Position numbers and translations under genes: made by a program. A DNA stretch of 64,000 nt, taken from assembly GCF_003350475.1 (NCBI RefSeq), contig NZ_QQAV01000001.1, forward strand, positions 550,836 to 614,835, read 5' to 3'. Every line of letters starts with the position of its first letter. The first letter of the stretch is position 1. Under the pieces are notes generated by a model. It was not told the origin of the DNA and ran no database searches. It saw only the letters and a program-made list of their open reading frames with translations. Shown here piece after piece: positions 1-64,000 of the stretch. Source of the stretch: Pseudacidovorax intermedius (lineage in GTDB: Bacteria > Pseudomonadota > Gammaproteobacteria > Burkholderiales > Burkholderiaceae_C).

Positions 1-2
1 GC

Positions 3-356
3 GCCAAGCGCTTCTACGACGCCGTGCTCGGCGTGCTGGGCGCGCCCGAAGGCATGCGCAACACGGGCCCGGGCGGCCACCAGCGCGTGTTCTGGCGCCA
101 CGACGGCAACACCTTCGGCATCACCGAGCCGATCAATGGCGAAGCGCCCAGCGTCTCCAACGGCGCGACCATCGGCTTCAAGTGCACGTCGCCCGAGCAG
201 CTGCAGCAGTTCCACGACGTGGCCGTGGCGCATGGCGGCACGGCCATCGAGGACGCCCCCGGCCCCCGTGGCGACGGCAGCATGCACCTGGCCTACGTGC
301 GCGACCCGGACGGCCACAAGCTCTGCGGGCTGTACCGCCCCGGCCGCAAGGCCTGA
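3..356 (+). CDS. VOC (glyoxalase-fold) family protein, 5' end outside window
   Basis: This is the C-terminal part of a small vicinal-oxygen-chelate protein; the reading frame is open from the first bases (AKRFYDAVLG...), so the true start lies upstream. The visible part shows the usual second half of a VOC module: a substrate-binding strand (TFGITEP), the helix QLQQFHDVAVAHGG and the closing strand HLAYVRDPDGHKLCGLYRP. Proteins of this short single-module type include glyoxalase/bleomycin-resistance/dioxygenase-like enzymes, and the family alone does not give a substrate. It ends 32 bp before the next gene on the same strand, so the two could be co-transcribed. The start codon and any signal for regulation are not in view. 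Confidence 0.85.
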   Translation, partial: AKRFYDAVLGVLGAPEGMRNTGPGGHQRVFWRHDGNTFGITEPINGEAPSVSNGATIGFKCTSPEQLQQFHDVAVAHGGTAIEDAPGPRGDGSMHLAYVRDPDGHKLCGLYRPGRKA

Positions 357-388
357 GCCCCCTTTCCCACGAACGCCCCGCCGCCGCC

Positions 389-1153
389 ATGTGCCAGCTC
401 CTCGGAATGAACTGCAACGTGCCCACCGACGTGCAGTTCAGCTTCACCGGCTTCGCCCAGCGCGGCGGCCGCACCGACCACCATGCGGACGGCTGGGGCA
501 TCGCCTTCTTCGAGGACCGCGGGCTGCGCCACTTCGTGGACCACCTGCCGGCCTGCGACTCGCCGGTGGCGGAGCTGATCCGCCGCTACCCCATCAAGAG
601 CCGCAACGTCATCGCCCACATCCGCAAGGCGACGCAGGGCGCGGTCAACCTGCAGAACTGCCACCCCTTCGTGCGCGAGCTCTGGGGCCGCTACTGGGTC
701 TTTGCCCACAACGGCGACCTGAAGGACTTCCGCCCGCGACTGCACGGCAACTTCCATCCCGTGGGCGGCACCGACAGCGAGCATGCCTTCTGCTGGCTGA
801 TGCAGGAGCTGGCCAAGTCGCATGCCGACGTGCCCAGCGTGGACGAGCTGACGCTCACGCTGCGCGAGCTGGCGCCGCGCATCGCGAAGCACGGCACCTT
901 CAACTTCCTGCTCTCCAACGGGCAGGCACTGTGGGCGCACGCGTCCACGAACCTCTGGTCCATCGAGCGGCAGCATCCCTTCACCCTTGCGCAACTGGCC
1001 GACGAGGACCTGTCGATGGACTTCGCCCAGCACACCACGCCCGACGACCGGGTGGCGGTGGTGGTGACGGCGCCGCTGACGACGAACGAAACCTGGGTGC
1101 CGTTCGCGCCCGGTGAGTTGCGGGTCTTCGAGAACGGCAGACGCAGGGGCTGA
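389..1153 (+). CDS. class II glutamine amidotransferase (YafJ-like)
   Basis: A 254-residue protein starting MCQLLGMNCN. Removal of Met would expose Cys2, the N-terminal nucleophile of class II (Ntn) glutamine amidotransferases. Other family signatures are visible: HHADGWGIAFFED (about residues 30-43), VIAHIRKAT (about 73-81) and the FAHNGDL segment near residue 110. These place it with the YafJ/Gn-AT-II proteins, which carry a glutaminase domain with no fused synthetase; the acceptor partner is unknown. The start was chosen because the upstream extension in this frame is arginine-rich read-through of the VOC gene and Cys must follow the initiator Met. A 131-bp gap with a Fur-box-like site separates it from the following receptor gene. 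Confidence 0.9.
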   Translation: MCQLLGMNCNVPTDVQFSFTGFAQRGGRTDHHADGWGIAFFEDRGLRHFVDHLPACDSPVAELIRRYPIKSRNVIAHIRKATQGAVNLQNCHPFVRELWGRYWVFAHNGDLKDFRPRLHGNFHPVGGTDSEHAFCWLMQELAKSHADVPSVDELTLTLRELAPRIAKHGTFNFLLSNGQALWAHASTNLWSIERQHPFTLAQLADEDLSMDFAQHTTPDDRVAVVVTAPLTTNETWVPFAPGELRVFENGRRRG

Positions 1154-1247
1154 CACCCCGAGCCCCTGCGCGGCACCCCCGGAGAGATGGCCCCGCTGCA
1201 ATGGCGGGCTTGCGCCTGCGCCGCCTTGCGTTAACGATGCGTTAACT

Positions 1248-1266
1248 AATAATAACAATTCGCATT
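1248..1266. promoter_or_regulatory. Fur-box-like operator upstream of siderophore receptor
   Basis: The AT-rich 19-mer aataataacaattcgcatt stands out in a very GC-rich intergenic region. Its reverse complement (aatgcgaattgttattatt) resembles beta-proteobacterial Fur boxes built on GATAAT-type hexamers; about 11 of 19 positions match the E. coli consensus in one orientation. It ends 18 bp before the receptor start codon, where a bound repressor would block transcription or early elongation. The gene type (iron-siderophore uptake) supports iron repression. No promoter hexamers were identified with confidence. Confidence 0.6.
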
Positions 1267-1284
1267 CGCTCCAAGACCCCATCC

Positions 1285-3543
1285 ATGATCCGACTCTTCA
1301 CGCCGGGGCCGCTGGCCCTGGCCGCGGGCCTCGCCCTGCAGGCGCTGGCCGCCTCGGCGCAGACCCCTCCCGCCGCATCCGCCGCGCCCGCGGCATCTGC
1401 AGCCGCCGGCACGCTGTCCACCATCACCGTCGAGGCCAGCGCCGACGCCTCGGCGGAGGGCCTGGCCAAACCCTATGCCGGGGGCCAGGTCGCTCGGGGC
1501 GGGCGGGTCGGCCTGCTGGGCACCGTGGACCTGATGGCCACGCCCTTCGCCACCACGGCCTACACGCAGGAACTGATCCAGAACCAGCAGGCCCGCAGCG
1601 TGGCCGACGTGCTGCAGAACGACCCCTCGGTGCGGGTGGCGCGCGGCTTCGGCAATTTCCAGGAGTCGTACTTCATGCGCGGCTTCATCGTGAATTCGGA
1701 CGACATCGCCTACAACGGCCTGTACGGCCTGCTGCCGCGCCAGTACATCGCCTCGGAGCTGTTCGAGCGGGTGGAGGTGCTGCGCGGCGCGAGCGCCTTC
1801 CTCAATGGCGCCACGCCCTCGGGCGGCGGCATCGGCGGCAACATCAACCTGCTGCCCAAGCGCGCCGGCAACGAGCCGCTGACGCAGCTGACGGTGGGCG
1901 GCGCGAGCGGCTCGCAGGGCTATGCCGCCGCCGACATCGCGCGACGATTCGGCCCGGACCAGAGCCTGGGCGTGCGCGTGAATGCCGCCCACCGCGACGG
2001 CGGCACCGGCGTCGACGGCGAGTCGGTCAAGCTGAGCGCGCTGTCGGTGGGCCTGGACTGGCGCGGCCGCGATGCCCGGGTGTCGGCCGACATCGGCCAC
2101 CAGGAGCACCGGCTCGACGCGGCCCGGCCCAACGTGACGCTGGGCAGCGCCGTCACCGTGGTGCCGCGCGCGCCCGACGGCCGCAGCAACTACGCCCAGC
2201 CCTGGACCTATTCGATGGAACGCGACACCTTCGGCTCCCTGCGTGGCGAGTACGACATCACGCCCGACGTCACCGCCTGGGCCGCCGCCGGCGCTCGCCG
2301 CAGCGCGGAGAGCAACGCGCTGGCCAATCCCACGGTCAACAACGCCTTCACCGGCGCCAGCACGGCCACGCGCTTCGACAACACCCGCGAGGACGACGTG
2401 AAGACGGCCGAGCTGGGCCTGCGCGGCAAGCTGCGCACGGGCAGCGTCGGCCATGAATGGGTGCTGGGCTATTCCTGGTACGACCTGGAGAAGAAGAACG
2501 CCTATGCCATGGGCCTGGCCGCCGGCTCCTCGGTCGTGAGCAGCATCTACACGCCGGTGCCGCGCATCGCGCCGGGCCTGAGCTACCTGGGCAACGACCT
2601 CACCAGCCCGGCGCTCAACGGCACCACCACGCTCAAGAGCTGGGCGCTGGGCGACACGCTGTCCTTCCTGGACGACCGCCTGCGCGTGACGCTGGGCGCG
2701 CGCTACCAGACCATCGAATCCACCAGCATCCCTTACGTGGTCGCCAATGCCGGTCGCTTCGTGCCCGGCAGCACGGGCATCAGCAGCTACGACCAGAGCC
2801 GCACCAGCCCGGTGGCGGGGGTGGTGTTCCGGTTGCAGGACAACCTGTCGATCTACGCCAACTACATCGAAGGCCTGGCGCAGGGCGACACGGCGCCCAC
2901 CACGACCAACGGCGTGCTGGTCGTCAACGGTGGCCAGCAGCTGGCGCCCTATGTCTCCAAGCAGAAGGAAGTGGGCCTCAAGTACGACGGTGGCCGCATC
3001 GGCGCGACCGTGGCCGTCTTCAGCACCGAGAAGCCCCGCGCCTACCTGGACGCGGCGACCGGCATCTTCTCGGCCCGCGGCGAGGACCGGCACCAGGGCG
3101 TGGAGCTCAACACCTTCGGCGAGATCACCCGCGGACTGCGCGTGCTCGGCGGCGTGACCTGGCTGGATGCCGAGCAGAAGAACACCGGCAGCGCCACCAC
3201 CGATGGCAAGCGCGTGATCGGCGTGGCGCGCGCCCAGGGCAGCCTCGGCCTGGAGTGGGACGTTCCCGGTGTGCCGGGCCTGGCCCTCACCGGCCGCGTG
3301 GTGCGCAACGGCAGCAGCTATGCCGACGCCGCCAACACCCTGCGCGCGCCCGGCTGGACGCGCCTTGACGTGGGCGCGCGCTACCTCACCGAGGTGGCCG
3401 GCCGGCCCGTCACCTTCCGCGCCCGCATCGACAACGCCACCGACCGCAACTACTGGGCCTCGGTGGGCGGCTATCCGGGCTACGGCTACCTGGTGCAGGG
3501 CACGCCGCGCACCTTCAACGTGAGCGCGACGGTCGACTTCTGA
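1285..3543 (+). CDS. TonB-dependent siderophore receptor
   Basis: A 752-residue outer-membrane receptor. An N-terminal signal peptide (about residues 1-26, ending ALAASAQ) precedes an Ala/Pro-rich linker and the plug domain (ARSVADVLQNDPSVRV, YFMRGF, RVEVLRGASAFLNG, about residues 95-180). The rest is a 22-strand barrel that ends in the canonical aromatic C-terminus (VSATVDF). The layout matches FhuE/FoxA-type ferri-siderophore receptors, which take up Fe(III)-siderophores using TonB/ExbB/ExbD energy. No siderophore synthesis genes or ABC importer are in the window, so a xenosiderophore is possible. The Fur-like site just upstream suggests iron repression. It converges with the LysR gene that follows, with only 13 bp between them. 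Confidence 0.93.
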   Translation: MIRLFTPGPLALAAGLALQALAASAQTPPAASAAPAASAAAGTLSTITVEASADASAEGLAKPYAGGQVARGGRVGLLGTVDLMATPFATTAYTQELIQNQQARSVADVLQNDPSVRVARGFGNFQESYFMRGFIVNSDDIAYNGLYGLLPRQYIASELFERVEVLRGASAFLNGATPSGGGIGGNINLLPKRAGNEPLTQLTVGGASGSQGYAAADIARRFGPDQSLGVRVNAAHRDGGTGVDGESVKLSALSVGLDWRGRDARVSADIGHQEHRLDAARPNVTLGSAVTVVPRAPDGRSNYAQPWTYSMERDTFGSLRGEYDITPDVTAWAAAGARRSAESNALANPTVNNAFTGASTATRFDNTREDDVKTAELGLRGKLRTGSVGHEWVLGYSWYDLEKKNAYAMGLAAGSSVVSSIYTPVPRIAPGLSYLGNDLTSPALNGTTTLKSWALGDTLSFLDDRLRVTLGARYQTIESTSIPYVVANAGRFVPGSTGISSYDQSRTSPVAGVVFRLQDNLSIYANYIEGLAQGDTAPTTTNGVLVVNGGQQLAPYVSKQKEVGLKYDGGRIGATVAVFSTEKPRAYLDAATGIFSARGEDRHQGVELNTFGEITRGLRVLGGVTWLDAEQKNTGSATTDGKRVIGVARAQGSLGLEWDVPGVPGLALTGRVVRNGSSYADAANTLRAPGWTRLDVGARYLTEVAGRPVTFRARIDNATDRNYWASVGGYPGYGYLVQGTPRTFNVSATVDF

Positions 3544-3556
3544 GCAGCGCGCGGGT

Positions 3557-4483
3557 TCAGGGCCCGATCCAGGTCGCTGGCCAGGCTGAAGAGCGCGCCA
3601 TGTCCCGCAGCACGTCCACCACCAGCGCATCGACCGCGGCGCAGGCCACCGTCTGTGGCCGTGCAGTGCCCAGCACGCGCACCACGCGGCGGCGCATGGC
3701 GGGGCTGTCGATGGCGATGGTGCGCAGGCGGCCCGCCGCCACCTCCTCGGCCACGGCGCCGGCCGCCAGGATGGTGCTGCCGATGCCCTCCTCCACCGCC
3801 CGCTTCACACTGCCCAGCGACTCGATCTCGGCCACCACGTCCAGCTGCACGCCTGCGGGCGCGCAGGCCTCGTCGATCAGCCGGCGCAGGCCATGCTCGC
3901 GGCCCGGCAGCACCAGCGGCCAGCGCGCCAACGAGGCCAGGCCGATGCGCCGGGGCACCCGGCCCGCCGCCACGCCGGTCACCAGCACCAGGCGGTCGTC
4001 CAGCAGGGGCTGCTTGGCCAGGCCGGGCTCCGGGGCATCGCCGTAGAGCAGCGCCAGGTCCAGCCGGCCCGACAGCAGCCATTCGCGCACGAAGCCGCTG
4101 TAGCCCTCCACCAGCTTGAGCCGCACCTGCGGCAGCCGCTCGCGGCAGGCGCGCAGGAGGGGCAGCGTGGCCACCAGCGCAACGGTGGTGGGCAATCCGA
4201 TGGCCACCTCGCCCCGCGGCGCGTCCAGCGCCTCGCGCACGGCCAGGCGCGCCCGCTCGGCATCGGCCAGCACCACCTTGGCATGTTCCAGGAACACGCT
4301 GCCCGCCGGCGTGAGCGCCATGCCGCGGCTGGAGCGCACGAAGAGCGGCGCCGCCAGCTCGGCCTCCAGCGCCGCAATCTGCTGGCCCAGCGCAGGCTGC
4401 GCCAGGTGCACCTGGGCCGAGGCCTTGAGCAGGCTGCCCGCCTCGCTCACGGCAACGAACAGGCGCAGTTGGCGAAGCTCCAT
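3557..4483 (-). CDS. LysR-family transcriptional regulator
   Basis: A 308-residue regulator starting MELRQLRLFVAVSEAGSLLK. The winged HTH occupies residues 1-60 (AQVHLAQPALGQQIAALEAE recognition region), followed by the linker helix and a two-lobed effector domain (VAIGLPTTVALVATLPLLR, LDLALLYGDAPEP). The start at MELRQL was chosen because nearly all LysR proteins begin there and the longer frame adds only Pro/Arg/Gly-rich sequence. It is divergent from the MaoC/FAS1-like hydratase gene that opens the acyl-CoA island, so it is a good candidate for local control. The 233-bp gap holds CTAGC inverted repeats. The effector is unknown. Confidence 0.92.
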   Translation of the reverse strand: MELRQLRLFVAVSEAGSLLKASAQVHLAQPALGQQIAALEAELAAPLFVRSSRGMALTPAGSVFLEHAKVVLADAERARLAVREALDAPRGEVAIGLPTTVALVATLPLLRACRERLPQVRLKLVEGYSGFVREWLLSGRLDLALLYGDAPEPGLAKQPLLDDRLVLVTGVAAGRVPRRIGLASLARWPLVLPGREHGLRRLIDEACAPAGVQLDVVAEIESLGSVKRAVEEGIGSTILAAGAVAEEVAAGRLRTIAIDSPAMRRRVVRVLGTARPQTVACAAVDALVVDVLRDMARSSAWPATWIGP

Positions 4484-4598
4484 GTCGGGATGTCCTGGGG
4501 TTCGGGGAGGAAGAGGCCGGCCTGCATGGCCACTGCCGGCACGAGGTGGATGCGCAGGTGGCCTGCAGGCGCCCATGCCCCGCACGGCGCGGCCCATC

Positions 4599-4619
4599 GC
4601 TAGCCGGATGGCATCTAGC
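4599..4619. promoter_or_regulatory. candidate LysR operator: GCTAG-N11-CTAGC
   Basis: Perfect 5-bp arms (gctag and ctagc) are separated by 11 bases, the spacing typical of LysR binding sites. A further gctagc follows at 4645-4650. The site lies between the divergent LysR gene (start 4483) and hydratase gene (start 4717), in a locally less GC-rich stretch. This is a pattern-based inference only. Confidence 0.4.
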
Positions 4620-4716
4620 CGATAGCCGGAATCAGTATTTCACAGCTAGCCCGCGGCTGACCAGAATCTGGCGTTTCGCCAGCGCCTCGACGCCGGCCCG
4701 TAAAGGAGACACCGGC

Positions 4717-5574
4717 ATGCCCCAGCCCCTCGACATCGATCACCTTCGCCAATGGATCGGCCGCACCGAGCAGTTGCACGACCAGGTCACGGCCGCGCCG
4801 CTGCGCGCGCTCACCGCCACGCTGGACCGCGACGACGCGCCCCAGGCGCCCGGCGCGCCGATCCCGCCGCTGTGGCACTGGCTGTACTTCCTGCCCGCGG
4901 CGCCGCAGTCCGAGCTGGGCCCCGACGGCCATCCGCAGCGGGGGGGCTTCCTGCCGCCGGTGCCGCTGCCGCGGCGCATGTGGGCGGGCAGCCAGCTCAG
5001 CTTCCACCGGCCGCTGCGCGTGGGGCAGGCCCTCCTGCGCAGCTCGCGCATCGCCGACGTGCGCCTGAAGGAGGGCCGCACCGGGCCGCTGGTGTTCGTC
5101 AACGTCGACCACCGCGTCGAGGCCGACGGCGAACTCGCCATCGAGGAGCGCCACGACATCGTCTACCGCGACATGCCGGCACCCGGCGAAGTCCCGCCGC
5201 CTCCCGTGGCGGCCACGGCCGAGGCCGCGTGGGTGCGCCGCATCGTGCCGGACGACGTGCTGCTGTTCCGCTACTCGGCCCTGACCTTCAACGGCCACCG
5301 CATCCACTACGACCGGCGCTACGTCACCGCGGTGGAGGGCTATCCCGGCCTGGTGGTGCATGGCCCGCTGATCGCCACGCTGCTGCTGGACCTGCTGCGC
5401 CGCCACCGGCCGGAGGCCGCGGTTCGGCAGTTCAGCTTCCGTGCGATGAAGCCCACCTTCGACATCGCCAGCTTCGAGGTCTGCGGTGCGCCGCAGGCGG
5501 ATGGCACGGTGCACCTGTGGGCGCGCGACGCCGAGGGCCACCTGACGATGGACGCCCGCGCCACCCTGGGCTGA
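4717..5574 (+). CDS. MaoC/FAS1-like acyl-CoA hydratase (dehydratase)
   Basis: A 285-residue double-hotdog protein of the type annotated as FAS1-like dehydratase, related to mesaconyl-CoA hydratases and hydroxyacyl-thioester dehydratase type 2. The N-terminal hotdog carries RMWAGSQLSFHRPLRVGQAL (about 86-105). The C-terminal hotdog carries LFRYSALTFNGHRIHYDRRY and GLVVHGPLIATLLLDLLRR, in which the Asn/His-x-Ile-His-Tyr stretch is the hydratase active-site region. Such enzymes add water to enoyl-CoA intermediates. An AAGGAG ribosome site at 4703-4708 supports the start. It is the first gene on this side of the catabolic island and is divergent from LysR, so it may be regulated with it. It converges with the MmgE/PrpD gene 20 bp away. 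Confidence 0.85.
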   Translation: MPQPLDIDHLRQWIGRTEQLHDQVTAAPLRALTATLDRDDAPQAPGAPIPPLWHWLYFLPAAPQSELGPDGHPQRGGFLPPVPLPRRMWAGSQLSFHRPLRVGQALLRSSRIADVRLKEGRTGPLVFVNVDHRVEADGELAIEERHDIVYRDMPAPGEVPPPPVAATAEAAWVRRIVPDDVLLFRYSALTFNGHRIHYDRRYVTAVEGYPGLVVHGPLIATLLLDLLRRHRPEAAVRQFSFRAMKPTFDIASFEVCGAPQADGTVHLWARDAEGHLTMDARATLG

Positions 5575-5593
5575 CGCGAGGCTCAAGCCGGGC

Positions 5594-6961
5594 TCAGCCC
5601 AGCAGCCAGCCCACGCGCGGCTGCTGTTCGATGCCCCACAGGCGCTCGACCGCCGCGGCCGCTGCATCCGCCGGCAGGGCCGGGCTGCCATAGGCGGCCA
5701 GGCGCAGGGCCTTGGCCGTGATCTCCTCGCGCGACAGGGTGTTGCCCGGGTCGCCCTTGGGCTCGTCCACGCGGCCCTGCAGCACGCGGCCGTCGGTCGT
5801 GCGCAGCGTCACCTTGCCGATCCAGCGGCGCGGATAGGCGGCGTCCACCTCGGCGTCCAGCACCATCGTCACGCGCTCGCGCAGGGCGACCGTCTCGGGC
5901 GCCAGGAACCCGGCGTCGAACTCGCCCAGGCCCGCATGGCCGAAGCGCGCCACCAGCGCCAGCACGGTGCCCATGGAGAACTTGCTCTGGTGCACCGTGA
6001 CGGGCGACACCACCGGCCCCAGCACGTCCAGCGCGCCCTGGTGCACATGGCAGGTCACCTCAGCGATGTCCTGCGCCTGCAGCTTGTGCGCCTGCATCAG
6101 CTGCAGCAGCGCATCGGCGGCGGGATGCGTGTGGCGGCAGGAGGCATGCCACTTGAACGAGGTCTCGGCCGTGGCCCAGCGCGTGCCCAGGCCATCGACC
6201 AGCCGCGACGGGTCGGCATCGGTGGACATGCCGGCGGCCAGGCCGCGCGCGCCGGTGAAGATGTCCGCGGCGCCGGTGAAGCCGTCCTGCGCCAGGCAGG
6301 CGGCCATCAGCCCCGCGGTGGCGGCATGGGCCGTGTGCAGCTGCTTGCTGTCGGCGCCCGTGGCCAGGAACTCCCAGAGCCCCGCCGACTGCGTGCCGGC
6401 CGAGCCGAAGGCATGCTGCATCTGCAGCGGCGTGAGCCGCAGCAGCCGCCCCACTGCCGCGGCGGCGGCCAGCGTGCCGGCCGTGGCCGTGGTGTGGAAC
6501 ACGCGGTAGTGGCTGCGGCCCAGGAACTCGCCCACGCGGATGCCCACCTCGTAGCCGGCCACGCAGGCGGCCAGGAAATCGCTGCCGCTCGCGCCGCGCT
6601 GCTGCGCCACGGCCAGTGCGGGCGCGAAGACCACCGCCGCCGGATGGAACACGGAGCCGTTGTGCACATCGTCCTGCTCGGCCACATGCGAGGCCGCCGC
6701 GTTGGCCATCGCGGCGGCCATGGGCGCGCTGCCCCGTGCGTGGCCCAGCACCTCGCAAGGCCCGGCTTCCGGCCCCTGCGCCAGTGCGAAGTCGGCGATG
6801 CTGCGCACCGGCCGCGCCCCCTGGCCGGCCAGCACCGAGCCGAACCAGTCCACGAGCAAGTCCTCGGTGCGGCGGCGCACCGGCACGGGCACATCCTGCC
6901 AGTCGAGCGTGGCGGCGAAGACGGCCAGCGGGTGGACGGCGGCGGGGGTGTCGTTCTTCAT
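5594..6961 (-). CDS. MmgE/PrpD family protein
   Basis: A 455-residue member of the MmgE/PrpD family (2-methylcitrate dehydratase, cis-aconitate decarboxylase, iminodisuccinate epimerase). Visible blocks are the N-terminal helical domain (RTEDLLVDWFGSVLAGQGA), VAEQDDVHNGSVFHPAAVVF (about residues 75-95), VAGYEVGIRVGEFLG, and SFKWHASCRHTHPAADALL, followed by the smaller C-terminal domain. The family holds many catabolic hydro-lyases of unknown substrate, so no specific reaction can be named. The start MKNDTPAAVHPLAVFAATL was chosen because the frame upstream is shadow of the acyl-CoA dehydrogenase gene. It lies on the same strand as that gene with a 164-bp gap that contains a hairpin. Confidence 0.88.
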   Translation of the reverse strand: MKNDTPAAVHPLAVFAATLDWQDVPVPVRRRTEDLLVDWFGSVLAGQGARPVRSIADFALAQGPEAGPCEVLGHARGSAPMAAAMANAAASHVAEQDDVHNGSVFHPAAVVFAPALAVAQQRGASGSDFLAACVAGYEVGIRVGEFLGRSHYRVFHTTATAGTLAAAAAVGRLLRLTPLQMQHAFGSAGTQSAGLWEFLATGADSKQLHTAHAATAGLMAACLAQDGFTGAADIFTGARGLAAGMSTDADPSRLVDGLGTRWATAETSFKWHASCRHTHPAADALLQLMQAHKLQAQDIAEVTCHVHQGALDVLGPVVSPVTVHQSKFSMGTVLALVARFGHAGLGEFDAGFLAPETVALRERVTMVLDAEVDAAYPRRWIGKVTLRTTDGRVLQGRVDEPKGDPGNTLSREEITAKALRLAAYGSPALPADAAAAAVERLWGIEQQPRVGWLLG

Positions 6962-7083
6962 GGCGGGTGTGTGAGAAGGAAGAGAGGCGCAGCAATCACG
7001 ATCGAACGGCCGCGGAGCAGGCCATACCAGTGCACCCGCGGAACCGGCTCTGCCGGGCCGCCGGGTGCGCCCCTTGAGGGAGA

Positions 7084-7114
7084 TTGGACTTCCACACGCA
7101 GTGAGGAAGTCCAA
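7084..7114. repeat. 10-bp perfect inverted repeat (hairpin)
   Basis: TTGGACTTCC and its exact complement GGAAGTCCAA are separated by 11 bases, directly followed on the plus strand by an A run. It sits 12 bp beyond the 3' end of the acyl-CoA dehydrogenase gene (minus strand). In the direction of that gene the T run precedes the stem, so it is not a canonical intrinsic terminator for it. It could be a dispersed palindromic element or an mRNA 3'-end stabiliser. Confidence 0.6.
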
Positions 7115-7125
7115 AAAGGGTGGTC

Positions 7126-8292
7126 TCAAAATGACCGAGGCAGACCCAGCACATGCTCGGCCACGTACGAGAAGATCAGGTTGGTGGAGATGGGCGCCAC
7201 CTGGTAGAGCCGCGTCTCGCGGAACTTGCGCTCCACGTCGTATTCGCAGGCGAAGCCGAAGCCGCCGTGGAACTGCAGGCAGGCATTGGCGGCCTCCCAG
7301 CTGGCCTTGGCCGCCAGGTACTTGGCCATGTTGGCCTGCGCGCCCATGGGCTGGTGCGCGTCGAACAGCTCGCAGGCCTTCCAGCGCATCAGGTTGGCGG
7401 CTTCGACCTCGATGAAGGCATCGGCGATGGGGAACTGCACACCCTGGTTCTGGCCGATGGGCCGGCCGAAGACCTGGCGCTCGCGCACGTAGTGCGTCAC
7501 GCGGTCGATGAACCAGTAGCCGTCGCCGATGCATTCGGCCGCGATCAGCGTGCGCTCGGCGTTCAACCCGTCGAGGATGTACTTGAAGCCCTGCCCTTCC
7601 TGGCCGATCAGGTTCTCCTCGGGGATCTCCAGGTTCTCGAAGAACAGCTCGTTGGTCTCGTGGTTGACCATGTTGGCGATGGGTCGCACGGTCAGGCCAC
7701 GCTGCTGCGCCTCCTTGAGGTCGACCATGAAGATCGACATGCCCTCGGACTTCTTCGTCACCTCGGCCAGCGGCGTGGTGCGCGCGAGCAGGATCATCCA
7801 GTCGGAATGCTGCACGCGGCTGATCCACACCTTCTGGCCGTTGACGACGTAGCGGCCGTCCTTCCTGACGGCCGTGGTCTTGATCTTCGTGGTGTCGGTG
7901 CCGGTGGTGGGCTCGGTCACGCCCATGGACTGCAAGCGCCATTCGCCGCTGGCGATGCGCGGCAGGAAGCGCTGCTTCTGGGCCTCGGAGCCGTGGCGCA
8001 GCAGCGTGCCCATGTTGTACATCTGGCCGTGGCAGGCGCCGGCGTTGCCGCCGCAGCGGTTGATCTCCTCCATCACCACGCTGGCCTCGGTGAGGCCCAG
8101 GCCCGAGCCGCCGTATTCCTGCGGGATCAGCGCCGCCAGCCAGCCGGCGCGGGTGAGCGCATCGACGAAGGCCTCGGGGTAGGCGCGCTGCGCGTCCACC
8201 TCGCGGAAATAGGCGTCGGGGAATCCGGCGCACAGCGCGCGCACGGCATCTCGGATGTCGTGGTGGTTGTCGGACAGCGTCTTGTCGATCAT
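7126..8292 (-). CDS. acyl-CoA dehydrogenase
   Basis: A 388-residue FAD enzyme that introduces a double bond into an acyl-CoA. It shows the N-terminal helical domain (IPQEYGGSGLGLTEASVVME), the flavin-binding strand MGVTEPTTGTDTT, the middle beta domain (VVNGQKVWISRV), and C-terminal blocks QVFGRPIGQNQGVQFPIAD and LQFHGGFGFACEYDVER. The usual late motif with the catalytic Glu (YEGT) is replaced by LYQVAPIS. A Glu at about residue 246 (LNAERTLIA) sits where isovaleryl-CoA and long-chain dehydrogenases hold their catalytic base, so the base is probably there. It is divergent from the SDR-headed operon, with 292 bp of repeat-rich DNA between them. Confidence 0.9.
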   Translation of the reverse strand: MIDKTLSDNHHDIRDAVRALCAGFPDAYFREVDAQRAYPEAFVDALTRAGWLAALIPQEYGGSGLGLTEASVVMEEINRCGGNAGACHGQMYNMGTLLRHGSEAQKQRFLPRIASGEWRLQSMGVTEPTTGTDTTKIKTTAVRKDGRYVVNGQKVWISRVQHSDWMILLARTTPLAEVTKKSEGMSIFMVDLKEAQQRGLTVRPIANMVNHETNELFFENLEIPEENLIGQEGQGFKYILDGLNAERTLIAAECIGDGYWFIDRVTHYVRERQVFGRPIGQNQGVQFPIADAFIEVEAANLMRWKACELFDAHQPMGAQANMAKYLAAKASWEAANACLQFHGGFGFACEYDVERKFRETRLYQVAPISTNLIFSYVAEHVLGLPRSF

Positions 8293-8421
8293 GGCGTGGC
8301 GGCGGCCGGGGCCGCGAAGAGGCTCTTCTTCATGGCCGTGATGGTCGGCGGGCGCCGGCGCCGCGGCAAGCCGGCTTTGTGGAAGCGGGGCTTTCGCATC
8401 GATGAAGGCGCCCCTTCCCCC

Positions 8422-8495
8422 GCACGCGAAGGCGTGCCCTTGGCATGCACGCGAAGGCGTGCCCTTGGCATGCGCGCGAAGGCGTGCCCTTCCAT
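8422..8495. repeat. three tandem copies of a 25-bp repeat
   Basis: Units at 8422-8446, 8447-8471 and 8472-8495 share the core gcgaaggcgtgccctt. Units 1 and 2 are identical; unit 3 has one substitution and a one-base deletion. Related inverted fragments (tttgtggaagcgggg at about 8377; cgaagcccggccttcg at about 8500) flank it. It fills the divergent region between the acyl-CoA dehydrogenase and SDR genes. No reading frame or promoter is obvious within it. Confidence 0.8.
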
Positions 8496-8584
8496 GCAGC
8501 CGAAGCCCGGCCTTCGCAATGGCGAATGGTGCGGCGACCCCGATGCGGCGAAGCTCCTGCCATCAGAACCGACAAGGACGAGAC

Positions 8585-9505
8585 ATGGCCGGACAGAAGA
8601 TGGTGCAGGACAAGGTGGTGGTGGTCACGGGCGCAGGCGGCGGCATCGGCCGCGACATGGCCCTGGCGCTGGCGGCCGAGGGTGCGCGCGTGGTGGTCAA
8701 CGACATCGGCACCTCCACCACCGGCGAAGGCACCGACGCCGGCCCGGCCCAGCGCGTGGTGGACGAGATCCGCGCCGCCGGCGGCCAGGCCGCCGCCAGC
8801 ACCGACAGCGTCTCGGAGGCGGCCAGTGCGGGCCGCATCGTGCAGTGCGCGCTCGACCACTTCGGGCGCATCGACGGCGTGGTCAACAACGCGGGCATCC
8901 TGCGCGACCGCTTCTTCCACAAGATGAGCGTGGACGAATGGGACGCGGTGATCCGCGTGCACCTGTACGGCAGCTTCTACATGAGCCGCGCCGCGGCCAC
9001 CCACTTCAAGGAGCAGGAGAGCGGCGCCTTCGTGCACATGACCTCCACCTCGGGCCTGGTGGGCAACTTCGGCCAGGCCAACTACAGCGCGGCCAAGCTG
9101 GGGCTGGTGGCGCTGTCGAAGAGCATTGCGCTGGACATGCAGAAGTTCAACGTGCGCTCCAACTGCATCTCGCCCTTCGCCTGGAGCCGCATGATCGGCT
9201 CCATTCCCACCGACACGCCGGAGCAGCAGGCCCGCGTCGAGAAGCTGCGCCAGATGACGCCCGGCAAGATCGCACCGCTGGCCGTCTACCTGCTGTCGGA
9301 CGCGGCGGCCGAGGTCAATGCGCAAGTCTTCGCGGTGCGCAACAACGAGATCTTCGTCATGAGCCAGCCGCGGCCGCTGCGCTCGGTGCACCGCAGCGAG
9401 GGCTGGTCGCCGCAGTTCATCGCCGAGCACGGCATGCCCGCGCTCAAGGCCGCCTTCGTGCCAATGGACCGCTCGGCCGACGTGTTCAGCTGGGACCCGG
9501 TCTGA
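8585..9505 (+). CDS. SDR-family 3-hydroxyacyl-CoA dehydrogenase-like oxidoreductase
   Basis: A 306-residue short-chain dehydrogenase resembling the dehydrogenase unit of peroxisomal MFE-2 enzymes, which oxidise 3-hydroxyacyl-CoA to 3-ketoacyl-CoA. It has the Rossmann glycine motif VTGAGGGIGRD (about residues 14-24), NNAGILRD, the catalytic Ser in MTSTSG and the Tyr-x-x-x-Lys motif YSAAK. The roughly 12-residue insertion after the second beta strand (NDIGTSTTGEGTDAGPA) is typical of the MFE-2 group. The start at MAGQKMVQDK follows an AAGGA ribosome site 8 bp upstream. It is the first gene of a tightly packed plus-strand run with the crotonase, CoA-transferase and thiolase. Confidence 0.9.
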   Translation: MAGQKMVQDKVVVVTGAGGGIGRDMALALAAEGARVVVNDIGTSTTGEGTDAGPAQRVVDEIRAAGGQAAASTDSVSEAASAGRIVQCALDHFGRIDGVVNNAGILRDRFFHKMSVDEWDAVIRVHLYGSFYMSRAAATHFKEQESGAFVHMTSTSGLVGNFGQANYSAAKLGLVALSKSIALDMQKFNVRSNCISPFAWSRMIGSIPTDTPEQQARVEKLRQMTPGKIAPLAVYLLSDAAAEVNAQVFAVRNNEIFVMSQPRPLRSVHRSEGWSPQFIAEHGMPALKAAFVPMDRSADVFSWDPV

Positions 9506-9515
9506 CGCGCCCGCC

Positions 9516-10316
9516 ATGTCCGACGACAGCCCCATCCTCGCCGAGGTGCAGGACGGCGTGGGCACCCTCACGCTCAACCGTCCCGAGACGCGCAACGCGC
9601 TGAGCCAGGCCATGCGCCCGGCACTGGCCGCGGCCATCGCCCGCATGCGCGACGACGCCCAGGTGCACACCGTGATCCTGCGGGGCGCGGGCGGCGCCTT
9701 CTGCTCCGGCGGCGACATCGGCCAGATGCTGGACCCGGCCCAGACCGGCCTGCCCTGGCGCGACCGCATCCGCCAGTTGCACCAGTGGTTCCCGGCGTTG
9801 GAGAACCTGGAGAAGCCGGTCATCGCCGCGGTGGACGGCCCCGCCTTCGGTGCCGGCCTGAGCCTGGCGCTGGCGGCCGACTTCGTGCTGGCCACGCGCC
9901 GCGCCAGCTTCTGCGCCGTGTTCGGCCGCATCGGCCTGGTGCCGGACCTGGGCGCCATGCACCTGCTGCCGCGCATCGTGGGCCGGCAGAAGGCCAAGGA
10001 GCTGGTCTTCACCGCCCGCAGCTTCGGTGCCGAGGAGGCGCAGTCGCTGGGCATCGTCTACCAGGTGGTGGAGGACGCCGAGGCGCTGCAGGCCGCCGCC
10101 CTGGGCCTGGCCCGGCGCTTCGGCCAGGCCTCCACCGCCGCCATTGGCATGGCCAAGACCATCATGAACCGCGCCTTCGAACAGGACGCCGCGGCCCTGG
10201 CCGAGATGGAGGCCTATGCACAGACGATGTGCCGCGGCTCGCCCTACCACCAGGACGCGGTGCAGCGCTTCCGCGACAAGCAACCGCTGCGCTTCGACTG
10301 GAACCGCGACGCATGA
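9516..10316 (+). CDS. enoyl-CoA hydratase/isomerase (crotonase) family protein
   Basis: A 266-residue crotonase. The oxyanion-hole segments are GAGGAFCSGGDIGQM (about residues 54-68) and DGPAFGAGLSLALAADF (about 105-121). The later active-site stretch reads FGRIGLVPDLGAMHLLPRIVG. This has Asp in GLVPDLG as PaaG-type isomerases do, rather than the Glu of classical hydratases, so an isomerase (double-bond or epoxide/oxepin type) is as likely as a hydratase. The gene begins 10 bp after the SDR stop and its own stop overlaps the start of the CoA-transferase (ATGA), so it is translated within that operon. Confidence 0.88.
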   Translation: MSDDSPILAEVQDGVGTLTLNRPETRNALSQAMRPALAAAIARMRDDAQVHTVILRGAGGAFCSGGDIGQMLDPAQTGLPWRDRIRQLHQWFPALENLEKPVIAAVDGPAFGAGLSLALAADFVLATRRASFCAVFGRIGLVPDLGAMHLLPRIVGRQKAKELVFTARSFGAEEAQSLGIVYQVVEDAEALQAAALGLARRFGQASTAAIGMAKTIMNRAFEQDAAALAEMEAYAQTMCRGSPYHQDAVQRFRDKQPLRFDWNRDA

Positions 10317-11599
10317 CGACGACGGCAGCGCTCGCGCAGCGGCTGCAGTCGCTGGTGCGCCCCGGCGACACGCTCTGGTGGGGCCAGGCCACCGCCGAGC
10401 CGCTGACGCTCACCCGCGCGCTGGTGGCGCATCGCCATGCGCTGGCGGCCGGCGGGCGGCTGCGGGTGTTCGTGGGCATCGCCGCGTCAAACACGCTGCA
10501 GCCTGCGCAGGCCGACGTGCTGGACTTCTTCGGCTATGCGGCCGGCGGCGCCCACCGCGCCCTGGCCCAGGCCGGCGTGCTGGACATCCTGCCCTGCCAT
10601 TACTCGCAGCTGCCAACGCTGCTCGCGGGCGGCCGGCTTGCCGCGGACGTGGTGCTGCTGCAGCTGCCGCCGCCCGACGCCCAGGGCCGCTTCAGCCTGG
10701 GCCTGGCCTGCGAATACCTGCCGACCGCCATCGCCCGCGCCCGCGTGCTGATCGGCGAGGTCAACCCCGACGTGCCCTTTACGGCCGGCGGCCCGCTGCT
10801 GCAGCGGGCGGACTTCGACCTGCTGGTGGACGCCACCGAGCCGCCGCCCGACCTGCAGCGCAGCGCACCCGGCCCGGCCGAGCAGGCCATCGCCACGCAC
10901 ATCGCCGGCCTGGTGGAGGACGGTGCCACGCTGCAGCTGGGCGTGGGCAACCTGCCCGAGGCGGTGCTGGCCGCCCTGCACGGCCACCGCGACCTGGGCC
11001 TGCACAGCGGCGTGGCCGGCGACGGCGTGGCCGCGCTGGCCGAAGCCGGCGTGCTCACGCATGCCCGCAAGACACGCGATGCCGGCACGGGCATCGCCGG
11101 CATCCTCATGGGCACGGCCGCGCTGCGGCGCTGGGCCCATCGCAACCCGGCCCTGCAGCTGCGCGACACCGGCTACACGCACGATGCACAGGTCCTGTCC
11201 GACAGCCATCGCCTGGCCGCCATCAACAGCGCCATCGAGGTCGACCTCACCGGCCAGGTCAATGCCGAGGTCGCTGGCGGCGTGTACGTGGGCGCGGTGG
11301 GCGGCGCGGCCGACTTCCTGCGCGGCGCCGCACGCAGCCGCGGCGGGCTGCCCATCGTGGCGCTGCCTGCCACGCACCAGGGCCGCAGCCGCATCGTGGC
11401 CCGCCTGTCCGGCCCCGTGAGCACGGCCCGCAGCGACGCCGGCTTCATCGTCACCGAGCACGGCGTGGCCGACCTGCGTGGCCAGCCGCTGTCGCGCCGC
11501 GTGCAGCGCCTGATCGACATCGCCGCGCCCGAGCATCGCGCCGCCCTCGCCGACGAGGCGCATGCGCTGCTGCGCCAGTGCGGCGCGGCCTTCCATTGA
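10313..11599 (+). CDS. acetyl-CoA hydrolase/CoA-transferase family protein
   Basis: A 428-residue member of the acetyl-CoA hydrolase/4-hydroxybutyrate CoA-transferase family. The N-terminal domain (GDTLWWGQATAEPLTLTRAL) precedes the C-terminal block QLGVGNLPEAVLAAL. The family signature INSAIEVDLTGQVNAEVAGG contains the Glu that forms the glutamyl-CoA thioester, and is followed by FIVTEHGVADLRGQPLSRR. It probably transfers CoA between acetyl-CoA or another acyl-CoA and the pathway acid, allowing activation without ATP. Its ATG overlaps the crotonase stop by 4 bp, which indicates translational coupling. The island also has an AMP-forming ligase and a CaiB-type transferase, so three routes of CoA handling coexist. 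Confidence 0.87.
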   Translation: MTTTAALAQRLQSLVRPGDTLWWGQATAEPLTLTRALVAHRHALAAGGRLRVFVGIAASNTLQPAQADVLDFFGYAAGGAHRALAQAGVLDILPCHYSQLPTLLAGGRLAADVVLLQLPPPDAQGRFSLGLACEYLPTAIARARVLIGEVNPDVPFTAGGPLLQRADFDLLVDATEPPPDLQRSAPGPAEQAIATHIAGLVEDGATLQLGVGNLPEAVLAALHGHRDLGLHSGVAGDGVAALAEAGVLTHARKTRDAGTGIAGILMGTAALRRWAHRNPALQLRDTGYTHDAQVLSDSHRLAAINSAIEVDLTGQVNAEVAGGVYVGAVGGAADFLRGAARSRGGLPIVALPATHQGRSRIVARLSGPVSTARSDAGFIVTEHGVADLRGQPLSRRVQRLIDIAAPEHRAALADEAHALLRQCGAAFH

Positions 11600-11632
11600 C
11601 CGCCTTTCCCTTCATCGCCCCAAGGAGTCCCC

Positions 11633-12841
11633 ATGCGCCGAGCCGCCATCGTCACCCCCCTGCGTACGCCCGTCGGCGCCTTCGGCGGCAGCCTGCGGCC
11701 CGTGCCCGTCGAGGAACTCGCCGCCACCGTGGTGCGCGCCGTCGTCGACCGCAGCGGCGTCGATCCGGCGCGCATCGACGACGTGGTGTTCGCCCAGTCC
11801 TATGCCAACAGCGAGGTGCCCTGCGTGGGACGCTGGGCCGCGTTGCAGGCGGGCCTGCCGGTGGAGGTGCCCGGCATGCAGCTGGACCGGCGCTGCGGCG
11901 GCGGCCTGCAGGCCGTGGTGACGGCCGCCATGATGGTGCAGAGCGGCGCGGCCGACGTGGTGCTGGCGGGCGGTGTGGAGAGCATGAGCAACATCGAGTA
12001 CTACAGCACCGACATGCGCTGGGGTGCGCGCGCAGGCAACGTGCGCTTCTACGACCGGCTCGAACGCGGGCGCGAGCGCTCGCAGCCGGAACACCGCTTC
12101 GGCCCCATCTCCGGAATGATCGAGACGGCCGAGAACCTGGCGCGCGACTACGGCATCGCCCGCGAGGCCGCCGATGCCTTCGCCGCGCGCAGCCATGCCC
12201 GCGCCGCCGCCGCGTGGGAAGCCGGCCGCTTCGACGCCGAGGTGGTGCCGGTGACGGTGCCGCAGCGCAAGGGCGAGGCCCTGCGCTTCGCGCGCGACGA
12301 AGGCATCCGCCCCGACACCACCGCCCAGAGCCTCGCGCGGCTGCGGCCGCTGATGGCCGAGGGCAGCGTCACCGCCGGCAACGCCAGCCAGCAGAACGAT
12401 GCCGCCGCGGCCTGCCTGGTGGTGGCCGAGGACAGGCTGGCCGCGCTGGGCCTCACGCCCATGGGCACGCTCGTGGGCTGGGCCGCGGCCGGCTGCGAGC
12501 CCTCGCACATGGGCATCGGGCCGGTGCCCGCCACGAAGAAGCTGCTCCAGCGCCTGGGCCTCACGCTGGACCAGATGGACCTGGTCGAACTCAACGAGGC
12601 CTTCGCCTGCCAGGTGCTGGCCGTGCTGCAGGGCTGGGACTGGCAGGACCGGGACGCCATCGACCACAAGCTCAACGTCAACGGCTCGGGCATCTCGCTG
12701 GGCCATCCCATCGGCGCGACGGGCGTGCGCATCCTGGCCACGCTGATGCACGAGCTGCAGCGCCGCCAGGGCCGCTATGCGCTGGAGACCATGTGCATCG
12801 GCGGCGGCCAGGGCATCGCGGCCGTGTTCGAGCGCGCCTGA
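11633..12841 (+). CDS. acetyl-CoA acyltransferase (thiolase)
   Basis: A 402-residue biosynthetic/degradative thiolase with all catalytic blocks intact. The nucleophilic Cys is in QLDRRCGGGLQAV (about residue 88), the NEAF motif in LVELNEAFACQ, the His in NGSGISLGHPIGATG and the second Cys in ETMCIGGGQG. It cleaves 3-ketoacyl-CoA to acetyl-CoA and a shortened acyl-CoA. The start follows an AAGGAG site (ccaaggagtccccatg). It closes the SDR-crotonase-CoA-transferase run and is followed after 52 bp by a Bug protein gene on the same strand. This intact thiolase contrasts with the Cys-less thiolase-fold protein encoded 4 kb downstream. Confidence 0.93.
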   Translation: MRRAAIVTPLRTPVGAFGGSLRPVPVEELAATVVRAVVDRSGVDPARIDDVVFAQSYANSEVPCVGRWAALQAGLPVEVPGMQLDRRCGGGLQAVVTAAMMVQSGAADVVLAGGVESMSNIEYYSTDMRWGARAGNVRFYDRLERGRERSQPEHRFGPISGMIETAENLARDYGIAREAADAFAARSHARAAAAWEAGRFDAEVVPVTVPQRKGEALRFARDEGIRPDTTAQSLARLRPLMAEGSVTAGNASQQNDAAAACLVVAEDRLAALGLTPMGTLVGWAAAGCEPSHMGIGPVPATKKLLQRLGLTLDQMDLVELNEAFACQVLAVLQGWDWQDRDAIDHKLNVNGSGISLGHPIGATGVRILATLMHELQRRQGRYALETMCIGGGQGIAAVFERA

Positions 12842-12893
12842 GCACCGGCCTGCCATCGGCCACCCGTTCATTCGACAACAAGGAGACAAACCC

Positions 12894-13886
12894 ATGGCCC
12901 GCCCCCGACTCCCTTTTGCCCGGCGACCGCTGCTGCAGGCCGCCCTGGCCCTTGCGGCCGCCCTCGCGCTGTCGCCTGCCCTGGCGCAGGACAACCAGAC
13001 GGTGCGCCTCGTCGTCGGCTACGCGGCCGGCGGCCCGGTGGACCAGGGCGCGCGCCTGGTGGCCGTCGCGCTCTCGCGCGAGCTGGGCGCGCCGGTGCTG
13101 GTGGAGAACAAGCCCGGCGCCAATGCCACCCTGGCCGGCGGCGAGGTGGTGCGTGCCAAGCCCGATGGCCTGACGCTCTTCTTCGCGGCCAGCCCCACCA
13201 TCACCATCAGCCCCAACGTGATGGCGCGCATGCCCTTCGATCCGGCCCGCGACCTGACGCCGGTGGCGCCGGTGCTGAGCTACTACAACGTGCTGGTGGC
13301 CAACAACGACGAGCCCTTCAGGACCACGCGCGAGCTGGTGACTTACGCCAAGGCGCACCCGGGCAAGCTGAGCTACGGCTCGGCGGGCGTCGGCGGCTCC
13401 AACCACCTGGGCGTGCTGCTGTTCGCCAAGCGCAGCGGCATCGCGCTCAATCACATTCCCTACAAGGGCAATGCGCCGGCCATGACCGACCTGATCGGCG
13501 GCCAGATCGACATGATGATGGACATCATCAGCACCGCCGGCACCTACATCGCGGCGGGCAAGGTGCGGCCCATCGCCGTGACCTCGCCGCAGCGCAATGC
13601 CACGCTACCGGACGTGCCCACGCTGGCCGAGTCGGGCATCGCCGGGCTGGAGGGCTTCGACGTGGGCGGCTGGTACGGCATCTACGGCCCGAAGGACCTG
13701 CCCGCGGCCAAGGTGGACAGCCTCAACCGCGCCATCACCGCCACGCTGGCGCAGCCGGCCCTGGCCCGGCGCCTCAAAGAGCTGGGCTACGACGAGTGGA
13801 CCGGCTCGCCGCAGAAGCTGGCCGAACGCGCCGCGCAGGAGCGGGCGATGTGGTCCACCGTGACTCAGGGCATCGTGGTGGATTGA
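12894..13886 (+). CDS. Bug/TctC-family periplasmic solute-binding protein
   Basis: A 330-residue secreted binding protein. A cleavable signal peptide (about residues 1-31, hydrophobic core LLQAALALAAALALSPALA) precedes the Bug fold with its hallmark loops RLVVGYAAGGPVDQGARLVA and NHIPYKGNAPAMTDLIGGQI. Bug proteins bind carboxylates, amides or aromatic acids, in some cases for TctAB-type transporters and in others with no known partner. The position inside the island suggests it binds the pathway substrate. AAGGAG lies 8 bp upstream of the start. No TctA or TctB gene occurs in the window. The AMP-ligase gene starts 1 bp after its stop codon. Confidence 0.93.
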   Translation: MARPRLPFARRPLLQAALALAAALALSPALAQDNQTVRLVVGYAAGGPVDQGARLVAVALSRELGAPVLVENKPGANATLAGGEVVRAKPDGLTLFFAASPTITISPNVMARMPFDPARDLTPVAPVLSYYNVLVANNDEPFRTTRELVTYAKAHPGKLSYGSAGVGGSNHLGVLLFAKRSGIALNHIPYKGNAPAMTDLIGGQIDMMMDIISTAGTYIAAGKVRPIAVTSPQRNATLPDVPTLAESGIAGLEGFDVGGWYGIYGPKDLPAAKVDSLNRAITATLAQPALARRLKELGYDEWTGSPQKLAERAAQERAMWSTVTQGIVVD

Positions 13887-13887
13887 C

Positions 13888-15411
13888 ATGCCCACCCGCC
13901 TGCACCATGCCCTGGACCGCTGGCTGGCCGATGCGCCGCTGCGGCCCTTCATCCACCTGCCCGATGGGCGCAGCCTGAGCTTTGCCGAGCTGGGCGCGCT
14001 GACCGACGTGGCCGAGGCCGAGCTGCGCGCGCTGGACGTGCGGCCCGGCGACCGCGTGATGGTGGTGGCCGAGAACTGCCCCGAGCATGCGGCACTGATC
14101 CTGGCCTGCAGCCGGGTCGGCGCCTGGTCCTGCGGCGTCAACGCCCGCATGGCACCGGCCGAGGTGGAAGGCTTCGACGCCACCGCGGATGCCCGGGTGG
14201 TGTACTTCACGAGCCAGGCCAGCGACAGCGCCGGCGCCCATGCCGCGCGGATGGGCGCCATGCCGTCGGCGCTGCCCGGCCTGCATCGCAGTGCCGTCCG
14301 TGCCGCCGCCCGGCCGGAGCCCGACCCGACGCCGGGCGAGCGCGGCGCGGTGGCCGCGCTGATCTTCACCTCGGGCACCACCGGCCGGCCCAAGGCCGTG
14401 ATGCTCACCCACGACGCGCTGCTCCACTTCGCGCGCGTGTCCGGCGCCTCGCGCCAGTTGGGGCCGGAGGACCGCAGCTACGCCTTCGTGCCGATGACGC
14501 ACATCTTCGGGCTGGGCACGGTGCTGATCAGTTCGTTGCTGGCCGGCGCGCAGCTGGTGATGCGGCCGCAGTTCGAGCCGCAGGACCTGCTGCATGCGCT
14601 GGCCCATGAAGGCGTCTCGCAGCTGCAGGGCCCGCCGGCGCTGTTCTCGCGTCTGCTGGCGCACCTGGAGCACGCGGGCATCGCGCGGCCCGCGGCGCCG
14701 CAACTGCGCTACCTCTACACCGGCGCCGGCCCGCTGGACCTGGCGCTCAAGCGGCGCGTGGAAGCCGCCTTCGGCCAGGTGCTGCACCACGGCTACGGCC
14801 TGTCCGAATACGCGGGCTCGGTGCACATCACCCGGCTGGGCGAGCCGCGCGACGACACCAGCGCCGGCTACCGCGTGGCCGAGGCCGAGCTGCAGGTGGT
14901 GGAGCCCGCGACGGGCCGGCCGCTGCCCGCGGGCGAGCGCGGCGAACTGTGGATCCGCGGCCGCGGCCTGATGCCCGGCTACTTCCGCGACGTCGAGGCC
15001 ACCGCGGCCGCCATGCGCCCGGGCGGCTGGTATGCCAGCGGCGATCTGGGCGAGCTGGCGGCGGACGGCGCGCTCTTCGTGGTCGGCCGGCTGAAGGAAA
15101 TGATCATCCGCTCGGGCTTCAACGTGTACCCGGCGGAGGTGGAGCTGGCACTAAACACGCATCCCGCCGTGCAGCGCTCAGCCGTGGTCGGCTGCCCCGA
15201 GGACGACGGCAACGAGGCCATCGTGGCCTATGTGGAGTTACGCCGCGGCGCGGCGCTCGACGCCGCCGCGCTGCAGGCCCACCTGCGCCCGCTGCTGGCG
15301 CCCTACAAGCGCCCGGCGCGCATCGTGGCGCTGGACGAGCTGCCCACCAACACCAACGGCAAGGTCCTGCGGCGCGTGCTGCGCGAATGGGCCGAAGCGC
15401 CGACGCCCTGA
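13888..15411 (+). CDS. class I adenylate-forming acyl-CoA ligase
   Basis: A 507-residue AMP-forming CoA ligase that activates a carboxylic acid with ATP and CoA. It has the P-loop IFTSGTTGRPKAVMLTH (about residues 157-173), the adenine-site motif HHGYGLSEYAGSVHI, the hinge region GWYASGDLGE, then KEMIIRSGFNVYPAEVE and the catalytic Lys in LPTNTNGKVLRR near the C-terminus. The enzyme is therefore complete. Acid specificity cannot be read reliably from sequence, but the context suggests the substrate that enters the island. It lies between the two Bug genes on the same strand and very probably in one transcript with them. Confidence 0.92.
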   Translation: MPTRLHHALDRWLADAPLRPFIHLPDGRSLSFAELGALTDVAEAELRALDVRPGDRVMVVAENCPEHAALILACSRVGAWSCGVNARMAPAEVEGFDATADARVVYFTSQASDSAGAHAARMGAMPSALPGLHRSAVRAAARPEPDPTPGERGAVAALIFTSGTTGRPKAVMLTHDALLHFARVSGASRQLGPEDRSYAFVPMTHIFGLGTVLISSLLAGAQLVMRPQFEPQDLLHALAHEGVSQLQGPPALFSRLLAHLEHAGIARPAAPQLRYLYTGAGPLDLALKRRVEAAFGQVLHHGYGLSEYAGSVHITRLGEPRDDTSAGYRVAEAELQVVEPATGRPLPAGERGELWIRGRGLMPGYFRDVEATAAAMRPGGWYASGDLGELAADGALFVVGRLKEMIIRSGFNVYPAEVELALNTHPAVQRSAVVGCPEDDGNEAIVAYVELRRGAALDAAALQAHLRPLLAPYKRPARIVALDELPTNTNGKVLRRVLREWAEAPTP

Positions 15412-15430
15412 ACAAGAAGGAGACACCGCC

Positions 15431-16423
15431 ATGCCCATCGCCCCCGTCGATTCCGCCCGCCGCCGCCTGTTGGCCGGCGGCCTGCTCAGCGCCGCCGCCT
15501 GGCCGCTCGGCGCCCTGGCGGCCGAGCCCTGGCCCAGCCGCCCGGTGCGCTTCATCGTGCCCTTTCCACCCGGCGGGCCGGTGGACACCACGGCGCGCAT
15601 CGCCAGCCAGCGGCTGTCGGAGATCTGGAAGACGCCCACCCTCATCGACAACCGCGCCGGTGCCGGCGGCACCGTGGGCGCCACGGTGGCGGCCAAGGAG
15701 GCACCCGACGGCTACAGCCTGTTCGTGGGCGCCATTCACCATTCGGTCAATCCTTCGCTCATGGGCAAGCTGCCCTACGACATCGAGAAGGACTTCGCGC
15801 CGGTGAGCTTCGCGGCGGTGTTCCCGGTGTTCGTGGTCGCGAACGCCGCGGTGCCCGCCAACTCCATCGCCGAGCTGATCGCGCTGGCGAAGAAGCCCGG
15901 CAGCCAGCTGAGCTTCGGCTCCTCCGGCAACGGCGGCGGCACGCACCTGGCAGGCGAGCTGTTCAACATGGAGGCCGGCACGAAGCTGCTGCATGTGCCC
16001 TACAAGGGCAGCGCGCCGGCGATGAACGACCTGCTCGGCGGGCAGGTGCAGCTGATGTTCAGCGATGCACCCACGGCGCTGCCGCACATCCGCTCCGGCC
16101 GCATCAAGGTGCTGGGGGTGGCCAGCCCGCAGCGCTCGGCCATGCTGCCGTCGGTGCCCACGGTGGCCGAGTCCGGCCTGCCGGGCTACGAGGCCTATTC
16201 CTGGGCGGCGCTGTTCGCGCCGGCGCGCACGCCGCAGCCGGTGCTGGACCGCATCAACGCCGACTTCAACACCGCCTTCAACGACCCGGCCGTGCGCCAG
16301 CGGCTGCTGGAGGCCGGCGCAGAGGCCGACCCCGGCACGCAGGAGGCGCTGCGCCAGCGGCTGCACAGCGAGATGGTCAAGTGGGCCAAGGTCATCAAGA
16401 CGGCCGGAATCACGGTGTCCTGA
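15431..16423 (+). CDS. Bug/TctC-family solute-binding protein, twin-arginine-like signal
   Basis: A 330-residue Bug protein. Its N-terminus SARRRLLAGGLLSAAAWPLG contains consecutive arginines before a moderately hydrophobic core, which is compatible with Tat or Sec export; cleavage is likely after GALAA. The fold loops RFIVPFPPGGPVDTTARIAS and HVPYKGSAPAMNDLLGGQV are typical of the family. It is the second Bug gene of the island, 19 bp after the ligase, with the ribosome site AAGGAGA. The two Bug proteins here are clearly different in sequence, so they probably bind different ligands or belong to different steps. It is followed by the DUF35 gene after 4 bp. Confidence 0.92.
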   Translation: MPIAPVDSARRRLLAGGLLSAAAWPLGALAAEPWPSRPVRFIVPFPPGGPVDTTARIASQRLSEIWKTPTLIDNRAGAGGTVGATVAAKEAPDGYSLFVGAIHHSVNPSLMGKLPYDIEKDFAPVSFAAVFPVFVVANAAVPANSIAELIALAKKPGSQLSFGSSGNGGGTHLAGELFNMEAGTKLLHVPYKGSAPAMNDLLGGQVQLMFSDAPTALPHIRSGRIKVLGVASPQRSAMLPSVPTVAESGLPGYEAYSWAALFAPARTPQPVLDRINADFNTAFNDPAVRQRLLEAGAEADPGTQEALRQRLHSEMVKWAKVIKTAGITVS

Positions 16424-16427
16424 CGCC

Positions 16428-16832
16428 ATGTCCAGCACAGCCTCTCCCACCATGCACGTCGGCGCGGGCGCCCACTACCAGGCCGAGCTGGATGCCGGCC
16501 GCTTCTGCCTGCAGCATTGCCCGCAGTGCGGCCGCCATGTCTTCACGCCGCGCGAACTCTGCCCCCACTGCGGCGCCGCCCCGCTGCGCTGGGTGCGGGC
16601 GCGCGGCACCGGCCAGGTCCATGCGGCCAGCACGGTCCACCGCAAGGCCGAGGACGGCGGCCCCTACAACGTGTCGCTGATCGACCTCGACGAGGGCGTG
16701 CGCATGATGAGCCGCGTGGAAGGCGTCGCGCCCGAGGCCGTTCGCATCGGCCAGCGCGTGAAGGCGCGCGTCGTCCAGCGCGAGGGCCGCGGGCTGGTGC
16801 TGTTCCATCCCGAGGAAGGCGGTGCGGCATGA
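16428..16832 (+). CDS. DUF35 (Zn-ribbon plus OB-fold) acyl-CoA-binding protein
   Basis: A 134-residue DUF35 protein. An N-terminal helix (HYQAELDAGRF) leads into a rubredoxin-like zinc ribbon with four Cys (C31, C34, C45, C48: HCPQC and LCPHC), then an OB fold (GTGQVHAASTVHRKA, GQRVKARVVQREGRG). Known relatives are the DUF35 partners of thiolase-fold enzymes: ChsH2 with Ltp2 aldolase in steroid side-chain breakdown, and BbsA with BbsB thiolase in toluene degradation. They help position the CoA thioester. Its stop overlaps the start of the thiolase-fold gene (ATGA), as expected for subunits of one complex. Confidence 0.9.
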   Translation: MSSTASPTMHVGAGAHYQAELDAGRFCLQHCPQCGRHVFTPRELCPHCGAAPLRWVRARGTGQVHAASTVHRKAEDGGPYNVSLIDLDEGVRMMSRVEGVAPEAVRIGQRVKARVVQREGRGLVLFHPEEGGAA

Positions 16833-18046
16833 CGACCGCCGGACAGATCCCCCGCTCGACGCTGGACGCCGGCGCCGTCAACCGCGGTCTGCGGGGCCGC
16901 GTCGCCATCGCCGGTGCCGCCACCTACGGCTGCGGCGAGTCGCCGGGCATGGACGACATGACGCTGCTGGTGCGCGCCGCCCATGCGGCGGTGGCCGATG
17001 CGGGCCTGACGATGCAGGACATCGACGGCATCGCCACCTGCAGCGTGTCGGCCAGCATGTGGGCCATGCCGGTGGTGGAGCACCTGGGCCTCAACCCCAG
17101 CTACGTGGACGGCACCATGCTGGGCGGCAGCAGCTTCATCGCCCATCTGCTGCCGGCCATCCGGGCGCTGGAGGCGGGCCAGTGCAAGGCGGTGCTGGTG
17201 TGCTACGGCAGCGCGCAGCGCTCGGCCAGCTTCGGCCGGCGAGAGATGCAGGCCGCACGGCGCTTTCTCGATCCGCAGCCCTACGAGTTTCCCTACGAGC
17301 CGGTGCTGCCCGTGACCGCCTATGCGCTGGCCGCGGCGCGCCACATGCACGAGTTCGGCACCACGCGGACCCAGCTGGCCGAGGTGGCCGTGGCCGCCCG
17401 CGCCTGGGCCCAGCGCAATCCCGAGGCCTTCCGGCGCGACCCGCTCACGGTCGACGACGTGCTCGCAGCCCGCCCCATCGCCAGCCCGCTCGGCGTGCTC
17501 GACTGCTGCCTGGTGACCGACGGCGGCGGCGCCCTGGTGCTGGTGCGCGCCGACCGGGCGCGCGACCTGCCGCAGCCGCCGGTGTATGTGCTGGGCACGG
17601 CCACCGCGATGTGGCACCGCCAGATCTCGTGCATGCCGGTGCTCACCACCACCGCCGCCGCACAGTCGGGCGCGCAGGCCTTCGCCATGGCGGGCCTCGG
17701 CCCGGCCGACATGGACATGGCGCAGCTCTACGACGCCTTCACCATCAACACGCTGCTGTTCCTGGAGGACCTGGGCTTCTGCGCCAAGGGCGAGGGCGGC
17801 CCCTTCGTGGAAGGTGGCGCCATCGCGCCGGGCGGACGGCTGGCCGTCAACACCAACGGCGGCGGACTGTCCTGCGTGCACCCGGGCATGTACGGCATCT
17901 TCGCCCTGATCGAGGCCGTGCGGCAGCTGCGCGGCCAGGCCGGCCAGCGGCAGCTGGCGACGCACCGCACCGCCGTGGTCCACGGCAACGGCGGCACGCT
18001 GTCCAGCCAATCCACCGCCGTGCTGGGCACGGCCGACGCCCTCTAA
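16829..18046 (+). CDS. SCP2-thiolase-fold protein lacking the nucleophilic Cys (thiolase or retro-aldolase)
   Basis: A 405-residue thiolase-fold protein of the SCP2/Ltp type. The region that holds the nucleophilic Cys in thiolases reads VDGTMLGGSSFIAHLLPAI (about residues 93-111), so that Cys is absent. YDAFTIN replaces the NEAF motif, and the C-terminal His region is NTNGGGLSCVHPGMYG (C349, H351). Loss of the Cys together with a translationally coupled DUF35 partner is the pattern of Ltp2-type aldolases. These cleave 3-hydroxyacyl-CoA by retro-aldol chemistry. Aldolase activity is an inference; a thiolase using another residue, or a non-catalytic subunit, cannot be excluded. Confidence 0.8.
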   Translation: MTTAGQIPRSTLDAGAVNRGLRGRVAIAGAATYGCGESPGMDDMTLLVRAAHAAVADAGLTMQDIDGIATCSVSASMWAMPVVEHLGLNPSYVDGTMLGGSSFIAHLLPAIRALEAGQCKAVLVCYGSAQRSASFGRREMQAARRFLDPQPYEFPYEPVLPVTAYALAAARHMHEFGTTRTQLAEVAVAARAWAQRNPEAFRRDPLTVDDVLAARPIASPLGVLDCCLVTDGGGALVLVRADRARDLPQPPVYVLGTATAMWHRQISCMPVLTTTAAAQSGAQAFAMAGLGPADMDMAQLYDAFTINTLLFLEDLGFCAKGEGGPFVEGGAIAPGGRLAVNTNGGGLSCVHPGMYGIFALIEAVRQLRGQAGQRQLATHRTAVVHGNGGTLSSQSTAVLGTADAL

Positions 18047-18054
18047 GGAGACCC

Positions 18055-19212
18055 ATGATCCGCGACCCCCAGATCCTCGATGCGCTGCTCGACAGCGTGA
18101 ACCGCTTCGTGCGCGAGCGCCTCGTGCCGGCCGAAGACGCCGTGGAGCGCACCGATCAGGTGCCCGCCGAGATCGTGCAGGACATGCGCGCGCTGGGCCT
18201 GTTCGGCCTGTCGATCCCGGAGCAGCATGGCGGCCTGGGCCTCACCATGGAAGAAGAGGCGCGGGTGCTCTTCGCGCTGTGCCAGACCTCGCCTGCCTTC
18301 CGCTCAGTGATCGGCACCAACGTGGGCATCGGCTCGCAGGGCATCCTGATCGACGGCACGCCCGAGCAGCAGCGCGACTGGCTGCCCCGGCTGGCCAGCG
18401 GCGAGCTGATCGCCTCTTTCGCGCTGACCGAGCCCGAGGCCGGCTCGGACGCCGCCTCGCTGCGCACCACGGCCCTCCGCGACGGCGACCACTACGTGGT
18501 CAACGGCAGCAAGCGCTACATCACCAATGCGCCGCATGCGGGCATGTTCACGCTCATGGCGCGCACCGATCCGCAGGACAAGGGCGCGGGCGGCATCTCC
18601 GCCTTCATCGTCGACGCGCGCACGCCGGGCATCCGCTTCGGCAAGCCCGACCGCAAGATGGGCCAGCGCGGCGCCCACACCTGCGACGTGATCTTCGACG
18701 ACGTGCGGGTGCCGGCCGCCAACCTCATCGGCGGGCGCGAGGGCCAGGGCTTCCGCACCGCGATGAAGGTGCTGGAGAAGGGCCGCATCCACATCGCGGC
18801 CGTGGCGGTGGGCCTGGCACGGCGCATCCTGCGCGATGCGCTGGCCTATGCGATGGACCGCCGGCAGTTCGGCCAGCCGGTGGCCGACTTCCAGCTGGTG
18901 CAGGCCATGCTGGCCGACAGCCAGGCCGAGCTGTTCGCCGCCGAATCGATGACGCTGGAGGCCGCGCGCCGCCGCGACGACGGCCGGTCGGTGGCCATCG
19001 AGGCCTCGAGCGCCAAGATGTTCGCCACCGAGGCCTGCGGCCGCATCGCCGACCGCGCGGTACAGATCCTGGGCGGCGCCGGCTACATGGCCGAGTACGG
19101 CATCGAGCGCTTCTACCGCGACGTGCGGCTGCTGCGCCTGTACGAGGGCACCACGCAGATCCAGCAGATCATCATCGCGCGGGCCATGGCGCGCGACGGG
19201 CGCGTGGCCTGA
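18055..19212 (+). CDS. acyl-CoA dehydrogenase
   Basis: A 385-residue acyl-CoA dehydrogenase of standard length. It has the N-terminal helical domain (LFGLSIPEQHGGLGLTMEEE), flavin strand FALTEPEAGSDAASLRTTA, SKRYITNAPHAG, RQFGQPVADFQLVQ and QILGGAGYMAEYGIERFYRD. The C-terminal motif LYEGTTQIQ carries the catalytic Glu in the classical position, unlike the dehydrogenase at 7.1-8.3 kb. The two dehydrogenases are therefore of different subclasses and may act at different steps. The gene follows the thiolase-fold gene after 8 bp with a strong AAGGAG site, and ends the plus-strand operon. It converges with a LysR gene 18 bp away. Confidence 0.93.
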   Translation: MIRDPQILDALLDSVNRFVRERLVPAEDAVERTDQVPAEIVQDMRALGLFGLSIPEQHGGLGLTMEEEARVLFALCQTSPAFRSVIGTNVGIGSQGILIDGTPEQQRDWLPRLASGELIASFALTEPEAGSDAASLRTTALRDGDHYVVNGSKRYITNAPHAGMFTLMARTDPQDKGAGGISAFIVDARTPGIRFGKPDRKMGQRGAHTCDVIFDDVRVPAANLIGGREGQGFRTAMKVLEKGRIHIAAVAVGLARRILRDALAYAMDRRQFGQPVADFQLVQAMLADSQAELFAAESMTLEAARRRDDGRSVAIEASSAKMFATEACGRIADRAVQILGGAGYMAEYGIERFYRDVRLLRLYEGTTQIQQIIIARAMARDGRVA

Positions 19213-19230
19213 GTCTGTCGACGGGCGGGG

Positions 19231-20145
19231 TCAGTCCGGGTCGAGCCGGCCCTGCGCATCGGCCACCAGCAGCGCCACCAGCTCCTGCGCGAAGGCCGGC
19301 AGCGTCTCGCGCCGGCGCATGCAGATCTGCATCTCGCGCACCGACCACGCGTCCGACAGCGGCACGATGCCGATGGCCATGGCCTGCGCATGGCGGCTGG
19401 CGGCCGATTCGGGCAGCACGCCCACGCCCACGCCGGACGCGATCATGCGGCAGGCGGTCTCGAAGTTGCCCACCTGGATGCGCTGCTTGATGGGCTTGTG
19501 CAGCTGGTCGCTGGCCTGGCGCAGGAAGGCATGGATGGCGCTGGACTCGTGCAGGCCCACGTAGTCGAAGGCGAGCGTGTCGGCGAAGTCGATCTGCACC
19601 TCGGCCTGCAGCGCATGGCCCTGCGGCACCACCAGCACCAGCCGGTCGCGGCGGTAGGGCAGCGTCTCCAGGTCCTCGGTGCGCACCAGGCCGGCCACGA
19701 TGCCGATGTCGGTCTGGCCGTCCATGACCGCGCGCACGATGTCGTGCGACAGGCGCTCGCGCAGGTCGATGTTGACGTCCGGGTTGCGCCGCAGGAAGTG
19801 CCGCAGCACCGGCGGCAGGAATTCGCTGAGCGAGGTGGTGTTGGCGAACACCCGCACATGGCCCTTGATGCCGCGCACGTACTCCTGCATGTCGCCGCGC
19901 AGGTGTTCGATCTGGCCCAGCACGGCGCGCGCATGCGTCACCAGCGCCTGGCCGGGCGGCGTGAGCGTCACGCCCTGGTTGGTGCGGAAGAGCAGCTTGG
20001 TGCCGATGCCCTCCTCCAGGTTCTTGATGCGGGTGCTGGCCGCGGGCAGCGAGATGAAGGACAGCTCCGCGCCGCGCGTCATGCTGTTGGCGTCGGCGAT
20101 GTGCACCATCAGGCGCAGGTCCACCAGGTCGAAATGCATGGCCAT
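19231..20145 (-). CDS. LysR-family transcriptional regulator
   Basis: A 304-residue regulator starting MAMHFDLVDLRLMVHIADAN. The HTH spans about residues 18-65 (SFISLPAASTRIKNLEEGIG), followed by a substrate-binding domain (VRVFANTTSLSEFLPPVLR, DIGIVAGLVRTEDLETLPYR). It is divergent from the CaiB-type CoA-transferase gene, which is its likely target; it may also act on the adjoining operon. The 146-bp divergent gap contains the inverted repeat GTGGAAG-N5-CTTCCAC at about 20192-20210. The start was placed at MAMHF because the upstream frame is Gly/Pro/Arg-rich and not conserved in character. A second in-frame Met two codons later is also possible. Confidence 0.9.
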   Translation of the reverse strand: MAMHFDLVDLRLMVHIADANSMTRGAELSFISLPAASTRIKNLEEGIGTKLLFRTNQGVTLTPPGQALVTHARAVLGQIEHLRGDMQEYVRGIKGHVRVFANTTSLSEFLPPVLRHFLRRNPDVNIDLRERLSHDIVRAVMDGQTDIGIVAGLVRTEDLETLPYRRDRLVLVVPQGHALQAEVQIDFADTLAFDYVGLHESSAIHAFLRQASDQLHKPIKQRIQVGNFETACRMIASGVGVGVLPESAASRHAQAMAIGIVPLSDAWSVREMQICMRRRETLPAFAQELVALLVADAQGRLDPD

Positions 20146-20291
20146 GGGCGGGCATTCTAGGAAGGGCCCTCGACGCGAAGGCCCCGCCCGCCTCGGTGGA
20201 AGCCCGCCTTCCACAAATGAGAAGCGCAGCGCCCGCCGCCGCCCGTAGCATGGGCCGGCGGCCTGCCCTGCGCCGTGAAGACAAGCCTGCG

Positions 20292-21572
20292 ATGACCCTT
20301 GCCCCGACGCCTGCCCCCGAAGCGCCTGCCGGCGCGCTGTCGCACCTGCGGGTGCTCGATCTCTCGCGCGTGCTGGCCGGGCCCTGGTGCACGCAGAACC
20401 TGGCCGACCTGGGCGCCGACGTCATCAAGATCGAGAAGCCCGGCGAAGGCGACGACACCCGCCGCTGGGGGCCGCCCTTCTTCGCGGACGAGGCCGGCCA
20501 GCCCACCGACCAGGCCTGCTACTTCGCCGCCTGCAACCGCAACAAGCGCTCGGTCACGGTGGACATGGCCACCGCCGAGGGCCAGGCGCTGATCCGCGCG
20601 CTGGCGGCGCAGAGCGACGTGGTGGTGGAGAACTTCAAGACCGGCGGCCTGGCGCGCTACGGGCTCGACTACGCCAGCCTGTCGGCGCTGAACCCACGGC
20701 TGATCTACTGTTCAGTCACCGGCTTCGGCCACACCGGCCCCTACGCGCCGCGCGCGGGCTACGACCTGCTGGTGCAGGCCATGAGCGGCCTGATGAGCGT
20801 GACCGGCCGCCCCGACGACGAGCCCGGCGGCGGCCCGCTGCGGGTGGGCGTGGCGGTGATCGACCTGTTCACCGGCATGTACGCCACCACCGCCATCCTG
20901 GGCGCGCTGGAGGCGCGCCACCGCACCGGCCGCGGCCAGCACATCGACATGGCGCTGATGGACGTGGCCATGGCCGTGCTGGCCAACCAGGGTGCGGGCT
21001 ACCTCAACAGCGGCCAGGTGCCGTGCCGCCTGGGCAACAGCCACCCCAGCGTGGTGCCCTACCAGGACTTTCCGACTGCCGACGGCCGCATGCTGCTGGC
21101 CATCGGCAACGACGGGCAGTTCGCGCGCTTCTGCGCCGCCGCCGGCACCGGCTGGGCGCAAGAGCCGCGCTTCGCCACCAACGCGGCACGCGTGGTGCAC
21201 CGCGCGGCACTGATCCCGCTGATGGAGGCCATCACGCGCCAGCGCCCGACGGCCGAATGGATCGTGCTGCTGGAGGACAAGGCCGTGCCCTGCGGCGCGA
21301 TCCACGACATCGGCCAGGCCTTCGCCGATCCGCAGGTGCAGGCCCGCGGCCTCGCGGTGACGCAGCGCCGCTATGCCGACGGTGAGCGTCCAGACGGCGA
21401 GGTGGTGGACCGCGTGGTCACGGCCGCCAGCCCGCTGCGCCTGTCGGAGACCCCACCCACCCTGCGCCATGCGCCACCGGCGCTGGGCCAGCACACCGAC
21501 GCGGTGCTGGCGGAACGCCTGGGCCTGGGCGCTGGCGACATCGCCGGGCTGCGCGCCCGCGGCGTGCTCTGA
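20292..21572 (+). CDS. CaiB/BaiF-family CoA-transferase
   Basis: A 426-residue class III CoA-transferase. N-terminal blocks are VLDLSRVLAGPWCTQNLADL and VIKIEKPGEGDDTRRWGPPF; the central block is NPRLIYCSVTGFGHTGPYAP; the catalytic Asp is expected at about residue 224 in QHIDMALMDVAMAVL, by position with formyl-CoA transferase Asp169. These enzymes move CoA from a donor such as succinyl-CoA to an incoming acid. The donor and acceptor here are unknown. The gene has its own divergent LysR regulator and converges with gshB, so it is a separate transcript from the main island operon. Confidence 0.9.
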   Translation: MTLAPTPAPEAPAGALSHLRVLDLSRVLAGPWCTQNLADLGADVIKIEKPGEGDDTRRWGPPFFADEAGQPTDQACYFAACNRNKRSVTVDMATAEGQALIRALAAQSDVVVENFKTGGLARYGLDYASLSALNPRLIYCSVTGFGHTGPYAPRAGYDLLVQAMSGLMSVTGRPDDEPGGGPLRVGVAVIDLFTGMYATTAILGALEARHRTGRGQHIDMALMDVAMAVLANQGAGYLNSGQVPCRLGNSHPSVVPYQDFPTADGRMLLAIGNDGQFARFCAAAGTGWAQEPRFATNAARVVHRAALIPLMEAITRQRPTAEWIVLLEDKAVPCGAIHDIGQAFADPQVQARGLAVTQRRYADGERPDGEVVDRVVTAASPLRLSETPPTLRHAPPALGQHTDAVLAERLGLGAGDIAGLRARGVL

Positions 21573-21591
21573 GCCGCAGGCGCCGGGCCGC

Positions 21592-22542
21592 TCAGGCGGC
21601 CTTGACCTGCGCCTCCAGCGCATCGACGAACAGCGCCGGCACGTCGCAGCCGGTCTGGTCGTGGATCTCCTGGAAGCAGGTCGGGCTGGTGACGTTGATC
21701 TCGGTGAGCGAGCCGCCGATCACGTCCAGGCCGATCAGCAGCAGTCCGCGCGCGAAGAGCTTGGGGCCGATGGCCTCGGCGATGCGGCGGTCGTCGGCCG
21801 ACAGCGGCTGGGCCACGCCCTTGCCGCCGGCCGCCAGGTTGCCGCGCACCTCGGTGCCCTGCGGGATGCGCGCCAGGCAGTAGGGCACCGGCTGGCCGGC
21901 GATCACCAGCACGCGCTTGTCGCCCTGGCTGATCTCAGGCACGAAGCGCTGGACCATGATGGTCTCGGCGCCGCCCTTGTTGAGCGTCTCGATGATGGAG
22001 CCGAGGTTCAGTGCGTCCTGCTTGACGCGGAAGATGCCCATGCCGCCCATGCCGTCCAGCGGCTTGAGGATGATGTCGCCATGCTCGGCATGGAAGGCGC
22101 GCACCGCCGCGTCGCTGCGCGTGACCAGCGTGGGCGTGGTGAATTCCGGAAACTCCATGATCGCCAGCTTTTCCGGGTGGTCGCGCAGCGCCCGCGGCTT
22201 GTTGACCACGCGCGCGCCCTCGCGCTCGGCCTGCTCCAGCAGGTGGGTGGCGTAGATGTACTCGGCGTCGAAGGGCGGGTCCTTGCGCATGAGCACGGCG
22301 TCGAAGTCCTTCAGGGCCACGCGCTCGCGCACGTCCACCGTGTACCAGTCCTTGGCATCGCCGGTCAGGGTGATGCGCAGCACCTCGGCCTCGACCACGC
22401 CGCCGGAGCGCCAGCCCAGGTCCTGCGGCAGGCAGGCGGCGATGCGGTGGCCGCGCCGCTGCGCCTCGCGCATCATCGAGAAGGTGGTGTCCTTGTAGGT
22501 CTTGAACAGGTCGAGCGGATCGGCGACGAAGAGGAAGTTCAT
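21592..22542 (-). CDS. gshB: glutathione synthetase
   Basis: A 316-residue ATP-grasp enzyme that joins gamma-glutamylcysteine and glycine. The N-terminus MNFLFVADPLDLFKTYKDTT is characteristic of bacterial GshB. Further blocks are DAVLMRKDPPFDAEYIYATH (about 80-99), ILKPLDGMGGMGIFRV, the ATP-grasp core MVQRFVPEISQGDKRVLV, and the C-terminal LIGLDVIGGSLTEINVTSPT. Length and motifs are normal for the family. It lies downstream of benE on the same strand, sharing a 4-bp ATGA overlap, an unusual partner for gshB. No gshA gene is in the window. Confidence 0.95.
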   Translation of the reverse strand: MNFLFVADPLDLFKTYKDTTFSMMREAQRRGHRIAACLPQDLGWRSGGVVEAEVLRITLTGDAKDWYTVDVRERVALKDFDAVLMRKDPPFDAEYIYATHLLEQAEREGARVVNKPRALRDHPEKLAIMEFPEFTTPTLVTRSDAAVRAFHAEHGDIILKPLDGMGGMGIFRVKQDALNLGSIIETLNKGGAETIMVQRFVPEISQGDKRVLVIAGQPVPYCLARIPQGTEVRGNLAAGGKGVAQPLSADDRRIAEAIGPKLFARGLLLIGLDVIGGSLTEINVTSPTCFQEIHDQTGCDVPALFVDALEAQVKAA

Positions 22543-23795
22543 GATGGCTTGTGCGTGTTGTCGGGGCCACCCCGGCGGGCGTCCAGCCTGATCTTGCAGG
22601 CAGGTGCGATGTCCTTGCCGGCGGCGGTCTTTGGCCGGCCGGCCTGCTGCACCAGCAGCGCGGCCGCACCGGCCACCACGCCCCAGAAGGCCGAGCCGAT
22701 GCCGAAGAGGGTCACGCCCGACAGCGTGACCAAAAAGGTGATGAGCGCCGCCTCGCGATGCGCCTCGTCGCGCAGGGCCGTGGCCAGGCCGCCGCCGATG
22801 GTCGACAGCAGCGCCAGTCCGGCGATGGCCGCCACCAGCTCCTTCGGAAAGGCCGTGAGCAGCCCCGCCACCGCCGCGCCGAAGCAACCGATCAGCACAT
22901 AGATGAGCCCGCAGCACACGGCGGCGGTGTAGCGCTTGTGCGGGTCCTCGTGCGCCTCGCGGCCCATGCAGATGGCGGCGGTGATCGCGCTCAGGTTGAG
23001 CGCATAGCCGCCAAACGGCGCCAGCAGCAGCGTGGCCACGCCGGTCAGCGTGATGAGCTTGCTGATCGGCATGTCGTAGCCCGCGGCGCGGATGGCCGCC
23101 ACGCCAGGCAGGTTCTGCGAGGCCATGGTCACGACGAAGAGCGGCAGCGCCAGGCTGACAGCCGCCTGCCACGTGAACTGCGGCATCGTGAACACCGGCA
23201 TGGCCAGCGTGAAGTGCACCGTGCTCCAGGCCAGCTGGCCGCGCACGGCCGCATAGGCGATGGCCACCGCCAGCGTCAGCGGCACGGCGTAACGCGGCAG
23301 CCAGCGCTTGCCCGCCAGGTAGGTCGCCAGCATCAGCAGCACCAGCGGCAGCGCCGTCTGCGCCGCCGTGAAGGCCGAGAGGCCGAAGCGCGCCAGCACG
23401 CCCGCCAGCAGGGCCGAGGCGATGGCCATGGGGATGCGGTTCATCACCCGCTCGAACCAGCCGGTGGCGCCGGCCAGCGTGATGAGCGCCGCGCAGACGA
23501 TGAAGGCGCCCACGGCCTCGCCCATCGAATAGCCCGCGCCTGCGGTGGCCAGCACGGCGGCGCCGGGCGTGCTCCAGGCCACCATCACGGGCTTGCGCAG
23601 CCACAGCGATGGGATGGCGGTGGCCAGGCCCATGCCGAGGCCCAGCGCCCACATCCAGGAAGCGATCTGGGCGGAATCGGCACCGAAGGCCTGCGCGGCC
23701 TGGAACACGATGGCCACCGAACTGGTGAAGCCCACCAGCACCGCGACGAAGCCGGCGGTGAAGGCGGGCAGGTTGACATCCCGGAAGAAACGCAT
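22539..23795 (-). CDS. benE: BenE-family benzoate/proton symporter
   Basis: A 418-residue inner-membrane protein with about 12 hydrophobic helices, matching BenE benzoate:H+ symporters. It begins MRFFRDVNLPAFTAGFVAVL and has the typical start FTSSVAIVFQAAQAFGAD, the conserved SLALPLFVVTMASQNLPGVA (about residues 215-234) and an Asn/Gln-rich core helix. Transport of benzoate or a similar aromatic acid is likely but the exact ligand is not proven. The start was set at MRFFRD; the frame upstream is shadow sequence. Its stop overlaps the gshB start. It may supply an aromatic acid to pathways elsewhere, because no benzoate-degrading oxygenase is in this window. Confidence 0.88.
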   Translation of the reverse strand: MRFFRDVNLPAFTAGFVAVLVGFTSSVAIVFQAAQAFGADSAQIASWMWALGLGMGLATAIPSLWLRKPVMVAWSTPGAAVLATAGAGYSMGEAVGAFIVCAALITLAGATGWFERVMNRIPMAIASALLAGVLARFGLSAFTAAQTALPLVLLMLATYLAGKRWLPRYAVPLTLAVAIAYAAVRGQLAWSTVHFTLAMPVFTMPQFTWQAAVSLALPLFVVTMASQNLPGVAAIRAAGYDMPISKLITLTGVATLLLAPFGGYALNLSAITAAICMGREAHEDPHKRYTAAVCCGLIYVLIGCFGAAVAGLLTAFPKELVAAIAGLALLSTIGGGLATALRDEAHREAALITFLVTLSGVTLFGIGSAFWGVVAGAAALLVQQAGRPKTAAGKDIAPACKIRLDARRGGPDNTHKPS

Positions 23796-23935
23796 AGCCG
23801 GCGATTGTGCCGGGCGGGCCTGTCGGCCGCCGGGGGCTCGACCGAGGGCGCCGACGCGGGGACACTGACCCAGCCGCACCCCGGGCACGTGGCTTGCACG
23901 CGCCCGCCCCTTCCGCCCAAGCCCCCAAAGCATCG

Positions 23936-24352
23936 ATGACGACCACCGCCCAACCCACCACCCCCGCCGAGATCGTGGACGAGTTCCTGCGCCTCGTGAT
24001 GATTCCCGACCCGGCCTCGGCCTCGCGCTACACCGCGCCCGACATCCGCATCCGCTTCACCGGCAACCGGCCGATGACGGCGCCGGGCGACACCTCGGCC
24101 TTCAACGCCAAGCGCTACGCCTGGGTGAAGAAGAAGATCGAGCGCACCGAGACCGTGGCCGGCGGCAGCGAGGACGAGACCGTGGTCTACAGCCTGGGCA
24201 CGCTCTACGGCGCCTGGCCCGACGGCACGCCCTTCGAAGGCAACCGCTATGTCGACCGCTACGTGGTGCGCCGCGGCCTGATCGTGCAGATGGACGTGTG
24301 GAACGACAGCGCCGAATGGCTGCTGGTGCGCGCCGGCCTGGCCACGCTGTGA
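23936..24352 (+). CDS. NTF2-like (SnoaL-type) family protein
   Basis: A 138-residue cone-fold protein (IVDEFLRLVMIPDPASASRY, IRIRFTGNRPMTAPGD, GTPFEGNRYVDRYVVRRGLI, MDVWNDSAEWLLV) of the nuclear-transport-factor-2-like superfamily. Members act as ketosteroid-isomerase-like enzymes, small-molecule hydratases or binding domains, so no reaction can be assigned. It is divergent from benE and 11 bp upstream of the polysaccharide-deacetylase-like gene, with which it likely forms an operon. The ATG is preceded by a weak ribosome site. Confidence 0.8.
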   Translation: MTTTAQPTTPAEIVDEFLRLVMIPDPASASRYTAPDIRIRFTGNRPMTAPGDTSAFNAKRYAWVKKKIERTETVAGGSEDETVVYSLGTLYGAWPDGTPFEGNRYVDRYVVRRGLIVQMDVWNDSAEWLLVRAGLATL

Positions 24353-24363
24353 GCCGACTGCCG

Positions 24364-25311
24364 ATGACCGCAGCGCACGACCCCACCCGCACCCGCTGGC
24401 CCGAGCGCCTGCCGGGGCATGACCGCTTCGACTACCGGCCGATCACCCGCCGCCACGACTACGTCTGGCCCAATGGCGCGCGGCTGGCGGTGTACCTGGG
24501 CTTCAACATCGAGCACTTCGCCTTCGGCGACGGCCTGGGTGCCTGCATCGGCCCAGCCTCGCCGCATCCGGACGTGCTCAACCACGGCTGGCGCGAATAC
24601 GGCAACCGCGTGGGTGCCTGGCGCTGCCTGGAACTCTTCGACCAGCTGGGCCTGCCCACCGGCACGCTCATCAACACCGCCCTGTACGACCACTGCCCCG
24701 AGCTCGTGCAGGCCTTCGCGGCCCGCGGCGACGAGCTGATCGGCCACGGCCACAGCAACGCCGAGCGCCAGGGCCAGCTGTCGGAGGACGAGGAACGCGC
24801 CCTGCTGCAGCGCTGCCGCGCGCGCATCGAACGCGAGAGCGGCCAGGCGCCGGCCGGCTGGCTGTCGCCGTGGATCTCGGAGAGCCACCTCACGCCCGAC
24901 CTGCTGGCCGAGACCGGCTACGGCTACACCCTCAACTGGTGCCACGACGACCAGCCCCTGCGCATGCGCACCCGCGGCGGCGGCCGGCTGTGGGCCGTGC
25001 CCTATCCGCAGGAACTCAACGACATTCCCATGATCGTGGCGCGCCAGATGGACTCGCGCGCCTTCTGCGACATGGTGGTGGACAACTTCGAGGAGATGCT
25101 GATGCAGTCGCAGGCCCAGCCGCTGGTGATGGGGCTGGCGCTGCATCCGTACATCGTGGGCCAACCGTACCGGCTGCGGCACCTGCGCGAGGTGCTGGGC
25201 CACCTGGCCCGGGCGCGCGACGAAGGCCGGGTGTGGTTCACCACGCCCGGGGCCATCGCGAGGCACATGGAGGCCGTGGCGGCCGAGGCGCCGGCGGGGG
25301 CCTTCGACTGA
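24364..25311 (+). CDS. polysaccharide deacetylase-family hydrolase (PuuE-like)
   Basis: A 315-residue NodB-like hydrolase close in layout to PuuE-type allantoinases and related carbohydrate esterase 4 fold amidohydrolases. Visible blocks are RLAVYLGFNIEHFAFGDGLG (about residues 40-59), NHGWREYGNRVGAWR, TALYDHCPELVQAFAARGDE, IGHGHSNAERQG, AGWLSPWISESHLTPDLLAE and the late LALHPYIVGQPYRL. The His residues in GHGHSN are the expected metal ligands. The family acts on cyclic amides, allantoin and formamides as well as sugars. The nearby amidase and amide-type genes support an amide or ureide substrate, but this is inference. Confidence 0.82.
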   Translation: MTAAHDPTRTRWPERLPGHDRFDYRPITRRHDYVWPNGARLAVYLGFNIEHFAFGDGLGACIGPASPHPDVLNHGWREYGNRVGAWRCLELFDQLGLPTGTLINTALYDHCPELVQAFAARGDELIGHGHSNAERQGQLSEDEERALLQRCRARIERESGQAPAGWLSPWISESHLTPDLLAETGYGYTLNWCHDDQPLRMRTRGGGRLWAVPYPQELNDIPMIVARQMDSRAFCDMVVDNFEEMLMQSQAQPLVMGLALHPYIVGQPYRLRHLREVLGHLARARDEGRVWFTTPGAIARHMEAVAAEAPAGAFD

Positions 25312-25335
25312 AGGCCCCACCGCGCGCCCAGGCGG

Positions 25336-26856
25336 TCACACGACCGAGGCGGCGCCGGCTTCGGTGGGCCGGCTGGCGCGCGGATCGTCCGGCGCGGCCG
25401 TGACGATGCTGGTCAGCGCCGGCTCGGCGTGCCGCAGCTTCGCGATGTCCGGCCGCGGCCGCGCCAGCGTCGGCGACGAGGAGAAAGCCTGCTCCATGGC
25501 CAGCGAGGCCGACAGCAGCGGCAGGTCGCCGCGGAAGGCGCCGGTCACCTGCAGGCCGAAGGGCATGCCGCGTTCGTCCGTCCCGCAGGGCAGGCTGATG
25601 GACGGATGCGTGGTCAGCGTAACCACATAGGTCAGCGCCAGCCAGCGGTAGTAGTTCTCCTGCGGGCGGCCGTCCACCTCGGCGGCGTACGGCAGCGTCC
25701 ACGGAAAGGGCGAGACCGGCGTGGTGGGCGACATGACCAGGTCGTAGCCCTCGAACACCTTCTGGAAGCGGTTGATGATGCGCGTCTGCTCGGTCTGCGC
25801 CCAGGCGCTGTCGAGCAGGCTCATGCGCACGCCCATCTCGTAGTTGGCGCGCGGGTTGGGCCCCAGGCTCTCGGGGTTGCGCTCGTAGGTCTCGCGCATG
25901 CCGGCCACGAAGGCCTCGGCGCGCAGCACGTCGAAGCAGCGGTGCACCTCGCCCAGCGCGAACGGCACCTCGTCGCAGGTGGCGAACAGGTGGCGCATGG
26001 CGGCCATCTTCTCGCGGAAGGCGCGGCGCACCACCGGGTCGACGTCGCAGCAGCCGAAGTCCTCGGTCCAGGCCACGCGCAGGCGCGACAGATCGGCCGC
26101 GCGCGGCGCCAGGAAGGCCATGGCATCGAGCGGATGGCTGAGCGGGTCGCCCGCATGCGGGCCTGCGGTGGCCGCCAGTTGCAGGCAGGCATCGGCCACG
26201 CTGCGGCCCATGGGCCCGACCACCGAAATCGGCGACCAGCCCATCGGCTTGCGCACGCTGGGCACCACGCCGGGCGAGGGCCGCAGGCCCACCACGCCGC
26301 ACTTGGCGGCCGGGATGCGCAGCGAACCGCCGGTGTCCGAGCCGGTGCACACCGGCAGCATGTCCAGCGCCAGCGCCGCCGCCGAGCCGCCCGAGGAGCC
26401 GCCGGCATTGAGGTTGGTGTCGAAGGGGTTGCCCGTGGCGCCCCACACCGGATTACGACTGTTGGCGCCCGCGCCCATCTCGGGCACGTTGGTCTTGCCG
26501 GCCACGATGGCGCCGGCCGCGCGCAAGCGGCGCACCAACTCGATGTCCTGCGCCGGCACATGGTTGCGCAGGCTGGGCGTTCCCGAGGTGGACAGCAGGC
26601 CGGCCGTGGGCTCCAGGTCCTTCACGCCCAGTGGCAGGCCGTGCAGCAGCCCCAGCGGCTCGCCGCGCATCACCGCCTGCTCAGCGGCGCGGGCCTCGCC
26701 CTGCGCCCGCTCGAAGCAGGTGGCGGTGACGGCGTTGACGAAGGGATTGACCTGCTCGATGCGCGCGATGCACGCCTCCAGCAGTTCGACGGGCGAGAGC
26801 TGGCGCGCACCGATCAGGCGGCGCTGCTCGACAGCGGAAAGTTCGACAACGTTCAT
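25336..26856 (-). CDS. amidase (amidase-signature family)
   Basis: A 506-residue amidase-signature hydrolase with an intact Ser-Ser-Lys triad. The Lys is K79 in LPLGVKDLEPTAG, the cis-Ser lies in the GGSSGGS motif (S154/S155), and the nucleophile S178 is in GSDTGGSLR. Length is normal. The substrate cannot be named; family members cleave aliphatic or aromatic amides, and some act on carbamates or Glu-tRNA. It starts directly after the stop codon of the upstream Bug gene (TGAATG), so the pair forms an operon in which the Bug protein probably binds the amide or its acid product. It is the only one of three amidase genes here paired with a Bug gene. Confidence 0.9.
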   Translation of the reverse strand: MNVVELSAVEQRRLIGARQLSPVELLEACIARIEQVNPFVNAVTATCFERAQGEARAAEQAVMRGEPLGLLHGLPLGVKDLEPTAGLLSTSGTPSLRNHVPAQDIELVRRLRAAGAIVAGKTNVPEMGAGANSRNPVWGATGNPFDTNLNAGGSSGGSAAALALDMLPVCTGSDTGGSLRIPAAKCGVVGLRPSPGVVPSVRKPMGWSPISVVGPMGRSVADACLQLAATAGPHAGDPLSHPLDAMAFLAPRAADLSRLRVAWTEDFGCCDVDPVVRRAFREKMAAMRHLFATCDEVPFALGEVHRCFDVLRAEAFVAGMRETYERNPESLGPNPRANYEMGVRMSLLDSAWAQTEQTRIINRFQKVFEGYDLVMSPTTPVSPFPWTLPYAAEVDGRPQENYYRWLALTYVVTLTTHPSISLPCGTDERGMPFGLQVTGAFRGDLPLLSASLAMEQAFSSSPTLARPRPDIAKLRHAEPALTSIVTAAPDDPRASRPTEAGAASVV

Positions 26857-27873
26857 TCAATCTGCCCGGATGTTGGCGCGCTGGGCGACGGCGCGCATGA
26901 GGGGCAGCTCGTTCTCGATCTGCTTGGCCGACGCGGCCTGGCCGGCAAAGGCAGGCTCGGCGCCCTGGGCCGCGAGCGCGGCCTTGGCGTCGGGCGAGGC
27001 GACGATCTGCGCGATGGCCTTCTCCAGCCGCTCGCGCACCGACGCGGGCGTGCCCTTGGGCGCGACCAGCATGATCCAGGTGTCGACGTTGACGTCGGGA
27101 TAGCCCGCCTCGGCGAAGGTGGGCACGTTCGGCAGCTGCGACGAGCGCTTGGCCGTGGTCACGGCGATGGCCTTGACCTTGCCGCCCTTGAGCTGCGGGA
27201 TGGCGGCGGTGACGGTGTCCACCGAGAAGGGCACCTGGCCGCCGATCAGGTCGGTCATGGCCGGGGCGCTGCCCTTGTAGGGCACATGCAGCATCTTCGC
27301 GCCGACCGCGCCCAGGATGATCTCGCCCGCGAAGTGCGAGGTGGTGCCGGCGCCGAAGGATGCGTACGAGTACTTGTCGGGCGAGGCCTTCGCGGCGGCC
27401 ACGAATTCCTTCACCGTGTTGATGGGCACGTCCTTGTTGGCCAGCAGCACCAGCGGGATGCGCGCCACGATGGCGATGGGGTCGTAGCTCTTGACCGGGT
27501 CGTAGGGCAGGTTGCTGCGGATGGCCGGGTTGGCCGTGAAGGTGGAGGGCGAGCCCAGCAGCAGCGTGTAGCCGTCCGCGGGCGCCTTCGCGACATAGCC
27601 GGCGGCGATGGCCGTGCCGGCGCCCGGGCGGTTGTCCACCACCACCGGCTGGCCCAGGGCGGTCGAGATGCGCTGGCCCATCAGCCGGCCGATGACGTCG
27701 GCGCTGCCGCCGGGCGGGAAGGGGATCACCAGCGTGATCGGACGGCTGGGATAGTCCGGCTGCGCCATGGCGGGAAGCGCGCCGGCGGTGGCGGCCAGCG
27801 CGAGCAGGCCGCAGACGGCGGCACGGCGAGACACCGAGGCAGGACGGAAAGCGGGGATGGACGCGAAGGTCAT
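26857..27873 (-). CDS. Bug/TctC-family solute-binding protein
   Basis: A 338-residue exported binding protein. The N-terminus contains SRRAAVCGLLALAATAG, a twin-arginine-like or Sec signal with cleavage likely after ALPAMA. The mature part opens PDYPSRPITLVIPFPPGGSADV and carries the second loop HVPYKGSAPAMTDLIGGQV, both hallmarks of Bug proteins. It heads the amidase operon and is divergent from a LysR gene. The 115-bp gap between them holds a perfect 8-bp inverted repeat that looks like a LysR operator. It is the third Bug gene in the window; none has a TctA/TctB neighbour. Confidence 0.92.
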   Translation of the reverse strand: MTFASIPAFRPASVSRRAAVCGLLALAATAGALPAMAQPDYPSRPITLVIPFPPGGSADVIGRLMGQRISTALGQPVVVDNRPGAGTAIAAGYVAKAPADGYTLLLGSPSTFTANPAIRSNLPYDPVKSYDPIAIVARIPLVLLANKDVPINTVKEFVAAAKASPDKYSYASFGAGTTSHFAGEIILGAVGAKMLHVPYKGSAPAMTDLIGGQVPFSVDTVTAAIPQLKGGKVKAIAVTTAKRSSQLPNVPTFAEAGYPDVNVDTWIMLVAPKGTPASVRERLEKAIAQIVASPDAKAALAAQGAEPAFAGQAASAKQIENELPLMRAVAQRANIRAD

Positions 27874-27952
27874 GGCGCAGGCCTTTCGGAAGACGATGGC
27901 CGCATGCTAGAAACGCACCTCCCGTGCAGCAAGCACAAGGCTCTTAAAGCTT

Positions 27953-27971
27953 CATTGCCGCTTCGGCAATG
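27953..27971. promoter_or_regulatory. candidate LysR operator, CATTGCCG-N3-CGGCAATG
   Basis: A perfect inverted repeat (8-bp arms, 3-bp centre) that contains the T-N11-A pattern (TGCCGCTTCGGCA). It ends 17 bp before the LysR start codon and lies about 80 bp upstream of the Bug gene start, a usual place for an autoregulatory site that also controls the divergent gene. Similar TTGC...GCAA sequences recur upstream of the ridA-like gene. Confidence 0.6.
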
Positions 27972-27988
27972 TTCTGGCACCGCATCCG

Positions 27989-28945
27989 ATGGCTTCTTCC
28001 CCGCCCGCGTCCACCCCTGCCGCCAAGCCTGCGCGGCGCGATCCCAACCAGCGCGTGCTGCAGGAGGTGGCCCTGCGCTACTTCCTGGAGGTGGCACGCG
28101 CCGGCTCGGTCACCGAGGCCGCGGCCCGGCTGGAGGTGGCGCCCTCGGCCGTCAGCCGGCAGATCGGCCGGCTGGAGCGCGAGCTGGACACCCTGCTCTT
28201 CGAGCGCCGCGCCCGCGGCATGACGCTCAATTCCGCCGGCGAGCTGCTGGCCGCCCATGCCCGCCGCGCCTGGCTGGACATCGAGCGCGTGACCGACGAC
28301 ATCCTGGCCCTGCGCGGCCTGCGCCAGGGCGAGGTGCGCATCGTGGCGACCGAAGGCTTCGCCTACGAGTTCCTGCCCGCGGTGGTGGCGGACTTCCAGG
28401 CGCGCTGCCCGGGCATCCGCTTCCAGCTGGACATGGCGGTGCAGCGCGAGGTGGCGCGCCGCGTGCGCGAGGGCCTGGTCGACATCGGCGTGACGGTGAG
28501 CCTCAGCTCCGAGAGCGGCCTGCAGGTGGCCTTCCGCCATCCCTCGCCGGTGATGGCGGTGGTGGCGCCCGGGCATCCGCTGGCCGATCGCCGGCAACTG
28601 TCGCTCGCCCAGCTGCTGGCCTGGCCGCTGGCGCTGCCGGCGAACACCTCCACGCTGCGGCAGTTGCTGGACATCAGCAGCAGCCGGCAGGGCCTGGTCC
28701 TGCAGCCGGTGATCACCAGCGACCATCTCTATCCGCTGATCCAGTACGCGACCCACACCCAGGCCGTCACCTTCTGCGGCGAACTGGCGCTGCGCCAGCA
28801 GCTGCACAACCGTGCCGTGGTGGCCATCCCGCTGCGCGACCGCGAGATGAACGAGCGCCACTTCGAGGTGCAGACCATGGCCGGCCGTCATCTGCCGGAT
28901 GCGGCGCGGGCCTTCATCGACCACCTGCGCAAAGCATTGGAGTGA
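27989..28945 (+). CDS. LysR-family transcriptional regulator
   Basis: A 318-residue regulator. After a 20-residue Pro/Ala-rich leader the HTH runs ALRYFLEVARAGSVTEAAAR and APSAVSRQIGRLERELDTLL (about residues 30-75). The effector domain follows (VRIVATEGFAYEFLPAVVAD, VDIGVTVSLSSESGLQVAFR). It lies between the divergent Bug-amidase operon and the downstream RidA-oxidoreductase operon, with matching TTGC/GCAA palindromes in both flanking gaps, so it may control both. The effector is unknown; an amide, imine or amino acid would fit the neighbours. Confidence 0.9.
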   Translation: MASSPPASTPAAKPARRDPNQRVLQEVALRYFLEVARAGSVTEAAARLEVAPSAVSRQIGRLERELDTLLFERRARGMTLNSAGELLAAHARRAWLDIERVTDDILALRGLRQGEVRIVATEGFAYEFLPAVVADFQARCPGIRFQLDMAVQREVARRVREGLVDIGVTVSLSSESGLQVAFRHPSPVMAVVAPGHPLADRRQLSLAQLLAWPLALPANTSTLRQLLDISSSRQGLVLQPVITSDHLYPLIQYATHTQAVTFCGELALRQQLHNRAVVAIPLRDREMNERHFEVQTMAGRHLPDAARAFIDHLRKALE

Positions 28946-28964
28946 CGCGATGGCAGCCGCTGCC

Positions 28965-28979
28965 TTGCGCCAGCGGCAA
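28965..28979. promoter_or_regulatory. candidate second LysR box upstream of ridA-like gene
   Basis: TTGCGCCAGCGGCAA has the same outer TTGC/GGCAA ends and T-N11-A core as the site at 27953-27971. A shorter related sequence, CATTGGTCGGCAATG, lies at 28999-29013. Both fall in the 150-bp gap between the LysR stop and the RidA start. Individual similarity is modest; the recurrence is what suggests a function. Confidence 0.4.
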
Positions 28980-29095
28980 TACGATCTTGCGAACCACACA
29001 TTGGTCGGCAATGCAGCCGGCGGAATAATTGCCTTCGGCGCTGAATGGCGCCCCTTCCCCACCCTCAGGGCCGGCGCCCGGCGCCGGCATCGTTC

Positions 29096-29449
29096 ATGAC
29101 CCAGACCTCCGCCCTGCCCTTCTCCAAGGTCCGCACCGTCGGCCCGCTCGTCTTTCTTTCCGGCGAACTGGGTATCGCCGCCGACGGCTCGGTGCCGGCC
29201 GGCATCGAGGCCCAGACCCGCCTGTGCCTGGAGCGCATCACGGCCACGCTGGCCGGCCAGGGCCTGGCCCTGTCGGACGTGGTGAGCGTGACGGCCTACC
29301 TGGTCGATGCGGCCGACTTCGCCGCCTTCAACGGCGTCTATGCCGCCGCCTTCGCCGAGCCGCGGCCGGTGCGCACCACCGTGCGCACGGACCTGATGCT
29401 GCCGGGCGCGCTGGTGGAACTGACCGTCATCGCTCACCAGAAGGCCTGA
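29096..29449 (+). CDS. RidA/YjgF-family deaminase
   Basis: A 117-residue RidA-type protein. These small trimeric enzymes hydrolyse reactive enamine/imine intermediates released by amino-acid-processing enzymes. Visible blocks are VGPLVFLSGELGIAADGSVP, QTRLCLERITATLAGQGLAL, VVSVTAYLVDAADFAAFNGV, and the C-terminal RTDLMLPGALVELTVIA, where catalytic members carry a conserved Arg in VRTTV. The downstream FAD oxidoreductase could generate imines, a sensible pairing. The gene ends 5 bp before that oxidoreductase. The start MTQTSALPF was chosen over longer upstream codons, which are Pro/Arg-rich. Confidence 0.88.
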   Translation: MTQTSALPFSKVRTVGPLVFLSGELGIAADGSVPAGIEAQTRLCLERITATLAGQGLALSDVVSVTAYLVDAADFAAFNGVYAAAFAEPRPVRTTVRTDLMLPGALVELTVIAHQKA

Positions 29450-29454
29450 GGCGC

Positions 29455-30693
29455 ATGGGCCGCGAGATCCTCGTCCTGGGCGCCGGCATGGTCGGCACCT
29501 GCACCGCCCTCCATCTGGCGATGCGCGGCCATTCGGTCGCCCTGGTCGACCGCGGCCTGCCGGGGCGCGAGACCTCGTACGGCAACGCCGGCATCATCCA
29601 GCGCGAAGCCGTGTCGCCCTACGCCTTTCCGCGCAGCCTCGCCAAGCTGGCGGGCGTGGCGCTCAAGCGCGGGGCCGACGTCAACTGGCATCTTGGCGCA
29701 CTGCCGGCTGTGGCGGGCGGGCTGTCGCGCTACTGGCGCAACTCGGCGCCCGAGCGCTATGCGCCCATCGCCGCGGCCTATGCGCGCCTGATCGAACATT
29801 CGACCAGCGAGCATGCCCCGCTGATCGCAGCCGCCGGCGCCGACGACCTGGTGCAGCGCGACGGCTACCTGCACGTGTTCCGCGACGCCGCCAGCTTTGC
29901 GCGGGCGCGCCGCGATGCCGAGGCCACCGCGGCCCGGCACGGCCTGCAGGTGCACGCCCTCGACGGCGCGGCCTTGGCCGCCGAAGAACCCGCCCTGACG
30001 CAGGGCCTGCCCGGCGCGCTGCATTGGCAGGACCCGTGGTGCGTGAGCGACCCGGGCGAACTGGTGGCCCGCTATGCCGCGCATTTCCAGCAGCTCGGCG
30101 GCGTGCTGGTTCAAGGCGACGCCGCCACGCTGACGGCGACCGCCCAGGGCTGGCGCGTGCAGACCACGCGCGGCCCGGTGGAAGCGCAAGACGCCGTCGT
30201 CGCCCTGGGTCCGTGGGCCGACCGGCTGCTCAAGCCCCTGGGCTACCGGCTGCCGCTCTTCGTCAAGCGCGGCTACCACCGGCACTACACCGGCGGCCCC
30301 ACGCTGCGCCGCCCGGTGTACGACCTGGACCGCGGTGTGGTGATCGCGCCGATGCGGCGCGGCGCCCGCATCACCACAGGCGCCGAGTTCGCCCGCCAGG
30401 ATGCCCCGCCCACGCCGTGGCAGCTCACGCGGGCCGAGACCTATGCCCGTGAACTGCTCGACCTGCCGCATCCGGTGGAAGGCGAGCCCTGGCTCGGCGC
30501 CCGCCCCTGCACCGCCGACATGCTGCCGGTGATCGGCGCCGCACCGCGGCACCGCGGCCTGTGGTTCAACTTCGGCCATGCGCACCAGGGATTCACGCTG
30601 GGCCCGGCCAGCGGACGGCTGCTGGCAGAGCTCATGGACGGCCGGCCGACGATGGTGGATGCGGCGCCCTATTCGGCGCAGCGCTTCGGCTGA
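29455..30693 (+). CDS. DadA-like FAD-dependent amino acid oxidoreductase
   Basis: A 412-residue flavoprotein of the D-amino-acid dehydrogenase (DadA)/glycine oxidase group. The N-terminal dinucleotide motif is ILVLGAGMVGTCTALHLAMR, followed by the family mark ETSYGNAGIIQREAV (about residues 40-54). The C-terminal part carries the second flavin contact region (WLGARPCTADMLPVIGAAP) and the closing NFGHAHQGFTLGPASGRLLA. It likely oxidises an amino or imino acid to an imine, passing electrons to the respiratory chain. The upstream RidA protein would then hydrolyse the imine. The exact substrate is unknown. It converges with pepP after 34 bp. Confidence 0.9.
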   Translation: MGREILVLGAGMVGTCTALHLAMRGHSVALVDRGLPGRETSYGNAGIIQREAVSPYAFPRSLAKLAGVALKRGADVNWHLGALPAVAGGLSRYWRNSAPERYAPIAAAYARLIEHSTSEHAPLIAAAGADDLVQRDGYLHVFRDAASFARARRDAEATAARHGLQVHALDGAALAAEEPALTQGLPGALHWQDPWCVSDPGELVARYAAHFQQLGGVLVQGDAATLTATAQGWRVQTTRGPVEAQDAVVALGPWADRLLKPLGYRLPLFVKRGYHRHYTGGPTLRRPVYDLDRGVVIAPMRRGARITTGAEFARQDAPPTPWQLTRAETYARELLDLPHPVEGEPWLGARPCTADMLPVIGAAPRHRGLWFNFGHAHQGFTLGPASGRLLAELMDGRPTMVDAAPYSAQRFG

Positions 30694-30727
30694 AACTCGG
30701 GCGGTCTGCGCGCGGTAAGCCGCCCGC

Positions 30728-32119
30728 TCAGCCACGCATCAGCGCTTCGATCTCGTCGCCGTCCACCGGCACACCGCGCGTGATCAGCTCGCAGCCCGAG
30801 GCGGTGACGATGGCGTCGTCCTCGATGCGGATGCCGATGTCGTGGAACTGGGCGGGCACGTCGTCGCCGGCACGCACGTAGATGCCCGGCTCGATGGTCA
30901 GCACCATGCCGGGCTGGAGGATGCGGCTGGGGCGGTTCTTGATGACCTCGCCCGAGAGCGGGTCGCGCCGCTCGCTGATCTCGCCCACCTGCGTCGGCTC
31001 CACGTAGCTGCCGCAGTCGTGCACGTCCATGCCCAGCCAGTGGCCAGTGCGGTGCATGTAGTAGCGGAAGTAGGCGCGCTGCTCGATCACATCGTCCACG
31101 CTACCCACCTTGTTGGCGTCGAGCAGGCCCAGGTCGAGCATGCCCTGCGACAGCACGCGCACCGTGGCCTCGTGCGGGTCGTTGAAACGGTTGCCGGCCT
31201 TGGTGGCGGCCACGGCCGCCTCCTGGCTGGCAAGCACCAGGTCGTACAGCGCGCGCTGGGGACCGGTGAACCTGCCGTCGGCCGGGAAGGTGCGGGTGAT
31301 GTCGCTGGCGTAGCTGTCGAGCTCGCAGCCGGCATCGATCAGCACCAGCTCGCCGGCGCGCACCGGCGCCACGTCGGCGCGGTAATGCAGCACGCAGGCA
31401 TTGGCGCCGGCTGCCACGATGGAGCCGTAGGCCGGGAACTGCGAGCCGCCCAGGCGGAATTCGTGCAGCAGCTCGGCGTCGAGGTGGTACTCGCGCACGT
31501 CGCGGCCCTCGCGCAGCATGCGCGCGCTCAGCTGCATGGCGCGGATGTGGGCGCGGGCGCTGATGTTGGCGGCGCGGCGCATCACGTCCTGCTCGTGCGC
31601 GTCCTTGACCAGGCGCATCTCGTCCAGCGGGCCGCACAGGTCGCGCTGCTGCTCCGGGCACAGGGCGCCGAAGCGCACGCGGGCGCGCACCTTCTGCAGC
31701 CAGCCGTCGACGCGCCCTTCCAGGCCGGAATGGGTGGCGAAGGGGTACCAGACGGTGGCGCGGTTTTCGAGCAGCTTCGGCAGGCGGCTGTCGAGTTCGG
31801 CAACCGAGAAGGCTTCGTCGACGCCCAGGCGCTCGGGCGCGGCCTCGGGGCCGAGGCGGTAGCCGTCCCAGATCTCGCGCTCCAGGTCCTTGGGCTGGCA
31901 GAACAGCGTGCTGCGGCCCGCGGCGTCGACCACCAGCCAGGCGTTGGGCTCGGTGAAGCCGGTCAGGTAATGGAAGTAGCTGTCGTGCCGGTAGGGGAAG
32001 TCGCTGTCGCGGTTGCGCTGACGCTCGGGTGCGGTGGGGATAAGGGCGATGCCATCGGCACCGAGCTGGGCGGCAAGGCGGGCCCGGCGCCCGGCGTAGA
32101 GGGAGGGACTGGCGTTCAT
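30728..32119 (-). CDS. pepP: Xaa-Pro aminopeptidase (aminopeptidase P)
   Basis: A 463-residue M24 metallopeptidase that removes N-terminal residues preceding proline. The N-terminal domain has RNRDSDFPYRHDSYFHYLTG, typical of PepP. The pita-bread catalytic domain carries all five expected metal ligands: two Asp in IDAGCELDSYASDITRTFPA, His in HRTGHWLGMDVHDCG, Glu in LTIEPGIYV and Glu in GIRIEDDA. Length is normal. Its ATG overlaps the stop of the nucleotidyltransferase gene (4 bp), so it is the last gene of the speD-murU-pepP operon. The start MNASPSLYAGRR was taken from this overlap. Confidence 0.95.
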   Translation of the reverse strand: MNASPSLYAGRRARLAAQLGADGIALIPTAPERQRNRDSDFPYRHDSYFHYLTGFTEPNAWLVVDAAGRSTLFCQPKDLEREIWDGYRLGPEAAPERLGVDEAFSVAELDSRLPKLLENRATVWYPFATHSGLEGRVDGWLQKVRARVRFGALCPEQQRDLCGPLDEMRLVKDAHEQDVMRRAANISARAHIRAMQLSARMLREGRDVREYHLDAELLHEFRLGGSQFPAYGSIVAAGANACVLHYRADVAPVRAGELVLIDAGCELDSYASDITRTFPADGRFTGPQRALYDLVLASQEAAVAATKAGNRFNDPHEATVRVLSQGMLDLGLLDANKVGSVDDVIEQRAYFRYYMHRTGHWLGMDVHDCGSYVEPTQVGEISERRDPLSGEVIKNRPSRILQPGMVLTIEPGIYVRAGDDVPAQFHDIGIRIEDDAIVTASGCELITRGVPVDGDEIEALMRG

Positions 32120-32859
32120 GGCGACGTGTTGAGTTGGGCAAGGCGCTCGGGAGTGCCGACGTCGGTCCAGCGGCCGGTGTGCAGCTGGGCACTGACGCGG
32201 CCATTGTCCATGGCGCGCCGAAGCAGCGGCGCCAGCGCGGCCTTCACGCCCGCCGGGTTGCCGGGCGGGATGTCGCAGTACGGCGGCGCGAAGAGTTCGC
32301 GCCGGTACAGGCCGATGGTGGAGAAGGTGTAGCGCGGCGCCGGGTCGTCGGCCGGCAGGTTCAGCGCTGCGCCGTCCTGGCCGATGCCGAAGTCGCCACG
32401 CGGGTTGTGCGGCGGATTGGGCACCAGCCACAGATGGGCCAGCCGGCCGCTGTCGGCGAAGGACTGCACCTGGGCCTGCGTGAAGTGGAAGTCGGGCGCG
32501 TACACATCGCCGGCCAGGCACCAGAAGAGCTCGGCGTCCAGCAGCGGCAGGGCGCGGGCGATGCCGCCGGCGGTCTCCAGCGCCGCACCGAAGTCACGGC
32601 CTTCGTGCGAATAGGCGATCTGCGAGCCTACACCCCCGTCCCATTGCGGCGCGGTGCCGAAGCGCTGGTCGATCTGCTCGCCCAGCCACGCGGTGTTGAC
32701 CACCAGCCGGGTGAAGCCGCCGCGCGCGAGCGCCTCCATGGGCCATTGCATCAGCGGTTTGCCCCGGACATCGAGCAGCGGCTTGGGCTGCCGGTCCGTC
32801 AGCGGGCGCATGCGCTCGCCGCGGCCCGCAGCGAGGACCATGGCCGGCGTCACCGTCAC
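32116..32859 (-). CDS. murU: sugar-1-phosphate nucleotidyltransferase (MurU-like)
   Basis: A 247-residue nucleotidyltransferase resembling MurU, the MurNAc-1-phosphate uridylyltransferase of the peptidoglycan recycling shunt. The signature AMVLAAGRGERMRPLTDRQP followed by KPLL occupies the N-terminus; AGGIARALPLL, FWCLAGDVYAPDF and GRWTDVGTPERLAQL follow. A GTG start at 32859 is preferred because it forms a GTGA overlap with the speD stop; an ATG six codons downstream is the alternative. In many relatives murU follows amgK (anomeric MurNAc/GlcNAc kinase); here that position is taken by speD. Without amgK in view, the MurU role is likely but not certain. Confidence 0.8.
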   Translation of the reverse strand: MTVTPAMVLAAGRGERMRPLTDRQPKPLLDVRGKPLMQWPMEALARGGFTRLVVNTAWLGEQIDQRFGTAPQWDGGVGSQIAYSHEGRDFGAALETAGGIARALPLLDAELFWCLAGDVYAPDFHFTQAQVQSFADSGRLAHLWLVPNPPHNPRGDFGIGQDGAALNLPADDPAPRYTFSTIGLYRRELFAPPYCDIPPGNPAGVKAALAPLLRRAMDNGRVSAQLHTGRWTDVGTPERLAQLNTSP

Positions 32860-33245
32860 ACCAGGTGACGGGACACGCTGCCTCGGTGCAGGACGTTGCG
32901 TTCGACGTGCCGCGGCGAGAACAGGACGATCAGCGCCTCCTGCAAGGCCTTCGCGGCGTCGGAATGGTCGCCGCCGAAGTTGCAGACGTACACGTCGAGC
33001 GTCACGCTGCCCTGCTCGGGCCAAGTGTGGATGCACACATGGGATTCCGCCAGCAGCAGCGCGGCCGTGACGCCGCCGCGCCCGGCAGGGGTGGAGGGAA
33101 AGTGATGAGCCAGCTGCCCCACCGCCTTCAATTTGGCGACGGCAACGGCGCGCGTCAGACACTCGAGGAGGATGGTGCCGTCCGTCAGCCAGAAGTCATC
33201 GCACTGGCAATCGTGAAGGTCGGCAGTAAGGTGCAGGCCGTGCAT
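32856..33245 (-). CDS. speD: S-adenosylmethionine decarboxylase proenzyme (class 1B)
   Basis: A 129-residue pyruvoyl-dependent decarboxylase that makes the aminopropyl donor for spermidine. The self-cleavage site is E67-S68 in LLLAESHVCIHTWPE; S68 becomes the pyruvoyl group. H73 and C88 (VYVCNF) have the same spacing as the processing His and proton-donor Cys of the Thermotoga maritima enzyme (S63, H68, C83). The length fits the short bacterial/archaeal SpeH type, not the long E. coli SpeD. It heads an overlapping operon with the nucleotidyltransferase and pepP and is divergent from transketolase. A speE gene is not in the window. Confidence 0.93.
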   Translation of the reverse strand: MHGLHLTADLHDCQCDDFWLTDGTILLECLTRAVAVAKLKAVGQLAHHFPSTPAGRGGVTAALLLAESHVCIHTWPEQGSVTLDVYVCNFGGDHSDAAKALQEALIVLFSPRHVERNVLHRGSVSRHLV

Positions 33246-33309
33246 GCGTGGACTCTAGCAGTCCCGCGCGGGGCTCGGGGAGGATGTACGACTGAATTAT
33301 TCGCAAATT

Positions 33310-33325
33310 GGACACGATTGTGTCC
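33310..33325. promoter_or_regulatory. inverted repeat GGACAC-GATT-GTGTCC in speD/tkt divergent region
   Basis: Perfect 6-bp arms around a 4-bp centre, in an AT-richer stretch 65 bp upstream of the speD start codon and 120 bp upstream of the transketolase start codon. It could be an operator for either gene. No known regulator consensus is recognised with confidence. A -10-like TAAAAT at 33397-33402 lies upstream of the transketolase gene without a matched -35. Confidence 0.4.
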
Positions 33326-33444
33326 CGTCTTGTACCAAGGCTGACAGCGCTTGACGTGTGTGAAGCGTCCCGGCGGAGGGCCCGGGCGCCCCTCGCTAAA
33401 ATCGCGGGTTCTCCCCTCCCACACCTCCCCGAAAGCCTTTTCTC

Positions 33445-35478
33445 ATGGCCAACCAAGCCCTGATGGCCAACGCGATCCGCGCGTTGGCGATGGACGCCGT
33501 CCAGCAAGCCAATTCCGGGCATCCCGGCGCCCCGATGGGCATGGCCGACATGGCGGCGGCCCTCTGGGGCGAGCACCTCAAGCACAACCCGGCCAACCCG
33601 CACTGGGCCGACCGCGACCGCTTCGTGCTCTCCAACGGCCATGCCTCGATGCTGATCTACGCCCTGCTGCACCTGACGGGCTACGACCTTCCCATCGAGG
33701 AACTGAAGAACTTCCGCCAGCTGCACAGCCGCACCGCCGGCCACCCCGAGGTGGGCATCACCGCCGGCGTGGAGACCACCACCGGCCCGCTGGGCCAGGG
33801 CGTGACCAATGCCGTGGGCTTCGCGCTGGCCGAAAAGCTGCTGGCCGCCGAATTCAACCGCGATGGCCATGCCATCGTCGACCATCACACCTATGTCTTC
33901 CTGGGCGACGGCTGCCTGATGGAAGGCATCAGCCACGAGGCCGTGGCCCTGGCCGGCGCCTGGAAGCTGGGCAAGCTGATCGCCCTGTACGACGACAACG
34001 GCATCAGCATCGACGGCAAGGTCGCGCCCTGGTTCATCGACGACACGCCCAAGCGCTTCGAAGCCTGCGGCTGGAACGTGATCGGCCCGGTGGACGGCCA
34101 TGACGCCGCCGCCGTCTCCGCCGCCGTGGCCCAGGCCAAGGCCGGCGAAGGCAGCAAGCCGACGCTGATCGTCTGCAAGACGCAGATCGGCAAGGGCAGC
34201 CCCAACCGCGGTGGCACCGCCAAGGCCCACGGCGAGCCGCTGGGCGCCGACGAGATCGGCCTGACCCGCTCGGCCCTGGGCTGGGAACACGCCCCCTTCG
34301 AGCTGCCCGAGGCCGTCTACCAGGACTGGGATGCCAAGGCCAAAGGCGCTTCCGCCGAAGCCGCCTGGAACGAGAAGTTCGCCGCCTACGCGCAGGCCTT
34401 CCCCGACCTGGCCGCCGCATTCGAGCGCCGCATGAAGGGCGAGCTGCCCGCCGCCTTCGACCAGGTGGTGGTCGACGCCGTGCTGGCCGCCCACACCAAG
34501 GCCGAGACCGTGGCCAGCCGCAAGGCCAGCCAGCTGGCGCTGGAGACGCTGACGGTGCAACTGCCCGAACTGCTCGGCGGCAGCGCCGACCTGACCGGCT
34601 CCAACCTGACCAAGACCGCCGCCACGCCCGACCTGCGCTTCGCCGCCGACGGCGCCGTGGTGCGCACCGAAGACGGCCGCATCGGCCGCCACATCAACTA
34701 CGGCGTGCGCGAGTTCGGCATGGCCGCCATCATGAACGGCGTGGCGCTGCATGGCGGCTTCATTCCCTACGGCGGCACCTTCCTGACCTTCAGCGACTAC
34801 AGCCGCAACGCCATCCGCATGGCGGCGCTGATGAAGCAGCGCGTGATCCATGTCTTCACGCACGACTCCATCGGACTGGGCGAGGACGGCCCGACGCACC
34901 AGTCGATCGAGCATGCGGCCAGCCTGCGCCTGATTCCCAACCTGGACGTGTGGCGCCCCGGCGACACCACCGAGACGGTGGTGGCCTGGGCCTGCGCACT
35001 GCGCAACAAGACGCAGCCCACCGCGCTGCTGCTGTCGCGCCAGAACCTGAACTACGCCCCCAAGGACGAGCTGGCCGACATCAGCCGCGGCGCCTATGTG
35101 CTGGCCGAGCCCTCGCGCGTGGGCCTCAAGAAGAAGGCCAAGGCGGTGATCATCGCCACCGGCTCCGAGGTGCAGCTGGCGCTCAAGGCGCAGGAACTGC
35201 TGGCCAGCCGCAAGATTGCCGTGCGCGTGGTCTCCATGCCCAGCACCACCACCTTCGACCGCCAGGACGTCAAGTACAAGAAGTCCGTGCTGCCCAAGGG
35301 CCTGCCGCGCATCGCCGTGGAGATGGGCAGCACCGGCGGCTGGTGGAAATACGGCGTGGACGCCGTCGTGGGCATCGACACCTACGGCGAATCCGCGCCG
35401 GCCGGCGTGCTGTTCAAGCACTTCGGCTTCACGCCCGAGAACGTGGCGGCGACGGTCGAGGCCGTCCTCGCCGACTGA
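33445..35478 (+). CDS. tkt: transketolase
   Basis: A 677-residue thiamine-diphosphate enzyme of the pentose phosphate/Calvin pathways. It begins [20 protein letters not shown] and has the substrate-binding [12 protein letters not shown] (about 26-37), SNGHASML, the ThDP/Mg motif [20 protein letters not shown] with DDNGISIDG downstream, and the Pyr domain [18 protein letters not shown] segment ([20 protein letters not shown]) with the catalytic Glu, then [16 protein letters not shown]. Length is typical. It is followed after 33 bp by GAPDH on the same strand, a common beta-proteobacterial arrangement linking pentose phosphate and glycolytic enzymes. Confidence 0.97.
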
Positions 35479-36510
<1,032 letters not shown>

Positions 36511-36556
36511 GCAGCGCCGCACGGGCTGCCCCGGCGGCCCCTGAACTGCGATGAAG

Positions 36557-36585
36557 AGCGCGCCCCCGTGGCGCGCTTTTCTTTT
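36557..36585 (+). terminator. rho-independent terminator after gap
   Basis: An 8-bp perfect stem (agcgcgcc / ggcgcgct) with a 5-base loop is followed immediately by tttctttt. It lies 47 bp after the gap stop codon and 13 bp before the 3' end of the convergent amidase pseudogene. This is the clearest intrinsic terminator in the window. Confidence 0.9.
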
Positions 36586-36597
36586 GGCGGTCTGGCG

Positions 36598-37997
36598 TCA
36601 TGCCCTCGGGCCCGCGCCCGCAACCCGGCGCGCCACGTCGATGGTCCCGCGGTCGTGCAGCCACGGGCCGATCACCTGCACACCCAGCGGCAGCCCGCCC
36701 GCCCCCGCCATGACCGGCACGGCCGTGGCGGGCAGGCTGGCCAGCGAGGCGAGGCTGGCCCAGGCGGACTGGGCCTCGTAAGGGGTGTCCTCGCCATCGA
36801 TGCGCAGGGTGCGCCGCCCCCAGTCCGGATCGTCCTGGTGCGCGAAGGCGGCGCAGCCGAAGGCCGGCATCACGATGGCATCGACCCGCTCCAGCAGCGC
36901 GAAACACTGCGCCCGCAGCCGGCCGCGGTCGGCGACCAGGCGGATCCATTCGTGCGCGTTCAGGTCGCACTCGGCGCCGGGCTCGAACGCGCCGAGCACC
37001 GTCATCACCCACTGCTGGTAGGCCCGGTGCAGCACCGCAAGGTCGGGCAAGGCGCCGGGCGGCAGATCTGCCGCGCTCATGATCCGGGCGCCCTGCGCCT
37101 GCAGCCGCCGCGCCGCCTCGGCCACCGCGCCGCGCACCTCGGCATCGGCCGGGGCAAGCGGATTGGCGTCGAGCACCAGCACCTGCCAGCGCGCCGGGTC
37201 GGGCTGCCGCGGCGGCGGCAGTTGCAGCTGCCAGGCCTGAGCCATGGGCATCTCCGGGCCGGCGAGCACGTCCAGCGCCAGGAGCAGGTCGTCGGCCGTG
37301 CGCGCGATCGGGCCGATGACCGTGGGCAGGTCGGGGGGCGGTCCGAGCGTGTCGGGCGTGCCAGGGAAGGCCTGGCCACGCAGCGGCAGGATGCCGGTGC
37401 TGGGCTTGTGCGCCCACACGCCGCAGAAATGCGCGGGCACGCGCAGCGAGCCCATCAGGTCCGAGCCCATCTCCAGCGCCACCAGGCCCGCCGCCAGCGC
37501 AGCCGCACCGCCGCCCGAGGAGCCGCCCGGCGTGCGCGAGGCATCCAGTGGGTGCACCGTGCGGCCGTGGATCGGGTTGGCCGTCTGCCAGTCGGCCAGG
37601 GCCGCGGGCACATTCGTCTTGCCCAGATGACGGCGCCCGCGGCCTTGAGCCGCTGCACCGCCGCCGCATCGGTCGCCGGGCGGAAGCCGCGGAAGGGCGG
37701 CAGGCCCCAGCTGGTGGGCAGGCCGGCGATGTTGAAGGACTCCTTCACCGTCATCGGCACGCCCAGCAGCACCGGCCGCTCGCCCTTCGCACGCCGCGCG
37801 TCGGCGGCCCGGGCCTGGTCGCGGGCGCGGTCGAAGTCGCGCAGCACCACGGCGTTGAGGGCGCCGTCCTTCGCCTCGATGGCGGCGATGGCGGCGTCGC
37901 AGAGTTCGAGGGCCGTGGCCTCGCCCGCGGCGACGGCACGCGCGCAGGCGGCGGCGCCCTGGTGGATCAGTCTGGCGAAGTCGGTCGGCTGGGGCAT
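36598..37997 (-). pseudogene. amidase-signature gene with single-base frameshift
   Basis: Two overlapping frames together encode one amidase of about 466 residues. The N-terminal part starts [20 protein letters not shown] at 37997 and carries the catalytic Lys in [16 protein letters not shown]. It runs to AAGAVIWA and then goes out of frame. The C-terminal part resumes in the next frame with [12 protein letters not shown], the GGSSGG motif and [12 protein letters not shown]. At about 37621-37624 the run is GGG on the coding strand where GGGG would restore TGG-GGC-AAG-ACG (WGKT). All triad residues are otherwise present, so this is a recent mutation or a sequence error in a G run. It converges with gap. 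Confidence 0.88.
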
Positions 37998-38170
37998 GGC
38001 GGGCGAGGACGGCGGCCGAGGCGTGGCGCCGGATGCTGGGTGACGAGGACCCGGCGATTCTGGCGCGATGCACCCGGGCGCGGGCTGTCGGGCGCACCGG
38101 CATTCGTCCGGCGCCGGCGGAGGGACGCGCCTCCTAGACTGGTGCGATCCGTCCTCACCCCGCTGCCCCC

Positions 38171-38758
38171 GTGACCGCCCCATCGCCCGCTGCCGCCTTC
38201 ATCGACTTCCTCGCCCCCGCCCACGAGGTGGCGCCGGCCCTGATCGGCGTCGAGGTGCTGGTGGACGGCGTCGGCGGCCGCATCGTGGAGACCGAGGCCT
38301 ACGACCGCGAGGACCCGGCCTCGCACAGCCACCGCGGGCCCACGCCGCGCAATGCGGCCATGTTCGGGCCGCCGGGCCGGGCCTATGTCTACCGCTCCTA
38401 TGGCATCCACTGGTGCCTGAACTTCGTCTGCGGCCCCGAGGGCCACGGCGCGGGCGTGCTGATCCGCGCGCTGGCGCCCACCGAGGGCCTGGCCCGCATG
38501 CGCGAGCGCCGCGGCGTGCAGGATGTGCGCCTGCTGGCCGCCGGCCCCGGGCGTGTGGCCCAGGCGCTGGGGGTGGACGCCAGCTTCAACCATCGGCGGC
38601 TGGATGCCCCGCCCTTCGAACTCCGTCCGCGACCCGCTGGCGAGAACATCCAGGTGCAGACTGGGCCGCGCATCGGCATCACCCGCGCGGCGGACGTGCC
38701 CTGGCGCTTCGGCGAGGCAGCCTCGCCCTTCCTGAGCCGGCCCTTTCCCAGGCGGTGA
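38171..38758 (+). CDS. DNA-3-methyladenine glycosylase (AAG/MPG type)
   Basis: A 195-residue alkyladenine DNA glycosylase that excises alkylated purines in base excision repair. The catalytic Glu lies in [18 protein letters not shown] (about residues 37-54), followed by the DNA-intercalation Tyr region [20 protein letters not shown] and the active-site [20 protein letters not shown]. These match the human AAG fold (type II), not the AlkA or Tag folds. A GTG start is used (38171); no upstream ATG in frame fits. It lies divergent from the amidase pseudogene and converges with an MFS gene across 190 bp of dispersed-repeat DNA. Confidence 0.93.
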
Positions 38759-38808
38759 CGTCCTTCGCAGAAGGCCCCCAACCCGCCGGGTGATGTCCGA
38801 AGGTCAAC

Positions 38809-38877
38809 CCGTTCGCCCTGAGTCGTCGGGGGCCTTCGAGTCGCTGACCCGGGCTTCGACAAGCTCAGCCTGAACGG
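38809..38877. repeat. pair of inverted dispersed palindromic elements
   Basis: CCGTTCGCCCTGAG at 38809-38822 and CTTCGACAAGCTCAG continuing to GAACGG at 38853-38877 are inverted relatives of one short element, CTTCGACA(A/G)GCTCAG-N4-GAACGG. They lie between the convergent glycosylase and MFS genes and could fold into a bidirectional terminator-like structure. Further copies occur at 57697-57722 and 57788-57813, with a degenerate one at 55212-55238. Such elements are frequent between genes in Burkholderiales. Confidence 0.65.
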
Positions 38878-38947
38878 CCTTGGGTCGACCGACCGGCTCC
38901 CATCCGGCAGGCGGCCTTTTGCGCGGCCGTGAGGCTCTGGCCGGCGC

Positions 38948-40165
38948 TCAGCCCCGCCGCGCCGGCCAGAGCCGCACGGCCAGCGTGGCCCCGGCGCTGG
39001 CCATCGCCAGCAGCACGACGCCGAACCAGCCCGCATGGGCCAGCACCTGGCTGCCCAGCGCGGCGCCGGCGGCCATGCCGATGAACATGCCGGTGAACAG
39101 CAGTGCATTCAGCCGGCTGCGGGCGCCCGGGTCCAGGCTGTAGACCAGCGTCTGGTGCGCCACCAGCGTGGCCTGCACGCCGAAGTCGAAGCCGATGGCG
39201 GCCACCACCAGCAGGCCGATCTGCGCGGCGGGCGGCAGCAGGTCCTGCACCAGCAGCAGCGCGAAGGAGAGCAGCGCCAGCCCGGCGCCCAGCTGCGTCA
39301 CGCGGTTGGGGCCGCGGCGGTCGGCCAGGCGACCGGCCAGCGGAGCTGCCAGCGCACCGGCGGCGCCGGCCAGGCCGAAGGCACCGGCTGCGGCGCTGCC
39401 CATCTGGAAGCGCTCGTGCAGCATCACCGCCAGCGTGGACCAGAAGGCGCTGAAGCCGATCGACAGCAGGCCCTGCGCCAGCGTCGCGCGGCGCAGCGGC
39501 CCGTAGCGCTTCCACAGCTGCACCAGCGAGGCCATGAGCTGGCCGTAGCTCAGCTGGGTCGTCGGCACGAAGCGCGGCAGCCCGCGCCACAGGGCGAGGC
39601 CGATCAGCGCGATGGAGCCGGCCGCGGCCAGGAAGACGGCGCGCCAGCCCCATTGCTGGCCGACCAGCCCGCTGGCCACCCGCGAGAGCAGGATGCCCAG
39701 CAGCAGCCCGGTCATCACGGTGCCCACGGTGCGGCCGCGGTGCGCCTCGGGCGCAAGCGCAGCGGCGGCAGGCACGATGTCCTGCGCCAGCGTGGCCGTG
39801 AGGCCGATGGCCAGGCTGGCCACCAGCAGCGCGCCCAGGCCGGGCGCCAGCGCGCTGGCCAGCAGCGCCAGCATCAGCAGCACCACCTTGACCAGGATGA
39901 TGCGGCGACGGTCGTAGCGGTCGCCCAGTGGGATCAGCAGCAGGATGCCGGCGGCATAGCCGAGCTGGGTGAGGGTGGGCACGAGGCCGGTCTGGGCCGG
40001 ACTTGCGTCCAGGTCCGCGCCCAGGATGCCCAGCAACGGCTGCGCGTAGTAGAGGGCGGCGGCGCCCAGGCCGGCGCCCGCGGCCAGCATCAGCACCAGC
40101 GGCCGCGACAGGTCGGGCTCGGCAGGCGCCGCAGCGGAACCGGCGACAAGAGGAAGGGATGACAT
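38948..40165 (-). CDS. MFS transporter
   Basis: A 405-residue membrane protein with about 12 transmembrane segments. The family signature after helix 2 is GDRYDRRRIILVKVVLLMLA (about residues 81-100); the loop ARGRLADRRGPN-like segment (LAGRLADRRGPNRVTQ) follows helix 8. It belongs to the drug/sugar-efflux-like (YbcL/YnfM type) exporters. Its direction and ligand are unknown. It is divergent from a LysR gene 129 bp away, the usual arrangement for a regulated efflux gene. The start MSSLPLVAGSAA was chosen for its position before the first membrane helix; the longer frame runs into the intergenic promoter region. Confidence 0.88.
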   Translation of the reverse strand: MSSLPLVAGSAAAPAEPDLSRPLVLMLAAGAGLGAAALYYAQPLLGILGADLDASPAQTGLVPTLTQLGYAAGILLLIPLGDRYDRRRIILVKVVLLMLALLASALAPGLGALLVASLAIGLTATLAQDIVPAAAALAPEAHRGRTVGTVMTGLLLGILLSRVASGLVGQQWGWRAVFLAAAGSIALIGLALWRGLPRFVPTTQLSYGQLMASLVQLWKRYGPLRRATLAQGLLSIGFSAFWSTLAVMLHERFQMGSAAAGAFGLAGAAGALAAPLAGRLADRRGPNRVTQLGAGLALLSFALLLVQDLLPPAAQIGLLVVAAIGFDFGVQATLVAHQTLVYSLDPGARSRLNALLFTGMFIGMAAGAALGSQVLAHAGWFGVVLLAMASAGATLAVRLWPARRG

Positions 40166-40294
40166 GGGGAACTCCTTGGCAGTCTGCGGCGCCGCCCTTG
40201 TTGTCGGTGGGCGACGCCGAATGGGGAGCATTCTTTCAACGAATGACAAAAAGCTGTAGACGGCTGGATTGCAGATCAGCTATACGTTCGACGC

Positions 40295-41215
40295 ATGAAA
40301 GAAGCGCCGCTCGCCATCGACCGCCTGGACCTGCTGCAGACCTTCGTGCGCATCGTGGATGCCGGCAGCCTCTCGGCCGCCGCCCAGCAGATGGGCAGCA
40401 CCCAGCCCACCGTCAGCCGCCGCCTGCAGGCGCTGGAGCGCACCCTGGGCCTGCGGCTGCTGCACCGCTCCACCCATGCCATGGCGCTGACCGAGGACGG
40501 CGAGCGCTGCCTGGCACAGGCGCGCGAACTGCTGGAGCGCTGGGACAGCTTCGAGGCCGACGTGCGCGGCGCCCGCAACACGCCGCGCGGCCACCTGCGC
40601 GTGCTGGTGCCGCATGCCTTCGGGCAGGACCAGCTGATGGCGCCGCTGCTGGGCTTCCTGCAGGCCCATCCCGAAGTGAGCGTCGAATGGCTGCTGCACG
40701 ACCGGCAGCCGGACTTCATCGCCGAGGGCATCGACTGCGCGATCCGCGTGGGCGCCGTGAGCGATCCGTCGGTCGTCGCCCAGCGCCTGACCGAGATCCA
40801 GCGCATCGTGGTGGCACCGCCCGGCCTCTGGGGCCACGGCCCGCCACCGGAGGCGCCGCAGCAGCTGGCCGCCCTGCCCTGGCTGGCGCTGCAGACCTTC
40901 TACCGCGACGAGGTCACGCTCACGCACGAGGCCGACGGCAGGCGCGAGACCTTCGCCATCCGCCCCCGCCTCGCGACCGACAGCCTCTATGCCACCCGCC
41001 GCGCCGTGCTCGGCGGAGCCGGTATCGCGCTGGTGTCGGCCTGGGCGGTGGCGCCGGATCTGGCCGAGGGCCGGCTGGTGCGCCTGGCGCCGCAGTGGGT
41101 GGGCGATCCGCTGCCCATCTACCTGATGCACCCCTACGCGCGCCAGTACCCGCCGCGGTTGCGCGCCTTCACGGCGTGGATGCGCGAGCACATGCCGTCG
41201 CCCGACCACTTCTGA
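40295..41215 (+). CDS. LysR-family transcriptional regulator (AaeR/DsdC-like HTH)
   Basis: A 306-residue regulator. The HTH is RLDLLQTFVRIVDAGSLSAA and STQPTVSRRLQALERTLGLR (residues 9-55). The effector domain follows with GHLRVLVPHAFGQDQLMAPL and EGIDCAIRVGAVSDPSVVAQ, a pattern typical of the PA0477/CrgA group of LysR proteins. It is divergent from the MFS transporter and probably controls it together with itself. The AT-rich 129-bp gap contains pieces such as agctg...cagct that may be operator halves, but no clean T-N11-A repeat is proposed. The inducer is unknown. Confidence 0.9.
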   Translation: MKEAPLAIDRLDLLQTFVRIVDAGSLSAAAQQMGSTQPTVSRRLQALERTLGLRLLHRSTHAMALTEDGERCLAQARELLERWDSFEADVRGARNTPRGHLRVLVPHAFGQDQLMAPLLGFLQAHPEVSVEWLLHDRQPDFIAEGIDCAIRVGAVSDPSVVAQRLTEIQRIVVAPPGLWGHGPPPEAPQQLAALPWLALQTFYRDEVTLTHEADGRRETFAIRPRLATDSLYATRRAVLGGAGIALVSAWAVAPDLAEGRLVRLAPQWVGDPLPIYLMHPYARQYPPRLRAFTAWMREHMPSPDHF

Positions 41216-41288
41216 CCGCACGCACCCCGCCGCCCGGCGCCCCCGCGCCACCCGGTCCGCGAGGCGGCTCCTTACCATCGGCCCCGCC

Positions 41289-42611
41289 ATGTTCCGCCTG
41301 CCCCGCACCGCCACCGCGCCCTTCTGCCCTTCCGAAGTCAAGGGCAGCGTCACCGTCGACCCGGGCCAGCCCTTCCACAAGAAGCTGCTGAAGTTCGCCG
41401 GCCCCGGCCTGCTGGTGTCGGTGGGCTACATGGACCCGGGCAACTGGGCCACCGACATCGAGGCCGGCTCGCGCTTCGGCTACGGCCTGCTCTTCGTGGT
41501 GCTGCTGGCCAGCCTGGCGGCGATGCTGCTGCAGACCCTGTGCGTGCGCCTGGGCCTGGCCGGCGGGCTGGACCTGGCCCGCGCCTGCCGCCAGCGCTAC
41601 GGCCCGCGCACCAACCGCTTTTTGTGGCTGGGCGCCGAGCTGGCCATCGTGGCCTGCGACCTGGCCGAGGTGCTGGGCAGCGCGCTGGCGCTGCACCTGC
41701 TGCTGGGCGTCTCCATCCCCGTGGGCATTGCCATCACCGCCTTCGACACGCTGCTGGTGCTGGGCCTGCAGGGCGCGGGCTTCCGGCGCGTGGAGGCCAT
41801 CGTGCTCGGCCTGGTGCTGACCATCGCCGGCTGCTTTGCGGTGGAGCTGGCCATGGCCCAGCCGAACTGGTTCGGCGTGGCGATGGGCTTCGTGCCCAGC
41901 CTGGAGCGGCTGCAGCAGCCGGGCGCGCTGTACCTGGCCATCGGCATCGTGGGCGCAACGGTGATGCCGCACAACCTGTACCTGCATTCCTCCATCGTGC
42001 AGACCCGTCTGGTGGCGCGCACGCCCGCGGCCACGCGCGAGGCGGTGCGCCTGGGCACGATGGACGCCGTGCTTTCGCTCACGCTGGCACTGTTCGTCAA
42101 TGCCGCCATCCTGATCCTGGCGGCCAGCGCCTTCCACGGCGGCGGGCGCGCGCCGGTCACCGAGATCGAAGACGCCTACCGGCTCATCGAACCGGTGGTG
42201 GGCGGCCTGGCGGCCACGCTCTTCGGCATCGCGCTGCTGGCCTCCGGCCAGAGCTCGACCTTCACCGGCACCATCGCCGGCCAGATCATCATGGAAGGCT
42301 TCCTGGACCTGAAGATCCCCTGCTGGCAGCGACGGCTCATCACCCGGGCCCTGGCCATCGTGCCGGCCTTCGTGGGCGTGTGGTGGTTCGGCGACGGCGG
42401 CGTGGGCAAGATGCTCGTGCTCAGCCAGGTGGTGCTGAGCTTCCAGCTGCCCTTCGCCATCTGGCCGCTGGTGCGCTTCACCAGCGACCGGCGGCTGATG
42501 GGCGAATTCGCCAGCGGCTGGGCGATGAAGGCCACGGCCTGGGGGCTGTTCGCGGTGATCAGCGCGGCCAATGCGTGGCTGGTCTGGACGGTGGCGACGG
42601 GGCAGGGCTGA
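41289..42611 (+). CDS. mntH: Nramp-family divalent metal transporter
   Basis: A 440-residue inner-membrane transporter with about 11 helices that imports Mn(II)/Fe(II) with protons. The two metal-binding helix breaks are visible: MDPGNW in helix 1 (D49, N52) and VMPHNLYLHSS in helix 6 (M226, H228, N229). Nramp selectivity uses Asp, Asn and Met at these places, so the metal site is classical, although MPHN in place of MPxN-Met variants still fits MntH. No Mn riboswitch or MntR site was recognised in the 73-bp upstream gap. A GAGGC repeat array follows its stop. Confidence 0.92.
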   Translation: MFRLPRTATAPFCPSEVKGSVTVDPGQPFHKKLLKFAGPGLLVSVGYMDPGNWATDIEAGSRFGYGLLFVVLLASLAAMLLQTLCVRLGLAGGLDLARACRQRYGPRTNRFLWLGAELAIVACDLAEVLGSALALHLLLGVSIPVGIAITAFDTLLVLGLQGAGFRRVEAIVLGLVLTIAGCFAVELAMAQPNWFGVAMGFVPSLERLQQPGALYLAIGIVGATVMPHNLYLHSSIVQTRLVARTPAATREAVRLGTMDAVLSLTLALFVNAAILILAASAFHGGGRAPVTEIEDAYRLIEPVVGGLAATLFGIALLASGQSSTFTGTIAGQIIMEGFLDLKIPCWQRRLITRALAIVPAFVGVWWFGDGGVGKMLVLSQVVLSFQLPFAIWPLVRFTSDRRLMGEFASGWAMKATAWGLFAVISAANAWLVWTVATGQG

Positions 42612-42667
42612 GCCGACGGCAATGGCCGCCGTCGCCCCGCGCTGCGACGCGGCTCGGGGCCGGCGCC

Positions 42668-42717
42668 GAGGCGAGGCGAGGCGAGGCGAGGCGAGGCGAG
42701 GCGAGGCGAGGCGAGGC
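42668..42717. repeat. 10 perfect tandem copies of GAGGC
   Basis: An uninterrupted 50-bp pentanucleotide array, lying 57 bp after the mntH stop and 73 bp before the YciI start. Pentamers of this kind are prone to slipped-strand changes in copy number. It is not inside a credible coding region; the frame through it would encode Arg/Gly/Glu repeats only. Confidence 0.97.
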
Positions 42718-42789
42718 GGCCCCGCAATCCTCCGCGCCAGCCGAGGCCCTCCGAGACAGCGGCCGGGCCCCCGGGCTACCCTCGGGCGC

Positions 42790-43080
42790 ATGTTCATCGT
42801 CACCCTCACCTACATCCGCCCCGTCGAAGAAATCGACGCCCACATGGAGGCCCACGTCGCCTGGCTGCGCCGCCATTACGACAGCAGCCTGTTCGTCGCC
42901 TCCGGCCGGCAGGTGCCGCGCGTGGGCGGCGTGATCCTGGCCCGCTCGGGCGACCGCGCGGCGCTCGAGGCCGTGCTCGCCGAAGACCCGTTCGCGCAGC
43001 ACAAGCTGGCCCGCATCGACATCGTCGAGTTCGCGCCCAGCATGACCGCGCCCGGCGCCGAGGCGCTCAAGTCGATATGA
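42790..43080 (+). CDS. YciI-family protein
   Basis: A 96-residue dimeric alpha/beta-barrel protein of the YciI/YCII family (MFIVTLTYIRPVEEIDAHME, HVAWLRRHYDSSLFVASGRQ, LAEDPFAQHKLARIDIVEF). The conserved His in AHVAWL and Asp in the AEDPF segment are the residues usually discussed as an active-site dyad; the reaction is not known for most members. Its stop overlaps the start of the next membrane protein gene (ATGA), so they are translationally coupled. The start is the Met beginning the first beta strand. Confidence 0.87.
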   Translation: MFIVTLTYIRPVEEIDAHMEAHVAWLRRHYDSSLFVASGRQVPRVGGVILARSGDRAALEAVLAEDPFAQHKLARIDIVEFAPSMTAPGAEALKSI

Positions 43081-43994
43081 GCGAGCGCCCGGGCGCGCCG
43101 CCGGCCACCGTGGCGCCGTTCAAGCGCGCCCTGCTGCTGCTCGTCGCCACCGCGGTGCTCGCCGGCTGCTGGCTGGTGCCGCTGGAGCCCCTGGCCCGCG
43201 AGCAGTTGCGCGCCGGCCTGCAGCGCTCTCTCACCGCCTTTGCCGCAGCGCGGGCGCTGGGCGCCGTGCTGTCGGTGGCCCAGGGCACGCAGCTGGACGT
43301 CAAGCCCGCCGGCGTCGGCCTGAGCCTGGCCCCGGGCCAGGCCCTCAAGCCGCTCAACGAGCTGGTGGACCGCTTCGCTGCGGTGATGCTGGCCGCCAGC
43401 GTGGCCTTCGGCATCCAGCTGCTGATGCTGGGCATCGGCGGGCATGTGGCGGTGTCCGCCGCGCTGACGGCGGTGCTGCTGGCCTGGCTGGTGCTGCGCT
43501 GGCGGGCGGACTCGGCCGCCGCCAGCGCGGAAAGGGCAGCCGTCGGCGCCGATGCCCCCCGCGCGAGGCAAGACGCCGCGGCGGCACGCGCCCTGCGCTG
43601 GCTGTCCCCGATCTTCGCTGGCCTGCTGCTGGTGCGCTTCGCGGTGCCGGCCGTGGGCCTGGCCAACGAGGGCGTCTACCGCGCCGTGATGGCGGGCGAA
43701 TACCAGTCGGCCCTGGCCGTGATCGAGGCTTCGCCCGAGCAGGTGGTGGGCCGCACCCAGCCGGCTGCACCGGCCGAAGAAGGGCTGCTGGAGCGCCTCA
43801 AGCGCTGGTCCGAACGCGCCACCGACCTGCGCGCCGGCTACGAGGCGATCCTGCAGGCGGCTGGCGAATGGACCCGCACCATGGTCCGGCTGATCGCCCT
43901 GTTCGTGGTGCAGACGGTGCTGCTGCCGCTGGGCTTCCTGTGGCTCATGTGGCGGCTGTCGCGCGCCATTGCCGGCAGCGCCGCCCGCCGCTGA
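43077..43994 (+). CDS. multi-pass membrane protein of unknown function
   Basis: I do not recognise a family. The 305-residue protein has about five predicted membrane segments: residues 17-36 (LLLLVATAVLAGCWLV), about 100-118 and 122-142 (GGHVAVSAALTAVLLAWLVL), about 172-192 and about 268-292 (IALFVVQTVLLPLGFLWLMW). Between the first two lies a 60-residue amphipathic stretch and between the last two a charged, probably helical domain (LLERLKRWSERATDLRAGYE). A Cys at the end of the first segment (LAGC) resembles a lipobox but membrane topology makes lipidation doubtful. It is coupled to the YciI gene by a 4-bp overlap. Confidence 0.8.
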   Translation: MSERPGAPPATVAPFKRALLLLVATAVLAGCWLVPLEPLAREQLRAGLQRSLTAFAAARALGAVLSVAQGTQLDVKPAGVGLSLAPGQALKPLNELVDRFAAVMLAASVAFGIQLLMLGIGGHVAVSAALTAVLLAWLVLRWRADSAAASAERAAVGADAPRARQDAAAARALRWLSPIFAGLLLVRFAVPAVGLANEGVYRAVMAGEYQSALAVIEASPEQVVGRTQPAAPAEEGLLERLKRWSERATDLRAGYEAILQAAGEWTRTMVRLIALFVVQTVLLPLGFLWLMWRLSRAIAGSAARR

Positions 43995-43999
43995 GCCGG

Positions 44000-44045
44000 C
44001 AGTCTCTCCCTCTCCCCTCGCGGGAGAGGGCCGGGGAGAGGGGGC
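44000..44045. repeat. REP-like hairpin CCCTCTCCC/GGGAGAGGG
   Basis: A 9-bp perfect stem (44008-44016 with 44022-44030), followed by a G-rich tail (ccggggagaggggg). It sits directly after the membrane protein gene and before the convergent pirin gene. A close copy with one mismatch is at 53751-53790, also in a convergent gap. It may act as a bidirectional terminator or mRNA stabiliser. Confidence 0.75.
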
Positions 44046-44123
44046 CGCAGCGGAGGCACAGCCCGCATCTCGACCGCGGCAGACCGACTCGCGCAGCGCC
44101 CTGCATGCGGCAGGACGCCCCCC

Positions 44124-45155
44124 TCAGCCCTCCGCGTCCATCGCCGCTTCCCGCCGCCCATCCGGATAACGCGCGAAGCGCTCCGGCGCCGCGCCATGCA
44201 CCGGCGCCGCATCCGGCCAGGGCCAGCCACCGAACTGCGTGCGACGGTAGTCCTGCATGGCCTGCATGATCTCGGCCTGCGAGTTCATGACGAAGGGGCC
44301 GTGCTGCGCCACGGGCTCGGCGATGGGCCGGCCCTGCAGCAGCAGGAATTCGCAGACCTCGTCACCGGCCAGCAGGGCCACCTCGGCATCGGCCCGCAGC
44401 TCGATGGCCGCCGGCCCCTGCACCACCTGGCCGCCCACCGTGGCCGACGCGCCCTTGAAGAAATACAGCACACGGTGGGTGCCCTGGCCCCGCGCGGCCG
44501 GCAGCGCCCAGCGCGCGCCGGCCTCCAGGCGCACGGTCCAGATGGCCACGTCGGCATCGGCCTGCGCAGCCCAGGAATCCGGCGGCGGCGCCAGGGGCGC
44601 GTCGGCCCCGTCCAGGCGGCCGGCCACCACGGTCACGTCCACGCCCTCGGCGCGCCAGTGCGGCACCTGGCCCGACCAGAACATGGTGAAGTGCGGATCG
44701 ACCATCTTGCGCGCCGCCGGCAGGTTCAGCCAGATCTGGAACAGCTCCAGCGGGTTGTCCGCGTCCTCGCGCAGCAGCGGGAACATCTCCGAATGCACGA
44801 TGCCGCGGCCGGCCGTCACCCACTGCACGTCGCCGCCGCCGAAGCGGGCCGCGGCGCCCAGCGAGTCGGCATGGTCGATCAGCCCGCGGCGCACCAGCGT
44901 CACGGTCTCGAAGCCGCGGTGCGGATGGGCCGGGAAGCCGGGCACGGATTCGCCGTGGTACATGCTCCAGCCGTCCTTGCGGCTGAAGTCGGCGCCGATC
45001 TCGCGGCCGGCCAGCGAGGCGGCCGGCGCCATGCGGCCGTCGCCGCGCGGATAGCCATCGTCGTGATAGGCGCAGAAGAGGAAGGGGTCGACGGTCGGCC
45101 AGGGAAAGCCGAGCGGGTGCACGCCCAGGACGGCGGAGGAAGGGGCAGTGGCCAT
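44124..45155 (-). CDS. pirin family protein
   Basis: A 343-residue bicupin of the pirin family. The N-terminal cupin carries the metal ligands PAHPHRGFETVTLVRRG (about residues 76-93) and the later GRGIVHSEMFP; LELFQIWLNLP follows. The C-terminal cupin (GTHRVLYFFKGASATVGGQV) leads to a long tail, HGPFVMNSQAEIMQAMQDYR, that is typical of this group. Some bacterial pirins have quercetin dioxygenase activity and others are regulators; function here is undetermined. It converges with the membrane-protein gene and is divergent from the small coiled-coil protein gene at 45.4 kb. Confidence 0.9.
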   Translation of the reverse strand: MATAPSSAVLGVHPLGFPWPTVDPFLFCAYHDDGYPRGDGRMAPAASLAGREIGADFSRKDGWSMYHGESVPGFPAHPHRGFETVTLVRRGLIDHADSLGAAARFGGGDVQWVTAGRGIVHSEMFPLLREDADNPLELFQIWLNLPAARKMVDPHFTMFWSGQVPHWRAEGVDVTVVAGRLDGADAPLAPPPDSWAAQADADVAIWTVRLEAGARWALPAARGQGTHRVLYFFKGASATVGGQVVQGPAAIELRADAEVALLAGDEVCEFLLLQGRPIAEPVAQHGPFVMNSQAEIMQAMQDYRRTQFGGWPWPDAAPVHGAAPERFARYPDGRREAAMDAEG

Positions 45156-45370
45156 GGGAAGTCTTTCTTTCGTTCGCGAGGGGGCTGGCAGTCAGCCCGA
45201 AGTCCGAAGATGAGGCGTTCGGCCCGATTGTGGAAGACCATGCCCGCGAGACAGGGTGGACCATGGGTGCAACAGTGGATTGGCCGCCGGCAGCGCACGG
45301 GCGGCGCTACCATCCGCCCTCGTTACACACGCGGCATTGGGCCTTCCCACGGCCTCCGCAGGAGCGTTGA

Positions 45371-45661
45371 ATGAGCCAAGACAAGCAGGATCCGACGACG
45401 GCGCAGGCGGTCGAAGCGCTGGAGCGCACCATCGACCAGGCCAAGGCGGTGGCCGCCGAGATCCGCCAGGCGGCCGACAACTTGGCTGTCGTGAACACCG
45501 TGCTCGAAGAGGCCCTGCCCGACCATGTGCAGGTCGGCGACGTGGCCCAGGCGCTGGACCAGTCGGGCCAGGTCGAGGAGCAGATCAGCCGCTCCGCCGA
45601 GGTGCTGGACGCCCTCGAAGCCGCGCAATCCGAGGTCGAAAAGAAGGCGCGCCCGCGCTGA
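45371..45661 (+). CDS. small coiled-coil protein of unknown function
   Basis: A 96-residue acidic, soluble protein (starts MSQDKQDPTTAQAVEALERT). Almost the whole length is predicted helical with heptad-like hydrophobic spacing (IDQAKAVAAEIRQAADNLAV, VAQALDQSGQVEEQISRSAE). It resembles small DUF-type proteins found in Comamonadaceae but I cannot name it. AGGAG lies about 8 bp before the ATG, which supports translation. It precedes the receiver-domain gene by 105 bp on the same strand; a functional link is possible but not shown. Confidence 0.7.
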   Translation: MSQDKQDPTTAQAVEALERTIDQAKAVAAEIRQAADNLAVVNTVLEEALPDHVQVGDVAQALDQSGQVEEQISRSAEVLDALEAAQSEVEKKARPR

Positions 45662-45766
45662 CCCTCCCCGTTCCGTAGGCCGCGTCCCACAGGAAGGGAG
45701 GCCCAGGGCGCCCACGCCCGCACCGCCCCGGCCCTTAAGCTCCCCTGTTCCAGTCCGCGCCACACC

Positions 45767-46147
45767 ATGGCCGCTCCCCGCATCTTTATCGTCGAAGACA
45801 ACCCCACCATACGGGACAGCCTGATCCCCACGCTCGAAGACCTGACCGACGCCGAGATCGTCGGGCTGGCAGAGGGCGAGGACGAGGCGGTACGGTGGAT
45901 GCAGTCGCATTCCGACGGCTGGGACCTGGCCATCGTCGATCTCTTCCTGCGCCAGGGATCGGGCCTGGGCGTGCTGCGCCGGCTGCGCAACGGCGGGGCC
46001 CGGCAACGCATGGTGGTGCTGACCAACTACGCCACGGCCGACATGCGCCGCCGCTGCAGCGACGCCGGGGCCGATCGCGTCTTCGACAAGTCCAACGACC
46101 TGGACGCCTTCTTCGACTATTGCAACGCGCAGGGGCCGGTGCGCTGA
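45767..46147 (+). CDS. single-domain response regulator
   Basis: A 126-residue CheY-like receiver with no output domain. The acidic pair E10/D11 (IFIVEDNPTIRDSL), phospho-acceptor D58 (LAIVDLFLRQGSG), T86 (VVLTNYAT) and K108 (VFDKSNDLD) are all present, so phosphorylation should be possible. Such stand-alone receivers act as phosphorelay intermediates or bind partner proteins. The nearest kinase-like gene is at 48.5 kb and looks degenerate in its ATPase part. The gene starts just after a -10-like region and lies between the coiled-coil protein gene and an amidase gene. Confidence 0.92.
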   Translation: MAAPRIFIVEDNPTIRDSLIPTLEDLTDAEIVGLAEGEDEAVRWMQSHSDGWDLAIVDLFLRQGSGLGVLRRLRNGGARQRMVVLTNYATADMRRRCSDAGADRVFDKSNDLDAFFDYCNAQGPVR

Positions 46148-46239
46148 GCGCCGGCCGGCCACGCAGGCCGGGCACTGAGGCACACGGGCGGCGCGGCCGG
46201 TGCTGGACAAGCGGGCATGCCTCCCGCTACACCTCGGGC

Positions 46240-47700
46240 ATGTCCTCCTCGCCGCTCCCCTCCTCTTCTTCCCTCTCCGCACTGCCGGCCGAGCTCTGGC
46301 AGCTGGGCGCCGCCCAGACGGCCGCGCTGGTCGCCAGCCGTCGCATCTCCGCCACCGAGACGACGCAGGCGGCCCTGGCGCGGCTGCAGGCGGTCAACCC
46401 CGCCCTCAACGCCGTGGTCGACCACCGGCCCGACGAGGCGCTGCGCCGCGCCGCCGACATCGACGCGGCCCTGGCCCGCGGCGAGGCGGTGGGGCCGCTG
46501 GCCGGCGTGCCGGTCACCCTCAAGGTCAACGTCGACCAGGCCGGCTTCGCCACCACCAACGGCGTGCGCCTGCAGAAGGACCTCGTCGCCGAACACAACA
46601 GCCCGGTGGTGGACAGCCTGCTCGCCGCCGGCGCGGTGGTCATCGGCCGCACCAACACGCCCGCCTTCAGCTACCGCTGGTTCACCAGCAACCAGTTGCA
46701 CGGCGCGACGCGCAATCCGCGCAACTCGGCGCTGACACCCGGCGGCTCTTCCGGCGGCGCGGCCGCGGCGGTGGCGGCGGGCATCGGCGCCATCGGCCAT
46801 GGCACGGACATCGCCGGCTCGATCCGCTACCCGGCCTATGCCTGCGGCGTTCATGGCCTGCGGCCCAGCTTCGGCCGGGTGGCGGCGTGGAATGCCTCCA
46901 GCCCCGAGCGCACCATCGGCGGCCAGCTGACGGCCGTCTCCGGCCCGATCGCGCGCCATGTGCATGACCTGCGCCTCGCGCTGGCCGCCATGGCCCGGCC
47001 GGATGCGCGCGATCCCTGGTCGGTGGCGGTGCCGCTGGTCGGGCCCGCCGTGCCGCGCCGGGCCGCGCTGTGCGTGCGCCCGGACGGCCTGGCCACCACC
47101 GCCCCCGTCGAAGCAGCGCTGCGCGACGCGGCCGCCCGCCTGCGCGACGCCGGCTGGCTGGTGGACGAGGTGGAGGCGCTGCCGCCGCTGAAGGCCGCTG
47201 CCGACGACCAGACGCTGCTGTGGGTGGGCGATGGCTACGAGGCCCAGTTGCGCACGGCCGAGCGCGAGGGCGATCCGGCGGCGCTGGTCGTGCTGCGCGG
47301 GCAGGCCGAGGTGGCGGCGCGCATGGACAGCGCGGCGCTGTCGGCCATCCTGGTGCGGCGCGCGACGCTCACGCGGCAGTGGCAGCGCTTCCTGCACGAG
47401 CGCTATCCGCTGGTGCTGCTGCCGGTGTCGGCCGAGCTGCCCTTCCCGGTCGACCTGGACCTGCAGGGCCCCGAAGGCTATGCCCGCGTGTGGGCGGCGC
47501 AGATGACGCAGATCGCGCTGCCCTTCATGGGCCTGCCGGGCCTGACGATGAGCACCGGCATGGCCGACGGTGAACACGGACCGGCGCCGGTGGGCGTGCA
47601 GCTGGTGGCGGCGCGCTTCCGCGAGGACCTGTGCCTGGAAGCCGCCGAGGCCATCGAGGCCCGCGGCGTGCCGCCCTCGCCCGTGACGCCGCGCGGCTGA
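46240..47700 (+). CDS. amidase (amidase-signature family)
   Basis: A 486-residue amidase-signature hydrolase with K95 in GVPVTLKVNVDQAG, the cis-Ser in [14 protein letters not shown] and the nucleophile Ser in HGTDIAGSIRYPAYACGVHG. The Asn-rich stretch around IGRTNTPAFSYRWFTSNQLH is typical of bacterial amidases of the AtzF/indole-acetamide type, but no substrate can be named. It stands alone 92 bp after the receiver gene and converges with an FKBP gene. It is not closely similar to the other two amidase genes in the window. The start follows a -10-like stretch; the longer frame is shadow of the receiver gene. Confidence 0.9.
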   Translation: MSSSPLPSSSSLSALPAELWQLGAAQTAALVASRRISATETTQAALARLQAVNPALNAVVDHRPDEALRRAADIDAALARGEAVGPLAGVPVTLKVNVDQAGFATTNGVRLQKDLVAEHNSPVVDSLLAAGAVVIGRTNTPAFSYRWFTSNQLHGATRNPRNSALTPGGSSGGAAAAVAAGIGAIGHGTDIAGSIRYPAYACGVHGLRPSFGRVAAWNASSPERTIGGQLTAVSGPIARHVHDLRLALAAMARPDARDPWSVAVPLVGPAVPRRAALCVRPDGLATTAPVEAALRDAAARLRDAGWLVDEVEALPPLKAAADDQTLLWVGDGYEAQLRTAEREGDPAALVVLRGQAEVAARMDSAALSAILVRRATLTRQWQRFLHERYPLVLLPVSAELPFPVDLDLQGPEGYARVWAAQMTQIALPFMGLPGLTMSTGMADGEHGPAPVGVQLVAARFREDLCLEAAEAIEARGVPPSPVTPRG

Positions 47701-47778
47701 GGCCGCCTTGCGGCGCCGGGCACGTCCCGCCGCCGCGGCGGCAGCCCCGGGCCGCGCCGGGGCAAGGCGCCAGGGCCT

Positions 47779-48258
47779 TCAGTGGTGATGGCCGCCATCG
47801 CCATGCACATGGCGATGGGCGATCTCCTCGCCGGTGGCGGCACGCACGGCCACCACGTTCAGCTGGATGCGCAGGCTGCGGCCGGCCAGGGGATGGTTGC
47901 CGTCCAGCAGCACCTGCGGCCCCTTGATCTTGACCACGTTGAACACATGCGGCTCGCCGTTGTCGAGCTGGCCGCGCAGCTGGCCGCCGACCTTCACGCC
48001 CGGCGGGAATTCGCTCTTGGGGATGGTGCGCAGCAGGCTCTCGTCGCGCGTGCCGAAGGCCTGCTCGGGCGACAGGTTCAGCGTGGCCTGGTGGCCGGCC
48101 GCCTGGCCGTCAAGGGCCGTCTCGATGGCGGGCAAGATGTTGTCGTAGCCGCCGTGCAGGTACACGACCGGCTCCTTGGGGCTGTCGAGCAGCTGGCCGC
48201 TCTGGGCGTCCGCGATGCGCAGGCGCAGGGTGACGACGGTGTCTTGGGTGATCTGCAT
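47779..48258 (-). CDS. SlyD-like FKBP-type peptidyl-prolyl isomerase
   Basis: A 159-residue FKBP-family protein of the SlyD type. The N-terminus is QITQDTVVTLRLRIADAQSG, followed by YLHGGYDNILPAIETALDGQ (about residues 33-52), the flap region SPEQAFGTRDESLLRTIP, and LLDGNHPLAGRSLRIQLNVV. The C-terminus ends in a His-rich tail (AHRHVHGDGGHHH), as in SlyD, where it binds Ni and related metals. It acts as a chaperone/isomerase and may help metal-enzyme maturation. The start MQITQDTVV is supported by its position at the first beta strand. It converges with the amidase gene. Confidence 0.9.
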   Translation of the reverse strand: MQITQDTVVTLRLRIADAQSGQLLDSPKEPVVYLHGGYDNILPAIETALDGQAAGHQATLNLSPEQAFGTRDESLLRTIPKSEFPPGVKVGGQLRGQLDNGEPHVFNVVKIKGPQVLLDGNHPLAGRSLRIQLNVVAVRAATGEEIAHRHVHGDGGHHH

Positions 48259-48433
48259 GAAGGAAAAAGGCTGGAGTGCCGCGGACGGCCTGTTCGTAAG
48301 AGGTGGGCCGGCCTTGCGCTGCAAGCAGGCGCGCCGCCGGCCTGGGGGCGCCGGGGCCCGCCACAGGGCTGCCGATTGTGCGTGAAGGCCGGCGCGCGCA
48401 CCGCCGCCGTGCCCAGTGCCCGTGGCGTCGTCA

Positions 48434-48468
48434 TTGGCCTACCCGCGGTGGCGCCGACGGCGCATCGG
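48434..48468 (+). promoter_or_regulatory. two-block motif TTGGCCTACCCGC-N14-CGCAT, copy 1
   Basis: The 13-mer at 48434-48446 recurs exactly at 49533-49545; both copies have CGCAT 14 bases downstream and both lie about 105-111 bp before an ATG (histidine-kinase-like gene, and yihY-like gene). It could be a promoter for an alternative sigma factor or an operator. A chance 13-mer match in GC-rich DNA is possible. Confidence 0.3.
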
Positions 48469-48544
48469 CGCACCCCGGCCCGCGCCCGACCATCGTCCTC
48501 CCGTCCCCACCCATCGCCTTTCCGTCCCGCGTCCAGGAGCGCCC

Positions 48545-49261
48545 ATGCACGACCCGGATTCCGCCCCCGCCGAGCCGCCCGCGTCCCACGGCCGGCCCGA
48601 CCTGCAGCCGCTGGAGGCCATGCGCGACGCGCTCCAGGCCCAGGTGCACCAGCTGGAGCGCCAGCTCGCCCGGCTGAGCCACGACCTGCGCAACCCGCTG
48701 GGCGCTATCCGGCTGGGCACCGAACTGCTGCGCCGCGGGGCGCTCGATCCGCAGCAGCGGCAGGTGCTGGACCACATCGACAGCGCCGGCGAGCGCGCAC
48801 AGCAGCTGATCGACCAGCGCATCGCCGAGGCCCAGACCGCCGCCAGCACCGACGAGCAGCACCGCCCCGTGGCCCTGCATGCGCTGGTGGCCCAGTGCGT
48901 GGAGACGCTGGCGCAGGCCTTCCCCGGCCATGCGCTGGAGCATGACCGGCTGGGCGAAGGCCATTGCCAGGCCGACCCGGACCGCCTGGCCCAGCTGGTG
49001 GGCCGCATGGTGGCCGAGGCCGCCGCCGTCGCGACCCCGGGCAGCGGGCTCATCGTCGCCTCCATCGTGGAGCCCGAGCGCTTCCGCATCGCGGTGCATG
49101 CGCCCACGCCGGCGGAAGGCGAGGCACCCGATGGCGGTGGCGAGGACCGCCTGCGCGACGCCGTGCGCAGCCAGAGCGGCCGGCTGGAGGTGATGCGCCA
49201 GGCGGCACCGCCCGGGCGCACCCTGGTCGCGAGCTTCGCCCGCACTGCGGCGGCCCTCTGA
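48545..49261 (+). CDS. histidine-kinase-like protein with degenerate ATPase domain
   Basis: A 238-residue cytoplasmic protein. A coiled segment (QAQVHQLERQ) leads into an intact HisKA dimerisation/phosphoacceptor motif, LARLSHDLRNPLGAIRLGTE (H46). The following region has the length of a HATPase_c domain, but the N box reads RMVAEAAAVATPG without the catalytic Asn and no clear G1/G2 glycine boxes are present; DGGGEDRL is the only glycine-rich patch. It has no membrane segment or sensor domain. It may be a phosphotransfer (Hpt-like) or regulatory protein rather than an active kinase. The receiver protein at 45.8 kb is a possible partner. Confidence 0.8.
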   Translation: MHDPDSAPAEPPASHGRPDLQPLEAMRDALQAQVHQLERQLARLSHDLRNPLGAIRLGTELLRRGALDPQQRQVLDHIDSAGERAQQLIDQRIAEAQTAASTDEQHRPVALHALVAQCVETLAQAFPGHALEHDRLGEGHCQADPDRLAQLVGRMVAEAAAVATPGSGLIVASIVEPERFRIAVHAPTPAEGEAPDGGGEDRLRDAVRSQSGRLEVMRQAAPPGRTLVASFARTAAAL

Positions 49262-49295
49262 CCCTTTCTTTCTTCCCCCTTTGCAGGAGCCTCTC

Positions 49296-49514
49296 ATGCC
49301 CGACGACCACACCCTCATCGCCCCCGCCGGCAACGACCCGGACCGCATCGACCTGCAGTCCGAAGGCGCGGTGGCCGAATGGGCACGCCGCATGGACATC
49401 GACGAGGCGCGGCTGCGCGCCGCGGTGGCCACCGTCGGCGACCGCGCCACCGACGTCGCCCGCCACCTTGCGGACAGCGACGGCACGGCCCATAAGGAGC
49501 GGCCACCGGCCTGA
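49296..49514 (+). CDS. DUF3606-type small protein
   Basis: A 72-residue protein (MPDDHTLIAPAGNDPDRIDL) with the DUF3606 pattern: a short N-terminal strand, the GAVAEWARRMDIDEARLRAA helix and VGDRATDVARHL. Function of the family is not known to me; members are often next to stress-related genes. A GGAG site precedes the ATG. It lies 34 bp after the histidine-kinase-like gene on the same strand and before the YihY-type gene, so an operon of small stress-related genes is plausible. Confidence 0.8.
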   Translation: MPDDHTLIAPAGNDPDRIDLQSEGAVAEWARRMDIDEARLRAAVATVGDRATDVARHLADSDGTAHKERPPA

Positions 49515-49532
49515 CCCCGCCGCGCATCGCAC

Positions 49533-49567
49533 TTGGCCTACCCGCAAAGCGCGCCTTGACGCATGGC
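49533..49567 (+). promoter_or_regulatory. two-block motif TTGGCCTACCCGC-N14-CGCAT, copy 2
   Basis: Second copy of the motif at 48434-48468, here 94-106 bp upstream of the YihY-type gene start. The match covers the 13-mer, the 14-base spacing and the CGCAT block. Confidence 0.3.
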
Positions 49568-49638
49568 CGCAGCGGCGCGGGGACCGCACACTGGCGGCAT
49601 CCGTGCGCCGTCGTACGCGTCTCCAGAAAGCCGCCGCC

Positions 49639-50799
49639 ATGACCTTCAAGCAACTCTTCTCGCTGTGCAAGAAAGCCGTCGTCGCCTGGAGCGACGACTT
49701 CGCCCCCAGCATGGGGGCTGCGATCAGCTACTACACCCTCTTCTCGCTCGCACCGCTGCTGGTGATCGTGATCGCCATTGCCGGCGCGCTCTTCGGCCGC
49801 GAGGCGGTGCAGGGCGAGATCGTGGGCCAGCTCTCCGGCCTCATCGGCCGCGAGGCGGCCATCGCGGTGCAGGGCCTGATCCGCAGCGCCAGCGAGCCCG
49901 GCAAAGGGCTGGTCGCCGGGCTGATCGGCGTGGGCGTGCTCATCGTCGGTGCCACCACCGTGTTCGCCGAACTGCAGAGCGCGCTGGACCGCATCTGGCA
50001 TGTGCCGCCCTCAGCCAAGCCCAAGGGCGTGTGGTCGGTGCTGCGGGCGCGGGTGCTCTCCTTCGGGTTGATCCTGGGGCTGGCCTTCCTGCTGATGGTG
50101 TCGCTGCTGGTGTCGGCCTTCCTGGCCGCAATGGGCAGCTGGGTGGGCGCGCTGCTGCCGGGCTGGGAGCTGATGCTGCAGCTGCTCAACATCGCCATCT
50201 CCTTCGCGATCATGACGCTGCTGTTCGCCATGATCTACAAGTTCATGCCCACCACGCGCATCGCCTGGCGCGACGTGTGGGTGGGTGCCGCCGTCACGTC
50301 GATGCTCTTCCAGGTGGGCAAGACCGCCATCGCGCTGTACCTGGGCCGCAGCAGCATGACCGAGTCCTTCGCGGCCGCAGGCTCGCTGGTGGTGCTGCTG
50401 GTGTGGGTGTACTACGCGGCGCAGATCTTCCTGCTGGGTGCGGAGTTCACCAAGGTCTATGCGCTGGAGCATGGCTCGGTGGCCGATGCACGGCTGGCCG
50501 CCAGCGTGGCCCAGCCGCCCGCCGTGCCCACCCAGGCCACGACCGGCCAGCCCGACGCGGGCGACGCGCCGCCGCCGCCCGCGGCCGTGGCGCTGACGCA
50601 GACCGGAGAGGTGCAGGCCGAGGTGGACCGGCGGCTGCAGGGCGCCACGCGCGACCTGGCGCGGCAACTGCTGCTGCTCGGTGGCGCCACCGTGCTGAGC
50701 GTGGCCGCTTCGCAGTGGCAGAAGCGCTTGCGCAAGAAGGACAAGCTGCGCCGCAAGGCCTTCGGCCGGCGCAGTGGCCCGCGCGGCACCACCGCCTGA
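49639..50799 (+). CDS. YihY/BrkB-family inner-membrane protein
   Basis: A 386-residue membrane protein with about six transmembrane helices. The family marks are the start FKQLFSLCKKAVVAWSDDFA, SMGAAISYYTLFSLAPLLVI (about residues 25-44), LQSALDRIWHVPPS, and GSLVVLLVWVYYAAQIFLLG followed by AEFTKVYA. Members were once annotated as ribonuclease BN and are now called YihY or BrkB; the transport role is not settled. The C-terminal 100 residues are an extra soluble tail (Pro/Ala linker, then VQAEVDRRLQGATRDLARQL) ending in a Lys/Arg-rich patch. The start MTFKQL is set by the first helix; the longer frame is shadow. Confidence 0.9.
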   Translation: MTFKQLFSLCKKAVVAWSDDFAPSMGAAISYYTLFSLAPLLVIVIAIAGALFGREAVQGEIVGQLSGLIGREAAIAVQGLIRSASEPGKGLVAGLIGVGVLIVGATTVFAELQSALDRIWHVPPSAKPKGVWSVLRARVLSFGLILGLAFLLMVSLLVSAFLAAMGSWVGALLPGWELMLQLLNIAISFAIMTLLFAMIYKFMPTTRIAWRDVWVGAAVTSMLFQVGKTAIALYLGRSSMTESFAAAGSLVVLLVWVYYAAQIFLLGAEFTKVYALEHGSVADARLAASVAQPPAVPTQATTGQPDAGDAPPPPAAVALTQTGEVQAEVDRRLQGATRDLARQLLLLGGATVLSVAASQWQKRLRKKDKLRRKAFGRRSGPRGTTA

Positions 50800-50939
50800 A
50801 GAAGCCACTGACAGTGGGCTGAGCACGGACTGACGCCCGGCTGAGTAAACCCTTCTTTACACGCCGGCGGTCGGCCGGGCGGATGCGCGCAGGCGTTGAT
50901 CGGGGACATCGCCCGACCGGGCACTTCGAACATCCGCCA

Positions 50940-51221
50940 ATGAAGACAAGCTCCCGCCCCTCTTCCTCCCCCTTCCGGCTGTGTGCGCTGGCCGTGCTGC
51001 CGGCCGCACTGCTGGCCGGGTGCGTGGTGGCCCCCGAGCCGGTGCACGTGGTGCCGCGGCCCGTGGTGGTCACACCGCCGGTGTATGCGCCGCCGCCCAC
51101 CGTGGTCTATGTGGCGCCCACCTATGCGATGCCGGCACCGGGCTATGTGTGGCACTACCACCCGCGCCATGGCTGGGGCTGGTACCACCCCGTCTATGGC
51201 TGGCACCGCGGCTGGCATTGA
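50940..51221 (+). CDS. small lipoprotein with His/Trp/Tyr-rich C-terminus
   Basis: A 93-residue predicted lipoprotein. The signal peptide ends in the lipobox LLAGC (Cys at about residue 28), followed by a Val/Pro-rich stretch (VVTPPVYAPPPTVVYVAPTY) and a C-terminus dense in aromatic and His residues (WHYHPRHGWGWYHPVYGWHR). Proteins with this composition are common envelope proteins in Burkholderiales, but I know no function. The His-rich tail could bind metal; this is inference. It converges with the transglutaminase gene. A TAAAC/TTTAC-rich stretch about 75-90 bp upstream may hold its promoter. Confidence 0.75.
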   Translation: MKTSSRPSSSPFRLCALAVLPAALLAGCVVAPEPVHVVPRPVVVTPPVYAPPPTVVYVAPTYAMPAPGYVWHYHPRHGWGWYHPVYGWHRGWH

Positions 51222-51275
51222 GCGGCGCGGCGCCTGATACGCAGGGCCGGCGCTGCCGCCGCGCCCTGCGGCGGG

Positions 51276-52055
51276 CTACGCCTGCTCGACCGTCACGCGC
51301 ATCTCCTCGATCGCGATCTCGCCGTAGTTGGAGATGAAGGCCACGTCCGCTGCGTCGCGGCCGTAGCCCACCACCAGGCGGCCGCCGCGCGGCTCGGCCT
51401 GGGTGGCGTCGAAGGTGTACCAGCGGCCGCCGATGAAGGCCTCGAACCAGGCATGCATGTCCATCGGGTCGAGCTTGTGCAGGTAGCCGACCACCTGCCG
51501 CGCCGGAATCTGCAGCGCCCGCGTGAGGGCGATGCCCACGTGCGAGAAGTCCCGGCACACGCCCTTGCCCAGGTTGAGCGTCCCCAGCGCGTCGGTGCTG
51601 GCGTCGCTCACGCCGTATTCGTAGGCGATGTGTTCGTGGATCCAGCGGCGGATGGCCTCCACCTGCGCATAGCCGGCCGTGAGGTCGCCGACGATCTCGC
51701 GCGCGCGGCCGGCCAGCCGGTCCGAGGGGCAGTAGCGGCTGGGCAGCAGGTACATCAGCGCGGCGTCGGGCAACTGGTCCACGGGCGTGACCGGCGCGGC
51801 GGGCTCGACGGCGAGGGCCTCCTCGGTCTCCATCTCCACCTGTACCTCGATCTCCATGCCGCCGGCCGGCACCACGAAGCGCTGACCGAGGTTGCCGTAC
51901 GGGTCCACGTACTCCACCGTGGGCACCCAGGGCCGCAGGTGGTAGTGCTCGCTGACCACCCATTGGGCCAGGCCACTGCGCGGGCGCAGCATGGCGACGA
52001 CGGGGCAGGGCTGCTGGCAGTCCAGCTTGAGGAAGTTGGTGGCTTTGAGGCGCAT
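51276..52055 (-). CDS. transglutaminase-like (papain-fold) protein
   Basis: A 259-residue protein of the transglutaminase-like superfamily, with N-terminal beta domain (MRLKATNFLKLDCQ...) and a catalytic core. The triad is visible: C167 in GKGVCRDFSHVGIALTRAL, H201 in LDPMDMHAWFEAF and D216 in WYTFDATQA. Bacterial relatives are often cysteine peptidases or linked to peptide-ligase gene pairs; no such partner is next to it. The start at MRLKA was chosen over a longer frame (MVAGLCVIVPVDRAEP...), because the family domain begins there. It is divergent from the CYTH-CHAD gene with a 157-bp gap. Confidence 0.87.
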   Translation of the reverse strand: MRLKATNFLKLDCQQPCPVVAMLRPRSGLAQWVVSEHYHLRPWVPTVEYVDPYGNLGQRFVVPAGGMEIEVQVEMETEEALAVEPAAPVTPVDQLPDAALMYLLPSRYCPSDRLAGRAREIVGDLTAGYAQVEAIRRWIHEHIAYEYGVSDASTDALGTLNLGKGVCRDFSHVGIALTRALQIPARQVVGYLHKLDPMDMHAWFEAFIGGRWYTFDATQAEPRGGRLVVGYGRDAADVAFISNYGEIAIEEMRVTVEQA

Positions 52056-52212
52056 GAAGGGCTCGGCTCGGTCGACGGGGACAATGACACACAGGCCTGC
52101 CACCATCGGCAGGCGCCGGCATTCTGGGCACCGACGCCCGCGCGGCCTGTCGGCCGGAGGCCCGAGCCGCTGGACGCCGACGCCGCGGCACGTGCACTCT
52201 TACCAAGCATCC

Positions 52213-53724
52213 ATGGAAACCGAATTCAAGTTCCACATCCCCACCGAGCGGCTGGCCGCGGTCGAGGTCGACCTGCGCCAAGGCGCCGTGCAGCGCACCC
52301 GCATGCAGGCCCGCTACTTCGACACGCCCGGTGGCGCCCTGGCCGCCGCAGGCATGGCGCTGCGCCTGCGCAAGGAAGGCCGCCGCTGGGTGCAGACGGT
52401 CAAGGCCGCGGGGCACGGCCTGCTGCAGCGGCTGGAGCACAACGCCGACCTGGGCCCCGCCCGCGCCACCGACCTGCTGCAGCCCGACCTGCTGCGCCAC
52501 CAGGGCACGCCCGTGGGCGAGCGCCTGGTGCAGGTGCTGCAGGCCGCGGGCGAGGACCTGGTCGAGACCTACGCGACCGACATCTGGCGCCTGACGCGCG
52601 ACATGCGCCACGAGGGTGCGCGGGTCGAGCTGGCGCTGGACGTGGGCAAGATCGTCGCGCAGGCGCCCGCCGGCGGACCGATGCGTGTGGCGCCCGTGTG
52701 CGAGCTGGAACTGGAGCTGGTGCAGGGCCCGCTCGCGGGCCTGGTCGCCCTGTCACGGGATTGGGCGCAGCGCCATGGCCTGTGGCTGGGCACCGTCTCC
52801 AAAGCCGAGCGCGGCGAGCGGCTGATGAAGGGCATCGTCCAGGTGCCCGCGGTCAAGGCCGAGACGCCACGCTTCGAAAAAGACAGCCCGCCCGATGGCG
52901 CGGCGCTGCAGCGTCGGGTGATCGCCGCCTGCCTCGCCCAGATCCTGCCCAATGCCAGCGAGATCGCCGAGGGCAGCGAAGACAAAGAGCAGATCCACCA
53001 GCTGCGCATCGGCCTGCGCCGCCTGCGCACTGCGCTGCGCGAGCTGGCACCGCTGGCCGGCGGGCTGGACCCAGCCTGGGAAGCACCACTGCAGCGCGCC
53101 TTCCACGCCCTGGGCGCGCAGCGCGACCGGACGCAGGTGGTGGCCGAGTCGCGCCGCTGGATGGAAGGAAGCGACGCACCAGCCATGCGTGTGCCCGAAG
53201 CGAAGGATGCGCCCACGCCCGCGGACGCGGTGCGCGAGCCGGCCTTCCAGGGCGTGCTGGTGGCCCTGGCAGGCCGCGCGGCCGAAGACCCGGCCGAGGG
53301 CGTCGGGACGCTCGACGCCGATGCCACCCTCGCCCACCTGCGCCACCGCCTGCGCCGGCTGCACCGCCAGTCGCTGCGCGACGCCGAGCGCTTCGACCAG
53401 CTGGACGACGACCAGCGCCATCGCACCCGCAAGCGGCTCAAGCGGCTGCGCTACCTGGCCGAGTTCGTCGCGCCCCTGCTGGACGCCGGCCGCACGGCCC
53501 GCTACCTCGACCAGTTGCGCCCCGCGCAGGACGCGCTGGGCCTGTTCAACGACCAGGTGACGGCCCGCCGCCTCTACGAAGAGGCGGCCGAGCAGGACGC
53601 GCATGCCTGGTTCGCCATCGGCTGGCTGGCGGCGCAGCAGCCCCGCACCGCGAAGAAGGCCGGCAAGGCCTTGCGCCGGCTCGCGGATGCACCGAAGTTC
53701 TGGAAGGGCCGCCGCAAGGGCTGA
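52213..53724 (+). CDS. CYTH-CHAD protein (triphosphatase-like)
   Basis: A 503-residue fusion. The N-terminal CYTH domain starts with the ExExK motif (METEFKFHIP) and has further charged strands (MALRLRKEGRRWVQTVK, VCELELELVQGPLAGL). The C-terminal CHAD domain (about residues 235-503) is helical and His-rich in its conserved positions: IHQLRIGLRRLRTALREL, then the repeated unit LRHRLRRLHRQSLRDAERFD, KRLKRLRYLAEFVAPLLDAG. CYTH enzymes such as E. coli YgiF hydrolyse inorganic triphosphate; CHAD domains bind polyphosphate. A role in polyphosphate or triphosphate metabolism is therefore likely. No ppk or ppx gene is in the window. Confidence 0.92.
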   Translation: METEFKFHIPTERLAAVEVDLRQGAVQRTRMQARYFDTPGGALAAAGMALRLRKEGRRWVQTVKAAGHGLLQRLEHNADLGPARATDLLQPDLLRHQGTPVGERLVQVLQAAGEDLVETYATDIWRLTRDMRHEGARVELALDVGKIVAQAPAGGPMRVAPVCELELELVQGPLAGLVALSRDWAQRHGLWLGTVSKAERGERLMKGIVQVPAVKAETPRFEKDSPPDGAALQRRVIAACLAQILPNASEIAEGSEDKEQIHQLRIGLRRLRTALRELAPLAGGLDPAWEAPLQRAFHALGAQRDRTQVVAESRRWMEGSDAPAMRVPEAKDAPTPADAVREPAFQGVLVALAGRAAEDPAEGVGTLDADATLAHLRHRLRRLHRQSLRDAERFDQLDDDQRHRTRKRLKRLRYLAEFVAPLLDAGRTARYLDQLRPAQDALGLFNDQVTARRLYEEAAEQDAHAWFAIGWLAAQQPRTAKKAGKALRRLADAPKFWKGRRKG

Positions 53725-53750
53725 AAGGCCACGACGCCCAGGTGTCTCGG

Positions 53751-53790
53751 CCCCTCTTCCCTCGCGGGAGAGGGATTGGGGAGAGGGGGG
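53751..53790. repeat. second copy of REP-like hairpin
   Basis: cccctcttccctcgcgggagaggg followed by a G-rich tail, a near copy (one stem mismatch) of the element at 44000-44045. It lies in the gap between the convergent CYTH-CHAD and MFS genes. Confidence 0.7.
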
Positions 53791-53826
53791 AGCCGCCCCA
53801 GGGTGCTGCCCCGGCAAGCCCCACCC

Positions 53827-55092
53827 TCACCCCTCCCGCGGCGGCTGCGGCAGCAGGCGGTAGGCCAGCGCTCCGGCCGCCAGCATCAGCGCGATCGCGC
53901 CGAAGACGGCCTGGAAGGGCTCGATGCCCCGCGACTGCGCCGCCGTGGCGATGGCCCCGGTCGCCCACTGCATCAGCGCCACGCCGAGGAACATCGCCAT
54001 GGTGAACAGCGCCATGGCCCGGCCCGTGACGGCCATCGGGTAGGCGCCCTTCACGTCCGGGTACTGCAGCACCATGTAGCCCGAGAGCAGGCCGATGGCC
54101 AGGGCCAGCGCGATGTCCACGCTGGCCTGCGCATCGAAGGCCAGCACCGCGAAGAGCCCGGCGCAGACCACGGTGAAGCCGATCAGCCAGCGCCGGCGCC
54201 GCGCCGGCCCCGGATCGATGCGGCCGAAGAGCGGCGGCCCCGCGATGGCGATCACCGTCATCAACAGCGCCACGTTGCCGCTGGCCATCAGCGAGAAGCC
54301 ATGGCGTTGCATCAGCATCGGCCCCAGCCACAGGCCGCGCAGCGCCACGAAGGAGGCATAGGTGACCAGCGCGAGTGCCAGGATGCCCCAGGTGTGCGGC
54401 AGCAGCAGCAGGCCGGCGAAGGTGCGCACGGCGCTGCCCAGCGATTCGCGCGGCGCGTCCGCGGCCGGGGCCGGCTCATGCACGACCGCCGCGATGGCGA
54501 CCCAGGCCAGCAGCGAGGCCGCCGCCAGCACCCAGAAGCCCATGCGCCAGGAGCTGGCCTCGATCAGCCAGGCCAGCGGCGTGCCCGTGACCAGCATGCC
54601 GCAGCTGCCCAGGCCGAGGATGGCGCCCGACACCGCCGCGAAGCGCTCCGGCGCAAAGTGCCGCGCGATGAAGACGGTGCACACGAGAAAGGCGGGGGCG
54701 CAGCCGATGCCGATCAGCACCTGCCCCGCCACCAGAACGCCGAAGCTGGGCGCCAACGCCGACAACACCGCCCCGCCGATGGCCAGCGGAAAGGCCACCA
54801 GCACGGTGCGCCGCACGCCCTGCAGGTCGATGCCGATGCCCATCAGGAGCTGCAGCGCGCCGAAGGCGAAGTGGAAGGCGCCGGCGAACAGGCCCAGGGC
54901 CTGCGGGCTGAGGTGGAAGTCGGCGGCCAGCGGCGCGGCCATGATGGCGGCCACGGTGCGGAAGGCCTGGCTGAGCGCGAAGCCGGTGCTCAGCACCAGC
55001 AGCATGGTCCAGGGGCTGGGGGTCGAGGCGCGGGTGGCGGAGGGGAGCCGGGGCGCCGGGTCGGCGGCGCTGGCGGAAGGCGGCGGGGTCAT
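53827..55092 (-). CDS. MFS transporter
   Basis: A 421-residue membrane protein with about 12 helices. The first half has FRTVAAIMAAPLAADFHLSP (an early loop typical of NarK/organic-anion-type MFS) and GIDLQGVRRTVLVAFPLAIG after helix 2, then FIARHFAPERFAAVSGAILG. The second half follows after a long charged loop (VHEPAPAADAPRE). The substrate is unknown. It has no obvious regulator next door. The start MTPPPSASA was chosen because the longer frame is shadow sequence and this Met precedes the first helix by about 30 residues. Confidence 0.85.
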   Translation of the reverse strand: MTPPPSASAADPAPRLPSATRASTPSPWTMLLVLSTGFALSQAFRTVAAIMAAPLAADFHLSPQALGLFAGAFHFAFGALQLLMGIGIDLQGVRRTVLVAFPLAIGGAVLSALAPSFGVLVAGQVLIGIGCAPAFLVCTVFIARHFAPERFAAVSGAILGLGSCGMLVTGTPLAWLIEASSWRMGFWVLAAASLLAWVAIAAVVHEPAPAADAPRESLGSAVRTFAGLLLLPHTWGILALALVTYASFVALRGLWLGPMLMQRHGFSLMASGNVALLMTVIAIAGPPLFGRIDPGPARRRRWLIGFTVVCAGLFAVLAFDAQASVDIALALAIGLLSGYMVLQYPDVKGAYPMAVTGRAMALFTMAMFLGVALMQWATGAIATAAQSRGIEPFQAVFGAIALMLAAGALAYRLLPQPPREG

Positions 55093-55211
55093 GGGCGGCG
55101 CGTGCGCCCATCGGGTGTGGACGCGTTCTGGGTGGTGTCTCCAGCGTCGGAGCCTAACGTGAAAGCCGCCGGGGCGTGTGGCGCCTGCGAGGCAGGGGGC
55201 CAGGCGCCGAT

Positions 55212-55238
55212 CCGTTCGCCGTGGGCGTGTCGAAGGGC
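55212..55238. repeat. degenerate copy of the CTTCGACA-type dispersed element
   Basis: CCGTTCGCCGTGGGCGTGTCGAAGGGC is about three-quarters identical to the reverse complement of the element at 38853-38877. It lies in the 200-bp gap upstream of the MFS gene. Confidence 0.45.
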
Positions 55239-55292
55239 AGGCCGCACATGTCCCGGCGTCGACGCGCTCGGCCCGGACGGGGAGCGGGCGGC

Positions 55293-55616
55293 TCAGTCCG
55301 GACGGTCGGGGCTGCTCGTCCAGCCCCAGCCCAGCAACTCGGCCAGCCGCTGCACCGTCCAGCCGGCCTCGTCGGCCCCCAGGCCGGAATCGGTGCTGCG
55401 CAGGCCGGCCAGGCAGCGCTGCAGCACCTCCTGGTCGCTCACCGTGCCGCTCTGCGACAGGCCCAGCGCCTGGCCGGTCAGCAGTTGGGCCAGGTCCTCG
55501 CACAGCTCGTAGCGCTGGCGCACCACGGCCAGCGGCTCGCGCAGGCGCTGGCGGGCGTCGGCGTACAGCGCGAGGAAGGAAGGAGGGATCTCGGTCTGCT
55601 GGTCTTCGCCGTCCAT
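55293..55616 (-). CDS. small conserved protein, 'ATPase with chaperone activity'-annotated family
   Basis: A 107-residue protein beginning MDGEDQQTEIPPSFLALYAD and continuing with PLAVVRQRYELCEDLAQLLT, then VSDQEVLQRCLAGLRSTDSG and WTVQRLAELLGWGW. It matches a short Burkholderiales family with the IPPSFLAL and RYELCED motifs that is often annotated as ATPase with chaperone activity, though I see no P-loop or other ATPase motif here. Function is therefore unknown. The start is set at MDGED; an upstream in-frame region adds sequence that is Arg/Gly-rich. It lies alone on the minus strand, between the MFS and infA genes. Confidence 0.72.
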   Translation of the reverse strand: MDGEDQQTEIPPSFLALYADARQRLREPLAVVRQRYELCEDLAQLLTGQALGLSQSGTVSDQEVLQRCLAGLRSTDSGLGADEAGWTVQRLAELLGWGWTSSPDRPD

Positions 55617-55812
55617 GGGCACAAACAAGAAAGGGCCTCCTGCGAGACCCTGGGTGATGAAAAGAAGGACAGGGCCCCTGTGCGGAACCCTGGACCATGA
55701 AGCGCGAGCGCCCCGAAGACCTTGCGCCGTCCGAAGGAAGGCTTCAGCGAAGGCCCGTCGCCGTGGTCGCCGGGTCGGCCAGCCCTGCGGCACTGCGCAG
55801 GCGCCGCCTCGG

Positions 55813-56067
55813 TCAGCGGCGGGAGCCTTCGGGCGGCGGGCCGCGGCGCTCGAGGTGGCGGAAGGTGATGCGGCCCTTGCTCAGGTCGTAGGGCGACATC
55901 TCCAGCGACACCTTGTCGCCCAGGATGATGCGGATGTGGTTCTTGCGTACCTTGCCGCCGCTGTACGCGATGACCTCGTGGCCGTTTTCCAGCGTCACGC
56001 GGTAGCGCGAGTCGGGCAGCACTTCGGTGACCGCCCCTTGCATTTCAATCAGCTCTTCCTTCGCCAT
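55813..56067 (-). CDS. infA: translation initiation factor IF-1
   Basis: An 84-residue S1-fold IF-1 ([71 protein letters not shown]). The core matches classical IF-1, which binds the ribosomal A site during initiation. The C-terminal tail [13 protein letters not shown] is longer than that of the 72-residue canonical protein and rich in Arg and Pro. Several beta-proteobacteria carry a second infA of this extended form; whether this is the only copy cannot be told from the window. It stands alone, 196 bp from the neighbouring minus-strand gene, with a 286-bp gap on its upstream side. Confidence 0.93.
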
Positions 56068-56353
56068 GTCGTGTGTCCTCTCGGAGGCAGGACGCCGGTA
56101 CCCGAACCGGCTGCCGTTGCCGGCGCCCGAGCCTGTGTACGTGGAGAAGGCGGGCGCGAAACTGTCAGGGGTGCGTGGCGACCCACAAACGGATCGCCAC
56201 GATCTCAACGCTTGAATGTCGCCACGCGCGGACAGCCCGCGCGGTGCAAAACCGCGGGATTGTAGCGGCGCAGTCGGTGGGCTGGCGCCCTTCCCAGACC
56301 AGACGCGCCCTTGGCCGACACGCCCGGGCGTGGCCTGCGCGCACCATGCGGCG

Positions 56354-57280
56354 ATGTCTCGCGCCTCTTGGTTGCCGCTGTCCGGCGGTGCCCCGCCCGT
56401 CTCCGCCCGCCTCAAGATCGGTCTGTCGGCCTGCTTCTCGCATGCCGACCCCAAGCGCTCGCTGTTCACAAACAAGACGCTGCAGTATGTGGAGCAGTCG
56501 ATCTGCCACTGGCTGATGTCGGCCGGCGCAATGGTGGTGATGGTGCCCTGCCCCACCGGCGACACCGCCCGCGGCGACACCAGCCTGGCGCACTACGCCG
56601 AATGGCTGGACGGCGTGGTGATGCATGGCGGCGCCGACGTGTGGCCCGGCAGCTACGGCGAGGAGCCCCTGAAGGAAGCCTGGATCGGCGACCGCATCCG
56701 CGACCTGTACGACCTGGCGCTGGTGGAGGCCTTCGAGCAGGCAGGCAAGCCGATCTTCGGCGTCTGCCGCGGGCTGCAGCTGATCAACGTGGCCTTCGGC
56801 GGCTCGCTCTACCAGGACATCGAGGAGCAGCACGGCCACCCGCAGACGCTGCGCCACCGCGATCCGGTGACCTACGACCAGAACTTCCACGGCATCGAGA
56901 TCGTGCCGGGCACGCGCCTGGCGCAGATGTACCCGGGCGTGGACCAGGCGCGGGTCAACAGCATCCACCACCAGGGCATCAAGAATCTGGCCCCGGGCTT
57001 CGAAGTGGAGGCCTGGAGCCTGCCCGACCATGTGCCCGAGGCGATCCGCCGCCGACCGAACCAGGGCAGCCACAGCTACATCGCGGCGACGCAGTGGCAC
57101 CCGGAGTTCCACAAGTACGGCGGCACGGACACGATCAACGACACGCCGATCCTGCACGACTTCCTGTGGGCCTGCGCCACCGCGCGGGTGCAGCCGCACC
57201 GGCCGCTGCGGCAGATGCCGGGGCGCATCCGCGACCGCGCTTCGCGGCTGCTGCGGCAGGCGTTGTTGCGGCGGGACTGA
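56354..57280 (+). CDS. class I glutamine amidotransferase-like hydrolase (PuuD-like)
   Basis: A 308-residue peptidase C26-type protein similar to gamma-glutamyl-GABA hydrolase PuuD. The catalytic Cys is C138 in [20 protein letters not shown]; the His and Glu lie in [13 protein letters not shown]. The N-terminal segment [20 protein letters not shown] and the metal/substrate region [20 protein letters not shown] are also typical. It hydrolyses gamma-glutamyl amides, such as gamma-glutamyl-GABA in putrescine breakdown, but the partner genes puuA/B/C are not in the window. The last 30 residues ([20 protein letters not shown]) are an Arg-rich tail not seen in the core family. It is divergent from infA. 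Confidence 0.9.
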
Positions 57281-57353
57281 GGGGCTGGGCATCGGCCGCA
57301 TGTACGGTGCGGTGCGGTTGATGCGGGTTGGTGCGAGTGGTGCGAGTGGCGCG

Positions 57354-57525
57354 GGCGCTAACCCGGCAGAGGACGCCGGCATGCGCGCTCCCGGTGCACG
57401 CTCGCGCTGACCGACTTGCTGCACAGGACGGGTGCTCGCTCTCCACCGACGCGCCTTCCGCACTGCACGGCGCCGCGAATGGCACCTCCGCACGCACACC
57501 GGCATCCTCCGCCTCGACGCTGCGC
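57354..57525. repeat. left arm of a 172-bp inverted repeat pair
   Basis: The arm begins ggcgctaacccggcagagg and ends gacgctgcgc. It matches the reverse complement of 57846-58017 at roughly 90% identity over its whole length. Differences are scattered single bases and no gap is needed to align the arms. It does not encode a recognisable protein. Confidence 0.85.
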
Positions 57526-57552
57526 TCGAGCCCTCCCCTTTTCAGGCCGCAC

Positions 57553-57640
57553 GACCGTGGGACCGTGGGACCGTGGGACCGTGGGACCGTGGGACCGTGG
57601 GACCGTGGGACCGTGGGACCGTGGGACCGTGGGACCGTGC
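57553..57640. repeat. 11 tandem copies of GACCGTGG (minisatellite)
   Basis: Ten identical 8-bp units followed by one unit with a final C (gaccgtgc) and a partial one (gaccgta). The array lies between the two 172-bp inverted repeat arms. The 8-bp unit is not a multiple of three, and no reading frame uses it. Copy number is likely to vary between strains. Confidence 0.97.
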
Positions 57641-57696
57641 GACCGTAAGGCCGCGGAGTCCTCGCGGGTCGTAATGGAGGGCCAGTCGACCCCAGA

Positions 57697-57813
57697 CCGT
57701 TCGGGCTGAGCCTGTCGAAGCCTCGAGCGTCAGGGTTGTGATGACGCTGGCCAGGACGACTCGGCCTTTGCATCGCGCGCCGCTTTGCCCTTCGACAGGC
57801 TCAGGACGAACGG
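57697..57813. repeat. inner inverted pair of CTTCGACA-type elements
   Basis: CCGTTCGGGCTGAGCCTGTC at 57697 with its continuation to 57722, and CCCTTCGACAGGCTCAGGAC at 57788 with its continuation to 57813, are inverted copies of the dispersed element also seen at 38809-38877. They lie between the minisatellite and the right 172-bp arm. Confidence 0.7.
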
Positions 57814-57845
57814 ATTCGGGGCGGGGCGCAATCGCGGCCGTTCAG

Positions 57846-58017
57846 GCGCAGCGTCGAGGCGGAGGATGCCGGTGTGCGTGCGGAGGTGCCATTCGCGGCG
57901 CCGTGCAGTGCCCCAAGCACGTCGGCGGAGAGCGAGCACCCGTCCCGTGCAACAAGCCGGTCGGCGCGAGCGTGCACCGGGAGCGCGCATGCCGGCGTCC
58001 TCTGCCGGGTTAGCGCC
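57846..58017. repeat. right arm of the 172-bp inverted repeat pair
   Basis: The arm begins gcgcagcgtcgaggcggagg and ends gggttagcgcc; it is the inverted partner of 57354-57525. The 320 bp between the arms holds the minisatellite and two dispersed elements. Terminal flanks show no clear target-site duplication. Confidence 0.85.
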
Positions 58018-58201
58018 CCTCCCACTCGCGCCTCCCGCCCGGCCACGCAACGCAGGACACGCACGCCCACGCACGCAACGCACGCCGCGCCGCACTGCGC
58101 TACGCGAACCACGAACTGCGAACCCCGATCCAAAGCTCAAGACTTGCGCCGTCGAGAACCCGCCCCGGGCAGACCGGGATGCGAGCCCCGCAACACGAAC
58201 C

Positions 58202-61165
58202 TCAGCCTTCCAGGTTCTTGCCCACGATCCCCGCCAGGTCGAACATCGACACCTGGTCACGACCGAACAGCGGACGCAGCTTGTCGTCGGCGTTGATGGC
58301 GCGCTTGTCCTTGGCGTCCTGCAGGCCGTTGGCCTTGATGTAGTCCCACAGCTTCTTGATCACCTCGGGCCGCGCCACCGGCTCCGGCCCGATCACCGCC
58401 GCGAGCGCCGCACTGGGCTGACGCCCCGCGGCGGCGCTGGTCTTGCGCGGGGCCTTGGGGGCCGCCGCCTTCTTGGCCGCCGGGGCCTTGGCGGCGGTCT
58501 TCGTCGCACTCTTTGCAGCCGCCTTCTTGGCAGCCGGCACTCGGGCCGGCGCGGCCGATGCCGTCTTGCGCGGCGGGAACTTGGAGGCGCGCGGCTCGAA
58601 CTCGAACGTCACCTTGCCCTCTTCCGCATTCCATGCCAGGAAGGCCTTGAAGGACCGGCGCGTGCGCATGCTGACGAACTTGTCGAGCAGGTCCGTCTTG
58701 CCGGTGGCCAGCAGCTTGCGCATCTGCTCCTCCTCCACCGGCTGCTGCAGGATCACCTTGCCGGTCTTGAAGTCGCAGCTGGGCGTGGGATGGTCGGCCG
58801 TGGGCACCGAACGCTCGCACACATAGTTGGCGCCCAGCTCGTGCACACCCGCACCGCACTTGGGGCAAGGGCCCAGCGAGGGCGCGGCGCCGAAGTCGAT
58901 GATCTCGCCCGTCTCGGCCGGGTCCTTGCCGTCGTCGCCGAAGTCGAACTCCAGCTTCCAGTTGTGGTCCTCGTCGCTGTGCTTGAGCACAATCTCGGCC
59001 ACGAAGGGCCAGCCGGCCTTGGAGCGGAAGCCTTCCAGCGGGCCGATGTGCTTGTCCCGCACCAGCTGCTCGGCCTCGGCCAGCTCGAAAGTGCGGCCGG
59101 CCGGCGACTTGGTGAAGGAGAAGCCGCAGGCGTCCTGGCCGCTGCCCGACTTGCCGGTGCAGGCGAAGCGCCGGTAGTTCTCGCGCACGATGCCGCCGCA
59201 GTTGGGGCACGGCGCGGCCAGCGTGGCGTAGTCGCCGGGCACGGTGTCGCGGTCGTATTCCTTGGCCTTGCGCACGATGTGCTCGGTCATGCCCGCGATC
59301 TGGCGCATGAACTCGTCGCGGCTCAGGTGGCCCTGCTCCATCTGCGCCAGCTTGTGCTCCCACTCGCCAGTCAGCTCGGGCTTGGAGAGCTCCTCCACGC
59401 CCAGCCCGCGCAGCAGCGTCATCAGCTGGAAGGCCTTGGCGGTGGGGATCAGCTCGCGGCCCTCGCGCAGCATGTACTTCTCGTTGAGCAGGCCTTCGAT
59501 GATGGCGGCGCGGGTGGCGGGCGTGCCCAGGCCCTTCTCCTGCATGGCCTCGCGCAGCTCGTCGTCGTCCACCAGCTTGCCGGCGCCTTCCATGGCGCCC
59601 AGCAGCGTGGCTTCGCTATAGCGCGCGGGCGGGCGGGTCTTGAGGGCCTTGACCTCGGCGCTCTCGGTGTTCACCTGCTCGCCGGGCTTGACGGGCACCA
59701 GCGTCTTGCCGTCCTTGTCGTCGTCGGTGGCGGCTTCCTTGCCGTAGATGGCGAGCCAGCCCGGCTTGACCAGCACCTTGCCGTCGGAGCGGAAGCTGTG
59801 CTTCTTGCCCGCTGCCTCGACGGTGCTGATGCGCGTCGTGACCTGGAATTCGGCGCTCGGAAAGAACACCGACAGGAAGCGCCGCACCACGAAGTCGTAG
59901 AGCTTCTGCTCGGCGTCCGACAGGCCGCTGGGCGCCTGCAGCGTGGGAATGATGGCGAAGTGGTCCGACACCTTGGCGTTGTCGAAGACGCGCTTAGTGG
60001 GCTTGACGTAGTTCTGGTCGATGGCCTGCTGCGCGAAGGGCGCCAGGTGACGCATGCCGCTGTTGGCGAGCATGCCCAGGGTGTCCTTCACCACGGGCAG
60101 GTAGTCCTCGGGCAGGGCGCGCGAGTCGGTCCGCGGATAGGTCAGCGCCTTGTGCCGCTCGTACAGCGACTGGGCCAGCGCCAGCGTGGTCTTGGCCGAG
60201 AAGCCGAAGCGGCTGTTGGCCTCGCGCTGCAGCGAAGTGAGGTCGAACAGCAGCGGGCTGGCCTGGGTGGTGGGCTTGCTCTCTTCCGTGACGGTGGCGG
60301 GCCGGCCGCGCACCGCCTCGGCGATGGCACGGGCCTCGGCCGCGGTCCACAGGCGGTCGGCGCGCTGCTCGGGGTCGGGTTCGCCATTGGGAAGCAGCGG
60401 GGCGTTGGCCTTCTTCCAGGCCGGGTCGAAATACTTGCCCGGGTACTGGCCGGCCTGCGCCTGGAAGACCGCGTGGATCTCCCAGTAGTCGCGGCTGACG
60501 AACTTGCGGATCTGCTCCTCGCGCTCGACCACGATGGACAGCGTGGGCGTCTGCACCCGGCCGACGGTGGTCAGGAAGAAGCCGCCGTCGCGCGAGTTGA
60601 AGGCCGTCATGGCCCGCGTGCCGTTGATGCCCACCAGCCAGTCGGCCTCGGAGCGCGAGCGGGCGGCATCGGCCAGGCCCTGCATCTCGCGCTCGGAGCG
60701 CAGGCGGTCGAAGCCGTCGCGGATGGCCTGCGGCGTCATCGACTGCAGCCAGAGCCGGCGGATCGGCTTGCCCAGTGGCTTGGCGCCGCCGGCGTACTGC
60801 TCGATCAGGCGGAAGATCAGCTCGCCCTCGCGGCCCGCGTCGCAGGCGTTGACCAGTTGCGTGACGTCCTTGCGGCGCGCCAGGCGCACCACGGCGTTCA
60901 GGCGGCCCTTGGTCTTGTCCACGGGCTTGAGGTCGAAGTGCGGCGGGATCACCGGCAGGTGCGCAAAGCTCCACTTGCCGCGCTTGACGTCGTACTGCTC
61001 GGGGGCCTGGATCTCCACCAGGTGGCCCACGGCGCTGGTCACGACGTAGTTGTCGTTCTCGAAATGCTCGTCGTGCTTGTCGAACTTGCCGGACACGGGC
61101 GTGAGCGCGCGCACGATGTCCTGCGCCACCGACGGCTTTTCCGCTATCACCAAGGTCTTCGTCAT
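58202..61165 (-). CDS. topB: DNA topoisomerase III with C-terminal SWIB domain
   Basis: A 987-residue type IA topoisomerase. The TOPRIM domain starts TKTLVIAEKPSVAQDIVRAL and includes CDAGREGELIFRLI (about 108-121). The catalytic Tyr is Y343 in KALTYPRTDSRALP. Two Cys-rich zinc motifs follow (CPNCGGIV...CTGKSG, CPKCGAGV...CERSVP). A Lys/Ala-rich, histone-H1-like linker (about 860-915) leads to a C-terminal SWIB/MDM2 domain of about 70 residues (EVIKKLWDYIKANGLQDAKD, KLRPLFGRDQVSMFDLAGI). The enzyme relaxes and decatenates DNA; the SWIB domain is a chromatin-type protein interaction module. The start MTKTL was preferred over MRDFQ five codons upstream. It is divergent from the SET-domain gene. 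Confidence 0.95.
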   Translation of the reverse strand: MTKTLVIAEKPSVAQDIVRALTPVSGKFDKHDEHFENDNYVVTSAVGHLVEIQAPEQYDVKRGKWSFAHLPVIPPHFDLKPVDKTKGRLNAVVRLARRKDVTQLVNACDAGREGELIFRLIEQYAGGAKPLGKPIRRLWLQSMTPQAIRDGFDRLRSEREMQGLADAARSRSEADWLVGINGTRAMTAFNSRDGGFFLTTVGRVQTPTLSIVVEREEQIRKFVSRDYWEIHAVFQAQAGQYPGKYFDPAWKKANAPLLPNGEPDPEQRADRLWTAAEARAIAEAVRGRPATVTEESKPTTQASPLLFDLTSLQREANSRFGFSAKTTLALAQSLYERHKALTYPRTDSRALPEDYLPVVKDTLGMLANSGMRHLAPFAQQAIDQNYVKPTKRVFDNAKVSDHFAIIPTLQAPSGLSDAEQKLYDFVVRRFLSVFFPSAEFQVTTRISTVEAAGKKHSFRSDGKVLVKPGWLAIYGKEAATDDDKDGKTLVPVKPGEQVNTESAEVKALKTRPPARYSEATLLGAMEGAGKLVDDDELREAMQEKGLGTPATRAAIIEGLLNEKYMLREGRELIPTAKAFQLMTLLRGLGVEELSKPELTGEWEHKLAQMEQGHLSRDEFMRQIAGMTEHIVRKAKEYDRDTVPGDYATLAAPCPNCGGIVRENYRRFACTGKSGSGQDACGFSFTKSPAGRTFELAEAEQLVRDKHIGPLEGFRSKAGWPFVAEIVLKHSDEDHNWKLEFDFGDDGKDPAETGEIIDFGAAPSLGPCPKCGAGVHELGANYVCERSVPTADHPTPSCDFKTGKVILQQPVEEEQMRKLLATGKTDLLDKFVSMRTRRSFKAFLAWNAEEGKVTFEFEPRASKFPPRKTASAAPARVPAAKKAAAKSATKTAAKAPAAKKAAAPKAPRKTSAAAGRQPSAALAAVIGPEPVARPEVIKKLWDYIKANGLQDAKDKRAINADDKLRPLFGRDQVSMFDLAGIVGKNLEG

Positions 61166-61298
61166 CTGGAAATCTCTCATGGGCAAGAGCCGCCGGGGGC
61201 CCGGACGGACCGGCACCTTCGGGGACAAAACCCCGGCGCCCACGACGGGCGGCGGCGGCCGGCGACGCGCCGGACGGCTCTCTATACTCTGCGCCTCT

Positions 61299-61331
61299 CG
61301 CGCACGTGCGCATGCGCGCACATGTGCACAT
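61299..61331. promoter_or_regulatory. 33-nt perfect alternating purine-pyrimidine tract
   Basis: From c61299 to t61331 every base alternates pyrimidine and purine, mostly CG, CA/TG steps. Such a tract is a classical candidate for left-handed Z-DNA under negative supercoiling. It lies between topB and the SET-domain gene, starting 11 bp after a TATACT (-10-like, 61283-61288), so it is probably in the SET gene 5' leader. The structural effect is inference. Confidence 0.7.
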
Positions 61332-61353
61332 CTCAAGCTATCAGAACTCGGCG

Positions 61354-62013
61354 ATGCCCTCCAAATCCCCTTCTTCGCCCGCACCCTCTGCCGGCCGCCG
61401 CATCCAGACCCGGCGCTCCGGCGTGCATGGCAAGGGGGTGTTCGCGACGCAGGACATCGCGGCCGGCGAGCTGGTGATCGAGTACACCGGCGAGGTGATC
61501 AGCTGGACCGAGGCGCTGCGACGCCATCCGCACGACCCGGCCCAGCCCAACCACACCTTCTACTTCCACATCGATGACAAGCATGTGATCGACGGGAAGG
61601 TGCACGGCAACTCGGCCAAGTGGATCAACCACTCCTGCGGGCCCAACTGCGAGACCGAGGTCGAGGACGGCCGCGTATTCATCCGTGCCCTGCGCGACAT
61701 CGCCGCGGGCGAAGAGCTCAACTACGACTATGGCCTGGTGATCGACTCGCCGTACACGCCCGAGCTGTTGGCCGACTTCCCCTGCTGGTGCGGCTCGCCG
61801 CAATGCCGCGGCACGCTGCTGGCGCCGCCGGAGGACGCCGAGGCCGTGCCGGGCAAGGGCGGCAAGAAGAAGAAAGCGAAGAAGGCCAAGAAGGCCGGGT
61901 CCGGCAAGAAGGCGGGCAAGGCGGAGAAGTCCGCCAAGTCGGGCAAGAAGGCGGGCGGCAAGGCCGACACCGGGGCCAAGCCCCGCAAGAAGAAGGCGAA
62001 GGACAAGGCCTGA
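61354..62013 (+). CDS. SET-domain lysine methyltransferase-like protein with lysine-rich tail
   Basis: A 219-residue protein. Residues 10-155 form a SET domain: SGVHGKGVFATQDIAAGELV, IEYTGEVISW, the SAM/active-site GNSAKWINHSCGPNC, the catalytic-Tyr motif EELNYDYG, and a post-SET Cys cluster CWCGSPQCRGTLL. All key residues are present, so S-adenosylmethionine-dependent lysine methylation is expected. The last 60 residues are a Lys/Ala/Gly-rich tail (KKAKKAKKAGSGKKAGKAEK) like histone H1 or its bacterial mimics. Its stop overlaps the birA start (TGATG). The ATG at 61354 was chosen; a GTG at 61306 inside the alternating tract is possible. Confidence 0.9.
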   Translation: MPSKSPSSPAPSAGRRIQTRRSGVHGKGVFATQDIAAGELVIEYTGEVISWTEALRRHPHDPAQPNHTFYFHIDDKHVIDGKVHGNSAKWINHSCGPNCETEVEDGRVFIRALRDIAAGEELNYDYGLVIDSPYTPELLADFPCWCGSPQCRGTLLAPPEDAEAVPGKGGKKKKAKKAKKAGSGKKAGKAEKSAKSGKKAGGKADTGAKPRKKKAKDKA

Positions 62014-62822
62014 TGGCCGCCATGTCGCAGGTCTGGCCCGTCGACGCGCTGCAGCAGGCCCTGGCCGCGCAGCTGCCCAGCCTGCGCGTCGAGGTGGTGG
62101 ACGAGATAGCCTCCACCAACACCGAGCTCATGCGCCGCGCCCGTGCCGGCGACACCCGCGCCGTGCTGCTGGTGGCCGAGCGCCAGACGGCCGGCCGCGG
62201 ACGCCTGGGACGGCAGTGGGAAGGTGGCGTGCCCCAGGAGCGCGCCGCCTCGCTGATGTTCTCCCTCTCCCTGCCGCTGGCGCCCCGCAGCTGGTCGGGG
62301 CTGTCCCTGGCGGTGGGCGTGAGCGCAGCCGAATCGCTGGACCCGCTGGGCAACGCCGGCGTGCAGATCAAGTGGCCCAACGACCTGTGGGTTCAGGACC
62401 GCAAGCTGGCCGGCATCCTGATCGAGACCGCCTCCACCGGCCACGCGACGGCGGCGCCGCGCCAGGTGGTGATCGGCATCGGCATCAACATCGGCCCGCG
62501 GCCCGCCGACGCCATGCGCACGCCGCCGGCCTGGGTGCGCCAGTGGGCGCCGCAGGCCGAACCGGCCAGCGTGCTGCTGGCCGTGGCGCCAGCGCTGCTC
62601 GCCGAGGTCCTGCGCTTCGCCGACGAGGGCTTCGCACCCGTTGCTCCGCGTTTCGCGGCGCGCGACGCGCTGCTGGGCCGCGATGTGCACCTGAGCGACG
62701 GCACCGCCGGCCGCTGTGAGGGCGTGGCGCCCGACGGAGAACTGCGCATCGCCACCACTGCCGGCCTGCGGCTGGTCGATAGCGCCGAGGTCAGCGTGCG
62801 GCCCTTGGGCCAGGCCTTCTGA
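62013..62822 (+). CDS. birA: biotin-[acetyl-CoA-carboxylase] ligase, no HTH domain
   Basis: A 269-residue biotin protein ligase that attaches biotin to the carboxylase carrier protein. The catalytic domain is complete: EIASTNTELMRRARAGDTRA, the ATP/biotin loop ERQTAGRGRLGRQWEGG, KWPNDLWVQDRKLAGILIET and GIGINIGPRP, then the SH3-like C-terminal domain (ALLGRDVHLSDGTAGRCEGV). The N-terminal winged helix of the bifunctional E. coli BirA repressor is absent, so this form should not bind the bio operator. It overlaps the SET gene stop by one base and is followed 8 bp later by a small membrane protein gene. Confidence 0.95.
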   Translation: MAAMSQVWPVDALQQALAAQLPSLRVEVVDEIASTNTELMRRARAGDTRAVLLVAERQTAGRGRLGRQWEGGVPQERAASLMFSLSLPLAPRSWSGLSLAVGVSAAESLDPLGNAGVQIKWPNDLWVQDRKLAGILIETASTGHATAAPRQVVIGIGINIGPRPADAMRTPPAWVRQWAPQAEPASVLLAVAPALLAEVLRFADEGFAPVAPRFAARDALLGRDVHLSDGTAGRCEGVAPDGELRIATTAGLRLVDSAEVSVRPLGQAF

Positions 62823-62829
62823 GCAGCCC

Positions 62830-63060
62830 ATGCTCCTGCGCCTGTTCGTCATCGCCCTCGTGCTGGCCAATGCCGGCTACTTCCTGTGGGCGCGTGGCGA
62901 CCTGGCCGGCTTCGGCCTGGTGCCTGCCAGCCTGCGCGAGCGCGAGCCCCAGCGGCTCAACACGCAGATCCGCCCCGAGCTGCTGGAGGTGCGCCCCGCA
63001 CCGGCCGATGCGCCGGCCGCCCCGGCCCCCGAACCCGCCAGCTCCTCGCCAGCGCGCTGA
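62830..63060 (+). CDS. small membrane-anchored protein, SPOR-protein-like N-terminus
   Basis: A 76-residue protein: one N-terminal transmembrane helix (LLRLFVIALVLANAGYFLWA), then REREPQRLNTQIRPELLEVR and a Pro/Ala-rich end. In relatives the gene after birA often encodes a SPOR-domain protein that has the same N-terminal helix and the EPQRL...QIRPE segment; here the C-terminal SPOR domain is missing. It is either a naturally short form or a shortened gene. It converges with the sensor kinase gene 13 bp away. Confidence 0.7.
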   Translation: MLLRLFVIALVLANAGYFLWARGDLAGFGLVPASLREREPQRLNTQIRPELLEVRPAPADAPAAPAPEPASSSPAR

Positions 63061-63072
63061 GCGGGCCAAGCG

Positions 63073-64000
63073 TCAGCCCTCCGGGGGCTCTGTGTCGAAG
63101 CGCACGGTGAAGCGCGTGCCGGGCGGATGCTGCCCCGGATGCGCCTCCTGCAGCAGCACCTGCGCCCGGTGCTGGCCCGCGATCTCTCGCACGATCGGCA
63201 GGCCCAGGCCGGAGCCGTCCGCCTCGTTGCCCAGCACGCGGTAGAAGGGCTCGAACACCAGCTCGCGCTCGGCCTCGGGGATGCCCGGGCCGTTGTCCTC
63301 CACCTGCAGCAGCAGCACATGGCCGAAGGGGTCGGCCAGTACGCGCGCCGTGATCACGCCGGGGCGCCCCGGCGTGGAACTCGTGTAGTTGATGGCGTTG
63401 TCCAGCAGGTTGCGGATCAGCTCGCGCAGCAGGGTGGGGTTGCCCGGCAGCGTCACGCCGGCCGCGCCCGGCTGCGCGCCGTCGTAGCCCAGGTCCAATG
63501 ACTTGTCCATGGCGCGCGGCAGCAACTCGCGCACGGCATCGATGGTCAAGCGCGCCAGGTCGCAGGGCTGGCGCGCCAGCACGCCGGCACCGCCCTCGGC
63601 CCGGGCCAGGGCCAGCAGCTGGTTGACGGTGTGCGTGGCGCGCATGCTGGCACGGCCGATCTGCTTGAGCGACTGCTTGAGCTCGTCGGCATTGGCACCC
63701 TCGCGCTGGGCCAGGTCGGCCTGCATGCGCAGGCCGGCCAGCGGCGTCTTGAGCTGATGGGCCGCGTCGGCCAGGAAGCGCTTCTGCGTGCCGATGGAGT
63801 CGTGCAGCTTGGTCAGCAGCTCGTTGAGCGAGGACACCAACGGGGCCACCTCCAGCGGAATGGAAGTGGCGTCGATGGGCCGCAGGTCGTCGGGCTCCCG
63901 TTCGCGGATGCGGTCCTCCACCACCGACAGCGGCTTGATGCCGCGGGCCAGTGCGATCCACAGCAGCATGACGCCCAGCGGCACCAGCGCGAACTGGGGC
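63073..64000 (-). CDS. TctE/QseC-like sensor histidine kinase, N-terminus outside window
   Basis: The C-terminal 309 residues of a membrane sensor kinase; the frame is open to the window edge (PQFALVPLGVMLLW...), so the sensor domain and start lie beyond it. Visible are the second transmembrane helix, the H box FLADAAHQLKTPLAGLRMQA, the N box LIRNLLDNAINYT, G1 in VEDNGPGIPEAE, F box FEPFYRV and G2 GSGLGLPIV. All catalytic elements are intact. The H box wording fits the TctE branch, whose members regulate tricarboxylate uptake in relatives, which is notable in a genome rich in Bug proteins; this link is inference. Confidence 0.9.
   Translation of the reverse strand, partial: PQFALVPLGVMLLWIALARGIKPLSVVEDRIREREPDDLRPIDATSIPLEVAPLVSSLNELLTKLHDSIGTQKRFLADAAHQLKTPLAGLRMQADLAQREGANADELKQSLKQIGRASMRATHTVNQLLALARAEGGAGVLARQPCDLARLTIDAVRELLPRAMDKSLDLGYDGAQPGAAGVTLPGNPTLLRELIRNLLDNAINYTSSTPGRPGVITARVLADPFGHVLLLQVEDNGPGIPEAERELVFEPFYRVLGNEADGSGLGLPIVREIAGQHRAQVLLQEAHPGQHPPGTRFTVRFDTEPPEG

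Follow-up and report, generated by a model that had tools for sequence, protein, structure and literature searches.

An apparently selected alternating purine-pyrimidine tract between divergent topB and SET-domain genes as a possible supercoiling-sensing switch

Gene content and conservation of the topB-SET locus

In the window, by which we mean the whole 64,000-nucleotide stretch analysed, topB on the minus strand diverges from an intact SET-domain gene on the plus strand, and the start of a birA-like gene overlaps the SET stop by 1 base (Table 1). The likely start of topB is the ATG at 61165, rather than the GTG at 61384 of the raw open reading frame, and that of the SET gene is likewise probably the ATG at 61354, as farther upstream the frame crosses the intergenic tract described below.

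Table 1. Features of the topB-SET-birA locus (positions in the window)
Feature	Position	Strand	Basis
topB, DNA topoisomerase III with C-terminal SWIB domain, 987 aa	58202..61165	-	NF011313 and Pfam
SWIB/MDM2 domain of TopB	58217..58420	-	PF02201, 1.9e-23
Lys/Ala-rich linker of TopB	58430..58582 (approximate bounds, by eye)	-	sequence
-10-like box TATACT toward SET, 10 bp before the tract	61283..61288	+	motif conservation; putative promoter
33-bp alternating purine-pyrimidine (Z-DNA-type) tract	61299..61331	.	between topB and SET
Extended -10-like box TGATAGCTT toward topB	61335..61343	-	motif conservation; putative promoter
SET-domain protein lysine methyltransferase (predicted), 219 aa from ATG 61354	61354..62013	+	PF00856, 1.2e-26
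SET domain proper	61429..61734	+	Pfam coordinates
Post-SET Cys motif CWCGxxxC	61783..61806	+	invariant Cys in homologues; aligns with KMT2A
Lys-rich C-terminal tail of SET (differs among relatives)	61822..62010	+	sequence
birA-like biotin-protein ligase	62013..62822	+	PF03099, 8.2e-17

TopB matched the NCBIfam model NF011313/PRK14724 "DNA topoisomerase III" with 1935.9 bits (cut-off 1088) over model positions 1-987 of 988. This whole-model match above the curated cut-off, SWIB end included, makes TopB a member of that family, from which we saw no difference. The fusion of SWIB to topoisomerase III is thus already known as a named NCBIfam family; in the open-licence literature, we found no paper on topoisomerase III together with SWIB. 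Pfam assigned the Topoisom_bac, Toprim, Toprim_Crpt and SWIB domains, and the first-pass annotation had indeed correctly described a SWIB end preceded by a Lys/Ala-rich linker. This linker measures 42-75 aa in relatives (59 loci), with medians of 22% Lys and 37% Ala. The SWIB domain itself is dispensable, as it is missing in three loci (G019, G021 and L092) that nevertheless keep both the gene pair and the alternating tract, and it was therefore rejected as what ties topB to SET.

The SET protein covered the complete PF00856 domain (model 1-105 of 105, 93.6 bits, cut-off 22.4), and was the only PF00856 match in the window genome. Its closest solved chain is the SET domain of KMT2A/MLL1 (8.4e-29, PDB). 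The residues of GxG, WINHxC and ELxYDY, together with those of the post-SET CWCGxxxC motif, were invariant across 12 aligned homologues, in agreement with the annotated intact SET domain, and among them are the residues that we take to be catalytic. The protein thus resembles the PF00856 methyltransferases and the KMT2A SET domain in its complete domain, motif residues and post-SET Cys motif, but differs from them as a stand-alone bacterial protein with no second Pfam domain over the cut-off, encoded by a gene paired with topB. The Lys-rich tail, also annotated at first pass, is present in the window protein, but is not a feature of the family: over 80 loci the tail ranged from 4 to 105 aa (median 25) with a median Lys fraction of 0.25, and the eight tails lowest in Lys were short, Lys-poor and from several genera. 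The tail was accordingly ruled out as a conserved feature.

The divergent pair, in contrast, whose conservation in relatives had been proposed as a check, was kept in every one of the 26 fetched family genomes and in 77 of the 80 named loci, the remaining three lying at contig ends; birA lies downstream of SET in 79 of the 80. The host family comprises soil and water bacteria, with culturable members including Variovorax. In f6, another family of the same order, the SET gene comes after gyrB and meets topB tail to tail (gyrB-SET-topB), and in f32 a gyrB-SET pair lies near the beginning of the chromosome record. SET is thus found beside topB in families f1 and f6 and beside gyrB in f6 and f32, which provides a lead on the role of SET proteins in non-pathogenic bacteria. 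As a general rule, however, an association of SET with topoisomerase genes was rejected, since the gene was not seen adjoining topB in 19 of the 25 genomes of the order in which SET matched strongly, and in 11 additional loci the scanned neighbours mainly encoded metabolic enzymes or proteins without an assigned family. The arrangement could also reflect ordinary gene-order conservation from an origin-proximal neighbourhood (gyrB, SET, topB) without functional coupling, as the orders in f6 and f32 and the conservation of birA as strict as that of topB would suggest; we consider this quite improbable, because it leaves unexplained the tract kept between the genes.

A chromatin module and the comparison with Chlamydia

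A complex of SET, SWIB and topoisomerase has already been proposed for Chlamydiae (PMC6426960, in excerpt). As in Chlamydia according to that excerpt, a SET protein and a SWIB domain fused to a type IA topoisomerase co-occur here with an H1-like protein in the cell: the window genome encodes an HC2-like H1-type protein (PF07382, 48.5 bits, cut-off 40), while 4 of 14 control genomes gave weaker, sub-cut-off matches. Unlike in Chlamydia, SWIB is fused here to topoisomerase III rather than to topoisomerase I, both SWIB and the SET tail are dispensable, and a Z-type tract occupies the promoter. The genes here are adjacent and divergent. The annotation had further stated that the chlamydial SET protein NUE acts on histone-like proteins; in the accessible part of PMC2904774, NUE automethylates and Hc1 was not methylated, whereas another study cited there found that a NUE homologue did methylate Hc1.

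It had also been put forward that the pair forms a DNA-compaction unit, in which SET methylates Lys-rich tails (its own, the TopB linker or H1-like proteins) and to which the tract would be secondary. The conserved pair, the intact catalytic motifs, the adjacency of SET to topB in f1 and f6 (and to gyrB in f6 and f32), the Lys/Ala linker in the TopB of relatives, the HC2-like protein and the automethylation of NUE are all consistent with such a module. On the other hand, the SET tail is variable, three loci lack SWIB with the pair intact, and SET was not seen beside topB in most genomes of the order that gave a strong SET match, so that the proposal survives in part and, as an account of the locus, appears unlikely. 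Candidate substrates of SET would be the TopB linker, two further SWIB-domain matches in the window genome and the HC2-like protein.

The alternating tract in the shared promoter region

The most striking conserved link between topB and SET is their promoter region. The 33-bp tract is the sole alternating purine-pyrimidine run of at least 27 bp in the 5.98-Mb assembly, and in relatives (77 loci, 1.23 Mb) 67 of the 68 runs of at least 20 bp lay in the topB-SET intergenic region, which makes up 1.4% of the bases, establishing that the tract is nearly unique in the DNA scanned. The longest run per intergenic region (78 regions) had a median of 27.5 bp (8-53), against a mean of 9.3 in dinucleotide shuffles, and a run of at least 20 bp occurred in 62 of the 78 regions versus 16 of 15,600 shuffles; the long alternating run therefore exceeds chance. 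Runs reached at least 24 bp in 22 of the 26 family genomes, and 30-53 bp, unbroken, in many loci. The locus can nevertheless do without a long unbroken tract, since the runs were shorter than 15 bp in 5 of the 77 named loci and in G022, and 15-19 bp in G015, G016 and G023. In loci where topB and the tract are separated by an additional minus-strand gene, the tract remains at the divergent promoter. The first-pass annotation did not include the tract.

Two -10-like boxes, which we regard as putative promoters from their motif conservation, flank the tract face to face. Toward SET, all 67 intergenic regions whose run reached at least 19 bp had TA[CT]A[AC]T in the roughly 60 bp upstream of the tract (shuffles, 2.3%), and in 54 of them it ended 6-12 bp before the tract; no conserved -35 element was found for this box. 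Toward topB, 66 of the 67 regions had A...TA.CA (plus strand) no more than about 60 bp from the tract (shuffles, 6.7%).

Among relatives, the sequence of the tract drifts while its alternation is maintained. When the partner sequence was left free, the substitutions amounted to 61 transitions and 21 transversions in the tract versus 105 and 167 in the flanks (median of 200 random pairings). With pairs picked on flank identity alone, transversions were about fourfold rarer in the tract (2.1% versus 8.1%, median of 300), a depletion that still gave p=0.003 when tested against half of the rate in the flanks (median of 300 pairings); p was below 0.05 in 91% of 300 random pairings and rose to 0.51 in the worst. 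An early count of 38:7 in the tract versus 26:41 in the flanks was discarded as evidence, because it included only pairs with long runs in both sequences and its outcome was largely built in. The ratio in the tract was 18:21 in the seven pairs whose partner lacked a 17-bp run; this fits lost constraint but equally the mere selection of intact tracts. That selection acts on the alternation, and not on the sequence itself, is well supported by these comparisons of relatives.

A mutational origin (dinucleotide slippage combined with a transition bias in mutation), or a role as coding sequence or in an RNA leader, could be considered, as alternation survives any transition, transitions are commoner in the tract than in its flanks, and the presumed 5' leader and the tract overlap. 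This is very improbable in view of the rarity of transversions and the near absence of such runs elsewhere. Tandem repeats made up at most 52% of any of 50 distinct tracts (median 36%), which argues against a simple repeat. The hairpin potential did not exceed that of alternation-preserving shuffles (mean z -0.18, none of 48 below -1.65), so that the absence of hairpin selection is well supported and the tract was rejected as a palindrome, hairpin or RNA element; it was also rejected as N-terminal coding sequence of SET, since the SET frame was open through the tract in just 47 of 62 regions (the other frames in 40 and 28).

A proposed supercoiling-sensing switch

DNA in which purines and pyrimidines alternate is the textbook B-to-Z switch, turning into left-handed Z-DNA under sufficient negative supercoiling. 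By our provisional estimate, the window tract would flip at a superhelical density of -0.032 (-0.039 assuming a 5-kb domain) and the tracts of relatives at a median of -0.034; on the same provisional basis, the tract was estimated to flip more easily than every other alternating run of its locus in 69 of 76 cases. Both in-phase TA steps (48 versus 73.6 predicted by composition) and CG steps (318 versus 334.7) were rarer than predicted, indicating that maximal Z-propensity is not what is selected.

We tentatively propose, at somewhat less than even confidence, that the tract serves a topoisomerase promoter as a switch that senses supercoiling. topB and SET would form a conserved divergent unit, with a torsion-sensing element in the promoter region that they share. 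Excess negative supercoiling, either global or left by divergent transcription, would flip the tract; as it lies between, and nearly touches, the box toward SET-birA and that toward topB, the flip would alter the ability of RNA polymerase to open either start site and thus shift topB and SET expression. Topoisomerase III removes negative supercoils, and the role would therefore likely be homeostatic feedback through this enzyme. We infer Z-DNA formation at the tract in vivo, regulation of topB by it and the sign of the effect.

Alternatively, the tract may act in B-form: its alternating YR/RY steps would make the duplex unusually flexible and so guide a nucleoid protein or RNA polymerase to its place at the two overlapping promoters, with shape rather than Z-DNA under selection. 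The drift of base identity under maintained alternation, the lack of CG enrichment, contrary to maximal Z-propensity, and the -10-like boxes abutting the tract on both sides would suit this explanation. Nevertheless, the unbroken runs of 30-53 bp seem longer than a bend or protein site requires, and runs of at least 20 bp are nearly absent elsewhere in the scanned DNA, unlike general nucleoid-protein sites, and we regard a B-form role as doubtful.

The supercoiling-sensing tract would resemble known Z-DNA-forming and supercoiling-sensitive promoter elements in placing alternating DNA near presumed transcription starts, but is distinguished from them by being kept family-wide at one locus, by standing alone at its length in the window genome, and by its position at a topoisomerase gene. 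Among the matches listed from the open-licence literature (titles and abstract openings), we found no precedent for a Z-type tract at a topB promoter. In its broader form, for which our confidence is slightly lower still, the proposal extends to the whole bacterial family: selection for alternation would keep a Z-DNA switch between the promoter of a topoisomerase and that of a histone-type lysine methyltransferase, and through this switch torsion would directly set the expression of the torsion-relieving enzyme and of a second enzyme whose targets may include DNA-binding proteins. The tract thus represents a natural, apparently selected and almost singular Z-type element at a gene acting on supercoiling. 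It occurs in culturable bacteria such as Variovorax, and its many species variants offer a ready mutation series in such hosts, which makes the question of a Z-switch directly testable.

The divergent topB–SET pair and its conservation

We assessed the pair that the first-pass annotation had described as a topoisomerase III with a terminal SWIB domain after a Lys/Ala-rich linker, divergent from an intact SET gene. Both descriptions held: TopB indeed ends in a SWIB domain (Pfam, 1.9e-23), preceded by the linker as read in the sequence, and the SET domain is complete, with motif residues invariant in an alignment of 12 homologues and the KMT2A SET domain as the nearest solved chain (8.4e-29). 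No other gene in the window's genome matches PF00856 (E 0.001), and a birA-like gene lies directly 3' of the SET gene, with one base common to that gene and the SET stop.

Features of the topB–SET region and related loci (G000, the window's own assembly; C, contig; L, single locus; f, family)
Feature	Location	Strand	Assignment
8-bp tandem repeat	window 57553-57646		GACCGTGG, 11.8 copies, 98% match; downstream of topB
topB	window 58202-61165	minus	topoisomerase III, 987 aa; NCBIfam PRK14724, 1935.9 bits, model positions 1-987 of 988
Alternating tract	window 61299-61331		33 bp, perfectly alternating purine-pyrimidine; topB–SET intergenic region
SET gene	window 61354-62013	plus	PF00856, 1.2e-26, complete domain and post-SET cysteines; divergent from topB
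HC2-like H1 protein (L148)	G000:C1:69456-70019		PF07382, 48.5 bits (cut-off 40)
SWIB hit	G000:C16:46099-46314
SWIB hit	G000:C2:527868-528080
SET downstream of gyrB	L106 2846-9558		f6
SET beside BATS/radical-SAM gene	L121 2370-3398		f10; biotin-synthase-like

A contig scan with a SET alignment gave at least 587 relatives' loci, of which the best 80 were kept; several assemblies figure both among the titled (named) loci and among the sampled genomes, so the sets are not independent of each other. Within the best 80 of 587, topB was divergent beside SET in 77 loci, the other three having just 214, 127 and 579 bases of contig before SET, and birA lay 3' of SET in 79, the contig ending in the remaining one. 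The pair was also kept in all 26 genomes fetched from the window's family, f1, namely 24 from a 40-genome relatives sample (window's own included) and two, G072 and G116, from a sample of 120 genomes of the order. TopB lacked SWIB in G019, G021 and one of the 60 assessable named loci (L092, from the best 80 of 587), and its linker had medians of 22% Lys and 37% Ala (59 loci from the same 80). The SET tail, Lys-rich in the window, ranged from 4 to 105 aa in the best 80 of 587 loci and was Lys-poor in several genera.

An alternating tract between the two genes

Besides the intergenic tract, no alternating run of at least 27 bp occurs in the whole 5.98-Mb assembly. Among 77 relatives' loci (from the best 80 of 587; 1,228,526 bases), 67 of the 68 runs of at least 20 bp fell in the topB–SET intergenic region, which makes up 1.4% of the bases scanned. 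Such a run was present in 61 of these 77 named regions and one of at least 15 bp in 72, the shorter ones being L065, L072, L083, L085 and L088; dinucleotide shuffles of the intergenic regions reached 20 bp in 16 of 15,600 cases. The intergenic run was at least 24 bp in 22 of the 26 f1 genomes, and shorter in G015, G016 and G023 (15-19 bp) and G022 (9 bp). Runs of at least 24 bp anywhere were found in 22 of the 40 relatives-sample genomes, 20 of them in f1; those of the other two, G025 and G039, lie on contigs distinct from the topB contig, and in G025 also off the SET contig. No run of at least 16 bp was present in three fetched loci of family f6, in which the pair is not arranged divergently.

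Since long runs also occur elsewhere in at least G010, G011, G014, G019 and G020, the tract is strictly unique in the window's assembly and approximately so across f1. Among the matches listed, these runs of at least 24 bp were G010:C46:43945, G010:C47:192793, G014:C39/C40/C43, G011:C32:118506, G019:C3:156060 and G020:C25:11481, and several of them are tandem repeats. PMC4060949 describes Z-promoting patterns as suppressed in prokaryotes; the open-access titles and abstract openings listed gave no report of the topB–SET element.

All 67 regions with a run of at least 19 bp carried a TA[CT]A[AC]T box toward SET in the roughly 60 bp that precede the tract, ending 6-12 bp short of it in 54, and 66 of the 67 carried an A...TA.CA motif (TGnTAnnnT toward topB) within about 60 bp after it. 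The rates in shuffled windows were 2.3% and 6.7%, respectively, the real regions being related by descent, and no conserved -35 was found on the SET side in the 67 regions. Should the boxes be promoters, the two would point toward one another with the tract in between, and the tract would be the DNA that each transcribes first. With an intergenic region of 654-704 bp, L026, L036, L046, L073, L075 and L080 (mostly Polaromonas) and G016 (L102) carry an open frame on the minus strand that separates topB from the tract, recognised by eye in G016 and redoxin-like in L036 (Pfam); the tract remains at the putative divergent promoter region.

Constraint on alternation and a possible torsional switch

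Taking the longest run of each of the 77 loci (from the best 80 of 587) gave 65 distinct sequences, and sequence comparison indicates that alternation, not base sequence, is kept. In a first count, made on 18 close and mutually independent pairs, transitions and transversions stood at 38:7 within the tract vs 26:41 in the flanks (p=1.8e-6), a result largely built in because long runs were demanded of both members. With the partner's run length left free (reference run at least 20 bp; 200 random pairings), the median was 61:21 vs 105:167 (p 1.5e-8, worst 1.4e-4). When pairs were chosen by flank identity alone (70-98%; median of 300 pairings), transversions affected 15 of 712 tract sites (2.1%) vs 140 of 1718 flank sites (8.1%), and were rarer than half the flank rate, the halving allowing for the conditioned reference, with a median p of 0.003 (p<0.05 in 91% of pairings, worst 0.51). 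Seven pairs whose partner lacks a 17-bp run gave 18:21, which fits lost constraint and could also be due to chance.

The tract was rejected as a hairpin, its hairpin potential showing no excess over alternation-preserving shuffles, and as consistently coding DNA, the SET frame being open in just 47 of 62 regions vs 40 and 28 for the other frames. TA steps, the least favourable for Z-DNA, numbered 48 vs 73.6 predicted from composition, and CG steps 318 vs 334.7; both deficits may stem from CA-/TG-rich blocks and are not counted as support for Z-DNA.

From B-Z transition energies, the superhelical density that would flip the window's tract was estimated at about -0.032, or -0.039 if the domain is 5 kb long, with a median of -0.034 over 77 regions. 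In 69 of 76 cases the tract would flip more easily than any other alternating run of its own locus, alternating runs alone being scored. Since these estimates are near the free supercoiling level in bacteria, a range useful for a sensor, our preferred reading is a switch that responds to torsion at the putative topB/SET promoters, to which we would give somewhat under an even chance and in which the tract would flip from B to Z at negative supercoiling. The main rival holds that the tract acts through B-form flexibility or as a protein site.

The first-pass annotation also had chlamydial NUE acting on histone-like proteins; PMC2904774 reports automethylation by NUE and no methylation of Hc1, and cites the opposite result for a NUE homologue. 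The HC2-like H1 protein in the window's genome is a candidate SET substrate in trans. TopB accounts for one of three SWIB hits in this genome.

SET genes beside other topoisomerase genes

In the order sample of 120 genomes, 25 had a SET match (threshold 1e-15) and 58 a topB match (1e-150). SET adjoins topB in all three f1 and all three f6 genomes, the f6 pairs being tail to tail, and was not seen beside it in the other 19 of the 25, a few cases possibly being missed with SET near a contig end; three of these 19 (G045, G062, G093) had no topB match. SET lies about 4.4 kb from topB in G121. In f6 the genes run gyrB-SET-topB, with a dprA-like gene (named by eye) next in line; gyrB is visible in two of three genomes, the third being at a contig edge. 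In f32 SET follows gyrB in two of three genomes, roughly 5 kb into the chromosome record. SET lies directly downstream of gyrB in L106 (f6) and in L118 and L119 (f32), and in families other than f1 it adjoins two different topoisomerase genes. In 11 further loci, its neighbours were mainly metabolic enzymes or family-less proteins. Since SET stands beside topB or gyrB in some families and not in others, the link is recurring, not universal, and could go back to an ancestral neighbourhood near the origin.

The annotation did not know of a description of the topoisomerase III-SET link outside Chlamydia. No report of the topoisomerase III-SWIB/SET pair was found among the open-access titles and abstract openings listed, and the main text of PMC3980110, a review of bacterial SET proteins, does not contain "topoisomerase". 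Finally, SET adjoins a biotin-synthase-like gene in f10 and birA in f1, and a SET-biotin gene link is possible.
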